Positions 1-64,000 of a stretch of DNA of 64,000 bases are shown in pieces. Under the pieces are notes generated by a model, which saw only the letters and a list, made by a program, of their open reading frames with translations, did no database searches and was not told the origin of the DNA. Position 1 is the stretch's first letter; each line of letters begins with the position of its first letter. Where the stretch lies: positions 62,001 through 126,000 of the forward strand of contig NC_134035.1 in the NCBI RefSeq assembly GCF_964204645.1. The letters are read 5' to 3'. Source of the stretch: Tubulanus polymorphus (Eukaryota > Nemertea > Palaeonemertea > Tubulaniformes > Tubulanidae). The position numbers and the translations under genes were made by a program.

Positions 1-734
1 TACTGGCTAGGATAATGATAATGTATATGACTAAATCATAGATTGCATAATGTATATTGAATTGTCTTATTTCTTGCGTCTGAAATTATACTAATAAATA
101 ATTATTTTTTCGAATCGATGATTTCTATAGCAATAATAACGATTATTACTTTTTTAACTATACAAATTTTCCGACTGTAAAAAATCTATGATTGATAATA
201 ATTTTGATCGCAAAGACATCGAAAATACAGTGAAAACTCCTTCCGTTTCAATAAAATTGCCCAACTTAACTTAAGCTAACAAATTCCAGGCTAGTCAGGG
301 CAACATCGGGTTGTCATCACATGAATGAAGTAAAATTATTCTAAACATCATCCAAGGCAAGTGCAGTCTTTTAAATTCTGATATACTCTTGTCTATTATG
401 CGACAATTAAATAATTTAGAAATTCTCGATCCATCATTAATTAATTATTGAGTTGATCCGAAAAAGAGTTAACTGTATTTTGTAAATTATTCGTTGCGTT
501 TTCGATGTTCCCATTTTACACCAATCATCAATGTTAAATTATTTTGTCGTCACAGTTTTTCAGTGTTTTGTGTTTAGCGAGTTTTATGGTGCATTGATTG
601 TGTATAAAAGTGAAAGACGTCCTGATTGTAGTGGAGACCTGTAAATTACAACCATTAATGCCAGCCTCGATCCTCAAAGGGGTCATTTACATCTTATACA
701 GTGAAACTAACGTAGAGAGTTGTCCTATGATTTG

Positions 735-835
735 GGACGATCCACTTTGACAATTGAATTGGAAATACAAATTGGAACAGAAAAAGAGATGGCTTCAGTA
801 ACGTGATGACTTTATCAGTTTCACTGACCAGTGTA
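735..835 (+). repeat. Dispersed repeat, second copy near 57.72 kb
   Basis: The segment starting 'ttgaattggaaatacaaatt' and running through 'agagatggcttcagtaacg' has a diverged direct copy at about 57721-57790 ('ttgaattggaaatacacaaa' ... 'agagatgatttcagtaaag'). The two lie 57 kb apart in unrelated intergenic or intronic contexts, so this is an interspersed repeat rather than a local duplication. No coding capacity is visible. Confidence 0.55.
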
Positions 836-1118
836 AGTTGTTTTATTAGTTTCACTGAAGTCGTCTAATTTTTAATCCAAATTTGTATTTGTAATTCAGT
901 TTACTATTAGTACAAATCGTCATTTGATGATAAGGTAAATCTTTGCCGACAGGTGCTTTTTTTGAGCTATTTTTGAGACCCTATCTCTGTTTAAATGTTC
1001 CAATTAATCTAAGATCTTATTAGGTTCAGTTTAGCTGAACAGCGGTTTCTGAACTGTCTAATTGAAATAGACAGGATTTTTTAATTGATGATTGAGTTAG
1101 CTGAACTGTGTCTACAGA

Positions 1119-1245
1119 GCTGCAGTTGCTCGAAAGTTGGTTGAGTTAAACCAGTGAATATTTAAGATAGTGAAAATTAGAGGTTCATTGTTACTATGGT
1201 ATCTATCCAGCGATTATCTTTAACCAACTATTGAATAACTGCAAT
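1119..1245. mobile_element. MITE-like inverted-repeat element, family D
   Basis: The element begins 'gctgcagttgctcgaaagtt' and ends with an imperfect reverse complement of that start ('taaccaactattgaataact' then 'gcaat'). Related copies lie at about 55654-55788 and 55789-55870. It is a short, non-coding, terminally inverted element, as expected for a miniature inverted-repeat transposable element. The transposase family is unknown and I could not define a target-site duplication. Confidence 0.55.
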
Positions 1246-1807
1246 GCGAGGATTTTAATAACGATGACAAACGTTTCAGTTTTCACTCAGTTCTCTCTAA
1301 TAATAAATAAATAAACTACTGATGAACGATGGATAATACATGTTATTTGTAAATAGATATATTGATACAAAAATTGTAAATATTCATGGTTAAAAAAAGG
1401 TCATTTTGTGCATTGATACAAAACAGAAAATACAGTGAATTCATTAATAATGAATGTGGTATGTTTTATATTTAATCTGGTCACGTTTGATGATTATGAC
1501 TAAGCTGAAAGCAGATTATTTTTATGCCCCTCCCCACAACCCATTGCGTGGAGTGTACTGTAATCCCTTTGTCATCCCTGCAGTGGTTTCCGTCCCCACC
1601 AAAACCGTTGAACAGATTTTCCTGAAATTCAGCAACTAGTTGACGATAGTAACTGATGAGATTTTGGGTCCTGCAGGTCCAAGGTAACAACTTCAATATT
1701 AAACTCCCTCTAGTGACGGGAACAAAAAACTGGTTCACCCCAAATCCCCTGTGAGGAGACGAATCCTAAGACAGCGATAACAAATATCAAGACTATAAGT
1801 TATATTT

Positions 1808-3522
<1,715 letters not shown>

Positions 3523-4248
3523 TTCTGTAGAGTAATTAGGCTAATTATTTAATTAAAAAAATCACGCCGTCGGTCGAAAAATGGTTCAGCTCGACGACCT
3601 TAAAAATTCTGTCGTTTTAACCGAGCGGTGTGATTACTCGGATGCCACAGTCGGTCTCGATAAATTTCAACCGTCGAGTGCTGCTCCTACGATAACTTGC
3701 CACATACTAGTGTGACTGGTTGCTGGTCTCTGACTGTGACCGGTAATCAGTCTAGTCGACTTAGAACTGCGCATAGAATATTCTATGAACTGCGCCCAAT
3801 GTGTTGCGAAAAGAATAAAGTCCAAGTCCCGCATAGCCGAAAATTTAGATTCTAAAAATCAGAATTTTCGGTTTTTTCTCTAAGAATACATTTAACCGTA
3901 GGCCAGTACAGTTCATTGCACACAACTACGTAGTCGGCGTCAACAAATGAGGAAATGTGAACTGGGAGACAAGTTTCCACAGGCTGCGGGATGGCTTTGC
4001 AGCATGTTAACTATCTTATTTGACGCACGAGATTTCGCTACTAATGAGTGAATGAGTATAGTCAAAATCTCTAATTCTAGTGTCAGTCTAGTGCCTACTG
4101 TTGTTTTCCATTGACTCTGTACTCATCCCCCCCCGATGAAGCCTCTAATAGTAGCGAAAGCTCGTCCCTTGTTGCTCGTCACGGTTCATCCGGCGCGGCG
4201 TATAATAACGGTGTGCATGGGTTTATCCTCGGGGATTTTCTCTGCATC

Positions 4249-4440
4249 CAAGAGAATGGTTCGAGTCCTACTATTCTCTTCACCGTCCAAGAGAATTAAG
4301 GGTTTGCGTCCTTAGCCTACAGCGTCCAAGAGAATTATGGGTTTGAATCCTCAGCTGTCTCTCTTTCAGCGTCCAAGAGAATTATGGATTTGAGTCCTCA
4401 GCCTACAGCGTCCAAGAGAATTATGGGTTTGAATCCTCTA
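4249..4440. repeat. Minisatellite of about 45 bp units
   Basis: About four imperfect copies built around 'gcgtccaagagaattatggg' followed by 'tttgaatcctcag'. Unit length varies slightly between copies. Non-coding. Confidence 0.75.
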
Positions 4441-4542
4441 AGAAGATGCCGGATGGTCCAAATCAGGAATCTAGACATAAAACACAAGAATCAAAAGTGA
4501 TATGATTTATTTTTACATCCAATAACAGCCACCTATAGCGAT

Positions 4543-4945
4543 TAAAGATGCAGTCATCTGTGATGTATCTGGGATGCTGGAGTGAAGATGCAGTCATCTG
4601 TGATGTCTCTAGGATGCTGGAGTGAAGATGCAGTCATCTGTGATGTCTCTAGGATGCTGGAGTGAAGATGCAGTCATCTGTGATGTCTCTAGGATGTTGG
4701 AGTGAAGATGCAGTCATCTGTGATGTATCTGGGATGTTGGAGTGAAGATGCAGTCATCTGTGATGTCTCTAGGATGATGGCGTGAAGATGCAGTCATCTG
4801 TGATGTATCTGGGATGTTAGAGTGAAGATACAGTCATCTGTGATGTCTCTGGGATGTTGGAGTGAAGATGCAGTCATCTGTGATGTCTCTGGGATGCTGG
4901 AGTGAAGATGCAGTCATCTGTGATGTATCTGGGATGCTGGAGAGA
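4543..4945. repeat. 40-bp minisatellite, about ten copies
   Basis: Ten near-identical 40-bp units, each containing 'gaagatgcagtcatctgtga' and then 'tgtctctaggatgctggagt'. Point variants (tctctagg/tatctggg; ctgg/ttgg) recur between units, as expected from unequal exchange. Intergenic. Confidence 0.9.
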
Positions 4946-5116
4946 AGAGATGAGAATTTAGCAACAATTCTTATGATAAAAAGTTCAGATATTTCCCATA
5001 TCGTAGTCAATAGTTAAACTGCCAAACAGTCTAAACACTAATTCTGAACTGTAAAACATTAAACTCATTAAACTTACCAATCATTAACTGTAATGCATCC
5101 AATTTCTAGGTGAAGT

Positions 5117-5265
5117 CTCAGTTCTGGTAGCGGTGTTCTAGTGAGTTCTGGTAGCGGTGTTCTAGTGAGTTCTGGTAGCGGTGTTCTAGTGAGTTCTGGT
5201 AGCGGTGTTCTAGTGAGTTCTGGTAGCGGTGTTCTAGTGAGTTCCGGTAGCGGTGTTCTGGTGAC
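5117..5265. repeat. 24-bp minisatellite, six copies
   Basis: Six copies of a 24-bp unit containing 'gttctggtagcggtgttcta' plus 'gtga'. The unit is a multiple of three and reads open in several frames, but no splice or family context supports coding. Confidence 0.85.
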
Positions 5266-5364
5266 TAATTACTGCTTGTTTGATCAACCTGAAATTATTA
5301 AAAAAAATCGCTCGAATCGAACGAGTTAGAATTCTGAACAATTTCACCGAGATTAGCTCAAAAA

Positions 5365-5662
5365 CACCGCGAGATGACTTCAGAATAAAACGGCGCGAGA
5401 TGACTTCAGAATAAAACGGCGCGAGATGACTTCAGAATAAAAACGACGCGAGATGACTTCAAAATAAAACGACGCGAGATGACTTCAAAATAAAACGACG
5501 CGAGATGACTTCAAAATAAAACGACGCGAGATGACTTCAAAATAAAACGACGCGAGATGACTTCAAAATAAAACGGCGCGAGAAGACTTCAAAATAAAAC
5601 GGCGCGAGATGACTTCAAAATAAAACGGCGCGAGATGACTTCAAAATAAAACACCGTGAGTT
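5365..5662. repeat. 26-bp minisatellite, about eleven copies
   Basis: Tandem units containing 'cgcgagatgacttcaaaata' plus 'aaacg'. Early copies read 'ttcagaat' and later ones 'ttcaaaat', so variants are clustered along the array. Intergenic. Confidence 0.85.
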
Positions 5663-8129
5663 GACCTCAAAATATGAAAGGCTCGATATTAAGAATAATT
5701 CGTGATTCGAAGTTTGACGCGTTTAGATTTTTGTGGTGTTGGTTTAATTATAGATTGTGTTATTTTCTGTGATTGACCTGTGAAAACGGAGTGTTTTATA
5801 TCTGTTTTATTTGTAAAGTATGTTGAGATGTTTTTGCGGCGTCACAGATTGGCCCTATTTGATGTTGGGTCTCAGTCCAAACCTAGCTTTACTCGTCTTA
5901 GTCCAAACCTAGCTTTACTACTTGTCATGTTGAGTTTTAAGCAGAGTAAAAGAAACTCGTATTTTGTAAAAAGTCCAAGTCCAAGTCACACCTAACCATA
6001 ATATGGACTATTCGTTTTATAGTCCATGACCTAACTCACAAACTTTTGAAATAACGTTTCCTAACTTTCCTAACCAAATTGTTAGCGGGTAATGTATTTA
6101 AAATCGGTGAAAAATTAACGATTGAAATCACGCGGTTTTTAGAATATAGACGGTCCTAAATATTACTAACATCAATCCAATTCTATCAATCTACGAAAAA
6201 TGTCAAACAAACATGTGACTCGGTCACAATCATTCAACTTCCGGTGTTCAATTCCATGGAAGTACAAGTACAACCAGGGACCTGATTTACCTAATCTAAC
6301 CTAACCTAACCGAACCTAACCGTGCGTACCTAAATATAAGCCGATAAAACATTATTTCTGCTGCAATTAAATAAATGTTCCACCTACCTTACAGCAACCT
6401 TGTAACGCGTCGAAACTTGAGCGACTTGAAAAGTTTATTCAATTAATCCTTTGATTAGAGTCAATTATTGAAGTCATGTTAAATTCCGTATCCTGAGTTG
6501 AAAGTCGAGTTGTATTCATCATCAGTTCAGATGCGCGTTTGTGCCAAATATTTGATAAAAGTTTGTTTTTTTTGAACGTATCCTATCTGTGTAATATCAG
6601 GTGACATCCTGTACCTGACTTCATCCTGTAGGATTGTCCGAGTGTAATGACGGCTTATAGGAGCGCCCACCTGTTTTTAAGTGACCTCTTAAATTCTTCT
6701 GTAGTCGTTGATTGGCTGCATCACCAATAACAAAATAAGCTCCAATGATTTCTAAAGGTGTACACTGCTCCCTATTCTTGGTGAGTGGTATCGGTTCTCG
6801 CGAGGTCAGACCGGGCAGGCAGCGCTTCACGGTTTTGAAGATGTGTAACGCAGTGACTCACAATAGATAATCCACGGGCCTGCACTAAGCCTCTTGAGAA
6901 ATACTATATGGAATCTTATTCCTGGATCAGCCACGCATTGAAAAATCATTTACAGGTGCTGATGTATCCCCCCCCACCCCCAATCTGTTATTTCTTGGTT
7001 TTGAGACTAATTTGACGGTCTGAGCCAACATGCTCAGTCGGATGTGGCGAGGGGTAAGCAGGGACCCGCAGCCAGTTTGGTTGACTAATTTAATGATGCT
7101 CTAATGGTTTGACCGAAAATTTTGACTTCTTAGATTTGTAATTTTTCAAATAGATTTTGTGGTTGTAATTTCCGAATCATACGTTCCAAGGGAGGTAATC
7201 AAACCCTGGCAAGCGAGGATAACCGCGTCCTTGTCTTCACCATCAAATGCTGTCCCTCTATGAAGCAATGGCGGCGAATGTGTGAACTAATCTATTACTC
7301 GCATGCTACAGTATGTTCTGCGAGACTGGTCGCCTGTCAAATTCTGCGCCACCAGCATTCGTAGTCAGTAGAGACCGGCAACCAGTCTACCAGCGAGTTA
7401 CAGAGCAGTTCACACTTGCACCGCTAACTATCAGGATCTATTCAGGACTCTGAGGACTCAATCTCACTCTGATAAATTCGCTTTTCTGATGTCTTACAAT
7501 AACAACGATCCCGAAATCTCTACAATTGTGTGCGACATGTGGTTAATGAATTGGTAAAGCTATGAATTCAGTGCCCAGTAATCCCTGATTGAAAAACACT
7601 CTTGAACGAAACACTACCTCGGCTGTTCAAATTTAATGGAACAATCTTAAATCTGGTGTGAAAACCTACCTTTTTAAACAACATTTTATTGAAATGTAAT
7701 ACGATGATCATGTGACCATGTGTATATTTTATTGTAAACCGCTCTCAAAAATATCTACCTCCAAAAAGAAAATTTGATGGAAACAAACTATTCAGAAACT
7801 ACAACCCTAAACCCTTCGAAAAACAAGGCCATCTATACCCCTAACGTGCGAACGTGCTAACATAGAGTGGACTGGTCTGCTAGGTCGCGATACACGCGGC
7901 AATTTACATCGAAACATATATATAACAAATTTCAGCTGGATAATTCTCAATCTGAATTTTATATTGAATTTCATTTTCAAATGTGTTGTTGATATCGGGT
8001 GAACTCTGACGCTCGCGAAATCCTAGAACTAATCTATAATTAGTGTGAGAAATTGATCTCGAGGGGAAGGTGTCACGTGTGAGAGTGTGTGTTCGGGTTT
8101 ATAATATATAAACACGGTATTAGTTTTAA

Positions 8130-9161
8130 TTGGTTGTACGTCACAGAGATCGGACTGCGCTGAACACGATGACTGAGAGTCCCGCTACTACAGTACCGGT
8201 TGTCAATACGACAACATGCGACACGACAGTCGTCGATACAGCACGAATAGTCGTCATTCAAATACGCATGGGTTTAGCCATCCCGAGTGTTATCGGTAAC
8301 TGTTTATCGTTTGCGGTGATGACGATGAAGAAGAACCGGTGTCTGACTAGTTGTTTCCTGATGGCGAATCTGGCGATAGTTGATACGATTCCGCTGTTAG
8401 CTTTCCTTCACGATTATCTGTCGACGGCTCGACTGCACGATACTAACACCCGCCCGTTTTACTGTCAACTGGGAGTGTTCCTCGGTAATCTCGGTGTCAC
8501 ATCAGCCGCTTGGATCGTGTTTCTGATGACGGCCGAGCGCTGCGTGGCGATCCTGATGCCGTTAAAAGTATCGCAGATTTGTACGATGAGAAACGCTCGA
8601 ATATCGGTTCTTGTCGTCTACGTGGTAGTATCCATCAGACATATACATTCATTTTTCTTTTTCACAACCACATTTGACGCCGACTCGGGCTGGTATTCGT
8701 GCGTGTTCGTCGAAGGCTACGACAACGTTATGGTCGCCGACCGAATTTTCAAATTAGCATTCGACTCGCTTGGACCGTGCGTGCTCATTTTCATAGCCAA
8801 TATTTTGATTATCATGAGTTTGAGAAAACGTCAGCAGGCGAACCTGGGAGCCACGAGTTCCGGTGCGACGGACAAGAGAACTTATTCACAACAGCAAATT
8901 ACTCGCACGTTGCTGTTCGTGTCTATAACGTTCTCAGTACTGGTGACACCGCACACAGTGCGTACATTCCTGCAGGCTGTCAACCCTGCTCCTCCTGCCT
9001 CGTGTAACTCAACCTCTTACAACAAGGACAGCATCATCGATAAAGTACTTCACGGTCTGCTGTACGTAAACCACGGTATAAACTTCTTTCTGTACTGTAT
9101 AGGAGGAGGAAAACGATTCCGAAATGACGTGGCCGCCGTTCTCAAGTGTAAAAGAAACTAA
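8130..9161 (+). CDS. Rhodopsin-like (class A) G protein-coupled receptor, single exon
   Basis: Seven-transmembrane plasma-membrane receptor of 343 residues without introns. Predicted helices: TM1 about 43-70 ('IPSVIGNCLSFAVM', with the GN motif), TM2 'ANLAIVDTIPLLAF', TM3 after 'FYCQLG', TM4 'ISVLVVYVVVSI', TM5 'LGPCVLIFIANILIIM', TM6 'LLFVSITFSVLVTP', TM7 'VNHGINFFLYCIGG'. Cysteines in 'FYCQLG' and 'YSCVF' fit the TM3-ECL2 disulfide. The DRY position reads ERC ('TAERCVAI') and NPxxY is replaced by 'NHGINFFLYC'. TM7 followed by 'GGKRFRNDV' resembles invertebrate peptide or orphan receptors (FMRFamide-receptor-like); the ligand cannot be inferred. A second ATG at 8169 is an alternative start. 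An NTT sequence and other Ser/Thr-rich residues precede TM1. Confidence 0.88.
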   Translation: MVVRHRDRTALNTMTESPATTVPVVNTTTCDTTVVDTARIVVIQIRMGLAIPSVIGNCLSFAVMTMKKNRCLTSCFLMANLAIVDTIPLLAFLHDYLSTARLHDTNTRPFYCQLGVFLGNLGVTSAAWIVFLMTAERCVAILMPLKVSQICTMRNARISVLVVYVVVSIRHIHSFFFFTTTFDADSGWYSCVFVEGYDNVMVADRIFKLAFDSLGPCVLIFIANILIIMSLRKRQQANLGATSSGATDKRTYSQQQITRTLLFVSITFSVLVTPHTVRTFLQAVNPAPPASCNSTSYNKDSIIDKVLHGLLYVNHGINFFLYCIGGGKRFRNDVAAVLKCKRN

Positions 9162-10680
9162 CAAATGAATTTGTCGTTGTTTTCCTTTCAAACGATGTCT
9201 TGATTTCCTCACAAATATGTGTAAACCATTTAGACACATGAAGAAACAGTTGAATCCGATTGATGTAGGCCTGTTCCTATTGGGCTGGACGGATTACCTT
9301 CCTCTGGGGAGAGTTCGTGGACTCAGAATGTCAATGAGCAAAAATCAGCTTCCTCTTGAAGAGTATGGCAAAAGATTTCACCGAAAATATCACTCACAAC
9401 AAAAACATAATTTTTTGAATGAATCTTGTAATTGTAAATTTACGAATACTATAACAACAATAATAAAGCGCACATTATTTTACACCGTACGAACCAATGT
9501 AAATTACAATGTAATTTTCTGGCCTTTTTCAATTCTCAACAATGTTCGCATGATTGCAAAAAGTACTAAATATTGAGAAGCGTTTAATAAAACGGCTTAG
9601 TAGTAGTAAACCTAACGACGAAATTTACTATATGTACGAAATGAAAGATTTCACAATTAACCTTCTCGCTCGACAAGAAGGTCGAAAAATATACATATTG
9701 TTTACACTTGCTTATTATTATTGCGTTACAAATACATGATAAATAACATATTAACAATTCAATAAGTTGAAGACTTAGAGTTCACACTGACCGCTGCGGT
9801 GTATGACAGCATATTGTACTAGAGACGGAATGAAACTTATTTTGAAAAAGAAATTGAGATCAAATCAACAGATATTTCAGCTTATTTCATAAATTCTATT
9901 GCGCCGAAACAGTTTCGAATACGTCGTTGTTGTGGTTTATATGAAAATGTATAGAGACTCGTATGTTTTCTGAAAGTAAGATTTAACATGTATCAGTATC
10001 TACATGGCGAATAGAAACTCGATATCATCGAGATAATTATCTATCAACGTGACGCCGATACAGGATCGGTTTCTTCAAACAGAAATAAGATATGCTACCA
10101 ATAGTCTAAAGAAAGTCGACACCTGACGATATCGAATGACATTAAACGAGGCAATTATTCGAGATTTTATATCGAATCGATTTGAGTTGAATTCGGTGTA
10201 AATTTCGGTAGGTTTTAGAACGCGAGGTCAGTTCTAATGGTCAGTGATGTGATTGGGTAATCAAAGTTCAATTTGGTACACGTTTGAGTTTGTTAGAACC
10301 GAGTATCGCGGTATTAGATTCATTATAGATGAGAGATATCTAAATGATCGATATGACACCTGCAGACTGATAGCACACATAATAATCAGGGGTGAATCTA
10401 GAGTCTGATTCAGGGAGGAACCATTGGAAAACATGATTACTGTTTTTATGAATTTAAACTTTCTAAGTATCAATTGATAATTCATATTTTTCATTTCCTC
10501 TTAAAATTTCAGGGGAATTTGACAGTTTAGGGTGGATGCCCTGCGAATCTAAGAGGGGTGTGCTCCCTTAGATTCGCTCGGTTCAATGTTAGACAGCTAA
10601 ATCATTGAAATTGAATTGAGGTTTCAAATTTACCTGTGTTATATACAAACAGTTTGTGCTAGAGATGTCTCACTCGATCT
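9162..10680. other. 3' UTR of the GPCR and spacer to the cyclase gene
   Basis: Tail-to-tail spacer between two convergent genes. It begins with the probable GPCR 3' UTR, with an AATAAA at 9462-9467. Small open stretches at 9217-9739 and 10261-10494 are A/T-rich and lack family resemblance. No repeats or RNA genes were recognised. Confidence 0.5.
9462..9467 (+). terminator. Candidate polyadenylation signal AATAAA of the GPCR gene
   Basis: AATAAA lies 301 nt after the GPCR stop codon on the coding strand. No cleavage-site evidence exists. Confidence 0.45.
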
Positions 10681-13600
10681 TTATGTTGCCGCTATCTGCA
10701 AAAACCGATAAGAAAATACATTAAACATATAGAATTTTCCATTTTACTTGATAATCACAATAAAACGAGTTTGTATTTTGATTTCGGTCGGGGCGACGAT
10801 GGGTGTGCCGGACGCCAGAGCGACGATGGGTGTGCCGGACGCCGGAGCGACGAGGGGTGTGCCGGACGCCGGAGCGACGATGGGTGTGCCGGACGCCGGA
10901 GCGACGATGGGTGTGCCGGACGCCGGAGCGACGATGGGTGTGCCGGACGCCGGAGCGACGAGGGGTGTGCCGGACGCCGGAGCGACGATGGGTGTGTCGG
11001 ACGCCGGAGCGACGATGGGTGTGCCGGACGCCGGAGCGACGATGGGTGTGCCGGCCGCGCAGTTATCAGCTGAGGTAATCAAATCTAATTTACATACCTT
11101 CGCCGTGCTTCCGGTTGGCGGTTTGACTTGGAATTTTTTCTTTTCGGATTTCTTGATATCGTTCGTCGACGCCTTAACTGCGTTATCGGCGTTGAATAAA
11201 CCAACTGCGCCACCATCCAGATCGGCCAGACTACCCAGATTCGACTGACTATCAGATACGTTATCGGCTAGAGTTTGTTTCTCTTCTAACATCGCTTGCA
11301 CTTTCGGGTCGTCCAGATTCAAGTCGGCTTTTCCTTCCAGCCAAAACGTTTTCATCACACCCTTACCCTAAAATCAGAACAAGTCGAAGTAACTTGAAGT
11401 TTTACTGTAACAAATAAGGGAGGATCTTTGTTTGGGAGAAAATAGAAAATTTCTTAAATTAATTTCTTAAATTTATTATCATTTTATCAAGGAATATGAA
11501 TTGTTTCCTCGTGACCGTCATCAAATAGTGCCCTGGTCCCCAACCTTCAAAAAATCCAGGCTCCACCCTTGCTGTAAAATGCAATAATTCGGATACTTAC
11601 CTTTACTTGTACGGTTCCACGTTCTTTGACGGAGAACGGAAATCCTTCCAGTAAAACTTTAGTCGTTTCGGAGATGTGAATTTTCTGCGCTTCCGAATTG
11701 GTTTCCATTCGAGATGCGGTGTTTACAGCATCCCCGAATAGACAGTATCTGGGCATCTTTAAACCGACAACTCCGGCTACGACTGAGCCTGAGTGAGCGC
11801 CTGCGAACAGAGAAATACATGACTGTCATATTCCGAGTTTTATTAAGAGTACATACATGATCCGTGTTAGAGAATTTAAGATTCAAAGTTTCAAGTTTAA
11901 TTCGGGAACACCGCGGAACACTTGGTCAAGAATCAAGGCTTAACCCAGGACTGTGAAACTGTCGAAATCATTCCTTCAGATATGAAACTCACCAACTCGA
12001 ATGGTTACTTGTTTCTGACTGTTTGGATCTTTAATCTCGTACATAGTGGCGATCATATCTAACGCCATTTCGCTGATATAACAAGCGTGATATTTGATAA
12101 CATTCGGGACCCCTGAAGCCACCATGTACGCGTCACCGATTGTCTCAACCTGTAATAAAACGATGAGTGTATGTTTAAGTGTACTCACCGGCGCGTACGT
12201 TTATAGGTTTCCCGGAGCTCGGGTCTTTAATGTCGTTTGCCGAAGCCATCATCTCGAGCGCCATTTCGCAGATATATGCGGCGTGATACTGGCAGCGTTT
12301 CGGAGCCCCGGACGCGATCATGTACGAATCTGCGATCGTTTCCACCTGTAACAGAGGCAAGCTATTTTTGAACGCAGAAATTTTCGCAATATTTGAAAGC
12401 CCGGAAATTTTCACCCCTTAAGTGTATGCGAGAACGAATGTATTCGATCGAATTGATATCAGTGATTTTTTATCTGATGATAATTTGTTTAGAATAAGCG
12501 AAAATTTCCAGTTTTCTAATAGCCAGACTCTGCTGAATGGACACGGGATAAACACAGTTGATTGTCCCCTACAGATCAGCACTTTAGTTTCATTGAAACC
12601 AAATTGGGGTCTATATCTAGAGTACTGTATAACCCTAGCGAGATATTCACAAACCACTGAAGTCCAGCGGTTAAGTAAAGGTAACCTAGCCCCAGTTGCA
12701 CAGCTTTGACTTGTCCAAAAATGGTCCTTAATCACATTAAGACACAATGTACAATTATAATAATCAGATCCACTGTGCAACTGGATCCTGGTCACGTGGT
12801 GCTAGGCCCATGTCTTATTGTCAAACTGTCACTCTTGATAGTTTACAGATGAACTCGCGTTTTGTACGGTGTGAAGTCTTACCTTGTAAACCCTGTGCTT
12901 TTCGCTTAATGTATCGAACTTCGTGTACATCGAGTTGAGCATCGTGACCACTTGTAACGGGGTGATTTTACTACAGATTGTCGTGAATCCAACTACATCA
13001 CTGAACAACACTGTTACACATTCAAACGTCTGTCAAATATACAACATACACTTACTAGACGTCAGGGGTTGGTTTAATATGTTAACCTTTGAATTGAATC
13101 ATTATTTAATGATCAGAAATATTGACCACTTTTATCTTTAACCCCAGGGGCCAATTGCACAGTCATGACTTAAGTCGAAAAGTGGTCTTGAATCTTAAGA
13201 CTGGTCTTAAGTTGTTAGATTAGCAATAAAACTAAGTTGGTCTTAGACTGGTCTTAAGTCTAAGCCATGACTATGCAACAGGCCCCTGGAATGATTTAGA
13301 GACTTAGTGATGATTTCAACCCGGAGTTAAAAACCCAATTCGACTATGGCCATAAGTCAATCATGTGGACAATCTTTGTCACTGGAATAAAACATACCTC
13401 ACAAGTAGCGACTGGATCCTCTCCACGACGAAGCCGTTCAGCCACAGATCGCGGTATCATTTGATATAACAACTGATCGGTTCGTTTCATCTCAACGTGA
13501 AGACGCTTCATGAATTCTTCCAATTTCTTAGATTTTTGTTGTTCCTATTGAACGAATGGGTGAAATCATAATTCTTTCGGTTGTTTCGTGTTTGGCGCAC

Positions 13601-16600
13601 AATGATTTTCACACTGACAAAACAATTAATTTTCAAAGTCTGATGATGTGATTTCTGTTGATTTGTTAGTGTTTTACTTTACCTGATCAAGAGCGAGTTT
13701 CAGTTCTGCCGACTGCTGGGTACCGGCCAGAATCAAGTCACGTGACGAGTCGTGCATGCTCAAATCGTTAATGAAAAGACCGGCGTTGAACATATCATTG
13801 ATATCTTTCATTCTGTAAGATGAAGTGAAACATCTCAAATATACACTGTATGTTCTTCACCTCAATCTAATACCATATACTTACACAGGACATCCTAAGA
13901 ATATAATACTGTCCCAATCGTTCATGTACAACATTTGACCTTTGAGTTTCAAACATTTTGTGGAGCCACCGTCTGCTTCCTCACCACCATCTGATTCTCC
14001 TCCCTGCAGGAACAATACATCATCAAACATCATCAAACACCGATATTACCCAGCCCCGCCGGGATTACCCAGCCCCACCGAGATTACCCAGCCCACCGAG
14101 ATTACCCAGCCCCGCCGAGATTACCCAGCCCCGCCGAGATTACCCAGCCCCACCGAGATTACCCAGCCCCGCCGAGATTACCCAGCCCTACCGATATTAC
14201 CCAGCCCCACCGAGATTACCCAGCCCTACCGATATTACCCAGCCCTACCGATATTACCCAGCCCCACCGAGATTACCCAGCCCTACCGATATTACCCAGC
14301 CCACCGAGATTACCCAGCCCCGCCGAGATTACCCAACCCCGCCGAGATTACCCAGCCCCGCCGAGATTACCCAGCCCCGCCGTGATTACCCAGCCCCGCC
14401 GATATTACCCAGCCCCGCCGAGATTACCCAGCCCCACCGAGATTACCCAGCCCCGCCGAGATTACCCAGCCCCGCCGATATTACCCAGCCCCGCCGAGAT
14501 TACCCAGCCCCACCGATATTACCCAGCCCACCGAGATTACCCAGCCCCACCGAGATTACCCAGCCCCACGAGGACTTAGCTCCACGCAGAGTTCACTTAA
14601 CTCAATGCAGTATAGAGCTTTCACAAAGCTGAATGAATTGAGAACGAGAAGGTTGATAACTGTTTAACCTAACGCACATAACCCAAATCTATAATGATTC
14701 CTTTCAGAAATTAGGAAACCATGAAACCAACCTTTTTATCGCCATCTTCCTTTTCAGCATTTTCTTTATCTGCTTTTTCTTTTTCTGCCGCTTTCGCTTC
14801 TTTCTCTTCTTTCTCTTTTCTCTCTTTTGCCTCTTCTTGCTTTTGCTCGAGAAGTTTTCGTTTGCTCTCCCTGAGGACACGTGATAACATATTCAACGAT
14901 CAAATATCGGTTCACTCGTGCAAACGATTTCAGTTATAAGTTTAAAGTTTTGAATACATTCGACACTCGATATGCGAGCATCGATATCGTATATAATTTA
15001 CCTTCTTTCCATAACACTGGAATGTTTCTTTGACCTCCCTGTAGGTTTTGAACTGCTACCTCCTTTCATCAACGCGTTTAATTTCGCCTGCGCTTTCTCT
15101 ACGTCATCTCGCCGTCCTCCTTTTGCTACTTTACCCACACGATTTTTCTCTTCCTCAGCTGCAAATACAACGAAACTGTTTGTTGTTGTGTGGAGTTTTA
15201 ATTATTTGAACTGCTGGCCGAGGATTATTTATCACTTACCGAATTCCTTCAGATATTCTTGAAGATCTTTAACTTCTAACTTCGTTACGATTTCGAACAC
15301 GTTGTTTGTGTGCATCATCACCTATTTATCGATTAGTTTATGTATTTAGATTCAGCAGGGACCAGTTGTACAGTAGCAGCAGGGGCCAGTTGTACAGTAG
15401 CAGCAGGGGCCAGTTGTACAGTAGCAGCAGGGGCCAGTTGTACAGTAGCAGCAGGGACCAGTTGTACAGTAGCAGCAGGGGCCAGTTGTACAGTAGCAGC
15501 AGGGACCAGTTGTACAGTAGCAGCAGGGGCCAGTTGTACAGTAGCAGCAGGGACCAGTTGTACAGTAGCAGCAGGGACCAGTTGTACAGTAGCAGCAGGG
15601 GCCAGTTGTACAGTAGCAGCAGGGACCAGTTGTACAGTAGCAGCAGGGGCCAGTTGTACAGTAGCAGCAGGGACCAGTTGTACAGTAGCAGCAGGGGCCA
15701 GTTGTACAGTAGCACAGGGACCAGTTGTACAGTAGCAGCAGGGACCAGTTGTACAGTAGCAGCAGGGACCAGTTGTACAGTAGCAGCAGGGACCAGTTGT
15801 ACAGTAGCAACAGGGGCCAGTTGTACAGTAGCTGCTTATTTTGTTATAGTCGATTTATAATTTTTTATACTTACAGATTCCCAGCTGAAGCCGACAAGTG
15901 GTCGCGTCAAGTCGAAAATCTGGTTGATAGCATGACCCAACAGTTCGGGCATGACAGCCTTCAGACCATCGCCTATATACCGGACGGTCATACCACGATT
16001 GAATACTAAGTTGAACGGGAACACCTCGAAGAACACGTCTGACGGAACGGGTAAAGCATCTACTAATCGTTCAGCCTGAAGTTGGGCTGCTGTTTTGTAC
16101 GCGTGATTCGTGAAGTGCAATCGTAGAATGACGTTGATCATCGATTCTTGTACGAACTCAGACACGATCTCGATTTCTACTTCCGTGTCGTAAACAGACT
16201 TCGCCACTTGTCGAATCTGACCTTTGACGTAATGGATGAAGTTACGTCTTCGGGATCTGTAGTGAAGTGTGAGCCCGGTTTTCGATTCGTTCACGCAGAA
16301 GAAGCTAGGCGGTTTCAGTTTTGGGTAACTGAATCGTAGATATTCGTGTAGATTGTCCAGACCGTTCAGGAAATCTCGTAAATGACGTCCTAACACTTTC
16401 AACACGCCGTCGTAACCGTACTGACCGACGAAAGCGACGAATGTGACTCCCAAATCTTCTAAAACCTCCTCAACGGAGAAACCAGTCAGGTCGGACGCCG
16501 CCTCGGCCAGTGCCGGGATGTAATTCTCGTTGTAGACTTTGTGAGTGTTGAACGTAGTGAGAGGGATTCCCGCTAACTTCACAACCTGCTCCCAAATATC

Positions 16601-16657
16601 TTCACCATACTTGATTTTTACGTAATAGAAAATACCCTCTAACAATAAACCATACAT
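10681..16657 (-). CDS. Atypical haem-domain (soluble) guanylate cyclase, Gyc-89Da/Db-like
   Basis: Cytosolic enzyme that makes cGMP from GTP. Exons: 15875-16657, 15240-15321, 15002-15158, 14732-14870, 13885-14003, 13683-13812, 13398-13544, 12883-13029, then 12189-12345 or 11993-12149, 11601-11800, 11098-11367 and a tiny final exon 10681-10695. All join in frame, giving about 781 residues. Residues 1-185 are an H-NOX domain with the proximal haem ligand His104 ('LDNLHEYL') and Y133-S135-R137 of the YxSxR motif. The run '[20 protein letters not shown]' closely resembles insect Gyc-89Db, an oxygen-sensing subfamily. The HNOBA region carries a Lys/Glu-rich insert (exons 3-4). The cyclase domain has both metal aspartates ('LFSDVVGFT', 'ETIGDAYM'), the guanine-selecting Glu and 'MPRYCLFGD', and 'NTASRME'. 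Exon 4 ends at a weak donor (GTTGGT). Reading through the exon-11 donor instead would add a GTPIVAPAS repeat tail ending at 10744. Confidence 0.9.
10795..11058. repeat. 27-bp minisatellite in the last intron of the cyclase gene
   Basis: About ten copies of a 27-bp unit containing 'acgatgggtgtgccggacgc' plus 'cggagcg'. It lies between a good donor (AAG then GTATGT, at 11097) and a strong polypyrimidine acceptor ending at 10696, so it is probably intronic. Because 27 is a multiple of three, read-through on the minus strand would encode tandem GTPIVAPAS. Confidence 0.9.
11993..12149 (-). other. Alternative exon 9b of the cyclase (catalytic core)
   Basis: A 157-nt exon between a consensus acceptor (TTACAG) and donor (GTGAGT). 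It encodes the second metal-binding aspartate in '[15 protein letters not shown]', then '[14 protein letters not shown]' and 'KQVTIRVG'. It is a paralogue of exon 9a (12189-12345), with the same length, the same starting phase (0) and the same ending phase (1). This copy keeps the canonical family sequence IGDAYM. Confidence 0.88.
12189..12345 (-). other. Alternative exon 9a of the cyclase (catalytic core)
   Basis: A 157-nt exon, acceptor TTACAG and donor GTGAGT. It encodes '[15 protein letters not shown]', '[14 protein letters not shown]' and 'KPINVRAG'. Compared with 9b, the invariant Gly before the metal-binding Asp is Ala, and the following Ala is Ser. Both the guanine-selecting Glu and the Asp are kept. 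Only 39 nt separate its donor from the 9b acceptor, and including both exons would break the frame (314 nt). Confidence 0.88.
12685..12807. mobile_element. MITE-like element, family A, in cyclase intron
   Basis: Flanked by 'cctagc' and 'gctagg'. It has inverted internal ends: 'ccagttgcacagctttgact' at the left and 'actgtgcaactggatcctgg' at the right. It is related to the elements at 13144-13289 and about 51659-51750. Non-coding. Confidence 0.6.
13144..13289. mobile_element. MITE-like hairpin element, family A, in cyclase intron
   Basis: Near-palindromic: the left end 'ccaggggccaattgcacagt' mirrors the right end 'actatgcaacaggcccctgg'. Internal repeats read 'ctggtcttaag'. The whole 146 bp could fold into one hairpin in the intron before exon 8. 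Confidence 0.7.
14040..14572. repeat. 19-bp minisatellite filling cyclase intron 4
   Basis: About 28 copies of 'attacccagccccgccgag' with variants (caccgag, taccgatatt) and some units 2 bp shorter. It occupies most of the intron between the exons ending at 14732 and starting at 14003. The open frames through it are artefacts of low complexity. Confidence 0.92.
15352..15835. repeat. 24-bp minisatellite filling cyclase intron 1
   Basis: Twenty copies of a 24-bp unit containing 'gggaccagttgtacagtagc' plus 'agca'; G/A variants (ggggcc/gggacc) alternate along the array. It covers about 484 of the 553 nt of intron 1 (15322-15874). All six frames stay largely open because 24 is a multiple of three, but none is coding. 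Confidence 0.93.
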
Positions 16658-17614
16658 TTTGATTTTTTTTCTGAAAATAAGGAACATAGAATTTTGAATT
16701 GAAAATCTTTACGATAAAGTTATTAGAGGATCTCACGGGGCTAAGATAGAACGTATGAATCGGTAGACCAGACGACAAACTCCATGGCGATCAGGTCCAC
16801 AGGTCTCAGTAAGAATTAGTCCATTCCCAATTAGTTAACTCTCGGTTCATCCGAAATTCTTTTAAGTTTGATTGAGTTATAAACGAAGTCATATCAACAA
16901 ATTTTAACTCAGAGTCAAATTTGAAGAGAGAACTGCGGAAATGGACCGTGTGCAGTCAAGGTTCAACTCGTATGTGAGGTACCGGGGCTATAAACAGTTA
17001 AATGTTTGGTCATCCAAAGGTTTAACGTGTTCCAAGCTAAGCGAATTTCTACATAAAAATAAAATTGAGTTAACTGAAAATATCTCGTTAACCTACCTCG
17101 AATTCTCCTTCTTGTGATAAAAGTTAAACAATCCTTTTGTAATCTTTACTTCAGCAGTATTTCACTGATCTGTATCGTGTTAAATACTAAACGTTGCGGT
17201 GACCGACGTCGCTCTTAAATAACCGACCGTTTCAATGTTTACCCGGGCAACGTTAGAAAAATACATAAATACCTAATACAGATCGGTGTGTATAGCGTCC
17301 TTGGAGGAGTGGATGAAGACTTTTGGACAAAAGATTGTCGTTTTCATCCCCCCTGCAATTACCGTTTTCCGATATCGACAGCCTCATTAATTTACTTAAT
17401 AACCCGCTGATATAGTGCCCCTCATCTACCGGTGGTTATATATCAGCAGTTATGTAATTATACTATATATCTGGTAATGCGTGTTATCAAGGGTTGGTTT
17501 CGTCTTTATATAAATATCCGTGAATTCTGATAATTTCGATGCTATTTTGTTGGTTTTTTTAAGTCTATCGTTTTATAAACCAAAATCATATTCGTATTCT
17601 TGAGTCAGACTTAC

Positions 17615-17781
17615 AAACACTCTCCCTGCCTGAAACAGAAACCCACAATCACATGAAAAAATCATCTAAATCTTAAATCATAAAATTAATTTGAATTTTA
17701 CTCTAAAATCTGGACTCACCGCTTGGGATGAGACGTCATAAACAGGACTGGCTTCAGAACCTATTCGAATCACGACCACGC
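17615..17781 (-). CDS. Two possible exons of an unidentified gene
   Basis: Minus-strand segment 17720-17781 lies between an AG acceptor and a GTGAGT donor and reads 'VVVIRIGSEASPVYDVSSQA'. It is followed, after a short intron with a TTTCAG acceptor, by a 15-nt microexon at 17615-17629 ('AGRVF') with a GTAAGT donor. Phases match. The peptide looks protein-like, but I do not recognise it and could not find the neighbouring exons. It could be an alternative 5' part of the cyclase gene or chance. Confidence 0.3.
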
Positions 17782-18540
17782 CTTAGAATAGAAGAGAGTA
17801 TAATTGTTGTTTATAACAGATGACAGAATCATATGTTTGATCATTTACGCCACCGAAAGCAGTCAATCTTGAGAGGATATCAAATTTTCGGTTTTAAATT
17901 TTCCTCTGTTTGAAAAGCTGTATTTGTCATTTATGTTAATTTGGGTGGAGTCCTGATGAGAATATGTATATTAAAACCTCTAAAATAAAAGTTTCTAGTT
18001 GTATTCAGACGCTGCTGCTGTCAGGGTCTATCACTAGGAACTAAACCAGACATGTGAGTAATTCAGATATCATTTATTTTGAAATGAATTTAAAAAGTTT
18101 TGTGAATTGAATGATTTTGAATGATCTAATTTAAAATCGCGTGAAATCCTCTACGAAAATTGCTCTAGAATAATTTTTCAAACGGGAAATTGTTAATTTG
18201 ATAGTAGATGATAAAGGATGTATTTTTTGTGTCTGGTATTTTTGAAGTTGTCGATGTTGTAAAGTTGAACTGGAATATATCTATTTCAGGGGTTGGTTTA
18301 GTCTGTGCTGTCTGATAGTCATCGCTGTACTCATAGGGATAGACTTATTAGTCCAGAAATCTGGTGGGTACAACTTTCATGTCTTCATTTGAGAGATTTC
18401 ATTTCTGGGGGAAATCAGGATCCGGTTCTACTGATTCGTGTTTTCATCACATATTTCCATAAAAGGCAAAAAGTCACGGTTTTCTTTATTTGTTTTATCA
18501 TTCGAATCAAATTCATCACAATTATTATTAATTCACTACT

Positions 18541-18640
18541 TAGTAGAACCGGATCCTGATCAGTAGAACCAGATCCTGATCAGTAGAACCGGATCCTGAT
18601 CAGTAGAACCGGATCCTGATCAGTAGAACCGGATCCTGAC
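18541..18640. repeat. 20-bp minisatellite, five copies
   Basis: Five copies of 'agtagaaccggatcctgatc' immediately upstream of the receptor gene. A partial related sequence ('ggatccggttctactgattc') sits in inverted orientation near 18420. Confidence 0.8.
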
Positions 18641-18703
18641 CGACGAACGATTCAATTGATTGTATTCAACAATTTATTTCTAAAACCTTGAAAGCGCTTT
18701 CAT

Positions 18704-21700
18704 ATGATTTTAAGTTTATTCTGGTTTTTCGCAGACGCCACTGCTACAAGAAACAGCACATTTCCATTTAAAAATCGCTTGCCGGGAAGATTCCCAGGAT
18801 TTCCGGCACCCGACGATAAACAGGTGACCGTTAAAAATGATGTAAACTCGACGAGCGTACCGCCACCGACCACAGCAACAACTACTGATCAAATTCAATC
18901 TGTATCTGAGTCTACTGCTGCTGCAGCTACAACAACTACTGATCAAATTCGATCTGTATCTGAGTCTACTGCTGCTGCAGCTACAACAACTACTGATCAA
19001 ATTCGATCTGTATCTGAGTCTACTGCTGCTGCAGCTACAACAACTACTGATCAAATTCGATCTGTATCTGAGTCTACTGCTGCTGCAGCTACAACAACTA
19101 CTGATCAAATTCGATCTGTATCTGAGTCTACTGCTGCTGCAGCTACAACAACAACAGCCATTGTTTCTACTTCTAAACCAGATACAACAAATATTAAGAA
19201 AACGAGAAAATATAATTCGAATAACGAAGAGAATTTCACTTGTAAATCGATAGCGGTTCCAGCGCACGATGATCGAACCAATCATAGCCTGGCATTGATA
19301 TCGTCGATTTGTATCCCAGCCAGTCGCATCGACCCCGAAACATCATCAAACTTCATTAAGAAACAGATTTACAACGATTTGATCGGCTTTTTATCGCACG
19401 GCGTTTCCTCGTTGATAGAGGGAGGAGGGACGACTGATTTGACGGATGATTTAGTCTACTACGTTCAAAACTGCGGCTCCAAATTTCCGCTGTATATGAA
19501 TTCCGGTCCATTAGAGATCTCTACCCCTAACTACCCGGATAACTACCCACCGATGGCGACGTGTAAATGGACGATACGATCGAGTAAGGGCTACCGACTA
19601 AAACTGAACATGGAGATAGACGTAGAAGAAGGTATGGACTGCGAGTATGATAGATTCACGGTAATCGATGAACAGGCTGGTGTAACTGATTACTACTGCG
19701 AGGAGACAGGTAATCTCTACATATACACGACCGCAGGTCCTGAAATACAGATGGTATTTTTCAGCGACGATGAATTCGAAACTGCTGGCGTCCTGATTCG
19801 ACTCGAACAAATACCGGATACGGAACTTTTCGATAGTTTTCTGTTGGAGGAAACGTTCGCGAGTGAGTATCTGAAACGCGACAATAGAGTGATTTCCGTT
19901 CGAGGAAGGAACCAAAAACGTACAGTTGCGATCGGGATGGATAATGGTCGGTACATCAGCGATACCTGGTCATTCCGCGTGCTGTCCAATCACTCCATTC
20001 AAATAGTCGTTCATGATTTGAATATGACAAATTCGGGCGCGAAATGCGTAGATGAATATCTAGAAATTGTCGATGTAATTTTGAATTCGACGTCTCGGCT
20101 TTGCGGTAAACGAACGCACGCGGTCTTAAACCTGATGGGCTCGGAGGCGAAGTTTACTGTACGCCTGAGGTCGACTAGTTCGCTAGAAACCCTTCAAAAT
20201 GCTTTGTTCGCGTCCGTTTACGCGACTCCAAATACAATACAGTACCGACCACTAAAACATATTAATATAGATGTAGCAAATAATACTAAGGAATTCATAC
20301 TAAGTCACCAGGCTCCTTCTGTACCGATTAAAACAGTCTTTCAATACCAATTTCGAGCACCGTATTTCCTACGAGTTCATCTACAGTTTGAAGGTATCGA
20401 CAACACGACTATAGACCAAATTGAGTATAAAGAAGGCCCGTGGGATATCGCTACGGAAATGAAACCGTTATCCGAAAAGTATTTAACATCTAATTCGCCA
20501 ATAGTTTTTGTCCAGTTCACCGTCGATATGAGTAAACTTGGCCACAATTATAAGGTGAAGGTCACGCATACGGCTTTACAGCTTATCATCACTAATCACA
20601 AAACCGTTCAAATGCGCCGCGTTGTCGAAAGGAATCAGTTATTCTCAGATGACAGCGGAGGATATTTACCGAATACTTATTCTTATATTCGAGCCGATTT
20701 GGGCATTTCGTCTTCGTTGCGAGTTAGATTGGCAATAAACTCGAGTAAAACGGCTCCGGTCGACGATACATGCTCTCATTGGGGATTCGGGTTCATAGAT
20801 AGAGACCCGAGTGGGGACACGGTGATGTACGGTCCATTCTGCGGTAATTCTAACAGCAGCGGTATCCCAGCGTCCTACGTCGCGCATAGTTCGAAATTAG
20901 AACTGATTTGGTATTCTTACGGGATTTACTTGAATAATGAAATATTCGGGGTTTTAAGTATGGATGTATTATATACAGAATGCGTTGGATACGTGTTAGG
21001 TGAATCGACCGCGCCGATACAGAGTACCGGTCCTCCTTGTCTACACGTACAGCAGTTACCGGCCAACAAACCACTGACCGGTAATGTCTCAATAACGATA
21101 ACCAGCGGGAGGGTCGCATACGAAACCAAAAATCCGCACTCGCTAACCTTAGTAAACAGTTCATTTTGTAAAGAAACCCGCACCGTATCGACGACTTGCA
21201 GCACTGGAAACGAAGGTTGCCGGGTTGAGGCGGTGATGTCTTCGGAATGTCCGTATTCTCAGTCTGCGTGGGGGATAACGTTCACGTACGTGTGTAGCCT
21301 GTCACAGCCCCATAATCAGATTAAATGGCTACAGAAACCATGCGGGGTTTTAAGATCGATGCAAAGTCTTAAACGCAGTCCTGTGGTTAAGATATTCTGG
21401 AAACTAACGGCTTGTTCGAGAGACAATGACGGTTATTACGAATTCGAATTTCTATCCGCGTTACCGGAGAAATTTGGACTGGTTACCATCACCGAAACGG
21501 TCGCGTATCCTCGATGTAGTAATTCAACTATCGGTAGGAAATCAGTGAACGATGTTATTCTTAGCGATATCGCTCAACACAGTAAATACAGAACTTACTC
21601 TAACCAGAGAATTGTAGTCGAAGCGATGCTGATGAGCGAAGACGCAAAACTAGAAATCAGGTTTGTACTGGAGCGGTTTCTGCGGGTTAGGGGTGTCCTG

Positions 21701-24700
21701 GGATCTGGTAATAAACAACCCGATAATAACTTTACGACTGTCGAACATAATGGTGGTTACTACACGTATGTTCCCGCGTCAAAGATACCCTGGATGTTCC
21801 AGACCTGGCACGACCAGAGAGCGGACTGTAAGCGGCTAACCGGCGGTGATCTAGTCAGCATCAACACCGATGACGAATGGAATTTCATTAGATACCATCT
21901 ACAAACAGGTGTCTGGGCAACGCTGGCTGCTTCTTCGCAAGATCGCAGGATCGCTATTGGACTTTTCATAGATAAAACAGTAAGTTAGAAGATGTGCTTT
22001 ACAAGCCGCGATCACACGACGAGCATTTTGAACCGTACCAAAATCGGCCTGGAACAACAGTGTTCGCACTGGTGCCAAATCGACCCTTCCTTGCCTGTTT
22101 GACCCGTGCCGTTGGACCAGGCCCGAACCAAATTTTAGTGCAGGTAGAATTGTTGCGTTGGAAACTGCAGCGGTGAAAGCGGCGACAATAATTTACTGAA
22201 TTACGTTTCTTGCTTGCAACTGGTTCCGGAAGTGTCTCACGATTTTTGTATCGAGTGAGTGCTCTCTTATAAGGCATGGGCCAAATCTCGGGCCTGACCC
22301 GGGCCAAATCGTCGCCGTGTGATCGTCATTGTCATTGCAATTTTTTACCATCGCGATATCTCCATAAATATCACTACTAACCGTCTGATATCTGTGTGTG
22401 ATTTATCATTACAGACAGGTATGTTAGAATGGAGCGATGGAAGCCCGTATAATTACAATGAATTCCTATCGGTTCAGATGTCGTCTCTTGTGAAAAATCG
22501 TCAAATATCTAACGTGGAATTAGCTATTCATCTATTACTGATACAGAATCCTAGTCGAGCGTTCGCGCAGCTCACTTTACCAAAGTACGTGGCGAATCCT
22601 TCAGACTATATCTGTAAATACAGCGTGTCGAACTCAACCTCAGAACCCATTCATATTGAATCAGGTATCTATATGTGTACTAGCGTTGTTTCTATTTCCA
22701 AGCAAATTTTCTTTTTATTTTTGTATTTAGTAACACACTTTAACTAGCGATGTGTCGATCTGCAGCATGTGGCTCAATCGAAGGCTGCTGATTGGTCTCT
22801 ACCGATTCCGGAATTCCTTCTGGCGCATTCATTTCGACCAGAATACACTCTATCCCTATTCTGGAATAGTATAATCCGTAACCCCCGATAGAAGCGACTG
22901 GGAGAGAGTTCGTTCCTTCAAAATCGAAAACTCTTGCTCAGTATTAATCTGCAACATGACACCACACCTTTCAAACTAAAAGAAAAAAACATTTCCGAAA
23001 GGGTTGGTGCCAGGCTTTAACATAATATCGGAATGTTTTTCTCTTGCGCAGGTTCTTCTTATAAGAAATGTCGCGACGACGGTATGGTGTTCTTCAAAAA
23101 CGTGTGTATCAGTCTAGAGGAAAGATTCGTCATCGAAAGTGAATGTTTGAGCGTCGATCAGAAAAGGTTTTCGTTCCGTTCAACACAAGTAGATGAAATG
23201 AAAAAGTTGTTTTTGATGTTAAAAATTCCTCGTGAAAAAAAGGTCGAAATGAACAACGGCGTGAAAGGTTGCTTTATGGCTACACTCGGCATAAACGACG
23301 ACATTCGATCATTAAGCTGTTTTCTACCTGTTTCAAAAAGAGCTAAATTTCTGATTTTATGTCAGAGCGATCCTATTGAACAGGAGACAGTGTGTAACAG
23401 GGAACAGATTGAATGCGGTGACGGTACGTGTGTCTCGTACGACCGTCAATGTGACGGTCACGCTGATTGTCCCGGTGGTGACGACGAACACTCGTGCGGT
23501 ACAGCGACACCTGCTCCGATGTCTCGGTGCAACGATGGCAGTTTTGTTCATATCGAACGAATTTGCGATTTTTCGATCGACTGCTCGGACGGATCGGATG
23601 AAAGCGCGTGCGTTTATCCATCCTGTAACAGCGAACAGTATCGCTGTAATTCGGGTAAATGTATCAGTTACATGAAACGATGCGATGGTTATAAAGATTG
23701 CGATGACGGTGTTGACGAAGATGCGTGCACCTCGGCGGATTGTCGAGGCGTCTGGTGTCCGAGTACATCGATATGTTTACCACTAGTAACAGCACGAAAC
23801 GGTCGTATCGAATGTCCTCCTCCGGACGAGACAGATGAACTGATGAACGTCTCTTATTCGTGTGATAGTGTGAAACACGCGAGTTGTAACAACGATTTCT
23901 CCAAATGTTTCAATCGAAAGAACACGTGTATTCTCGACCGAGCCGGGAACCGTTCGTTCGAGCAGTGCGACAACCAGGCGCATCTTAAACACTGTCAGAA
24001 CTTCGAATGTCCGGGTAAATTCAAATGCCACAATTCCTACTGCATCAACATGAAACACAGGTGCGACGGTGTGATCGATTGTGGAGGAGGTGAGGACGAA
24101 TCGGGCTGTTCGAACCGTTCGTGGAAATCGGGTTTGTTTCGATGCTCCGAGGAGGGTTACCTGTTGTCCCAATCGCAGGTGTGCGATGGTACATTAGACT
24201 GTCCGATAACCGGTGAAGATGAACGTTATTGTGAACTAACGCCTTGTATCAGTGGCTGTAAGTGTATCGGGCACCAGGTGAACTGCAGCGAACCGACTAC
24301 CGGCATCGTGCCATTCATTATACGATTAACTGATCATTTAAAGTCGCTTTCAATCCAAAATAACAAAATGACAGTTTTTTCTGGTCTGTTCGTCGGGTTG
24401 AAACGATTGATTAGTTTAACTTTGCGTAGAATCATTCTGAACAGAGTGACGTCAACCACTTTCGGTAAAATGCTCAATCTCAGGTATCTGGATGTAAGTA
24501 ACAACGCGATCGCTGAGCTGACCGCGAATTCATTGACGGGTCTAACCAATCTACGACAGCTGATTATATCTAATAATCCCATCATTAAAATACACCACGA
24601 TACATTCTCTAAACTGATAAATCTACAACATCTCAACTGTTCCGGCATCAGTAAAATTGTACTCGGCAAATTCGTCATCCCAAGATCTCTTCGGTCATTG

Positions 24701-25840
24701 GACGCCACAAATTCCTTCATCGAATCTGACGAGGCGATTCGTCCAGCAGGCGACAGTCCAAATCAAAATATGATTCCCAATGGCGCCAGTCTGCTGACCA
24801 AGGGATCCAGAATCGCAAAAACTGGTATCGAATTCTTGCAATCGTCGGCACAGACCTCGTCTCGGAACAGCTCGTATCTAGTGTATTCAGATGATTTTGT
24901 GACTTGTTGCGCGGCGGCCGGATTGGCTCGTTGTAACGCGTCGATACGGGAACCCCTGTCAACCTGCACCGATTTCATCCACGACGTAAAATTACGCCTG
25001 TTTCTTTGGGTTTCGGCGATATTCGGAAATGTCGGCAACGTTTGTATAATCGTAGGTAAAGTCGTTAGATTTACGAGGACCGCCGATCTCACCATCCGAA
25101 TATCAGCCTTCGTCGTCATCAACGTCGCTATCGTCGGTTTCTTGGCATCGAATTTCTCGTTGATTTTGATGCTGGCAGATGTTTATATGTCGTCTGGAGA
25201 TTATTTCCATTATCATAACGAATGGCGGAACGGTACATTGTGTAGTTTTACAGGATTTCTAGGATCTGTTTGCCCAATGATGACCACATTTACGGCGCTG
25301 TTAGTATCGATGAAACGTCTCTATATGTACCCGAACACTAAGAAGCACCCACGTCTATTGGTTTACTTCGTAGTCGCCTGCATAGTTGCCTGGATGGTCG
25401 GGATAGGTTTAAGCGGTTGTAATTTGGTCATCTTGCCCGGTGGTTATAATCATCTGAACAACTTATGCTTGGTGCAGGATTCCACGAGTATTTGGGTGTC
25501 TATTGTTTATCTGTACACACCAGTAGTTATCGGCGGTTTAGTTATCGTCGTGTACTCAGTAATGGCTGTCGTCGTTAGAATCAACAGAAATTCTCCCAGT
25601 AAACACGGAATCGAAGATACCATTTCGATCGGTTTACTGATTTGTCTTATCCCGTCTTGTTTAGGGGGTTTCTCTACTCTGGGGGTAGGTCGCGATTCTA
25701 ATCTGTGGTTTAACGCCGCTACGCTGTCGTTCATGGCGTTATGCGCGCCGCTGATGATTCTAACGCAGTGCCCGAGACACGTCAAAATACCTAACAATCA
25801 GCATCACGAAGAAAACAAGGAAAACTTATCGAAATACTAA
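18704..25840 (+). CDS. Large CUB / C-type lectin / LDLa / LRR seven-transmembrane receptor (GRL101/LGR-like)
   Basis: Cell-surface receptor of about 2104 residues in at least three exons: 18704-21979, 22415-22664 and 23052-25840. After a Thr/Ser-rich stretch with an 18-residue repeat comes a CUB domain at about 256-370 ('ISTPNYPDNYPP', 'CEYDRFTV') and further CUB-like segments. A C-type lectin domain at about 1008-1175 ('LEWSDGSPYNYNEF') is split by intron 1. Exon 3 holds several LDLa repeats with 'CDGxxDCxxGxDE' calcium motifs from residue 1290, a cysteine cap ('CISGCKCIGHQVNC'), leucine-rich repeats ('LRYLDVSNNAI', 'LRQLIISNNPI') and a 7TM domain from about 1825. LDLa-LRR-7TM order is that of Lymnaea GRL101. 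The helix-3 motif is 'KRLYMYP' and NPxxY is absent. Initiation is uncertain: 'ttctggtttttcgcag' at 18719-18734 is a strong acceptor, so the first ATG may be intronic and the signal peptide upstream. Confidence 0.88.
18890..19150 (+). repeat. 54-bp coding repeat in the receptor N-terminus
   Basis: Five tandem 54-bp units encode the 18-residue repeat 'TTTDQIRSVSESTAAAAT'. It is Ser/Thr/Ala-rich and would form an extended, probably O-glycosylated stalk. The units are nearly identical (first copy DQIQ, others DQIR), indicating recent expansion. Confidence 0.9.
22005..22326. mobile_element. MITE-like element in the receptor's first intron
   Basis: The ends are inverted repeats: left 'cgatcacacgacgagcattt', right end in reverse complement 'cgatcacacggcgacgattt'. 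The roughly 320-bp insert fills most of the intron between exons ending 21979 and starting 22415. It is non-coding. Confidence 0.6.
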
Positions 25841-26097
25841 AATCTAGAGGAATCTAGACGTCACTCGTGTCTCTCAAATGGTACGCATTTCTAATAATCG
25901 ATCGTTATTTCCAAATTCTCCTTTTAGTTTCTTTGATTTGTAGAATCTCCAGTTTTTGTTACAAATAGATTGAACCAGTTCATCTTTCATATACTGGGTC
26001 CATACAATAATGTATGGAAAATGTGAACCATTGGTTCATCTTTTGACCCTTTATCATTATACATCATTGTTGAATAATCTTAAGGTGGCGCTACGTA

Positions 26098-26103
26098 AAT
26101 AAA
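26098..26103 (+). terminator. Candidate polyadenylation signal AATAAA of the receptor gene
   Basis: AATAAA within 'gtaaataaataaatgttg', 258 nt after the stop codon at 25840. Confidence 0.5.
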
Positions 26104-26214
26104 TAAATGTTGTTAGATCGCACTATGATACGATGTGTTAGGTATTCGTCTATATTGAAATCAGGGGCTGCGAAGTTGCCTTCAATCTGAAGTTGTTTGA
26201 TTGGCTACAGGCTG

Positions 26215-26568
26215 ACAGGTGATCTGGACAGACAGACAGACAGACTGACAGGTGATCTGGACAGACAGACAGGTGATCTGGACAGACAGACAGGTGATCT
26301 GGACAGCTAGACTGGTAGGTGATCTGGACAGACAGACTGACAGGTGATCTGGACAGACAGACAGGTGATCTGGACAGACAGACAGGTGATCTGGACAGCT
26401 AGACTGATAGGTGATCTGGACAGACAGACAGGTGATCTGGACAGACAGACAGGTGATCTGGACAGCTAGACTGGTAGGTGATCTGGACAGACAGACAGAC
26501 AGACTGACAGGTGATCTGGACAGCTAGACTGACAGGTGATCTGGACAGCTAGACTGATAGGTGATCTG

Positions 26569-26628
<60 letters not shown>

Positions 26629-26835
26629 GGTGATCTGGACAGACAGACAGACTGACAGGTGATCTGGACAGACTGATATGTGATCTGGACAGCTAGACTG
26701 ACAGGTGATCTGGACAGACAGACAGGTGATCTGGACAGACAGACAGACAGACAGGTGATCTGGACAGACAGACAGACAGACTAGTGATCTGGACAGACAG
26801 GTGATCTGGACAGCTAGACTGACAGGTGATCTCGA
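26215..26835. repeat. Compound minisatellite with embedded CAGA microsatellite
   Basis: Irregular tandem array of 'acaggtgatctggacagaca' units with variants ('gctagactgacaggtgatct') and an internal run of (CAGA)n near 26565-26625. Unit lengths vary by multiples of 4 because the CAGA tract expands inside units. Non-coding. Confidence 0.9.
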
Positions 26836-28247
26836 CTGGATCCCAGCACTCGACGGGGCAAACACAAATAAATAATGTTCTGTTTCATTAAACGCAATTT
26901 CATTTCATTCAAATAATCTTTACAAATATAACAAAAATAATTTTTCATTAGAATTTTCATAATGCACAATAGTTGGTAAAATCTATAGAAGCTATTTTTC
27001 AATAAACACAATTGAAGCTTTATATTAATATAAGATATAGATATATTACAAAAAAATAATGTTATTGAATTCATTTCGAAATATAAATACAAAATCAGTG
27101 AGCTTCGGCGGGAGGCAACTCGAGCAACGGAACAACTCGATTTATATCAAAAATATTAGTTTCACTTAATATAAAATTTCGAAAGAGAATCATATATATT
27201 AATACTCGAATCTTGTGAGCAAAAGTGAAATCATCGTAATAAACAGGTTTCGTATTATCGAGGTTCAACTGTAGAACAAATAAATATGGCATAATAGAAT
27301 GCATTGTATAGAATACAGAACAGCAGACTAGATATATTCATAGAAAGAATGTACATAGTAGAAATGCCCAAAATCAATGCCCCCTCCCAAACTGTCGAAC
27401 AAGAACTTAGAAACTAGAACCTAGTTCTACAGTGGAACCTACACTGAGGAATGAACCTACTGTAGGTGACCAGAGGAAAAGCAGTTTTTGTAAACAAGCA
27501 CTTTTTGCACTACAGTATATACTCCACTCACGTCAGATCCGATAACTGTTCAGATGTTTGTTGGAATATTTTTGTGACACTTTATATGAAATACATTACC
27601 AACTAACATCTAACAGTTCGATACGGCTCTCAAGTCAAGTTTTCACGGTGCCAATAGGTCTGACTTGAGCGCAGTCTACTGTAGTCATGAGCAGAATCAC
27701 AGTCAAGACAATTACACAGCAGTTTACTATCACAGATAAATAATTTTAACCAGGGTTTTATCATGAACCCCTGATTATACCAGAAATAGATGATTCTATA
27801 TCAGTCCATGAAATGACAGTAGCCTCCAGCAGCAAAAACACAAGAATACATGATGATCGTTTCAGATTGAATTAAGTTTCATTCAGTTCATCTCTGCTCT
27901 GCCTCCTTCAAATATAAAATACCATCAAAATATCATTACATGTACCACATAAATCACTAATAAATCTAGTCATAACACCAGCACACCCCACCGAGGCACC
28001 ACTGATACCCCTAAGATTTCACACCTAAAATCAAAGACCGCCCGATCAATGCAATTTCTCCTATGATGATGGCACTAGAGGGATAAATAAACATACCGAA
28101 CCCTCAAGACAATTGATCAAAGCATCTTCAAAACTCCCCCTGAAAACTTCGAAAATGTGCAAAAGTGCTGATTTTGCGGAGGGTGAGAAACGTTAAAACA
28201 AGTGTTAATCTGTTCTTAGGTGAATATCAGGGATAAAAACATCTTAC

Positions 28248-31200
28248 CTTTTAAATGCTCTTTTCACTTTTTTGCCCAAATCTTTAAGACTCCAGGCTCC
28301 GGTGTCTTGTTGAACGCTTTCCTTAAATTCGGCGACCTGTTTCTGGAAAATTCCTACAAAGATCCCAATAACGCATTATCAATTCGACACGGCAAATAGA
28401 GGCAGTAGACCTTTGGTATTCATAAACAATAATAGACTGTATATAATTAAATTGAAGAAGAAACCCACAATAACTATCAAAACAATAAGAATTTTGAAAT
28501 TGGCTCATGGGAATTTCTTAATGTCACTTCTCTCTTGGTTTTTCTTGATAATATCTGGCGCTGGTTAAATTTACCTGATTGAGGCGCTTCAGCCTCTAAT
28601 TGATCTATGATGAACAGATCAAACATTTGAGTTTCCACGAACCAACGTAGAAACATGCGAATTCCTCTCGACGACGGACTCTTAACAAACAACTCTTTCT
28701 GTTATAAAACAAATCATACAGGAACAAATTGTACACAAAACATCGGCATCGTTTATGGGTTTAACTAATTTCTACTGTCATGAACAATTATATTTGTACC
28801 TGGAATATTTTCTGTCCGTCATGTTGCACATTGATATAATCTTCGTAATGTCGGATTGTCATTAAGAAATAATGCATGAATGCCTCCGATATCATCAGGT
28901 TCCTAGTGGCATCATCTTTAGTAGAAATACATCATATTTATTATCAAGTACACAACAAATTTGTTAAATGATTAACGTTTGAGGAAGAAAAAGGGAGGAG
29001 ATACTCAGTGAGAGGGAGGAGATATTCAGTGAGAGGGAGGAGGTACTCAGTGAGAGGGAGGTACTCAGTGAGAGGGAGGAGGTACTCAGTGAGGAGGAGA
29101 TACTCAGTGATGAAATAAAGAAGAGTAACAGATCAACTAACCCGGTTCAGAGAATGACATCTGTAAAGCTTGAAAGAGAGCTCTACGCAGTTTATTTGGT
29201 AGAATGGTCAATTCATCTTTCTGTTCTCTATATAAACAGATCTCATCGATATTCACAATCAAAACCTGAAAATATCAAATATCACTCAGATACTGATTGA
29301 ACTAGAGAATTGCCAGTTCGAATGAAATTAGGTATTGTACCTCTTCCATCGGCAGATCGTAAACATCATCCATAAACTCCGTCAATATTCCAACAATATA
29401 CGGCGTAGGTGAACAAACGATATCGATCATCTCAGGTGGCAGCACCGGTATGAATGTGTGTTGCCAGGACAACGGATACAACAAGGCAACCATCGCGTGA
29501 ATACAAGAAGACAATGTTCTGAAAAATATTCGTCCTATACAGCAAACTAAGTTCCTTCATTGGTTTCAAACTATATCATAGAAGAGAACTACGTGTACCC
29601 AAGATTTGTTGCAGAAAATATAATTCTTCTTTCAGACAACATCGACGCAAATATCTTCAATACGTTATCAATTCCTAAAACTTGAACCATGTTATCATAG
29701 GACACCTAAAAATATAAAACACACAATTCTAAATACCGGGACTGGGGTAAATGATATTTACTGTCTTGAGGAACTGGTTCTGAAGTTCTTAGTTGAAAAT
29801 TAACATGATCAAAACATTAGAAATGAACTAATTCTAACAATATATGCTGCAGTGAAAATGAACTCAGAGCTGTGTGGTGAACCAGCTGCTGATGGTTCAG
29901 CACTGAACTCAGAGCTGTGTGGTGAACCAGCTGCTGATGGTTCAGTGCTGAACTCAGAGCTGTGTGGTGAGCCGGACACTGATGGTTCAGCGCTGAACTC
30001 AGAGCTCTGTGGTGAGCCGGACACTGATGGTTCAGCACTGAACTCAGAGCTGTGTGGTGAGCCGGACACTGATGGTTCAGTGCTGAACTCAGAGCTGTGT
30101 GGTGAGCCGGACACTGATGGTTCAGCACTGAACTCAGAGCTCTGTGGTGAGCCGGACACTGATGGTTCAGCACTGAACTCAGAGCTGTGTGGTGAGCCGG
30201 ACACTGATGGTTCAGCACTGAACTCAGAGCTCTGTGGTGAGCCGGACACTGATGGTTCAGTACTGAACTCAGAGCTGTGTGGTGAGCCGGACACTGATGG
30301 TTCAGTGCTGAACTCAGAGCTCTGTGGTGAGCCGGACACTGATGGTTCAGCACTGAACTCAGAGCTGTGTGGTGAGCCGGACACTGATGGTTCAGCACTG
30401 AACTCAGAGCTGTGTGGTGAGCCGGACACTGATGGTTCAGCACTGAACTCAGAGCTGTGTGGTGAGCCGGACACTGATGGTTCAGCACTGAACTCAGAGC
30501 TGTGTGGTGAGCCGGACACTGATGGTTCAGCGCTGAACTCAGAGCTGTGTGGTGAGCCGGACACTGATGGTTCAGCGCTGAACTCAGAGCTCTGTGGTGA
30601 GCCGGACACTGATGGTTCAGTGCTGAACTCAGAGCTGTGTGGTGAGCCGGACACTGATGGTTCAGCACTGAACTCAGAGCTGTGTGGTGAGCCGGACACT
30701 GATGGTTCAGCGCTGAACTCAGAGCTGTGTGGTGAGCCGGACACTGATGGTTCAGCACTGAACTCAGAGCTGTGTGGTGAGCCGGACACTGATGGTTCAG
30801 CACTGAACTCAGAGCTGTGTGGTGAGCCGGACACTGATGGTTCAGCACTGAACTCAGAGCTGTGTGGTGAGCCGGACACTGATGGTTCAGTGCTGAACTC
30901 AGAGCTGTGTGGTGAGCCGGACACTGATGGTTCAGCACTGAACTCAGAGCTGTGTGGTGAGCCGGACACTGATGGTTCAGCACTGAACTCAGAGCTGTGT
31001 GGTGAGCCGGACACTGATGGTTCAGTGCTGAACTCAGAGCTGTGTGGTGAGCCGGACACTGATGGTTCAGCACTGAACTCAGAGCTGTGTGGTGAGCCGG
31101 ACACTGATGGTTCAGTGCTGAACTCAGAGCTGTGTGGTGAGCCGGACACTGATGGTTCAGCACTGAACTCAGAGCTGTGTGGTGAGCCAGACACTGATGG

Positions 31201-34200
31201 TTCAGTGCTGAACTCAGAGCTGTGTGGTGAGCCGGACACTGATGGTTCAGTGCTGAACTCAGAGCTGTGTGGTGAGCCGGACACTGATGGTTCAGTGCTG
31301 AACTCAGAGCTGTGTGGTGAGCCGGACACTGATGGTTCAGTACTGAACTCAGAGCTGTGTGGTGAACCAGCTGCTGATGGTTCAGTACTGAACTCAGAGC
31401 TGTGTGGTGAGCCGGACACTGATGGTTCAGTACTGAACTCAGAGCTGTGTGGTGAGCCGGACACTGATGGTTCAGTGCTGAACTCAGAGCTGTGTGGTGA
31501 GCCGGACACTGATGGTTCAGCACTGAACTCAGAGCTGTGTGGTGAGCCGGACACTGATGGTTCAGATCTATTCATGTACTGATACAAAACGTACGTTTTC
31601 AAATCGTGCATCTTCTTGTCTCTGAAATCTATTATCAGCAACGAGCCCATCAGTATTCTAAAAATACAACCAGTAACTTTACAATGAATGAATACAGGGA
31701 ATGTATAGGAGAAGATTCAGAGTGTTTATAGTGTTCTACAAAATTAGGACTGAATCTTGTTACATCCGTGATATTGGAGCATTCCTTATGTTATAGATCA
31801 TTAAGGTTATATTGAAAAATACAGTAATCATTAATTGACAGGTTTTTTCAATATGGAGACCAACTTACAATGACGCAAATAGAAATAGTGTTTCCTGGTT
31901 TTGGTAGCGGCCGTGAATAAGCAATCTCGATGAACGTAGTCGCTAAATCTTCCTGTTCCAGATACCGCTTCTCAATCTCTGATAGAATCTACAGTATAAT
32001 TACAATATAATACAGCGTTATTACAATACAGAATATTCATTCTGTGCAGGGGTAAATGAAAAATCTGTAAGAAGTTGCGGCATTAATTCGATGTCTGACC
32101 TGATGGTATAGCGATTGCGCTCCACATGGTGACACTATACATACAACTATCGGATAGACCTCTAGTTTACCAGACGGCTAATAAAACAAGACATATTATC
32201 ATTATTAGGAATTTTCTTAAAATTTCCACGACAGAAAAGCTGAGAATCGTACCAGGAACCGTTGGCAATATCCGTAATTACGACTTCCATCACAATTCGT
32301 CAAAACAAATGAATAAGTTTCACTGTAAAATAAACAAACGCATCCGATCTTAGCATAAAACCCAATTCACAGTTAACTGAGTAAACACCGGGTTAAAGTC
32401 AATACGGTTTTATCACCAGCTCCCCCGGGGATTTATCTAGTTTCATGATTACTTAATCAAGATAATGCTGCAATAACAGGGTTTATAGTTATATAAAGGC
32501 CAAGACTATGTTTAAGTTAAAACTGGCAGCTGATCCCAATGAATCATCACAGCAGTTTCGTGTTAAAGTTTTTACATCCGGTTGCAAGTTGTTTGAAAGA
32601 AACTCACCTTTTAAATTCACTGTAAGGTTTGATTATAGAGACATCCGGGAAACAGAATTGTGGAATACAAAACTCTTCAGGTTTCACCTATAAAAGTCGT
32701 TTATATTTATATCAACACATTTGAGACCGACTGTATTTTCTTCTGAACCAAACACTGGTAACTGGGGTATCTTTATTATTTTGGGAATATTATCAAACAA
32801 GCAATAAACTATTTATACATAATTGAAAGGTGTTTTTGTTCGATGTTGAACACGTTCAGTTTCATTTCCTACTTATTGCATCTTACGTCATACCGGTTGT
32901 TAACGGTTGTTTCTTCGAATGAAAAAAGAATAAACTTACGTTATGCGGAAACTTGTATTTGATGTACGGAATGAGATTGCCTTCCACTTTTTTTACGCCG
33001 ACAATGATAGCGTAGTCGAATAGTGAAGGGTAGATGAGTTTACGGAATGCTCGTATTCTCGTGTATACAGACGCCTAAAATTACAATTGAAACTCAGGTG
33101 AATTACGGGTTTAAAGACAACATACATCATAACAGTCGCATCTTTCTGGACTCGATAAAATCTGTACGACTTGAGAGCGATATCTCTGTTATCTCCGAGT
33201 TCATCGGATCTTACTCGAAAGGACAACTGTAATAAAGGTCAAGGTTAGGACCAGCAGACCGGGAGTCGAAAAGTTCTCACGATTTTTCAAGTGTAAGAGA
33301 GAGGTATAAGAGAGAGGTATAAGAGAGAGGTATAAGAGAGAGGTATAAGAGAGAGGTATAAGAGAGAGGTATAAGAGAGAGGTGGCTGACCTCTAGTCGA
33401 GGTATGCGTACCGTAGAATTTGGAGATAAACAGTTAGTCAGAAACGACCAGCCTAAATCTGTATTGATTTCGTACCCAAACGATACAACTGTTTCCATAG
33501 CAACGAGAGATCCACGTTCATCGAACCGCGCTGTCGAGCGAATCGAATCATCAGTCGCTGTCAGACTATCGTTACCTAGCAACGGCGAAGTAGCCACGTC
33601 ATCCGGTGGTTTTTTATCGAGATATTTCTGGAAGAGACTTTGTTTTAACGATGATCGGTTTGTTTTTAATGAGTTACATTTACCGAGAGCGCACGATCCA
33701 CACGGAGTTTTCAAAACAATCGATCGCGGAGTTGAGATTATTATCTGTTTTTGTAACGTTATTGATTGTCTGCGGTTGCTATGGTAATGCGGAGTTAGTT
33801 TACTGCCGCTACTGATAAATGGTTTTATTCTTCCAAGTTTACTTGGATGTCTATTTATACTGTTGTTCTCTGGTGCGCCCCGCGCGATGGAACCCCGTGC
33901 GATGGAACCCCGCGCGACGGAACCATGCGCGACGCAGATAGAATCAGTTTGAACGTTATTCCCCGTAGGATCGGTAATTTGGATCAATGGAACGATTGGA
34001 CTGATAGGCGCTCGCTGATCAGTGATTGGTCGAACGATCGGACTGATGGACGGTTGCTGATTGCTGATTGGTCGAACGATCGGACTGACGGACAGTTGCT
34101 GATTGCTGATTGGTCGAAGTAATCCCGGTATGAAGGGCGTACTGTATGAATTCAGCCATCGTTTCCCATCAGATTCACCAGGTGGCGCCTCTATCACTAT

Positions 34201-37200
34201 ATCAGGAATTATAAATCTTTTGTCGACCGAGTCAAATCTATTCAGTTGCCAAGGTTTATTATTGTTCTCAACTGATTCCATTGTTGGTGTCTCAGTTTCC
34301 ATGGTTTCATGGATAAAATCCTCTTCGAATGAAACGGCTTTTTGTAATTTTTTTGACCTGCAAATTTTTAGATTATCGCGATGCATTGATATGTCATCCA
34401 CATAGACATCATCCACATTGACATCATCCACATTGACATCATCCACATTGACATCATCCACATTGACATCATTCACAGTGATGAGTGGCTGATATCTCTC
34501 CTCACTGATGAGTGGCTGATGTCTCTCCTCACTGATGAGTGGCTGATGTCTCTCCTCACTGATGAGTGGCTGATGTCTCTCCTCACTGATGAGTGGCTGA
34601 TGTCTCTCCTCACTGATGAGTGGCTGATGTCTCTCCTCACTGATGAGTGGCTGATGTCTCTCCTCACTGATGAGTGGCTGATGTCTCTCCTCACTGATGA
34701 GTGGCTGATGTCTCTCCTCACTGATGAGTGGCTGATGTCTCTCCTCACTGATGAGTGGCTGATGCTGCTGTGTTAGATACGCCTCATTCAGTTTGTTATT
34801 GTTGAGATCAAGCATCGGTGGTAAAATGAAATAATTTCCGCCATCAGATGGCGCCGTAAATAATTCTGTGAACTTCGCGAGCAAATTTTTGAAACCCTAA
34901 AAAGAAATACCAGTAGACTATTTCAGTATAATCCTCAAACAATTTGGTTTCGCGGAAAAAAACATTTTTTGAATTTTGTTTCGAAAAATTGAAAAAGAAA
35001 TAGTCTACTGGGTAGGGCGTGGCGACTCGTATAGACTGCGGTGTACATACCCATTTCTCTCTGTTTGAACGCGTGCGTTTGATTTGTCTCTCAATATCTC
35101 TCTCATCAAATTGACTTCCACTTCCATCTGAAATATAGCAAAATTTTACATTAGAAATGTAAACCAATAGAATTAAATAAAAGTGGCTGTTTATATCTAA
35201 ACACGAGAAAAACACTTAATTCTATGTTTTGAAACATCGAAACAACTTTCATAGTTTATCTTTTGATTGTCAGTTATTCTCTCTCAAACAAATGTCGATA
35301 TATCCCTCAAGTTTCACCCACCATCAGTAGATACCCAACGACGAGGACTACGTAAAGAACCTAAACTCCTAACAGCAGGGCTGTAGAGACTGCGACATTT
35401 CCTCAGAATCGGTCGTTTACGTCGACTCTTAGACTGCAGCGGTTCATTATCACCGAGTAAATCCTTTTCAGGTGTATTCACTAGTAATAAATTCAGTTTG
35501 TTCGGCGTAGTAAACGAAAGCCTATTCCTCGGACTAGTCGTAGAACTTGGACTAGCAGTCGTAGAACTTGGACTAGCAGTCGTAGAACTTGGACTAGCAG
35601 TCGTAGAACTTGGACTAGCAGTCGTAGAATTGTAACTACCGATTATAGAACTAGGAGTCACAGTATTTTTACTTGTATTTCTATACTCTTCATCCATGAT
35701 AGAATTATCTATATCCAGCTGTTATCAATGTCTCTCAACAGACAGAATTGTTTGTCTTGTTTCTATCATTCAAAATATTTCTGATTCGAAAGCTTTAAAA
35801 CTGAAAGTTTTCCATCTTGTCTGTTGAACTGTACCGTTACATATAGTAGTGTTACCCCTGCTATAGAAACCAGTCTGAATGATGTAAAACTATTTATTAA
35901 TTGCTGGCAATTTTTAACAATTACGCCATCTAAAAAGTCGGATATTTTTGTCAATTTGATGATTATCACTCTAATTCACTATAGAGGCCGCTACGTCGAG
36001 GGGGGGGGGAGTCATGAGAACTTTCATCCACCCGTGTTAAATACGATATGTTTCATTTAGTAAAAGAGTTCTAATCTTTCTCAGGAAATGATGATATGCG
36101 GGGAAAATTGTGAATTAATGCAGAGATAATATCAGGGTCAACTGTGTTAAACAAAACCGAGCAATTTCTGTGACTGCCGCACAAAAAGCTGATAAAATTG
36201 ACCTGCATCCATTCTAGACCTAATTACATCGATGAAAACTGGGACATATCAAAATCATTGCTGTATCTATGGTGAATTAGGAAGAGTGATACAGAATTCA
36301 ATGAATCTGACCTTCACATAAACAGCATTGATACCTAGTTCAGAAATCTCACAATGATTTCATTCAAACAATCTACTGCACATGTATTTATAGAGATACA
36401 CATTGGGACACACACTATACGTCAATATCTCAAAAACTCACTGGATTTTGAATCTTGTTCGTCTGCTGATTCAGCTGCCGTCCGATGAGTTCCGGAAAAT
36501 ATTTGCCAAATCTTCGACCGAGCCTAAAAACAATGAATGATAAATATTGAAATAATTAACGACAGAAAGGACAGACAGGTGTTGGTTCCTGTCGGTTCCT
36601 GTCAGTTCCATTTTTCACGAACCTTCTTTTTATTTGCCTTTTGCTCGTGAGACGTCATCATGTTTTTAAGAAGATTTTCCTGCGAGAAAAGTTTCTTGAT
36701 TTTATGCAGTTTTGGTTTCTGTTCGGCGTGCCATTTCTTCAGTTCATCGATACTCTACAAATATAGAACAATGCAGAACAAATCAGTTCGAACCTGAACC
36801 AACTGAAATCACATGTCGGCTCCAGGAGTTAATAGAACTGGACACAGTCCCGCAGTTGTCCGTTTAAGATCAAGTTAAAATCAGCTCATTTCAATGTTTA
36901 ATCCCTCAACACAGCAGTCTCCTGGGTCCAGTTCCACAGTTGTGAGTTAAGATTTGACTCCGAATAACTAGAACTCAACTGTGGAACTGGGTCCTGTTTC
37001 TGTGCATTCCTAGTCAAATCTAAACCAAGAACTGTGAACTGCAATCAAACTGACCTCTCTGGTAGATGTAGTCACGGGATTCCTCAACATCCGATTTCTG
37101 ATAGGAATATTAATGGCGGAGTAAACGTCCTCTTGTTTGGACTGACGAGGAACCGGTCGACTGAACACCTCAACCGGGTCTGTATACGTAGAACTATCAG

Positions 37201-38623
37201 AGTTTATACTCATAGTACGCGCGTATAAACACTCATCACTGGTGCTACGCTGTGACTGTAGATTACTACGCTGTGACTGTAGATTACTACGCTGTGACTG
37301 TAGATCACTACCCAGTGCATGTTGTCGTACGCGATCCTGTGAAACGCCGAACGTATCGACGATAGTCCGAACGTATTGATATTCATTTTGATCGGTTTCG
37401 CTGAGCGTTCGTTTTAGAATCGAATGATTCGATGAATCGGGAGCCGCGTAAATTACTTCCGTAGCCGCGACGGTCGCTGATTTCAACGGTCGATTCAAAC
37501 TTTCGTACAGATTTTCACCAGACTCTGAATTGTCTGAAAATCCTGCAGTATTTTTTGGTTTTCTTAAACATGAAAAATCGGCGTCATATTGAAAGTAATC
37601 ATCGTTTTTATTATTCCGCGTAGATTTGACGGCTACCGATGAATATTCGTAGTTATCACGATTTTGTCTGTTTGTTACAGTTTGTTGATTAGGGTCCAAT
37701 ACAAAGACAGGCCCCGCGTGATTCTTGTTTAATTTAGAGTCGAGATAGACGTCATGTCTGAACGTGCGCGGTGGTTTACCTGGAGGGGTAGGTTTACTAG
37801 GAAGGGTAGGTTTACTAGGTGGTGTAGGTTTACTAGGAGAAGATAGAGGGCCGTCTGTTGCGCGTTGTTCTAAATGCGTGAATTCACTAAGTACATCATC
37901 GAACGACGGTGGACGCGGGGAGGGTTTGAATTTCGACGTCGCGAGATCAGTCGAGTCGTCTATATCGCTACCTACACTCGATGATTTCGACGAACTCCTT
38001 TTATTCTCCTTGGATTTCCTACGTTTACTGGATCGACCAAATTTCACGCAACTAACGACCTTGCGTTCTTCATCATCGGAATCACTCGCACCTACAATAA
38101 ATCTATCACTTCTCACCGGTGAATCAGTTTCATTCTCAAGTCCTGCAGATTGTTGTTCTGTAGTTTGTTGCTCGACTGTAAAGTCTAAACTCGGCGCTAT
38201 TAAAACGTTTTTATTCTCGAATAATTGCGTTAAAGCATTCACTGATCGCGCCACATTCGATTTGTCGATAGATTTCTGACGGATTTGAATCGGTTCGTCG
38301 TCCGGTGATCGTAGTTCTGATTTTACGACGCGCTGAGGTTTCAGCGGTAAATTACCGGGTTTTAGTTTTGGTTTAACCGAAGTCGCTGGATCAGAAATCG
38401 GTAATTTTTTCAACGCAGTTTCAGCACTAGTCGATCGTTCATGCTTGTTATCGACGGCAGATTTCACTAAATCACGGTCGTCGGTCTTTGACCGATTGTG
38501 GCGTAATTGATGCCCGAAGGTGCTCTGTTTCAGTTTGATCTCATCTACCCATGGAGCTGCAGAGTGCTGCTGCTGCTGCTGCTGCTGCGATGATGAACTC
38601 CATTTATCACCATTTGTTGACAT
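28248..38623 (-). CDS. DENND2-like DENN-domain Rab guanine-nucleotide exchange factor
   Basis: DENND2 proteins catalyse GDP/GTP exchange on Rab9-type GTPases in membrane traffic. Exons that join in frame: 37055-38623, 36623-36754, 36442-36523, 35051-35127, 33391-34896, 32940-33074, 32608-32672, 32253-32322, 32100-32177, 31869-31988, 31595-31657, 29599-29705, 29341-29518, 29142-29265, 28800-28915, 28575-28698 and 28248-28353; about 1550 residues before an unresolved last exon. The N-terminal half is disordered (polyQ, 'NLQSQRS' repeats, proline stretches). Then come 'HKIKKLFSQENLL', uDENN ('LIYPSLFDYAIIVG', 'IPQFCFPDVSII', 'SFVLTNCDGSRNYGYCQRF'), cDENN ('VYPIVVCIVSPCGAQSLY', 'LKIFASMLSERRIIFS', 'HAMVALLYPLSWQHTFIPVL') and dDENN ('FMHYFLMTIRHYEDY', 'MFLRWFVETQMFDLFI'). 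An exon at 35322-35718 can start a shorter isoform. Confidence 0.92.
28985..29110. repeat. Minisatellite in a DENND2-like intron
   Basis: About six imperfect copies of 'gagggaggaggtactcagtg', some shortened, inside the intron between exons 29142-29265 and 28800-28915. Confidence 0.8.
29860..31566. repeat. 45-bp minisatellite of about 38 copies filling a DENND2-like intron
   Basis: Near-perfect 45-bp units containing 'ctgaactcagagctgtgtgg' and 'gagccggacactgatggttc'. It occupies about 1.7 of 1.9 kb of the intron between exon 31595-31657 (ends 'EDARFEN', donor GTACGT) and exon 29599-29705 (starts 'VSYDNMV'). These two exons join in phase and rebuild the expected cDENN sequence, so the array is intronic even though three frames stay open for 570-610 codons. 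Variants (gagctc/gagctg; agcact/agtgct; ccagctgctg near the ends) give a mappable allele structure. Confidence 0.95.
33293..33383. repeat. 12-bp tandem repeat just after a DENND2-like splice donor
   Basis: About seven copies of 'gagaggtataag' begin only a few bases into the intron after the exon ending at 33391 (donor GTCAGC). Confidence 0.85.
34385..34480 (-). repeat. 15-bp coding repeat (VDDVN)
   Basis: Tandem 'ccacattgacatcat' units inside the large DENND2-like exon encode an acidic VDDVN repeat, directly after the HQPLISEER array in the protein. Confidence 0.85.
34483..34766 (-). repeat. 27-bp coding repeat (HQPLISEER), about ten copies
   Basis: Ten tandem 27-bp units, each containing 'actgatgagtggctgatgtc', encode HQPLISEER in the frame of exon 33391-34896. 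Unlike the intronic arrays, this one must be translated if the exon is used, because the same frame continues into conserved sequence on both sides. Confidence 0.9.
35322..35718 (-). CDS. Probable alternative first exon of the DENND2-like gene
   Basis: Open minus-strand segment with an ATG at 35697 ('MDEEYRNTSKN') and a GTGGGT donor whose phase joins exon 35051-35127. It cannot be spliced in frame after the upstream exon 36442-36523, which instead joins 35051-35127 directly. It therefore most likely begins a shorter isoform with its own promoter. It contains four copies of an 18-bp repeat encoding 'STTASP' and a basic patch 'SRRKRPILRKCRSL'. Confidence 0.55.
37205..37312 (-). repeat. 21-bp coding repeat (NLQSQRS)
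   Basis: Three tandem copies of 'ctacgctgtgactgtagatt' plus one base, encoding DLQSQRS/NLQSQRS in the first exon of the DENND2-like protein. Confidence 0.75.
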
Positions 38624-39156
38624 ATTTTACAAGAAATAAAACATCAATGAATTCTATAATTCCAATTTCATTCAGTTCAATTTATTCCACTTCTGAAATA
38701 CAAACAAATAAGCATGAGACGACGGTAAGAGACGTGCCCCTGCACTGTGTTTGGTATTCTGTCCCTGGGTACCCTGTTACTACTCCAAGCTCGGTACATG
38801 CCCCGGCTCTTCTGTTTCAGACAAGGACGAGCTTCTTCTTTAAAATAGGGCAAATAGAAAGAATAATATGTTAGAGGGGAACCTTATAGGCATAAGAAGA
38901 GCAGGTCTACAGAACATAGGCAGGCTGGATCCTGATTTATAGGCCAATTGACTAATAGCACAGTAGTTAGGAAACCGTAGTTAGTTACCTAATCGTTGGT
39001 GGTAAGCCTTTTATAATCGGATGGCAACTGAAAATATCCGATCGTGAAACTAAACCACAGACAGGTTACTGACTACACAGGGGCTTGTCACAATTTGATG
39101 GAGGATGGATGAAACCAGTAGATACCAGCTGCTTGTGTAATGACGGTTAGGTACAA

Positions 39157-39689
39157 ATGTCTATTTATTAATTGATGAGACCTATTTTTCTGGGATATTT
39201 TGCTTACTCTTTGGGGTACATACCTCATTTATGTCTTAACAGAATGCCAAAAATCGCGGACAACAACTGAATATCCGATATATTTCCAGTTCTGTACCAA
39301 TTAGATGGATTGGCAAAAAGACTCCTTAAGTCCAGTTGAATGAGAGAGAAAATCCTCCATTTTGTCAAATTTCTTGGATTTGAACATTGTTACCATGCCT
39401 ACGCCACCCTGATTTAGTTGTTGAGACCCCACAAGAAAAATAACTTCATTTCGTAGGCATGTAAAAATTCAAGAAATTTCACAAAATGGAGGATTTTCTC
39501 TCTCATTCAATTGGACTTAAGGAGTCTTTTTGCCAATCCATCTAATTGGTACAGAACTGAAAATATATCGGATATTCAGTTGTTGTCTGCGATTTTTGGC
39601 ATTCTGTTAACACATAAATGAGGTATGTACCCCAAAAAGTAAGCAAAATATCCAAGAAAAACAGGTCTCATCAATTAATAAATAGACAT
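39157..39689. mobile_element. Foldback element with arms of about 230 bp
   Basis: The left arm (39157 to about 39395) starts 'atgtctatttattaattgat'. The right arm (about 39460-39689) is its reverse complement with roughly 95% identity by eye, including 'ggattggcaaaaagactcct' and its complement 'aggagtctttttgccaatcc'. A further inner pair, 'catgcctacg' and 'cgtaggcatg', brackets the loop. It has no coding capacity. Confidence 0.85.
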
Positions 39690-40064
39690 TAGACTATCTC
39701 TGACTGTTGTGTAGGCTATGTTTATAGATTGTGTAATTAGTAGTTGGATTACCCTGCCTGCCTGCCTGCTGTATACACAGGGTTATTTAATACATACTAT
39801 AACATTGGTTTAACAGATTATCGTTTTTACATTACTTACATACAACTCTGGCCCCTGACCTGTGGCTGTATAGGGCCTATGCTATGACTATGACTGTGTT
39901 CGTCAAAAATATGTCAATACTACATTCACTCAAGATAGGAATGACAAAGAAAGTGAAACTAACGTGTCCTTCCATTCCATCGTTTCCACAAATGTCACTT
40001 TCAAAAGTTGGAAAAAGTTTCCCTTCATCGCAAAACTTTTTACGCCCGTTAGTATTAGTTTATT

Positions 40065-40206
40065 ATGGAAGACCTCAGACGACATACAAGATATGAGATA
40101 TAACATACGAGATATGAGATGCAACATACGAGATACGACATATGACATACGAGATACGACTTATTTACAGTACGGGTGTCCGTCCGCTGGCGCCACCGCA
40201 GTGTAT
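40065..40206. repeat. Left copy of a 142-bp inverted pair
   Basis: Begins 'atggaagacctcagacgaca', contains tandem 'catacgagatatgagat'-type units, and ends 'gcgccaccgcagtgtat'. By direct comparison it is the reverse complement of 41933-42074 with three mismatches in 142 bp. Confidence 0.9.
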
Positions 40207-41169
40207 GTTTTTTCAATATTTACTGCATATAAATCGTTTAACATGGTGACGCGTACAGTCATCGTCAATTATATGAAAACCAACATAGTCAACATTTTAT
40301 TCAAACCAGAAATAGATTTCTTTTGGATAATGGACACCTGGACCGGACACAACGATATTAGGCCATACTGTGAACACCCTGGACTAGGCGCGCCGCCGGC
40401 CGTTCCTCTCCCGCGGGCGACGAAAAGTTTTTCAAATCACAAAACTAAAAAGATATCAAACTGTTCAAGTTCATAATATTATGCTATTTCTTGTCTTCCT
40501 TTGGTCTTAAAACGGCCTGGTGTTCAGGAGCCGGGGTTCCGGTTACTCAATGCCTGCAGAAAAAATAACTACTGTTCACCGCCCGCCGTAACCGCCTGCT
40601 TTTCTGCATCAGAAATCAAAATTCTAAAAAAAACTCCGCAGCCGGAAATCCCGGCCCCCTTGTACCCCTCCTCCGCTGTTTGACACCCCTGCCTGAGTTC
40701 TTGAATCCCAAACAACCTGGGAACCCGTACATCGCCCTGGTATCCAGATTAAGAACTCCCGTGCTCTCTCTCAAGGTTTGAAATCCCCAGCTAAATTCCA
40801 TCCCTATCGAGCTACTGGGGCAGACTGGTGAGTCCACTAGACCAGCCATGCATTGAGAGTCGAGACTGGCCAGTTTTCGCTAACCGTTAGGGCAGTATGC
40901 GGTACTGTCTTTCTGAAGCCATAGTCTGGGGTCCTCCCCTGAAAATTTGTTCAATTTAGGTACTTGTGTATTCTGAGTGCTTTTTGGCTATCTTTCTTTT
41001 CTGACATCTTTCATGAAAAGGGCCAATGGCTGAATCTGAATAACTTTCATAATCGGAGAATCCAATTTAAGATCATTCTTATCAATTGTCATGGCCAGTT
41101 TTAAAACTGTTTATTGACAAAAGTACAGGAACCACATAAATAAGTCTTCAGCAAAACACAACAGCTCTT

Positions 41170-41356
41170 ACATTTGTAAAGATAAGAGATCCATGGAAAT
41201 ATCAAGTAACATTTCTTTAGACCGGGGAATTAGCGGAACACCGGAACGTTGCTCGTATGGTGCGTTTGCACCCGTCGCAAAAAACGTCGTGATAAATGAA
41301 ATCAGCTGGACTAGGGCCAGGAGCTGAGAGTGATACAATGGAACTCCATTCTGATA
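41170..41356 (-). CDS. Exon-like open segment between the inverted 142-bp copies
   Basis: Minus-strand segment bounded by an acceptor (AATATCAG) and a donor (GTAAGA). It encodes 'NGVPLYHSQLLALVQLISF', 'ATGANAPYEQRSGVPLIPRS' and 'KEMLLDISMDLLSLQ'. The composition and hydrophobic pattern look like a real globular helical protein. I do not recognise the family, and neighbouring exons were not found. It may be part of an undetected gene or a gene fragment carried by a mobile element. Confidence 0.4.
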
Positions 41357-41932
41357 TTTAATGAATAATTCATTCAATAGATCTATGTTATCTTTAGTAT
41401 TTTTAATTCATGTCCATGTTTCAATTCATTCGTTGAAATCATAGTACACTAAACACAGATTCCGCGTGTGTCGGACTTTTTTTTAAACTCTTTGGTCATC
41501 GGCATTCGTAATATACATACATCTTTCATTCTTCATCGAAAACCCTCGATCGAACGCGAAGTTTAAACCCTTGACTAGGCGCAATTCTTACTGACCACCA
41601 ATTTGAAGGGGCCATGGCTAACTCTTTTTGAGGGATTTTTGTACACTCAAAAATGGAATTTGAGGCGTTTTTGGTGGATTTAGGGGCTGTAGCCCCGTAT
41701 TTGGAGCCAACTCGAATCACCGGACCATCGGTGTCTCACACTACTAAGAGTGGCCGCCCACTGATGTCACAGCGAGAAGCCGGTCCCCGGGAGTGGTTGA
41801 TCGAATATTTTTAAATGTTTTTCGTTTCAAATGAAACGTTTTTCGCATATTGATATTCATAGTTAATGTATACGCCACTGCCTGCGCACGTGTTGTAGTA
41901 TACGCCACAACGCCGAGTAGATGTTGAAAAAT

Positions 41933-42074
41933 ATACACTGCGGTGGCGCTAGCGGACGGACACCCGTACTGTAAATAAGTCGTATCTCGTATGTCATAAG
42001 TCGTATCTCGTATGTTGCATCTCATATCTCGTATGTTATATCTCATATCTCGTATGTCGTCTGAGGTCTTCCAT
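41933..42074. repeat. Right copy of a 142-bp inverted pair
   Basis: Reverse complement of 40065-40206, from 'atacactgcggtggcgctag' to 'gaggtcttccat'. The three differences are single bases. The sequence outside the pair does not continue the match, so the boundaries are sharp, as for terminal inverted repeats of an element of about 2.0 kb. Confidence 0.9.
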
Positions 42075-42632
42075 AGTTTATAGACACTGAACGATCGTTC
42101 ACTTCCAGTTCTTTACCATTTAGCGCATGCGCAATTTTCAAAAACGAACTATACCGTTTACTAAACAGTCACTAGTTAACCCGGAAGTATTTGTGTCGGG
42201 TTATTTTGGTAAATAGTTGTAAGGTGCGCCACCTCTAAACTTGTTCGGTTGTAGTTTTAGAATTTTAGCCTTATGATTTCGCGATCTCAAGGCTCTGTGG
42301 TAATAAAATTCGGTAGTAACGAGTAAAATCTGAGTCAACTCTACTGCCATAGGTAGAATATACAATTCAAATAAATTTTATTGCTTCATTACAATCATTG
42401 TTTTAAAATCTCTATTTGAAACCATATTGAATTGAAAACGTTATCCACACGACACTACAATACAAAAACCGCGTAGAAAGCCGGTTAGACCTATAGACGA
42501 CTGGAGGGTGTGTAATCCGGAATAGTATTTCTTAACTAGACGGTTAGATTACAGAATCAACTAATCTATATTAATTAGCGCTTCTTGACTGTGATCTATT
42601 ATTCTCGTGAAGTTTGTGAATGTGAGTGAACA

Positions 42633-44377
42633 ATGCCTTATTGTGTAGCTGGAAACTGTAATGAAAATGCACATGCTGGTGGTATAAACTTTCATACTTT
42701 CCCGTCGAAAAATGCTAAATTACGACGACTGTGGATAAAAGCGTGTGGAAGAGAAGAGTCGTGGAAGCCCGGTAAAGACGCGAGGATCTGCGGTCTTCAT
42801 TTCACCGATGATTGTTTTGTAATCCCACCCGCTGTCGCCAAATCATTGGCGTATAAACCCGATAGAGTGAGGCTTAAGCCGGATATGATTCCGACGATAT
42901 TCAAGAGAAGAAGTGACTCGGTCGCTGCTAACAGTATTAGCAGTACATCGTCGCCGGTTGAGCTAACAACGCGTTTAAACGACTCACAGCGATCACAGAG
43001 ATCAAAATCTTACGAAAGACGTTGTCAAAAAAAGGTGGATTTATTTATTTTTACCCTCGTCGCGAATCAGTTCCTTATCGCAAATAAATGACAATGATAG
43101 AGGGTTAAGGGATCCCGCTTCACGTAGCCTAAACCCTTCTCCCTGTACTTAGTTTCCTTTCCTCTTGAATAAACAGCTGAAGATAAGAAACTGTACCATT
43201 TATAAATAATACAGGAATGATTTTTTGGGATTGTATTAGGAATCATGGTTCATTGAGTTGTAGGCGTAGTCTGAATACCAGACGTTTTTATGTTCCCCTG
43301 GGGAACAACGGCTAGATACTGGACTATTGTAGGCGCTACTGCCCAGTTCAATACAAAACTTACAAATTGTTTAGGCCATTGTTTATTTTGTCATTTTGTT
43401 GTTTATTTCCAGATCGTAAATGATTTATTAAGAACTCACCGGAAATCACCATCGCTCGAAAATCAGTCCAAATGTGAAGATGAGTCCGTAGGAATAAAAA
43501 CAGAGAGTCCTGAATTGGAGTCGTCAGAAATGGAAGTGTCACTTTCTACGGAATTTTCATATACACAAGAAACTCAAGTATGTAAGAGTATTGGACAAGC
43601 AATCAATAAAATATTCCTATTTCTTATTGTATCATTTTTTCTTTTTATGACAGGCCTTAAATGATACAGGGGTAAAGTTGGAGTTAAAAAGTGAAGTAGA
43701 TCCATCATATTCAACAGAATCTTCATTTACTCAAGGAACTCAAGTATGTAAGATTATTGGACATTCACAAGCAATTAAAAAAAAGATCCTTATTTCGTAT
43801 TGTATCATTTCCCCTTTTTATGACAGGGCATAAACGATACAGAAGTAAAATTGGAGTTGAAAAGTGAAGTGGATCCATCATATTCAATGGAATCTTCATT
43901 TACTCAAGGAACTCAAGTATGGAAAATTATTGAAAAGAATCGCGAACTAATAATAGAGAACATTACAATAATTATCACAATGAAAATATAACAGGGGAGA
44001 CATGTAACGTGGATTCACCACATTCTAGTTATTACATTACTATATGAATACATTCTATTAACACTGTATTGAAAACGCAGAAACTTTCAATCATACTTTT
44101 CTTTTAGATTACCAAAATGTTTTATGCATCCAGAAGTGAAAGAGACCATCTAGAAACTACATGTATATCTGAAGAACCGGTGATGGATATTGAAACACAA
44201 TTTCAAGAATTTGACTGTCAAACTTTACAAAAACTTCAAAAACATTTGGATTATTATAAAGAAGTAACAACAATTCTGGAGACTATGATAACGAATAAAA
44301 AATTATCCATCCAAAAGTTACCGAAAGAACCAACTCCAGATTTAGTAACTTTGTTAGGACTCAAAGACACTATATAA
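42633..44377 (+). CDS. THAP-domain protein, five exons
   Basis: Probable nuclear DNA-binding protein. Exons 42633-43034, 43413-43577, 43654-43743, 43827-43916 and 44108-44377 join in phase 0 throughout to give 338 residues. Residues 1-90 are a THAP zinc finger of C2CH type: Cys4 and Cys9, Cys53 and His56, Trp34, the Pro24 of 'FHTFP' and the C-terminal 'MIPTIF', matching the family AVPTIF. Exons 3 and 4 are tandem copies, each encoding 'VKLELKSEVDPSYS' and 'ESSFTQGTQ', an acidic linker; the end of exon 2 ('STEFSYTQETQ') resembles their ends. The C-terminal exon has a helical, possibly coiled-coil stretch ('LQKLQKHLDYYKEVTTILE'), as in many THAP proteins that dimerise. The function could be transcriptional, or the protein could derive from a P-element-like transposase, though no RNase H-like domain is present. 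Confidence 0.9.
43262..43345. mobile_element. Short palindromic element in the THAP gene's intron 1
   Basis: Contains 'gtagtctgaataccagacgt' and 'gttcccctggggaacaacgg', related in inverted orientation to the element at 3278-3357. Confidence 0.45.
43986..44046 (+). pseudogene. Decayed third copy of the duplicated THAP exon
   Basis: After 'ataacag' the sequence 'gtggattcaccacattctag' aligns with 'gtggatccatcatattcaat' of exon 4, but the leading part has lost the LELKSE codons and the former frame meets a stop. It lies in the last intron, where a third tandem copy would be expected. Confidence 0.45.
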
Positions 44378-44580
44378 CTAGGGGTAAGATAAGCGGTTAT
44401 GAACTTCGCGATTATTTAAAATCAAACTTATTAAATGAAGTAGTTTCAGGATATAAAACATAATTTAAGTAAACAGGTGAATCACCCATTGACTGAATGC
44501 TTTATACAAGGTTTAATGTGAATATGTAATGATGTAATATCTAGTCTAACATTGAATTAAATGTAATTTGAATAGAAACA

Positions 44581-44586
44581 AATAAA
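44581..44586 (+). terminator. Candidate polyadenylation signal AATAAA of the THAP gene
   Basis: AATAAA 204 nt after the stop codon at 44377, followed by 'aattacac'. Confidence 0.5.
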
Positions 44587-44599
44587 AATTACACAAATA

Positions 44600-44690
44600 G
44601 CACTAGTGGTCATCTGATAGTAGTTTCTAGCACTAGTGGTCATCTGATAGTAGTTTCCAGCACTAGTGGTCATCTGATAGTAGTTTCTAC
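44600..44690. repeat. 29-bp tandem repeat, three copies
   Basis: Three copies of 'agcactagtggtcatctgat' plus 'agtagtttc', just beyond the THAP polyadenylation signal. Confidence 0.8.
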
Positions 44691-44811
44691 TGTGATTATA
44701 GGAATCATTTTTCCATCCATTTCAACAGAAGACACCAATAAATACATTGAATTTATTAAAGGCTTGGTTGTGGTTGGTCACTCCACTGTTAGTTGACCTG
44801 GTTGACCCATG

Positions 44812-45295
44812 CTAGTACTGAGTGTCTGTGATGTCACTGGTCACCTGACCTAGGGTTAGGGTTAGCTGCTGGCACTCAGTGGCTGTGATGTCACAGGTCA
44901 CCTGACCTAGGGTTAGGGTTAGCTGCTGGCACTCAGTGGCTGTGATGTCACTGGTCACCTGACCTAGGGTTAGGGTTAGCTGCTGGCACTCAGTGGCTGT
45001 GATGTCACAGGTCACCTGACCTAGGGTTAGGGTTAGCTGCTGGTACTGAGTGGCTGTGATGTCACTGGTCACCTGACCTAGGGTTAGGGTTAGCTGCTGG
45101 CACTGAGTGCCTGGGAGGTCACCTGACCTAGGGTTAGGGTTAGCTGCTGGCACTGAGTGCCTGTGAGGTCACTGGTCACCTGACCTAGGGTTAGGGTTAG
45201 CTGCTAGTACTGAGCGACTGTGATGTCACTGGTCACCTGACCTAGGGTTAGGGTTAGCTGCTAGTGCTGAGTGACTGTGATGTCACTGGTCATCT
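44812..45295. repeat. Minisatellite of about 56 bp units with embedded TTAGGG
   Basis: About eight units, each containing 'ctgtgatgtcactggtcacc', 'tgacctagggttagggttag' and 'ctgctggcac'. Every unit includes two telomere-like TTAGGG-type hexamers. Some units lack the 'tgatgtcactgg' part. Intergenic. Confidence 0.85.
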
Positions 45296-48200
45296 ATGGC
45301 TGATTATGGGTACATGGGATGTCACTGACCTGGAGTTAGTCGCTGTTAGCACTCACCTAGGGCTACAAAATAAATCTTTAAGTCACTTTTTAGACTTACT
45401 TTTTTAGGCCATAGATAACAGATTCAGCTCGCTACATCTTTGAATACATGTCCTGAAAACTATTAGGGGATAGTGTGGAGTATTTTCTTATTCTAATCAG
45501 TTACACCCTCATTTCATCAGTGTCAATCTTCATCTGTTTTACTGATGTGGTCTCACAATGCAGAGACAGCAGGTTCCTCATATCAACAAATCAAAACGAT
45601 GACATATATTCAAATATGTATGAAAGAAAAGTAATTTTGAAATTCGCTTGTTTACTGTGTTGATATAATAAGTGAATTGTGTATGATTTAATACTATAAC
45701 ACTATTATACCGGTATTTCACACCGACAATATATTAAACACATCACTGATCTAGATTATGTTTAACCAGGTTAAAATCCGGTCTATTTATTGGCTATTCT
45801 GAGTTGTCTAGCTGTTACAAAGATGGAGGATTGACATGGGTGTCTCAGATCTGAACCCTATCTAGTGACTGATCCTCAGTGGCCGGTCCTAAAGAATGGC
45901 TGAAAATGGATATCCATTTCTGGTAATAAGACGATGATCCGATGAAGTCTGTGCGAGAAACGTGTTTTTGTAGAATTCACTGAGAATAAAGATACCGCAA
46001 ATGACGATCCTCGAAAGAACTGAAAATTTAATCAAGAAATTGTTGTATCCATTGACAATTTTTATTCCTAATAAAGGATATCTTACAGATATGGCGTAAT
46101 AGCCCATACAAATTACCCTTAAAACATCATCCCTTAATGTTTAATAAGAATCAAGTAAAAAAAAAGCTTGTTTACAATGATTAAGTTTTTATACAGTTAC
46201 AAATTATAACTGGTCAAAGTGAATCGAACGAAACCGAATCCAAATCTACGACGTAACAATACAAATTAGATCTATAAAAAAAAAGCCGGACATTCCGCGG
46301 CAACTAATCTTTTATCGACAGCTCGGATATTTATAGAAAACTTAGATACGAATGTATTTCAGCTTTAATTTACATATTCTTGATTACTGGAGAAATTCAT
46401 CGAAAGTCGATTAAGATTTTTGCACAAACTGATATGATTCTGCAGCTTTCATCGAGAAAAGGTGAAATTCTAAAAAGCAATAATTCGCAATAGATTCATT
46501 AATTGAAGATGTGATAAATATTACTAGAAACATCTATTAAGGCACAAGCACGCAGTATATATATCTATACATGTATACCATTACTATTACTGAAGCATTC
46601 TATAGAACATCAGTAGCGCAGTTCTGAGTTAGAGAATTGGACTCTTGTAGTTAAAACGCTTGGAAATGAACTGATTTTAACCGTGAAAAGTCAAACCGAA
46701 AACTCAGATCTGCAAAACCAGAGTCCAGACTGACAACATTCATACTCGCAGATAAACAGATATTCACAGTTTCTCATAAAAAGCTATTGCCTACGTTACA
46801 GTAAATGATAGCCTCGCGCAACATCGGATTATTCACGAATTAACCAAAATTACAGTTTAATTAGGGATGTCATTTTGAATAGTCTATGAGGACTGGATTT
46901 TTTGCGTTACTTTGGCACAAAAAAGCAGCAAGTCGTATCACTTTTAAATAGATCCCTTCTAATACAAGACGATTGACCAAATCTAAAATGCATAGTAATC
47001 TAATAGTAATCTAATAACCGGTTTAATCAATTATCAATATCCTAATTGGAAGAATGACTCGCAGTCTAATAAATGTAAGTAATAACTAAACCTAATATAT
47101 CTGTTTAATCTAAATTATATATTCAATAACCTATTGACTATCAGCATCTAACACATGAATTAAGAAAAGTGTGTCAAAATTTTGAGCAAATTTACGCAGC
47201 TGAAATAATGACTGAAAATAACGTATTTAACAATTCATCGTAATTTTCAGTACTTTTAGAGAGATATTCCGTCAATCATTTCCTTTTAGACCCACCTGGA
47301 TAAAAGACCACCCACGTAAATCCCCGACACATCCATTTAACTCTCTGAAAATGGGTAACTGGAAATGTGTGAAGATTCTTTGTAGGTGGTCTCTTTCACA
47401 GAGGTCATATTATTACAGGTCGGACGAGCGATATAGATATGATAGCGATGTCGAAAGAGCCGTTTCCTTTTCATAATTCTTGCCGTTATTCGAATGGGAA
47501 AAAAGGCAGCGAAACGTGACGCACTGACGACTGACTAGATCCTGCGCTCCTCCTCCGACACCAGCAGACGTGAATAGATTCAGAAACAGATGGCATTCAG
47601 TTTAGCGTAATACATGATACAAGTTTATTCACATGAACGAACGAATCATATTCACTAAATTTTTCGAATAAAAAAAATCATCATGATATTTTTGCGTCGT
47701 TTATTTTTTTTTGTAAATACGTAGAACAAGAGAGTTTCGATACGTTAAATTGTGTTTAACTTACATCGCGAAAACTAATCGGATTAATTTAGTCGTAGAA
47801 ATTGCACAATATTGAAGTTATACTTATTGACACTAATACAGAGGAGGCTTCCTCTCGATACATTTCTTGTGCTCGACTCGATAATAAAAGATATAAGTAT
47901 AAAACGAAAGCCCCACCTGTTTATAGACATAATAATACGGCATGACAAATTACATAATCCAGAGCCACATATTTGTTCACAGAGAATTCATTCTGTAGCT
48001 GAACTTAAATACGCGATATGCTATTATTTTATATTTCGTTACAAGAATGAAGAAGGCTATACTGTTTTATATTCGTAACTACAGAATTGAGCGCCCAGCA
48101 CTGTTCAGCATATAATTCATTAGAACGACGACGTCGATGTAAGAGAGACTGCAGATAAATAGTTAAACAGCACCTTTCACTGAAGTTTAATAATACATCG

Positions 48201-48424
48201 ACGAATTAGAGAAATATTGATCCTCGCAGATTTCCTCATCTCTCTTCTCTTCACCGTGCGTCATTGTTAACACGGAACGCTTACGAATAAATGACGACGA
48301 CGACAGTATTTTAAACTCCGTGTTGATATATCGTTTTATCACAAAATTCAGATGCGATATTTCTTATATTAAAGTCTTGAATGAATGTTAGAATCACCGC
48401 TCCTCAGCGCCGCGCCGCGCGTGA
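45296..48424. other. A/T-rich spacer and probable 3' UTR of the acidic-repeat gene
   Basis: No coding exon was supported on either strand; the open stretches at 45475-45663 and 47812-48078 are A/T-rich and unlike any family I know. On the minus strand, complements of AATAAA occur near 47634-47639 and 47700-47705, which would give the gene ending at 48425 a 3' UTR of about 0.7-0.8 kb. No tandem repeat of note. Confidence 0.4.
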
Positions 48425-51400
48425 CTAAGCCTGAAATTTCGCTAACAAGCTTCTTGTCGTTCCGGACTGCGGCATGACGTCGACGTCGTTCGTATCGGCT
48501 TCGCGGATGACATCTGATCGAACTTCGGGATTGTTTTCATATTCTCCTCCTTCGGGACTCATATCGAGCTGATCGGTGCCGTTCACCGGCGCTTGCGGTT
48601 CGCCTTTCTTGTAAGTGACGGTCGTGCCCCATTCTCCTCGCGGACGACGCACGGTAACCGGCGATTTCTCGCGTTCGTCTTTATGTTTCTGTTCCATCTC
48701 ACGGAATTTAGCCAACATTCCTACGTAGAATTAAGATTAAACATCTTCATTAACACGTTTCTACCGGACCTAACCCTCTGTTAAATCAGCGTAAAAAATA
48801 AAAGCTGAAATTGATTGAAACTTTGAAATAAAGATACAAACCTCGCGTAAGATCAGGTGGTGGTAACTCTTCGGAATCGTCCCATAATTCATCACAGCGT
48901 ATGACTTCCGGTTTATGTTGTTCCGGCTCGTTTTCTAAAACTTCCTTTGATGTGATATTACGAGCTGGTGATTCACGCGGCGGCGTAAACTCCTTATACT
49001 GAAATATAATTAATAATAACAGTTAGCGATTTGCGAACACTTTTCAGGATATTTTCAGATATCAAACTTTAATCATACCGTCACGTCAGGGGTGGAACCA
49101 GCTGAGCTAAAGGACAAGACCGTTGAATACATGATACAATTACATCGCGTTTATCAGGGGCAACATTTTAAGGGGCTGCATCAAAATTAATGATCTTGAA
49201 AGATGGTCAGATGAAGAAATGAGTATTTTTCTGTAGCTTTGTCATGACCTTTCTCATCATGAATGCGTGTGTGTTTTGTAAGGCTCTACTGGATCCACCC
49301 CATGTTTATATCGCTCTACGTAAGCTACATGTTTGGACTGACATCACCACATACTGTCACAGTCTAACACTCATGCTCCAGTAATAGAAGTTTACCACCA
49401 GAATGAAGAGAGTACCGACACGCTATACATCTGTATAGAATTCACAGAATTATAAAAAGATTCAACTGTGCTCAAAATTGATTCACAAAAACCCTACACA
49501 ACCATTACCAGTATTGTTATCATGTGATGAAGGTTCTGGAGTTCGATTTTAGAATGAATGAAAAGGTTTCGTGGAACTAAAAGCAGTTATATATTTGAAA
49601 ACGCTTTGTGTGATTCTATGCGGGTTTTTTTGTGAAAAGGAAAAATGTTTTGTTGTAAAAATCGGTTTCGCTGATTTCGGTTTTTGCAGTTTTTCATCTA
49701 AGCTGAATCAGCAGTGTCTGGAATCTAAGCTGAATCAGCAGAGTCTGGAATCTGGGAAATGAAATGTTGGCTACAGGATTCATTAAAGCGTTTGAATATT
49801 GGGGTCAGACTCTTGGAAATATAAAGATATTGTTGTAAAACTGGGACCAGTTTCACAGTTCTTTGTTTTGAATCATTTCAGTCTCAATTAGAGTCTAGAG
49901 TAGAATCTGAAAGAGCAACTGTGGAACTGTGGAACTGTGGAACTGGGTCCTGATTATTGAGTCGTATCATTAAGATATTGTTAGATGAACACTAGACTTG
50001 TTACCAATGAGAACAAACACCTCGTCGTGCTGTGTGACCTGATCATCCTCACCCTCAATATTTCACCTCAGTTGAAAATGAAAACCCTCTTTCATAAAGC
50101 AGATCGTAGTTAGTAGTGATGGTGGGTTAGAGGAGTTACTAAGCGGGTTACTGAGCAACAAAAAACGTCAACAGAACGTTACGTTATTTCAAATATTACC
50201 TGCGACCTGCTCTCGTACACAAACGGTTTTGGCGACTCCGGTTTCTTAAGTACCGGTTGCCGGATGGTCGTTGCCGGGGATTTCGGCGGTGTCGACCCGA
50301 CGGCCCCGGAACGGTACGACGACGGCGATTTAGGTATTAGGTTCGGTGAACCGGGCGGTTGAGCGTAACGTTGGGAAGCGGACTGCGCGACGACAGGGGA
50401 ATTAACGGAACCACCGTACCGTTTCGGAACCGTAGGTGAACCGTATTGTTTATTAGTAGTTTGCTGTAAATGAAGAGATTCAGTCGTTGAAGCAGCAGTT
50501 TCGTTTTTACATGCAGTTTTATAAATGGTAACAATGTTTTAGCAGATGCAGTTGTTCAATAGTTGATTACAGTTAACCAATTTTTTTTCCTTTAACACCC
50601 TTAACACAATGAGCGCCATGCGGGGCATTATTAGTGCGTTCGTTGTTGCTTTTTCCCAATGGGGGGAGACCAGGGCAGAACCTAAATGGTTAACTGGACA
50701 TAGTGACAACTAAAACTGGTTAAAGTTAACCAGTGGATAACTTGTCATAGTGACAATTAAAACTGGTTAAAGTTAACCAGTGGATAACTTGTCATAGTGA
50801 CAATTAAAACTGGTTAAAGTTAACCAGTGGATAACTGGACATAGTGACAATTAAAATGTATTGATATAATTTCAACTTGAACAACTATTGAACAACTGGC
50901 CTCGAGTAATAGACGTAATGCTTGTTTTTCTGCTTAGCAACAAATGAGATGCACATAGCCGACATTCCTTTTGTATTAGGAAGCAATAACAATTAATAAC
51001 AGCCATTCAGAATTTAGAAAATTTCGACGGAAATACCACAAAATACCGCAGCACACGGAGTCCGAAACGAGAGAAATGTACCGGTATTCAAATTGTAGAG
51101 AGAGCTATGTTAAGAGAAAAGATTCCTGTCTACATAACTCACCCCTCTGACATCATATACCCATATTACAAACATCATACGGATGTATAATCTAGAATCT
51201 ACATCCGTACGAAGATGTAAATGATGTCATCGGGGTCGGATAGCGGTCGGAAGCGTGGAGACACTGCTTCGCATTAGTAAAAACTAAAATTAATAATATC
51301 TATAAATAAATAGCAATAGGAGTATAATGGATTGTTTTATAACGGGAAGCCGCCTACAGCTTTCCGTTCCACGCGGTGTCGTTCGTCTCTTACCCTTTTC

Positions 51401-54400
51401 TCTTCTTTCTTCTGCTCTTGACTTCCCATATTCTGGAACATATCTCGGATATTTCTAGCCATCTGAGGCGGTGGTAGTCCGTCGTCGAATTGGTCGGATT
51501 CCCTGACGACGTCTGTACGTACGACTGGTTGTGATTCTAGTTCACCGTTATGATCAGCCGATGCAGGAATCTCCTGAAATAATCAATTACGCTTTTGTAA
51601 ATGTTCGTTTTAAAGACTTATCGAAGTTAAGCCTGAGGCAGATTCTAATTACGAGCAAAGCACAGTTGCACAATCTTAGCTTAAGTCCATTAAAGGTCTT
51701 TAATCATTAGACTGGTCTCAAATTTAAGTCTTCACTGTGAAACTAACCCCGAGTAACAGTGAACATATGGAACAGTGCATGTGAAGAACTAGGGAGAGAA
51801 TAAAATTACCTTCATGGGTGGAGGTGATCTCTTCTTGTAAGAATCACCAACCTGTGGACTAGGAACGCCACCTGTCTGCTCGATTTCTTTAAATATCGCC
51901 AGACGACTTTTGGTCGTTCCGATTTCTGGAAGAACTTCGGTTTGATTAGGATCCGATTCTCGGATGACATCCGGGCGCTGTTCGGGGTTATTCTCGAATT
52001 CTCCGCCCTCTGGTGCGTTTTCCATAGCCCATTCCGTGCGCACGTCACTAGCGCGTCGAGCCTGGTCTATCAAATCCATTCTCGGTTCTGGAGGTCCGGT
52101 CGGCTTCGCAGGCTGAAAATGTTTTAATAGAAATCCTATTTTTACCCGAAGGTATCTATACCAGTATAGCGACATAGGTCTACCACCAAACCAGGATCCA
52201 GTTCCTCAGTTCTCGCATAATATTCGACTCTCAGTAAATCAGTGTCAAACTTAACACAAAACTGTGGAACTGGATCCAGAATATTAAATGCACTATTACC
52301 AAAATTAACCCAGGCAGAAACCGTCACCAAAATATACACATTCTTAACTCACTCTATACATAGATCTAAATTATGAAGTTTACAATCGATAAAAATAATT
52401 AAATAATGTAAATTTACTGTTTTCAAATTCTTGACGTCATAGAACAAACCGCAACATAAAATCAGAACGCTCAATAATGAAACATAGGTTTCGATAACGT
52501 AGCTACAACAACCAGCCCCGAGGGCTATATGATTCCCAGTCACACTAAAACTAGTTCAGCCCCGAGGGCTCTATGATTCCCAGTCACACTAAAACTAGTT
52601 CTTATTCAATGATCATTTGAGAAATAACAGCGGGAAACAAAACTAGACTGTGAATTGACTTACAACAGCTGTTATATCTTATAGAGTTTGATTCTGTAGT
52701 TTATAGTTGTCAAACGGAGATAAGTTAGAGTTAATGTTTGTATGATCTGACATGCTCACTATATCCACTACGTCATGCATTCAATGAGTTAACAACCTGT
52801 GAATAACCTTTCAATAAAAGATCACAATTTTTAGATCTGAAGGATAATTTTCAAGAAAGGTGGCAGGTTGGCAACTCTTTAAGGTATCAAAACTACCCGG
52901 GTTCAAATGCCAGGCTAGGGGTAAACCGCTATTATAACTGATTTGCTACACATGCAAAAAATCATGTTTTGTTTCTCGTTAAAAATCACTCCACGCAATT
53001 AACAGTATATATATATGTTTATAAATCATTCATCAAATTCATCCAATATTAATAAATGTTGATTATACAATGATTTCACTAATTATCACCTATTTATATT
53101 TCAATTCAATCAATTACGATGCGATTAATTTCAAAATACACAGAATTAGTAAAATATTTGAGGAAGCAAGATTCACACTATGGAACTAAATTTCGTTCAA
53201 AGTATACCAGGGTGGCGCCACTTCCCATTTACAAATTCCCCTGATTTTTCCATGTTACAACACAAAATTCCCTGAAAGAATGCCGAGACATTTCTAGGTT
53301 TAAGATCTAACAATTCATTCATCTTTCATTGAATCACATAGTGATAAAGAAATACATGGTCAATAGCGAATTCCAGGAGTTTTCCAGGTTTTTTTGGGAG
53401 AAACATTTGTCAAATTCCCCGAGTTTTCCTGGACAGTGGCGCCACCCCGTATAAGTCTTTATATCCCGCTTTCTCATTGGTCAATCTCTCATCCAGTCTG
53501 TTAGTGACACACCGTTGTTAGTACCTGTTGCTGTTGTTGGTTGCGAGCATGCAGTTTAGGCGACCTCGTCGGCATAGGTGGCGCTGTATGTACCTGTTCG
53601 CTTTCCATCTGTCGGAATCGAGCGACTAAACCTTTAGCGAGATCTTTCGGCGGCATGTTCTCCTCGACGATGCTGTCGCTACGGACGACGTTCGGATCTC
53701 GCGGGATGTCCGGCGATGGCGACCGTTCTGTAGCATCCTCGTACTCGATCTTCTGTAGCGGAACATAAGATGAAACCGGTTTTTCAGCCGCTTGTTTCAC
53801 GCTTTCCTCCCACTGCGATTTCACTTGCGATAACAGACCGTCGAATTTGACCTGTAAATTCACAAACACCAGGTGGCGCTATACGCACCGTCGTCAATAA
53901 TATTGACTGGTGTTAGTGTTCGTTTTGTTTAGTAGATTTCGCGACAATCGATTTTATTTTTGAAACTCGAATCATGCGCGGAATTATTATGAAAAATTTA
54001 GCGGCTGCAAAAATCATGCGAACTTGAACTAATACGAAATATTTCAACTCGGTTCAAATAGTTCAGTTAGTTCAACGAACAAACTCGGTCAAACACGGGT
54101 CGCATTCTGTTATCGTAAATTGAATCACGAGTGAGATAGAGTTATGAGGTACGGGGAGAAACATTGACATGCAAAAAAAATGATAAAAACAAAAATTCAT
54201 AAATTTACGCCATTACAACATTATATAAGGAGCCAGTTCCACAGTTCTGAGTTAAAACTTGACTTAAGGGTTAAAAATCAAAACTCATTTCAACCCTAGG
54301 GCCCGGTTTTATAGACTGGTATTACCTTTAACCCGGGGGTTAACTCAATTGATAATGAATTGAGTTAACCCCCGGGTTAAAGGTAATACTAGTTTGTAAA

Positions 54401-57400
54401 ACCAGACCCTGATCTACAGTTAAAACTAACCCACAACTGTGAAACTGTGATTTCTTAAATGACAAAAATATTCAGAAATCATTTGTATACATTACATAAT
54501 ACAATTAGTAAATGCTAATTAATACTAATTTACATTAAAACAAATTTGCCGCAAATAAAGCATTTGAATCTCGATAAGGTACACAGTAGACTCAGGTCAA
54601 GTCGAACCTTTTGGGACTGTGGAAATGAGTCCAACTTGAGTGATTTCCTAGTTGGATGTTATGTATTTCATTGTTAGTGACCAAAAGTTTTCAACAAACA
54701 TCAGAATTGAACGGTTATCAGAGTTGAACGGTTATCCAACTTGGGGTGGAGTCAACTATATAAACTCTAAGTGTCTCATTAGTTGTAAGCTATTGAGAAG
54801 ATTCTCAATTCACACAGAAATCATTTTTCTAAGTAATTATCATCTTTAAGTCTCGCGGTAGTTTCGACTGTAAGATACTTTTTCATGATTTCTGTCGCGA
54901 GATTTGAATTTCTCAATAAAATTCTGATTTACAAGCACAATTAACTATCTCTGAATCATTATGCAGCGGTGTATACACACATATATAAAATTAAAACACA
55001 AAAAAACTGATGCGTAGTTAAGGAGTATATATCACACGAGAAAAAGAGAAATAATCATGAATGTAAGCACAAATAGAAGGGAAAAAAGAATTCACAAGCA
55101 CCAAATATCAAAAAAGAAAGTTTAAAACAAAAATAATGCTGTTTTACAGTGACATGACATCATGAGGAAATGTAGAAGACATTATGAGGAAGTTCAGCAG
55201 CCAGAATAACTACTGGGCCTCACTTGCCACAGTAGCCTAGGATGTTTCCATTTGTTTAGAAACTCAGTCTCTGGTAAAACAACATTGTTTTTGATGCAAA
55301 AGCAAACGTTAATTAAACATGCAGATGAACAATTATTGAAGCATTCACAATAACACACATAAATACAGGTGAATTTATTAAATCTTTATCTATTGATTTA
55401 TTCAGAATAAATATCAAATAACTAGAAATTGATGATTTTTCCACAGCAGGAAATACCAAATATTGCGATAAATTATATCTGCATATTTATTGGTATGTAC
55501 AGTGGTTATAAAATTGCCAGATACATGCCAGATATATATGAACTGTTATCAGCAATTTGATTAGAAACTACTGTATATCACAGATCCAGTTATTCGGTTG
55601 TCGATCGAGACATTTGTAATAATATTCCTCATAGGATTCATTTCAGATTTCACGGGCTGCAGTTGCCCAAAAGTTGGTTAGAATTAACCAGGAGATAGCT
55701 GACATGGGGACAATTAAAATTCCATTGTAACAGCGGTATTTATCTGCCGGTTATCTTTAACCAACTTTTGAGCAACCGGACCCTGAGGCTGCAGTTACTC
55801 TAAAGTTGGTTAAAGATAACAGGCAGATAAATACCATAGTAACTTGTCAACAATCCGCTGAGTAACAGGACACAGGACCCAGTTCCACAGTAGTTTGACT
55901 CGAGCTATGGAGGTGTGAGTGAACTCCCATCTCATTGGCTTAAGGTAGTTTGACTCAACGAGTTAAAATTCATTCATTTCCAATGTTATAATTATTGAGC
56001 TAAATTTCAACAGAGAACTGTGGAACTGATCATCCAGCATTCTGGTTAAAAACCAACTAAATTACGACTCAATCAACAACTGCAGAACTGTGAAACTGCA
56101 GATACAAAGCTTTATTCTATTCTTAATTTTGAATATTCAAATTGCCTAAGTATCGTTACACTTACGTTTTTGTGTTCGGGATCTTGTTTCTCGTTGCGAA
56201 TAATCGAAGGATCTCGTTCCGGTGACGGGGAACGTTCAACAGTATTGTCACTACAATATACAACACATTCATCCATTCTTTAACACTGATTCACAGAAAT
56301 CGCAACAAAATAATAATTCCTTAATACTGAATAGAAGATAATGCTTTCACAGCTTCAGTTCTCAAGAGTGAGAGTTCTTAGAAACGTATGATGATAATAC
56401 TAGTGCTCATCCCCGACCTGTCGAGGATATAATATTGGCTATTTCTGACTAACAGTTATTCAACAACTAAACAACTAACTATATACACGAGGAGGGAGCT
56501 ACATCTCGGCACATTAGAATACTGAATTCCTCGTAGAGCAGTAACACATGTATTTATAGATAGTCTGCTGAACAACACTATTTCCGCATTAATCTAACGA
56601 GCTGCATCCTCCTAAAATCTCACTCGAATATCTATCATTTCAATCATCCTCCTAAAATCTCACTCGAATATCTATCATTTCAATCATCCTCCTAAAATCT
56701 CACTCGAATATCTATCATTTCAATCATCCTCCTAAAATCTCACTCGAATATCTATCATTTCAATCATTCTCCTAAAATCTCACTCGAATATCTATCATTT
56801 CAATCATCCTCCTAAAATCTCACTCGAATATCTATCATTTCAATCATCCTCCTAAAATCTCACTCGAATATCTATCATTTCAATCATCCTCCTAAAATCT
56901 CACTCGAATATCTATCATTTCAATCATCCTCCTAAAATCTCACTCGAATATCTATCATTTCAATCATCCTCCTAAAATCTCACTCGAATATCTATCATTT
57001 CAATTCTCTCTGAGGAATTATTAATTTACGAACGTTTTAATGCGTGTTTTACAATTGAATAGAACTATATTGTATATTTCTTTTTCCGATACTTATTGCG
57101 CGCGCTGAAAACGCCATTTTTCGAGAATGGACCCGGCAACAAATATCACCTTATCTCTAGCCAGAAGGCCCTATCATTAGATTTCACCCTTCCACTTCCT
57201 GCTATAACGCGTGAAATATTAGGTTTATTTTTGATGCCACTTTATGAGGTTATCTATATCATATATAGATAGAGGTTTAGGTTGACTCTCGATCATATTG
57301 ATAAACACTACTAAATAATATAACAATACATTATATATATATATAAAAGTCTGTTGATTCGTTCGGTCAAATTTCCAACTATAGAAAATGTTGGAAACAT

Positions 57401-60400
57401 GAAAATACATTGATATCTAATAAACGATGATGAAATAATTTATTTGGTTGATTTTTGTTATACTTAATAAAATTGACATCCTACAGAATCTATATGTATA
57501 TAATCAATCACGTTATTAATTAGATTGATGTTTAAATTGCACAAATTATTCATGAACCCATGAAATAGGGTAAAATACATAAAACATCTAAATTTCTATT
57601 AAGAATAAGAAATATTGATATTGTTGAAGGCAATTTTGATTTACAGTTAAACTAGCTCATATAAGTAGTTATGACGATCATTAAGCTGATGACTTATCAT
57701 CCATATGACAATTTACACGCATTAAATTGAATTGGAAATACACAAATTGTGACTCAAAAATAGAGATGATTTCAGTAAAGTGATGAGGTGGGCATCATAT
57801 AATATTGCATTTAACTTCCTCGATCACATATAATGTTACAACAAACTGAATTTCACAATATCTACCTATCTTCTGTTGTCGACATGATGCTATATCCCTG
57901 ATTTTGAGCGTATAAATGACTAGCGCTAGACTTCTGAATGTCTCGCAGTTTTATCTTATGTCCTATATACATGTTTACAACAATATATACAGCTTGCTTA
58001 ATCTGTATCAGTTTTAGGTTAAAGCTTTAAAGTCCAAAACGACCGAACACAAAACACAAAACAGTATCCGCATAGTTCCAGCTATTTCAACGTATTTACA
58101 TTTCATGTATTGTTTGACATAAAAACGAGAACATTAATATCACAGTCACGCTGAAAATAATCTATCGGAGCCAGTTCATACAAACACTTCTTTCGCTCTA
58201 AACCCGGTAGTTGAATTAGAAAACTTTGTACCCGAGAATGGCGTCCAAAATCAGCCAATTCTGTCTATGTACATAATGCTTAAAATTGCATAAATTGCCG
58301 AGTTGAGAATCGGTTAAATTTTGCGAACAAACTTTGAGAATGGCCTCTTATCTAAGTCTAGATTCAAATCCGAACTGACAAATTTTGAACTGACCCAAGC
58401 CCTCTTAATTTAGGGTGATGTTTGTTAGGAATATTTACCTCGGGGTCCAACCTGTACGCATCTTAGCCGACGGGGCTCGAACTTTCTCATTCGTATTCTG
58501 GTCCTGACCACTTTCGAACATTGAGCGAATGTTTTTAAGATTTGGTACGGTGTCGATTCCATCGTCCTGTTTGTCGTCTTCTAAAAATTAGAGAAAATTC
58601 AAAACTCGTTGAAATAAAAGATCATTCATTATTTATATTCAACTTAACAACCATATACGACACGTATTGACAGTGAGAAAAAAATCATAAGTCAAGTGTG
58701 AGAGGTTGATTAGGGGAACAGGATGGAGCTACGAGATCTGAAAAATAGAAACAATGTTTATATATATACTAGATAGTGCTGCCATCTGTAGGTAACTATT
58801 GAAAGCACTGACTCACGCTAAGTAACCGTTGACTTTACCAACAGGTTATGTTAACATTTCAACTCAATTGTCACGAGCCATTTCTAAAACTGATTTATTG
58901 TCAAAAAACAGTTGAAACAATAAGAGAAGAGACCCTTTATTAGCAGCTAGGATGTAATGATTATGAGGAGAGTAGAATTTACACTAGAATCACAGTTGAA
59001 AACAGCTGATATCGATTGAGTTGAAATAGTTTTTCCACTGATAGGTTTATCTCTTGAACTGACTCTTACCAGTCGAGGTGTTGTCAGATTCTTTCACCGC
59101 TTTCTCAATCTCACAGCGCTGAATACGATAGAGATCTCGATACCAATTCTTAAATCCGTCCGAATTCATCTTCGCGACGGCCTCTTCAATAAATTGAAGA
59201 TCTTCGGCGTCTTGAGCGGCTTCTTGTTTCTGATTACCGCTCGCTGGTCGATCGTCTACGTTCAAACTGACTTTACGCTTTAAAAGTTGCTCTTTTTTAT
59301 TAGTATGAGACTGGGGTAGGGAATCATCGTCGAGACTGTATTTACGAGCCCATTCTTGACGTTTCTTTTCTAAATTCGGGTCGTCTTCCTGTTCAACAAA
59401 TTCATCGTACGTCTCTTCATTCTCATCATGAGAATTTTCTTCTGTCACCAAATCTGTCACTGGTTCTTTCACCGGTTCATCTGGTTCTGTCGCCAGTTCT
59501 TTCACCGGTTCTTCCAATTCAATGGTTACCGGTTCTTCTGGTTCTGTCTCCGGTTCTGTAACTGATTCTTCTGGTTCAACTGTTACTGGCTCTTCTGGCT
59601 CTGTCACGAGTTCTTTCATCGGTTCTGTCTCAAGTTCTGTGACTGGTTCTTCTCGTTGAACTGTTACTGATTCTTCAGGTTCTGTCTCTAGTTCTGTGAC
59701 TGGTTCTTCTGGTTCTGTCTCGAGTTCTGTGATTGGTTCTTCTGATTCTGTCTCTAGTTCTGTAACTGGTTCTTCTGGTTCAACTGTTACAATGTTTTCA
59801 TCATCGTGTTTAGGAATGCGTTTTTTGGAATGAGGGACCGGGGCTAGAACTAGCGAACCACCACTACTGGTACTATCAGTAGGTGACAATACATCCGTAT
59901 CATCAATCGGTAAATCATAGCAACTATTCAAATACTGTTCGTTTATAATACTTTGAATGCGTTTGTCTTCTTCGTTATCGTTTTCCGCATGAATCTCATC
60001 GACTTGCTCAGAATTTTCAGGGTTGTTCGCGGCGACGTGGAAACCGTCGTTATAAAATGCAACGGAGGAAGCGTGTTTGGTCTGAACGACTTCGGTCGGA
60101 CGATATCCATCATCGACATCGAGGATCATTTCGCATGAATTCGTACGCGGTATCTTCTTCTCTACGGTTTCATTCGGTGATGCATCATCTGTGTCTTCTG
60201 ATGTTTCCGAGTGTTTGTCTTCATTCACATCGTCATCTCGCATTTCGACTGGTTTGCAACAATCGTCGGAATCAGATTTTTGTTCATGGTGGATGTCTAC
60301 GACGACAGTAGTCTCGGACAGATCGTCCGCTCTCGGCGTTGATGGCGTATCATCATCCGTTTGACAGAGAGGAACAACAACGGCGCCGTCTACCGATTCG

Positions 60401-61617
60401 AGAGGCACGTTCCCGGTGGGAGATGTCAGAAATGCGTAGTCGGCAGATTCAGGTGTAGCGAGTGGTGGTAATATCGGAATGTCGAGGTGAGGATCGTCGT
60501 AACCTTCAGAGCCGAGATCGTCTGAGATGATCGATGATTCGAGCACGCACGATGAGACTGATTCCGGTTCGAAATCCGCGTATTTCACGTCGTCGACTTC
60601 ACTTTGCGTGGCTTGCATTAAAGTCGCGGCGTTTATAACGGTATTGTTCAGGTCGTCGAGGGCGGCTTCGATTAAACCGTTCTCATTCTCTTCGGTTATT
60701 GATGCGGGTGAAAGTTCCATAGGTTCAGGACTCGCCGGTTCGTCAGGAGGTGGAGGTGGTGGAGGCATATCTTCGATATTCGATAAATTATCGATTTCAT
60801 TCGCCATATTTGCCATGTGCTCGTGAGTCGAATCGCGAAAATTTGATTCTCTATTTTCATTCGATTCCGTGTCACGATGAAGACTAGATTCATTAATATT
60901 TCCATTGGAGCATGAAGCCTGCTGTTCATCATCGACTGAAACCTCAAGCGATGATCGCTTTTCGTCGCTTATCATATTTGTATCAACGATTACAGTTTCA
61001 GATTCAGCGTCTTGAACACCGTCTGGTTCAACTGGTTCCGTATCACCAGTTTCTGTGATTTCATCGAGTCCTGACATTTCTACTTTATCGTCGTGTTCAT
61101 TGACATTTTCAGACGTACTTTCTGCCTCATTTCGTTCTGACGTGTCATCGGATATTTCTACTTTATCTTCTGTGTGATGATTTTCAGGATTAAATTCAGT
61201 CAGATCGACAGGATCTGGAGGCTCATCTTCTGTCAACTGTGATGTCAGCACTTCAGTTTGACCTTCATCAGGTATAAGTACAGATTCTGTATTGATTTCA
61301 TGTTCCAATGGCGTCTGTTCCTGCGATTTTAAAGGTTCTAAATCCACCTGACCACATTTTTCGTTTATTCCATTTTCCTCGAGACAATTTTCCGTATCGT
61401 GATTTATACTTTTATGGTTTCTATGACTAGCATCATTAATTACATCACCGTTGTGTTCAATTCCATTTTCCTTCGACTTTTCTACTTCCGCCGACGTATC
61501 ACCGTTATGATTCTCGAAACCATTCACATCATTCACCTCCTCGTTTGTTATTTTTACCGAGGAGGACTGGCTCGATTCGAAAGTTTCAATCAAATCTGCG
61601 TTCTCCATTTCATCCAT
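48425..61617 (-). CDS. Long acidic protein with repeated 'VVR-D..LPP..AKF' modules (possible EPLIN/LIMA1 relative)
   Basis: Nine exons join in frame: 59070-61617, 58439-58580, 56166-56250, 53525-53851, 51810-52112, 51394-51573, 50200-50463, 48842-48998 and 48425-48720, giving about 1433 residues. The first exon encodes about 850 mostly disordered, Glu/Asp-rich residues with a 'PPPPPPPDEP' tract and degenerate 'EEPVTELETEP' repeats. Later exons carry a module of about 35 residues five times, e.g. 'RDPNVVRSDSIVEENMPP' then 'AKGLVARFRQME', and 'VRSDVIREADTNDVDVMP' then 'TRSLLAKFQA'. A truncated copy ('ERDPSIIRNEK') and a related 'VPNLKNIRSMFESG' also occur. The last faintly resembles EPLIN's 'LKMMFEKG', which is my only reason for suggesting an actin-binding LIMA1-type protein; no LIM domain follows. 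The start at 61617 is the first ATG after an acceptor that ends a 5' UTR intron. Introns are long (up to 2.7 kb) and hold repeats. Confidence 0.75.
49850..49955. repeat. Family B inverted-repeat element
   Basis: 'gggaccagtttcacagttct' near the left end and repeated 'aactgtggaactgggtcctg' at the right, with 'tgaatc' and 'agtctaga' between. It belongs to a family also seen near 36838-36998, 52190-52275, 54230-54445 and 55870-56095, all with 'ccagttccacagtt' type ends. Confidence 0.5.
50690..50845. repeat. 47-bp tandem repeat, about three copies
   Basis: Units containing 'catagtgacaattaaaactg' and 'gttaaagttaaccagtggat', in an intron of the acidic-repeat gene. The 'ggttaaagttaacc' core is itself palindromic and recalls family D ends. 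Confidence 0.8.
51659..51750. mobile_element. MITE-like element, family A
   Basis: Ends 'cacagttgcacaatcttagc' and 'agtcttcactgtgaaact', with internal 'gactggtct', as in the copies at 12685-12807 and 13144-13289. Located in an intron. Confidence 0.5.
52190..52275. mobile_element. MITE-like element, family B
   Basis: Left end 'ccaggatccagttcctcagt' mirrors right end 'actgtggaactggatccaga'. Short, intronic and non-coding. Confidence 0.55.
52505..52600. repeat. Two-copy tandem repeat of about 46 bp
   Basis: 'agccccgagggctatatgat' and 'tcccagtcacactaaaacta' occur twice in succession, in an intron. 'agccccgagggct' is partly palindromic. Confidence 0.7.
54297..54413. mobile_element. Near-perfect hairpin element inside a family B element
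   Basis: The left arm 'ggtattacctttaacccggg' is repeated in inverted form as 'cccgggttaaaggtaatact', with about 35 consecutive bases pairing and one mismatch. The outer ends 'gggcccggttttatag' and 'gtaaaaccagaccctga' also pair imperfectly. Flanking sequence at 54230-54296 and 54414-54445 carries family B ends, so one element appears inserted in another. Confidence 0.7.
55654..55870. mobile_element. Two adjacent MITE-like copies, family D
   Basis: First copy about 55654-55788 ('gctgcagttgcccaaaagtt' ... 'taaccaacttttgagcaacc'); second, shorter copy from 55789 ('ggctgcagttactctaaagt'). Both match the element at 1119-1245. Confidence 0.6.
56603..57003. repeat. 40-bp minisatellite, ten near-identical copies
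   Basis: Units containing 'atcctcctaaaatctcactc' then 'gaatatctatcatttcaatc'. Only one unit differs visibly (attctcc). It lies in the intron between exons 58439-58580 and 56166-56250. Confidence 0.93.
57721..57790 (+). repeat. Second copy of the dispersed repeat at 735-835
   Basis: 'ttgaattggaaatacacaaa' ... 'agagatgatttcagtaaag', a diverged direct copy of the segment near the window start. Confidence 0.5.
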
Positions 61618-64000
61618 GATTCTCTCTTTCCCTACCAATTATTTGACGTCTTATTCTGTAAAGAGAAATGAAAAAACAAAATGACTAGGTTTCCACATAC
61701 CGGGTTTACACTGGGTTTAGTACCGTACGATTCTGAAAAAATAACAATAACTTTTAACTTTCTAAGAAAAGAAAAATGGACCCGAATTCGCGGAGGTCTT
61801 TCATATAAACAAGGCAAGCAGTCAGAGATTGTTTTACAACGTTTGTTCGCAGATGAAAGTTGAGAATAACCTTTAGAGAAAATAAAACACCTGCTGCTGG
61901 TAGTTAGAGATACACGTATATATACGAGAACAACAAAGACAAAGATGAACCCTCTTCATCTTCATCTTCATTTTCATCTTCATCTTCATCCATATGGAAT
62001 TTAGGATGCTTTCTTATCTGACGAAATTTCTTCACATTCCGGAAACGAAAGCGAGTGTATCTCATCCTCTGAAGATAATCCATCCTTAATCTCTATTGGG
62101 ATTAACAAATGGCTGCTGCCGGTATTGAACTGTTCTTACTCAATAATCCACATTCTATACCAGACTCCGCTAAACCTATTTATTACTCACACAACCAAAT
62201 ATTCTCAGCAAATTCTGAGAAAGCATTCCAAAAAATATCCACCTGATATTCAAAAACTGCATCTCTGGCAGCATTTATATCCTAAAATCTAATGTCCCTC
62301 ATGACAAGCGACGACTTAACTAATCCATCTCTATGAGGAGTAAATGTAATTTTGTTGTTGATAAAATAATTCCTGAATGAATTAAACAGTATCTAATCTT
62401 ACAACACCCGGGCCCAGTCGGGCCAGGCCCGGTTTCAAAGTTGTCCAGTCGCAGAAGTTTACGGCTATAGGAAATTTACAGAAGGATGAAATAATGTCCT
62501 AACGAGGAATTTCAGACCTAGTAAATGACTATGAGATATAGAATGATTTCTTAAAGAAATTGATAATGATCCCAATAAATACCTTAGAAAAACAGCCTGT
62601 TATAATCCAACAGAAGAGAAAAGCCGCCCCAACTGTCCAGCAGTAGGTGATAGAAATGATTGAAACTGAGAGCTACAGTCAGCGCCACGAGTGAGGGAGG
62701 ACTGTGAGTCAGAGAGAGAGAGAGGGGGAAGGGATTCTCTGCAGTATTACCTAGTCTCTATTTTTATACACACAACAGATACTGATTCTACAGACTGCGC
62801 CGTAATGAGGCCACAAATATGCACGTAAAACTCATAACAATAAATCTGCCAACAAATACGTTACAATTCACCAGTTTCTGTGAATCTCTTCACAATTACA
62901 ACGATTTATGCTCTAAACTTCTTAGAATCGCTGAGATGATCTTATCAAAAACTACAAACATGGAAATCTGGTTCACCAGTTCGAATAAATGATGGAATTT
63001 TACTTACGATTCCCGATACAATCCGATACAATCCGATACAGTTAGAATAGCAGCTGGTATAACCATCAATACTAACACGTATTGTCAGTTCTAATAACAA
63101 TATTGTTTTTTTTTATACTATCTATGTCGGGTATTAATCGCTAACAATAATTGTGTTCGATATAAAATAATCGGATAACTGCGTGTCTGGTCGCTACGGG
63201 TGATAATAGTGCGTCGTCTGTCCGGTCGGTCGCGGCCACTAGGAGCGGGTAATCACGTCTTCTGCCGCTGATAATCCGAAGTAACTGCGCAAATGGAACA
63301 GCACCACCCTTGATACCACTGCAGCAACGACAATATATATATTTATCTAATTATATATTCAATAGATCTTAAAGCAATATATACACAATATATATATATA
63401 TATGCATCTAAATATATGATACTTCACACTTCATACGTTCATCAGTTTTATATTAGATGATTTTTGTATAGTTGAAAAAGTGATGCTAGCTTTTTCGTAC
63501 AGCGTTCTATGACGTTTCTATGATGTATATTTGATATAGTTTTCACTAAAGGCACAACGTGTAGCCATATATATATATATATATATTATACACATATAAC
63601 GTGCGCGGTGCGGTGTTCATAGCTATATTTATATATACACGAATATGTGATTGAATCCGATTCAAGTTTTCAGAAAGTTCAGGCTTCTTTTAAAAGATGT
63701 AGACGACCATCTTCGGGAAGACACAAAATGATGTTGTTACCGCGGTTTCACCGCGTAAGGTTGCCGGATGATTTTCCACCGGTGTAAAATGTCGAGCGCA
63801 ACTTAAACGCACATAATTGAAATCAGTGTAATTAATTCATGAAGTTCCTCCTGTTAGTGATTTGGTATTAATTCATTCATCCATGAATTCAACTGCTACA
63901 GATAAACACCATCTAACACTAAACATCGACGATATATTAATGAGTTCCTTATAGCGGATTCAGCAGTATATCACATAGCAATCACTCGCAGGCATCCGAT
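61618..64000. other. 5' UTR and probable promoter side of the acidic-repeat gene
   Basis: On the minus strand the first coding exon is preceded by an acceptor (TTTACAG) near 61653, so at least one upstream non-coding exon should lie in this stretch; I could not place it. Simple sequences include CTTCAT hexamers near 61950-61990, a GA run near 62705-62725, 'ccgatacaat' triplets near 63008-63040 and (TA)n tracts near 63340-63405 and 63568-63590. No other gene was recognised. Confidence 0.4.

Follow-up and report, generated by a model that had tools for sequence, protein, structure and literature searches.

Can one gene for a soluble guanylate cyclase encode two versions of the catalytic core? 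The question is raised by a gene of the nemertean Tubulanus polymorphus in which one exon of the cyclase domain is present as two adjacent copies, 9a and 9b. The gene lies in a window of 64,000 nucleotides (assembly GCF_964204645.1, contig NC_134035.1, positions 62,001 to 126,000); unless stated otherwise, positions are those of this window. A first-pass annotation proposed that the two copies are mutually exclusive exons and that the gene makes two different enzymes.

Gene structure and predicted product

The gene occupies 16657 to 10681 on the minus strand of the window. When exons are joined at the GT/AG sites visible in the sequence, the spliced model has 12 exons and a single open frame of 782 codons (782 aa). 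Its parts are as follows:

Exon 1, 15875-16657, minus strand: H-NOX (HNOB) heme domain and start of HNOBA (Pfam, alignment to human beta1 and exon model)
Exon 2, 15321-15240, minus strand: spliced gene model
Exon 3, 15158-15002, minus strand: spliced gene model
Exon 4, 14870-14732, minus strand: spliced gene model
Exon 5, 14003-13885, minus strand: spliced gene model
Exon 6, 13812-13683, minus strand: spliced gene model
Exon 7, 13544-13398, minus strand: spliced gene model
Exons 2-7 with their introns, 13398-15321, minus strand: remaining HNOBA, Lys/Glu-rich linker and coiled coil, in one open frame
Exon 8, 12883-13029, minus strand: first metal-binding Asp (FSDVVGFT); ends in phase 0
Exon 9a, 12189-12345, minus strand: alternative version of beta2-beta3 loop to beta4, VETIADSYM...VRA
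Spacer between 9a and 9b, 12150-12188, minus strand: 39 nt, GT...AG; in-frame TAA if retained
Exon 9b, 11993-12149, minus strand: canonical version, VETIGDAYM...IRV
Exon 10, 11601-11800, minus strand: guanine-binding Cys (RYCLFGD) and transition-state Asn/Arg (NTASRM)
Exon 11, 11098-11367, minus strand: end of cyclase domain and C-terminal tail
Exon 12, coding part, 10681-10695, minus strand: IAAT-stop

In the product, Pfam detects PF07700 (HNOB/H-NOX; E 3e-50), the start of PF07701 (HNOBA; E 7e-15) and, end to end in both isoforms, the cyclase domain PF00211 (222.7 and 229.8 bits). HNOB, HNOBA and cyclase lie in one chain, the arrangement of an H-NOX soluble guanylate cyclase. Both isoforms carry the residue set of a guanylate rather than an adenylate cyclase: the guanine-selecting Glu and Cys, two metal-binding Asp, the Asn and the Arg. 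These are found in the motifs VETI, RYCLFGD, FSD, the D of IGD/IAD, NTASR and the R of VRA/IRV. Judged by these sequence features, the predicted product is a soluble guanylate cyclase whose single chain holds every catalytic residue, and its class is that of the Gyc-88E-like or 'atypical' soluble guanylate cyclases. An Rfam search of the gene gave no match.

In the heme domain, LDNLHEYL and HYRSRR align with His105 and the YxSxR motif of human beta1. Both the heme-ligand His and the Y-x-S-x-R motif are retained. At the position of human beta1 Ile145 the H-NOX domain has a Tyr, a candidate for the distal-pocket Tyr of oxygen-binding H-NOX; this residue suggests that the domain may bind oxygen. 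An HYV segment with the Tyr is common to the translated nearest paralogue (L001/L002) and a further locus, L003. Its presence in the gene and in these loci suggests an oxygen-binding subfamily.

Minisatellites are found in introns of the gene. Intron 1 contains a 24-bp unit in 20 copies (15353-15832) and intron 4 a 19-bp unit in 28 copies (14038-14569). In intron 11, a 27-bp unit in 10 copies (10789-11058) is in frame with exon 11; read-through from exon 11 would append a repeated ASGTPIVAP tail (open frame 10744-11367).

Predicted splicing of exons 9a and 9b

The first-pass annotation described two paralogous exons of 157 nt with good splice sites and identical phases, and this description is borne out. 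Exons 9a (12345-12189) and 9b (12149-11993) are both present on the minus strand; each consists of 52 codons plus 1 nt and is flanked by AG and GTGAGT. They align without gaps, with 102/157 nt (65%) and 29/52 aa (56%) identical, a likeness beyond chance because the tblastn match between them has an E of about 1e-18. Both are entered in phase 0, at the codon boundary after the exon 8 donor (...RVYK), and left in phase 1; the last base of either one forms a GGC codon with the start of exon 10, now placed at 11800. On a generic splice-site weight matrix, donor and acceptor score 10.2 and 7.8 for 9a and 8.8 and 9.0 for 9b. These sites are among the best of the gene: the donors of 9a and 9b rank 3 and 9 among 412 GTs, and the acceptors 5 and 3 among 306 AGs. 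An assembly artefact as the source of the pair was rejected because 9a and 9b differ at 35% of bases and the contig is chromosome-scale.

The open frame is kept only by the exon chains 8-9a-10 and 8-9b-10. Stops are reached by 8-9a-9b-10, by 8-10 and by retention of the 39 nt (VRAGEYT-stop); the earlier claim that joint use shifts the frame is therefore correct.

The spacer had also been called too short for normal splicing, and the introns of this genome agree. Nine sGC genes provide 37 well-supported introns, all of them with flanks that align well on either side, and the smallest measures 69 nt. When all sGC paralogues were spliced-aligned automatically, introns under 50 nt were also returned; these were rejected as spurious since they fall in unalignable linkers. 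A branch-point A anywhere in the spacer would be no more than 36 nt away from the 9a donor, and the A of the best branch-point consensus (CTCAT) is at 25 nt; the steric limit from donor to branch point is about 50 nt (PMC5740500; PMC7969005). Human introns of 43 nt have been reported to be spliced (PMC4463651).

The pair shows the features used to recognise mutually exclusive clusters (similar length, same phase and frame, homology, compatible splice sites) and those of a block on joint inclusion (here the 39-nt spacer, with a frameshift on joint use or skipping) (PMC3228551, PMC5740500). RNA pairing between flanking introns, of the docker/selector type, has duplex energies no better than those of shuffled sequences (17, 75 and 50 out of 100 are as good; with one sequence only, this is a weak test), and a scan for RBFOX-, PTB- and NOVA-type motifs gave nothing distinctive. 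The proposal of mutually exclusive exons agrees with all testable sequence criteria, including purifying selection on 9a (see below), but competing RNA structure is not above chance.

Mutual exclusion by spacing, backed by the frameshift, appears to be the natural reading, because the 39-nt spacer is below the supported introns, the steric limit and the 43-nt human introns and because joint use shifts the frame. Under such a mechanism, joining of exon 8 to 9a would leave the 9a donor unable to join 9b, presumably because 39 nt offers too little room for U1 and U2 snRNPs to assemble together, and this donor would join exon 10 instead. When 9a is skipped, exon 8 would be joined to 9b. Splicing errors would result in a frameshift and removal by decay, and the choice of exon would fall to a tissue- or state-specific splicing factor. 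The gene could in this way make two enzyme types from one locus.

Maintenance and history of exon 9a

At third codon positions 9a and 9b are identical at 24/52 sites, which is near saturation; at codon positions 1 and 2 together, 77/104 are identical (contrast with third positions, p = 0.0008). In a codon model, the pairwise omega is 0.13 and neutrality is rejected (2dlnL 19.1). Since constraint on 9b alone could yield this value, the two copies were fitted jointly with the nearest paralogue's only exon 9. Fixing omega at 1 on the 9a branch lowers the log likelihood by 4.5 (p = 0.003); left free, omega is about 0.09 (~0.1). This small test covers 52 codons whose synonymous sites are saturated, and for the short 9b branch it does not reject omega = 1.

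Exon 9a contains no stop and no indel despite the near-saturated synonymous divergence. Missing stops are weak evidence alone because a simple simulation of neutral drift also gives stop-free outcomes in roughly 10-25% of cases; the case for a living 9a is carried by the pattern of substitutions and by splice sites that are intact. By its sequence, 9a is an old coding exon maintained by purifying selection; this follows from synonymous divergence near saturation in a frame free of stops and indels, together with the rejection of neutrality on the 9a branch.

Up to nine H-NOX loci are found in the genome. The nearest paralogue (C11:13.486-13.497 Mb, with L001 at 13.487 Mb) is on the same contig, 13.4 Mb away. 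For the segments encoded by exons 8 and 10, its protein identity to the gene is 98% and 90%; its single exon 9 shares 66% identity with 9b and 51% with 9a. Within the cyclase core it is thus exon 9 that has evolved fast between these two genes. Neither the nearest paralogue nor any other sGC gene of this genome yielded a second copy of exon 9. Because even the nearest paralogue has only one, the pair is not a general feature of these genes.

A tree of exon 9 (about 53 aa) groups 9a, 9b and the paralogue (support 86/96); at this length, it does not order the duplication before or after the L001 split (AU p 0.24 and 0.36). Either 9a has been lost from the paralogue, or the duplication occurred after the split and 9a has changed faster.

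Predicted consequences of the exon swap

The duplicated segment had been said to run from the guanine-selecting Glu through the second metal-binding Asp. Both residues are indeed in exon 9; however, the exon continues past the Asp, via a helix, to the triphosphate-binding Arg of beta4. All three residues are kept in 9a and 9b. Aligned to CYG12, exon 9 spans Glu523 to Arg571. The beta2-beta3 loop of CYG12 provides Asp527 for one active site and Glu523 for the other, and it has been proposed to let the two active sites communicate (PMC2576301).

The contrast drawn by the first-pass annotation between a canonical IGDAYM in 9b and IADSYM in 9a is real; the residue before the metal-binding Asp is Gly in 9b and Ala in 9a. 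This Gly is invariant in 9b, in 20 other exon-9 homologues of this genome and in 41/41 bacterial relatives. The bacterial cyclases (n=41) were taken as a conservation yardstick from a contig search, which gave bacterial cyclases only; no relatives were found in the viral contigs searched. A further 22 residues differ between 9a and 9b (23/52 in total), several of them in the following helix.

That the two enzymes would have different active-site environments may follow from the Gly-to-Ala change at an invariant position. Since 9a keeps the Glu, Asp and Arg, the claim is better worded as one of tuning than of catalytic loss. In each subunit, the swap would exchange the beta2-beta3 loop, the next helix and beta4 without touching the Glu for guanine, the Asp for metal or the Arg for triphosphate; one heme sensor would then act on two cyclase cores that differ in rate, cooperativity or dimer preference. 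The 9a core is probably a tuned, slower or conditional form, rather than a dead one. A more far-reaching version, possible though doubtful, is a heme-based gas sensor that switches its own catalytic core by splicing. In that case the 9a core would be kinetically reprogrammed or nearly silent, and the formation of a homodimer or a 9a/9b heterodimer would set the oxygen-to-cGMP gain by cell type or state.

Quite probably, then, 9a and 9b are an old tandem duplication with mutually exclusive splicing in a Gyc-88E-like H-NOX cyclase, coupling one heme sensor to two differing cores. Other explanations assign a different role to 9a. It could be a relic, an old duplicate that was only lately silenced in a gene that now uses 9b alone; this would account for its longer branch (0.38 vs 0.11 for 9b), for the break in an otherwise invariant Gly and for a close paralogue with only a 9b-like exon. 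Silencing is nevertheless quite unlikely: both splice sites are intact and strong, no stop or indel has arisen at near-saturated synonymous divergence, and a neutral 9a branch is rejected (p = 0.003). It is very unlikely that 9a is a poison exon, with the 39 nt removed as an ultra-short intron in some transcripts and a frameshifted product that lowers the amount of enzyme instead of providing a second one. The spacer does begin with GT, end with AG and contain CTCAT, which resembles a branch site, and joint use of 9a and 9b leads to an early stop; but 39 nt is below all supported introns here and the 43-nt spliced human intron, and a poison exon has no need for the cyclase-like frame that 9a keeps.

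The pair might also be mutually exclusive and yet encode proteins of the same function, in which case the swap would only regulate message level or be neutral between copies. The two copies share the Glu, the Asp and the Arg as well as most residues of the core, and the Pfam scores are only 7 bits apart. This explanation is unlikely in view of the 23/52 residues that differ, among them the otherwise invariant Gly beside the metal-binding Asp; in addition, the long-term retention of two diverged copies suggests distinct roles.

To our knowledge, guanylate cyclases are mostly tuned via sensor domains, subunit choice or gene duplication. If 9a and 9b are alternative cores, a single gene can apparently exchange the loop with residues for both dimer active sites while keeping the same heme sensor. 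The Gyc-88E/MsGC-beta3 atypical class shares with this gene the HNOB-HNOBA-cyclase arrangement and residues for two active sites in one chain; a Gyc-88E-type chain can work as a homodimer because it holds all of these residues. Drosophila Gyc-88E has short splice variants. In contrast to the present gene, a duplicated catalytic exon is not reported for this class in the open-access literature searched. More widely, no mutually exclusive exon pair in a guanylate cyclase catalytic domain was found in open-access full text; public annotations may already contain a predicted pair of isoforms that has gone unnoticed.

The proposed splicing arrangement is of an ordinary kind, namely tandem exons whose mutual exclusion is enforced sterically and by frameshift. 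Smith and Nadal-Ginard (1989, cited in PMC7969005) reportedly described a steric block between donor and branch point that makes alpha-tropomyosin exons 2 and 3 mutually exclusive. The steric block is shared with 9a/9b; however, alpha-tropomyosin is a structural protein whose block reportedly depends on an unusual branch-point location, not on a tiny spacer. OGDH exons 4a and 4b are a closer likeness, being a tandem duplicated enzyme exon with mutually exclusive use and a swapped regulatory property (PMC7969005). They yield Ca2+-insensitive and -sensitive forms of 2-oxoglutarate dehydrogenase, and the donor-to-branch-point distance of 25-41 nt is below the steric threshold (PMC7969005). OGDH differs in having distant branch points in a 118-131-nt intron and in swapping a Ca2+ motif (PMC7969005); here the entire spacer is 39 nt, and the cyclase gene would swap a catalytic loop. 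NALCN exons 15 and 31 offer an invertebrate signalling gene in which alternative exons replace functional core residues, the selectivity filters (PMC3557258). Unlike the cyclase, NALCN is an ion channel and its decisive residues change from E to K (PMC3557258); 9a keeps the catalytic residues, and their neighbourhood alone changes.

If the two isoforms are made as predicted, the natural 9a/9b pair is a ready-made test of the beta2-beta3 loop as a link between active sites (PMC2576301). It would also test the need for the conserved Gly before the metal-binding Asp.

Other features of the window lie outside the cyclase gene. A single-ORF rhodopsin-type GPCR (8130-9161, plus strand; 7tm_1, E 2e-21) adjoins its 3' end. 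At 18692-25840 on the plus strand, a CUB-domain ORF precedes an LDLa-LRR ORF whose hydrophobic tail is 7TM-like; Pfam detects CUB, LDLa and LRR only. The arrangement resembles that of snail GRL101-type receptors. A long minisatellite at 29804-31582, with a unit of roughly 39-45 bp, is open in several frames on both strands.
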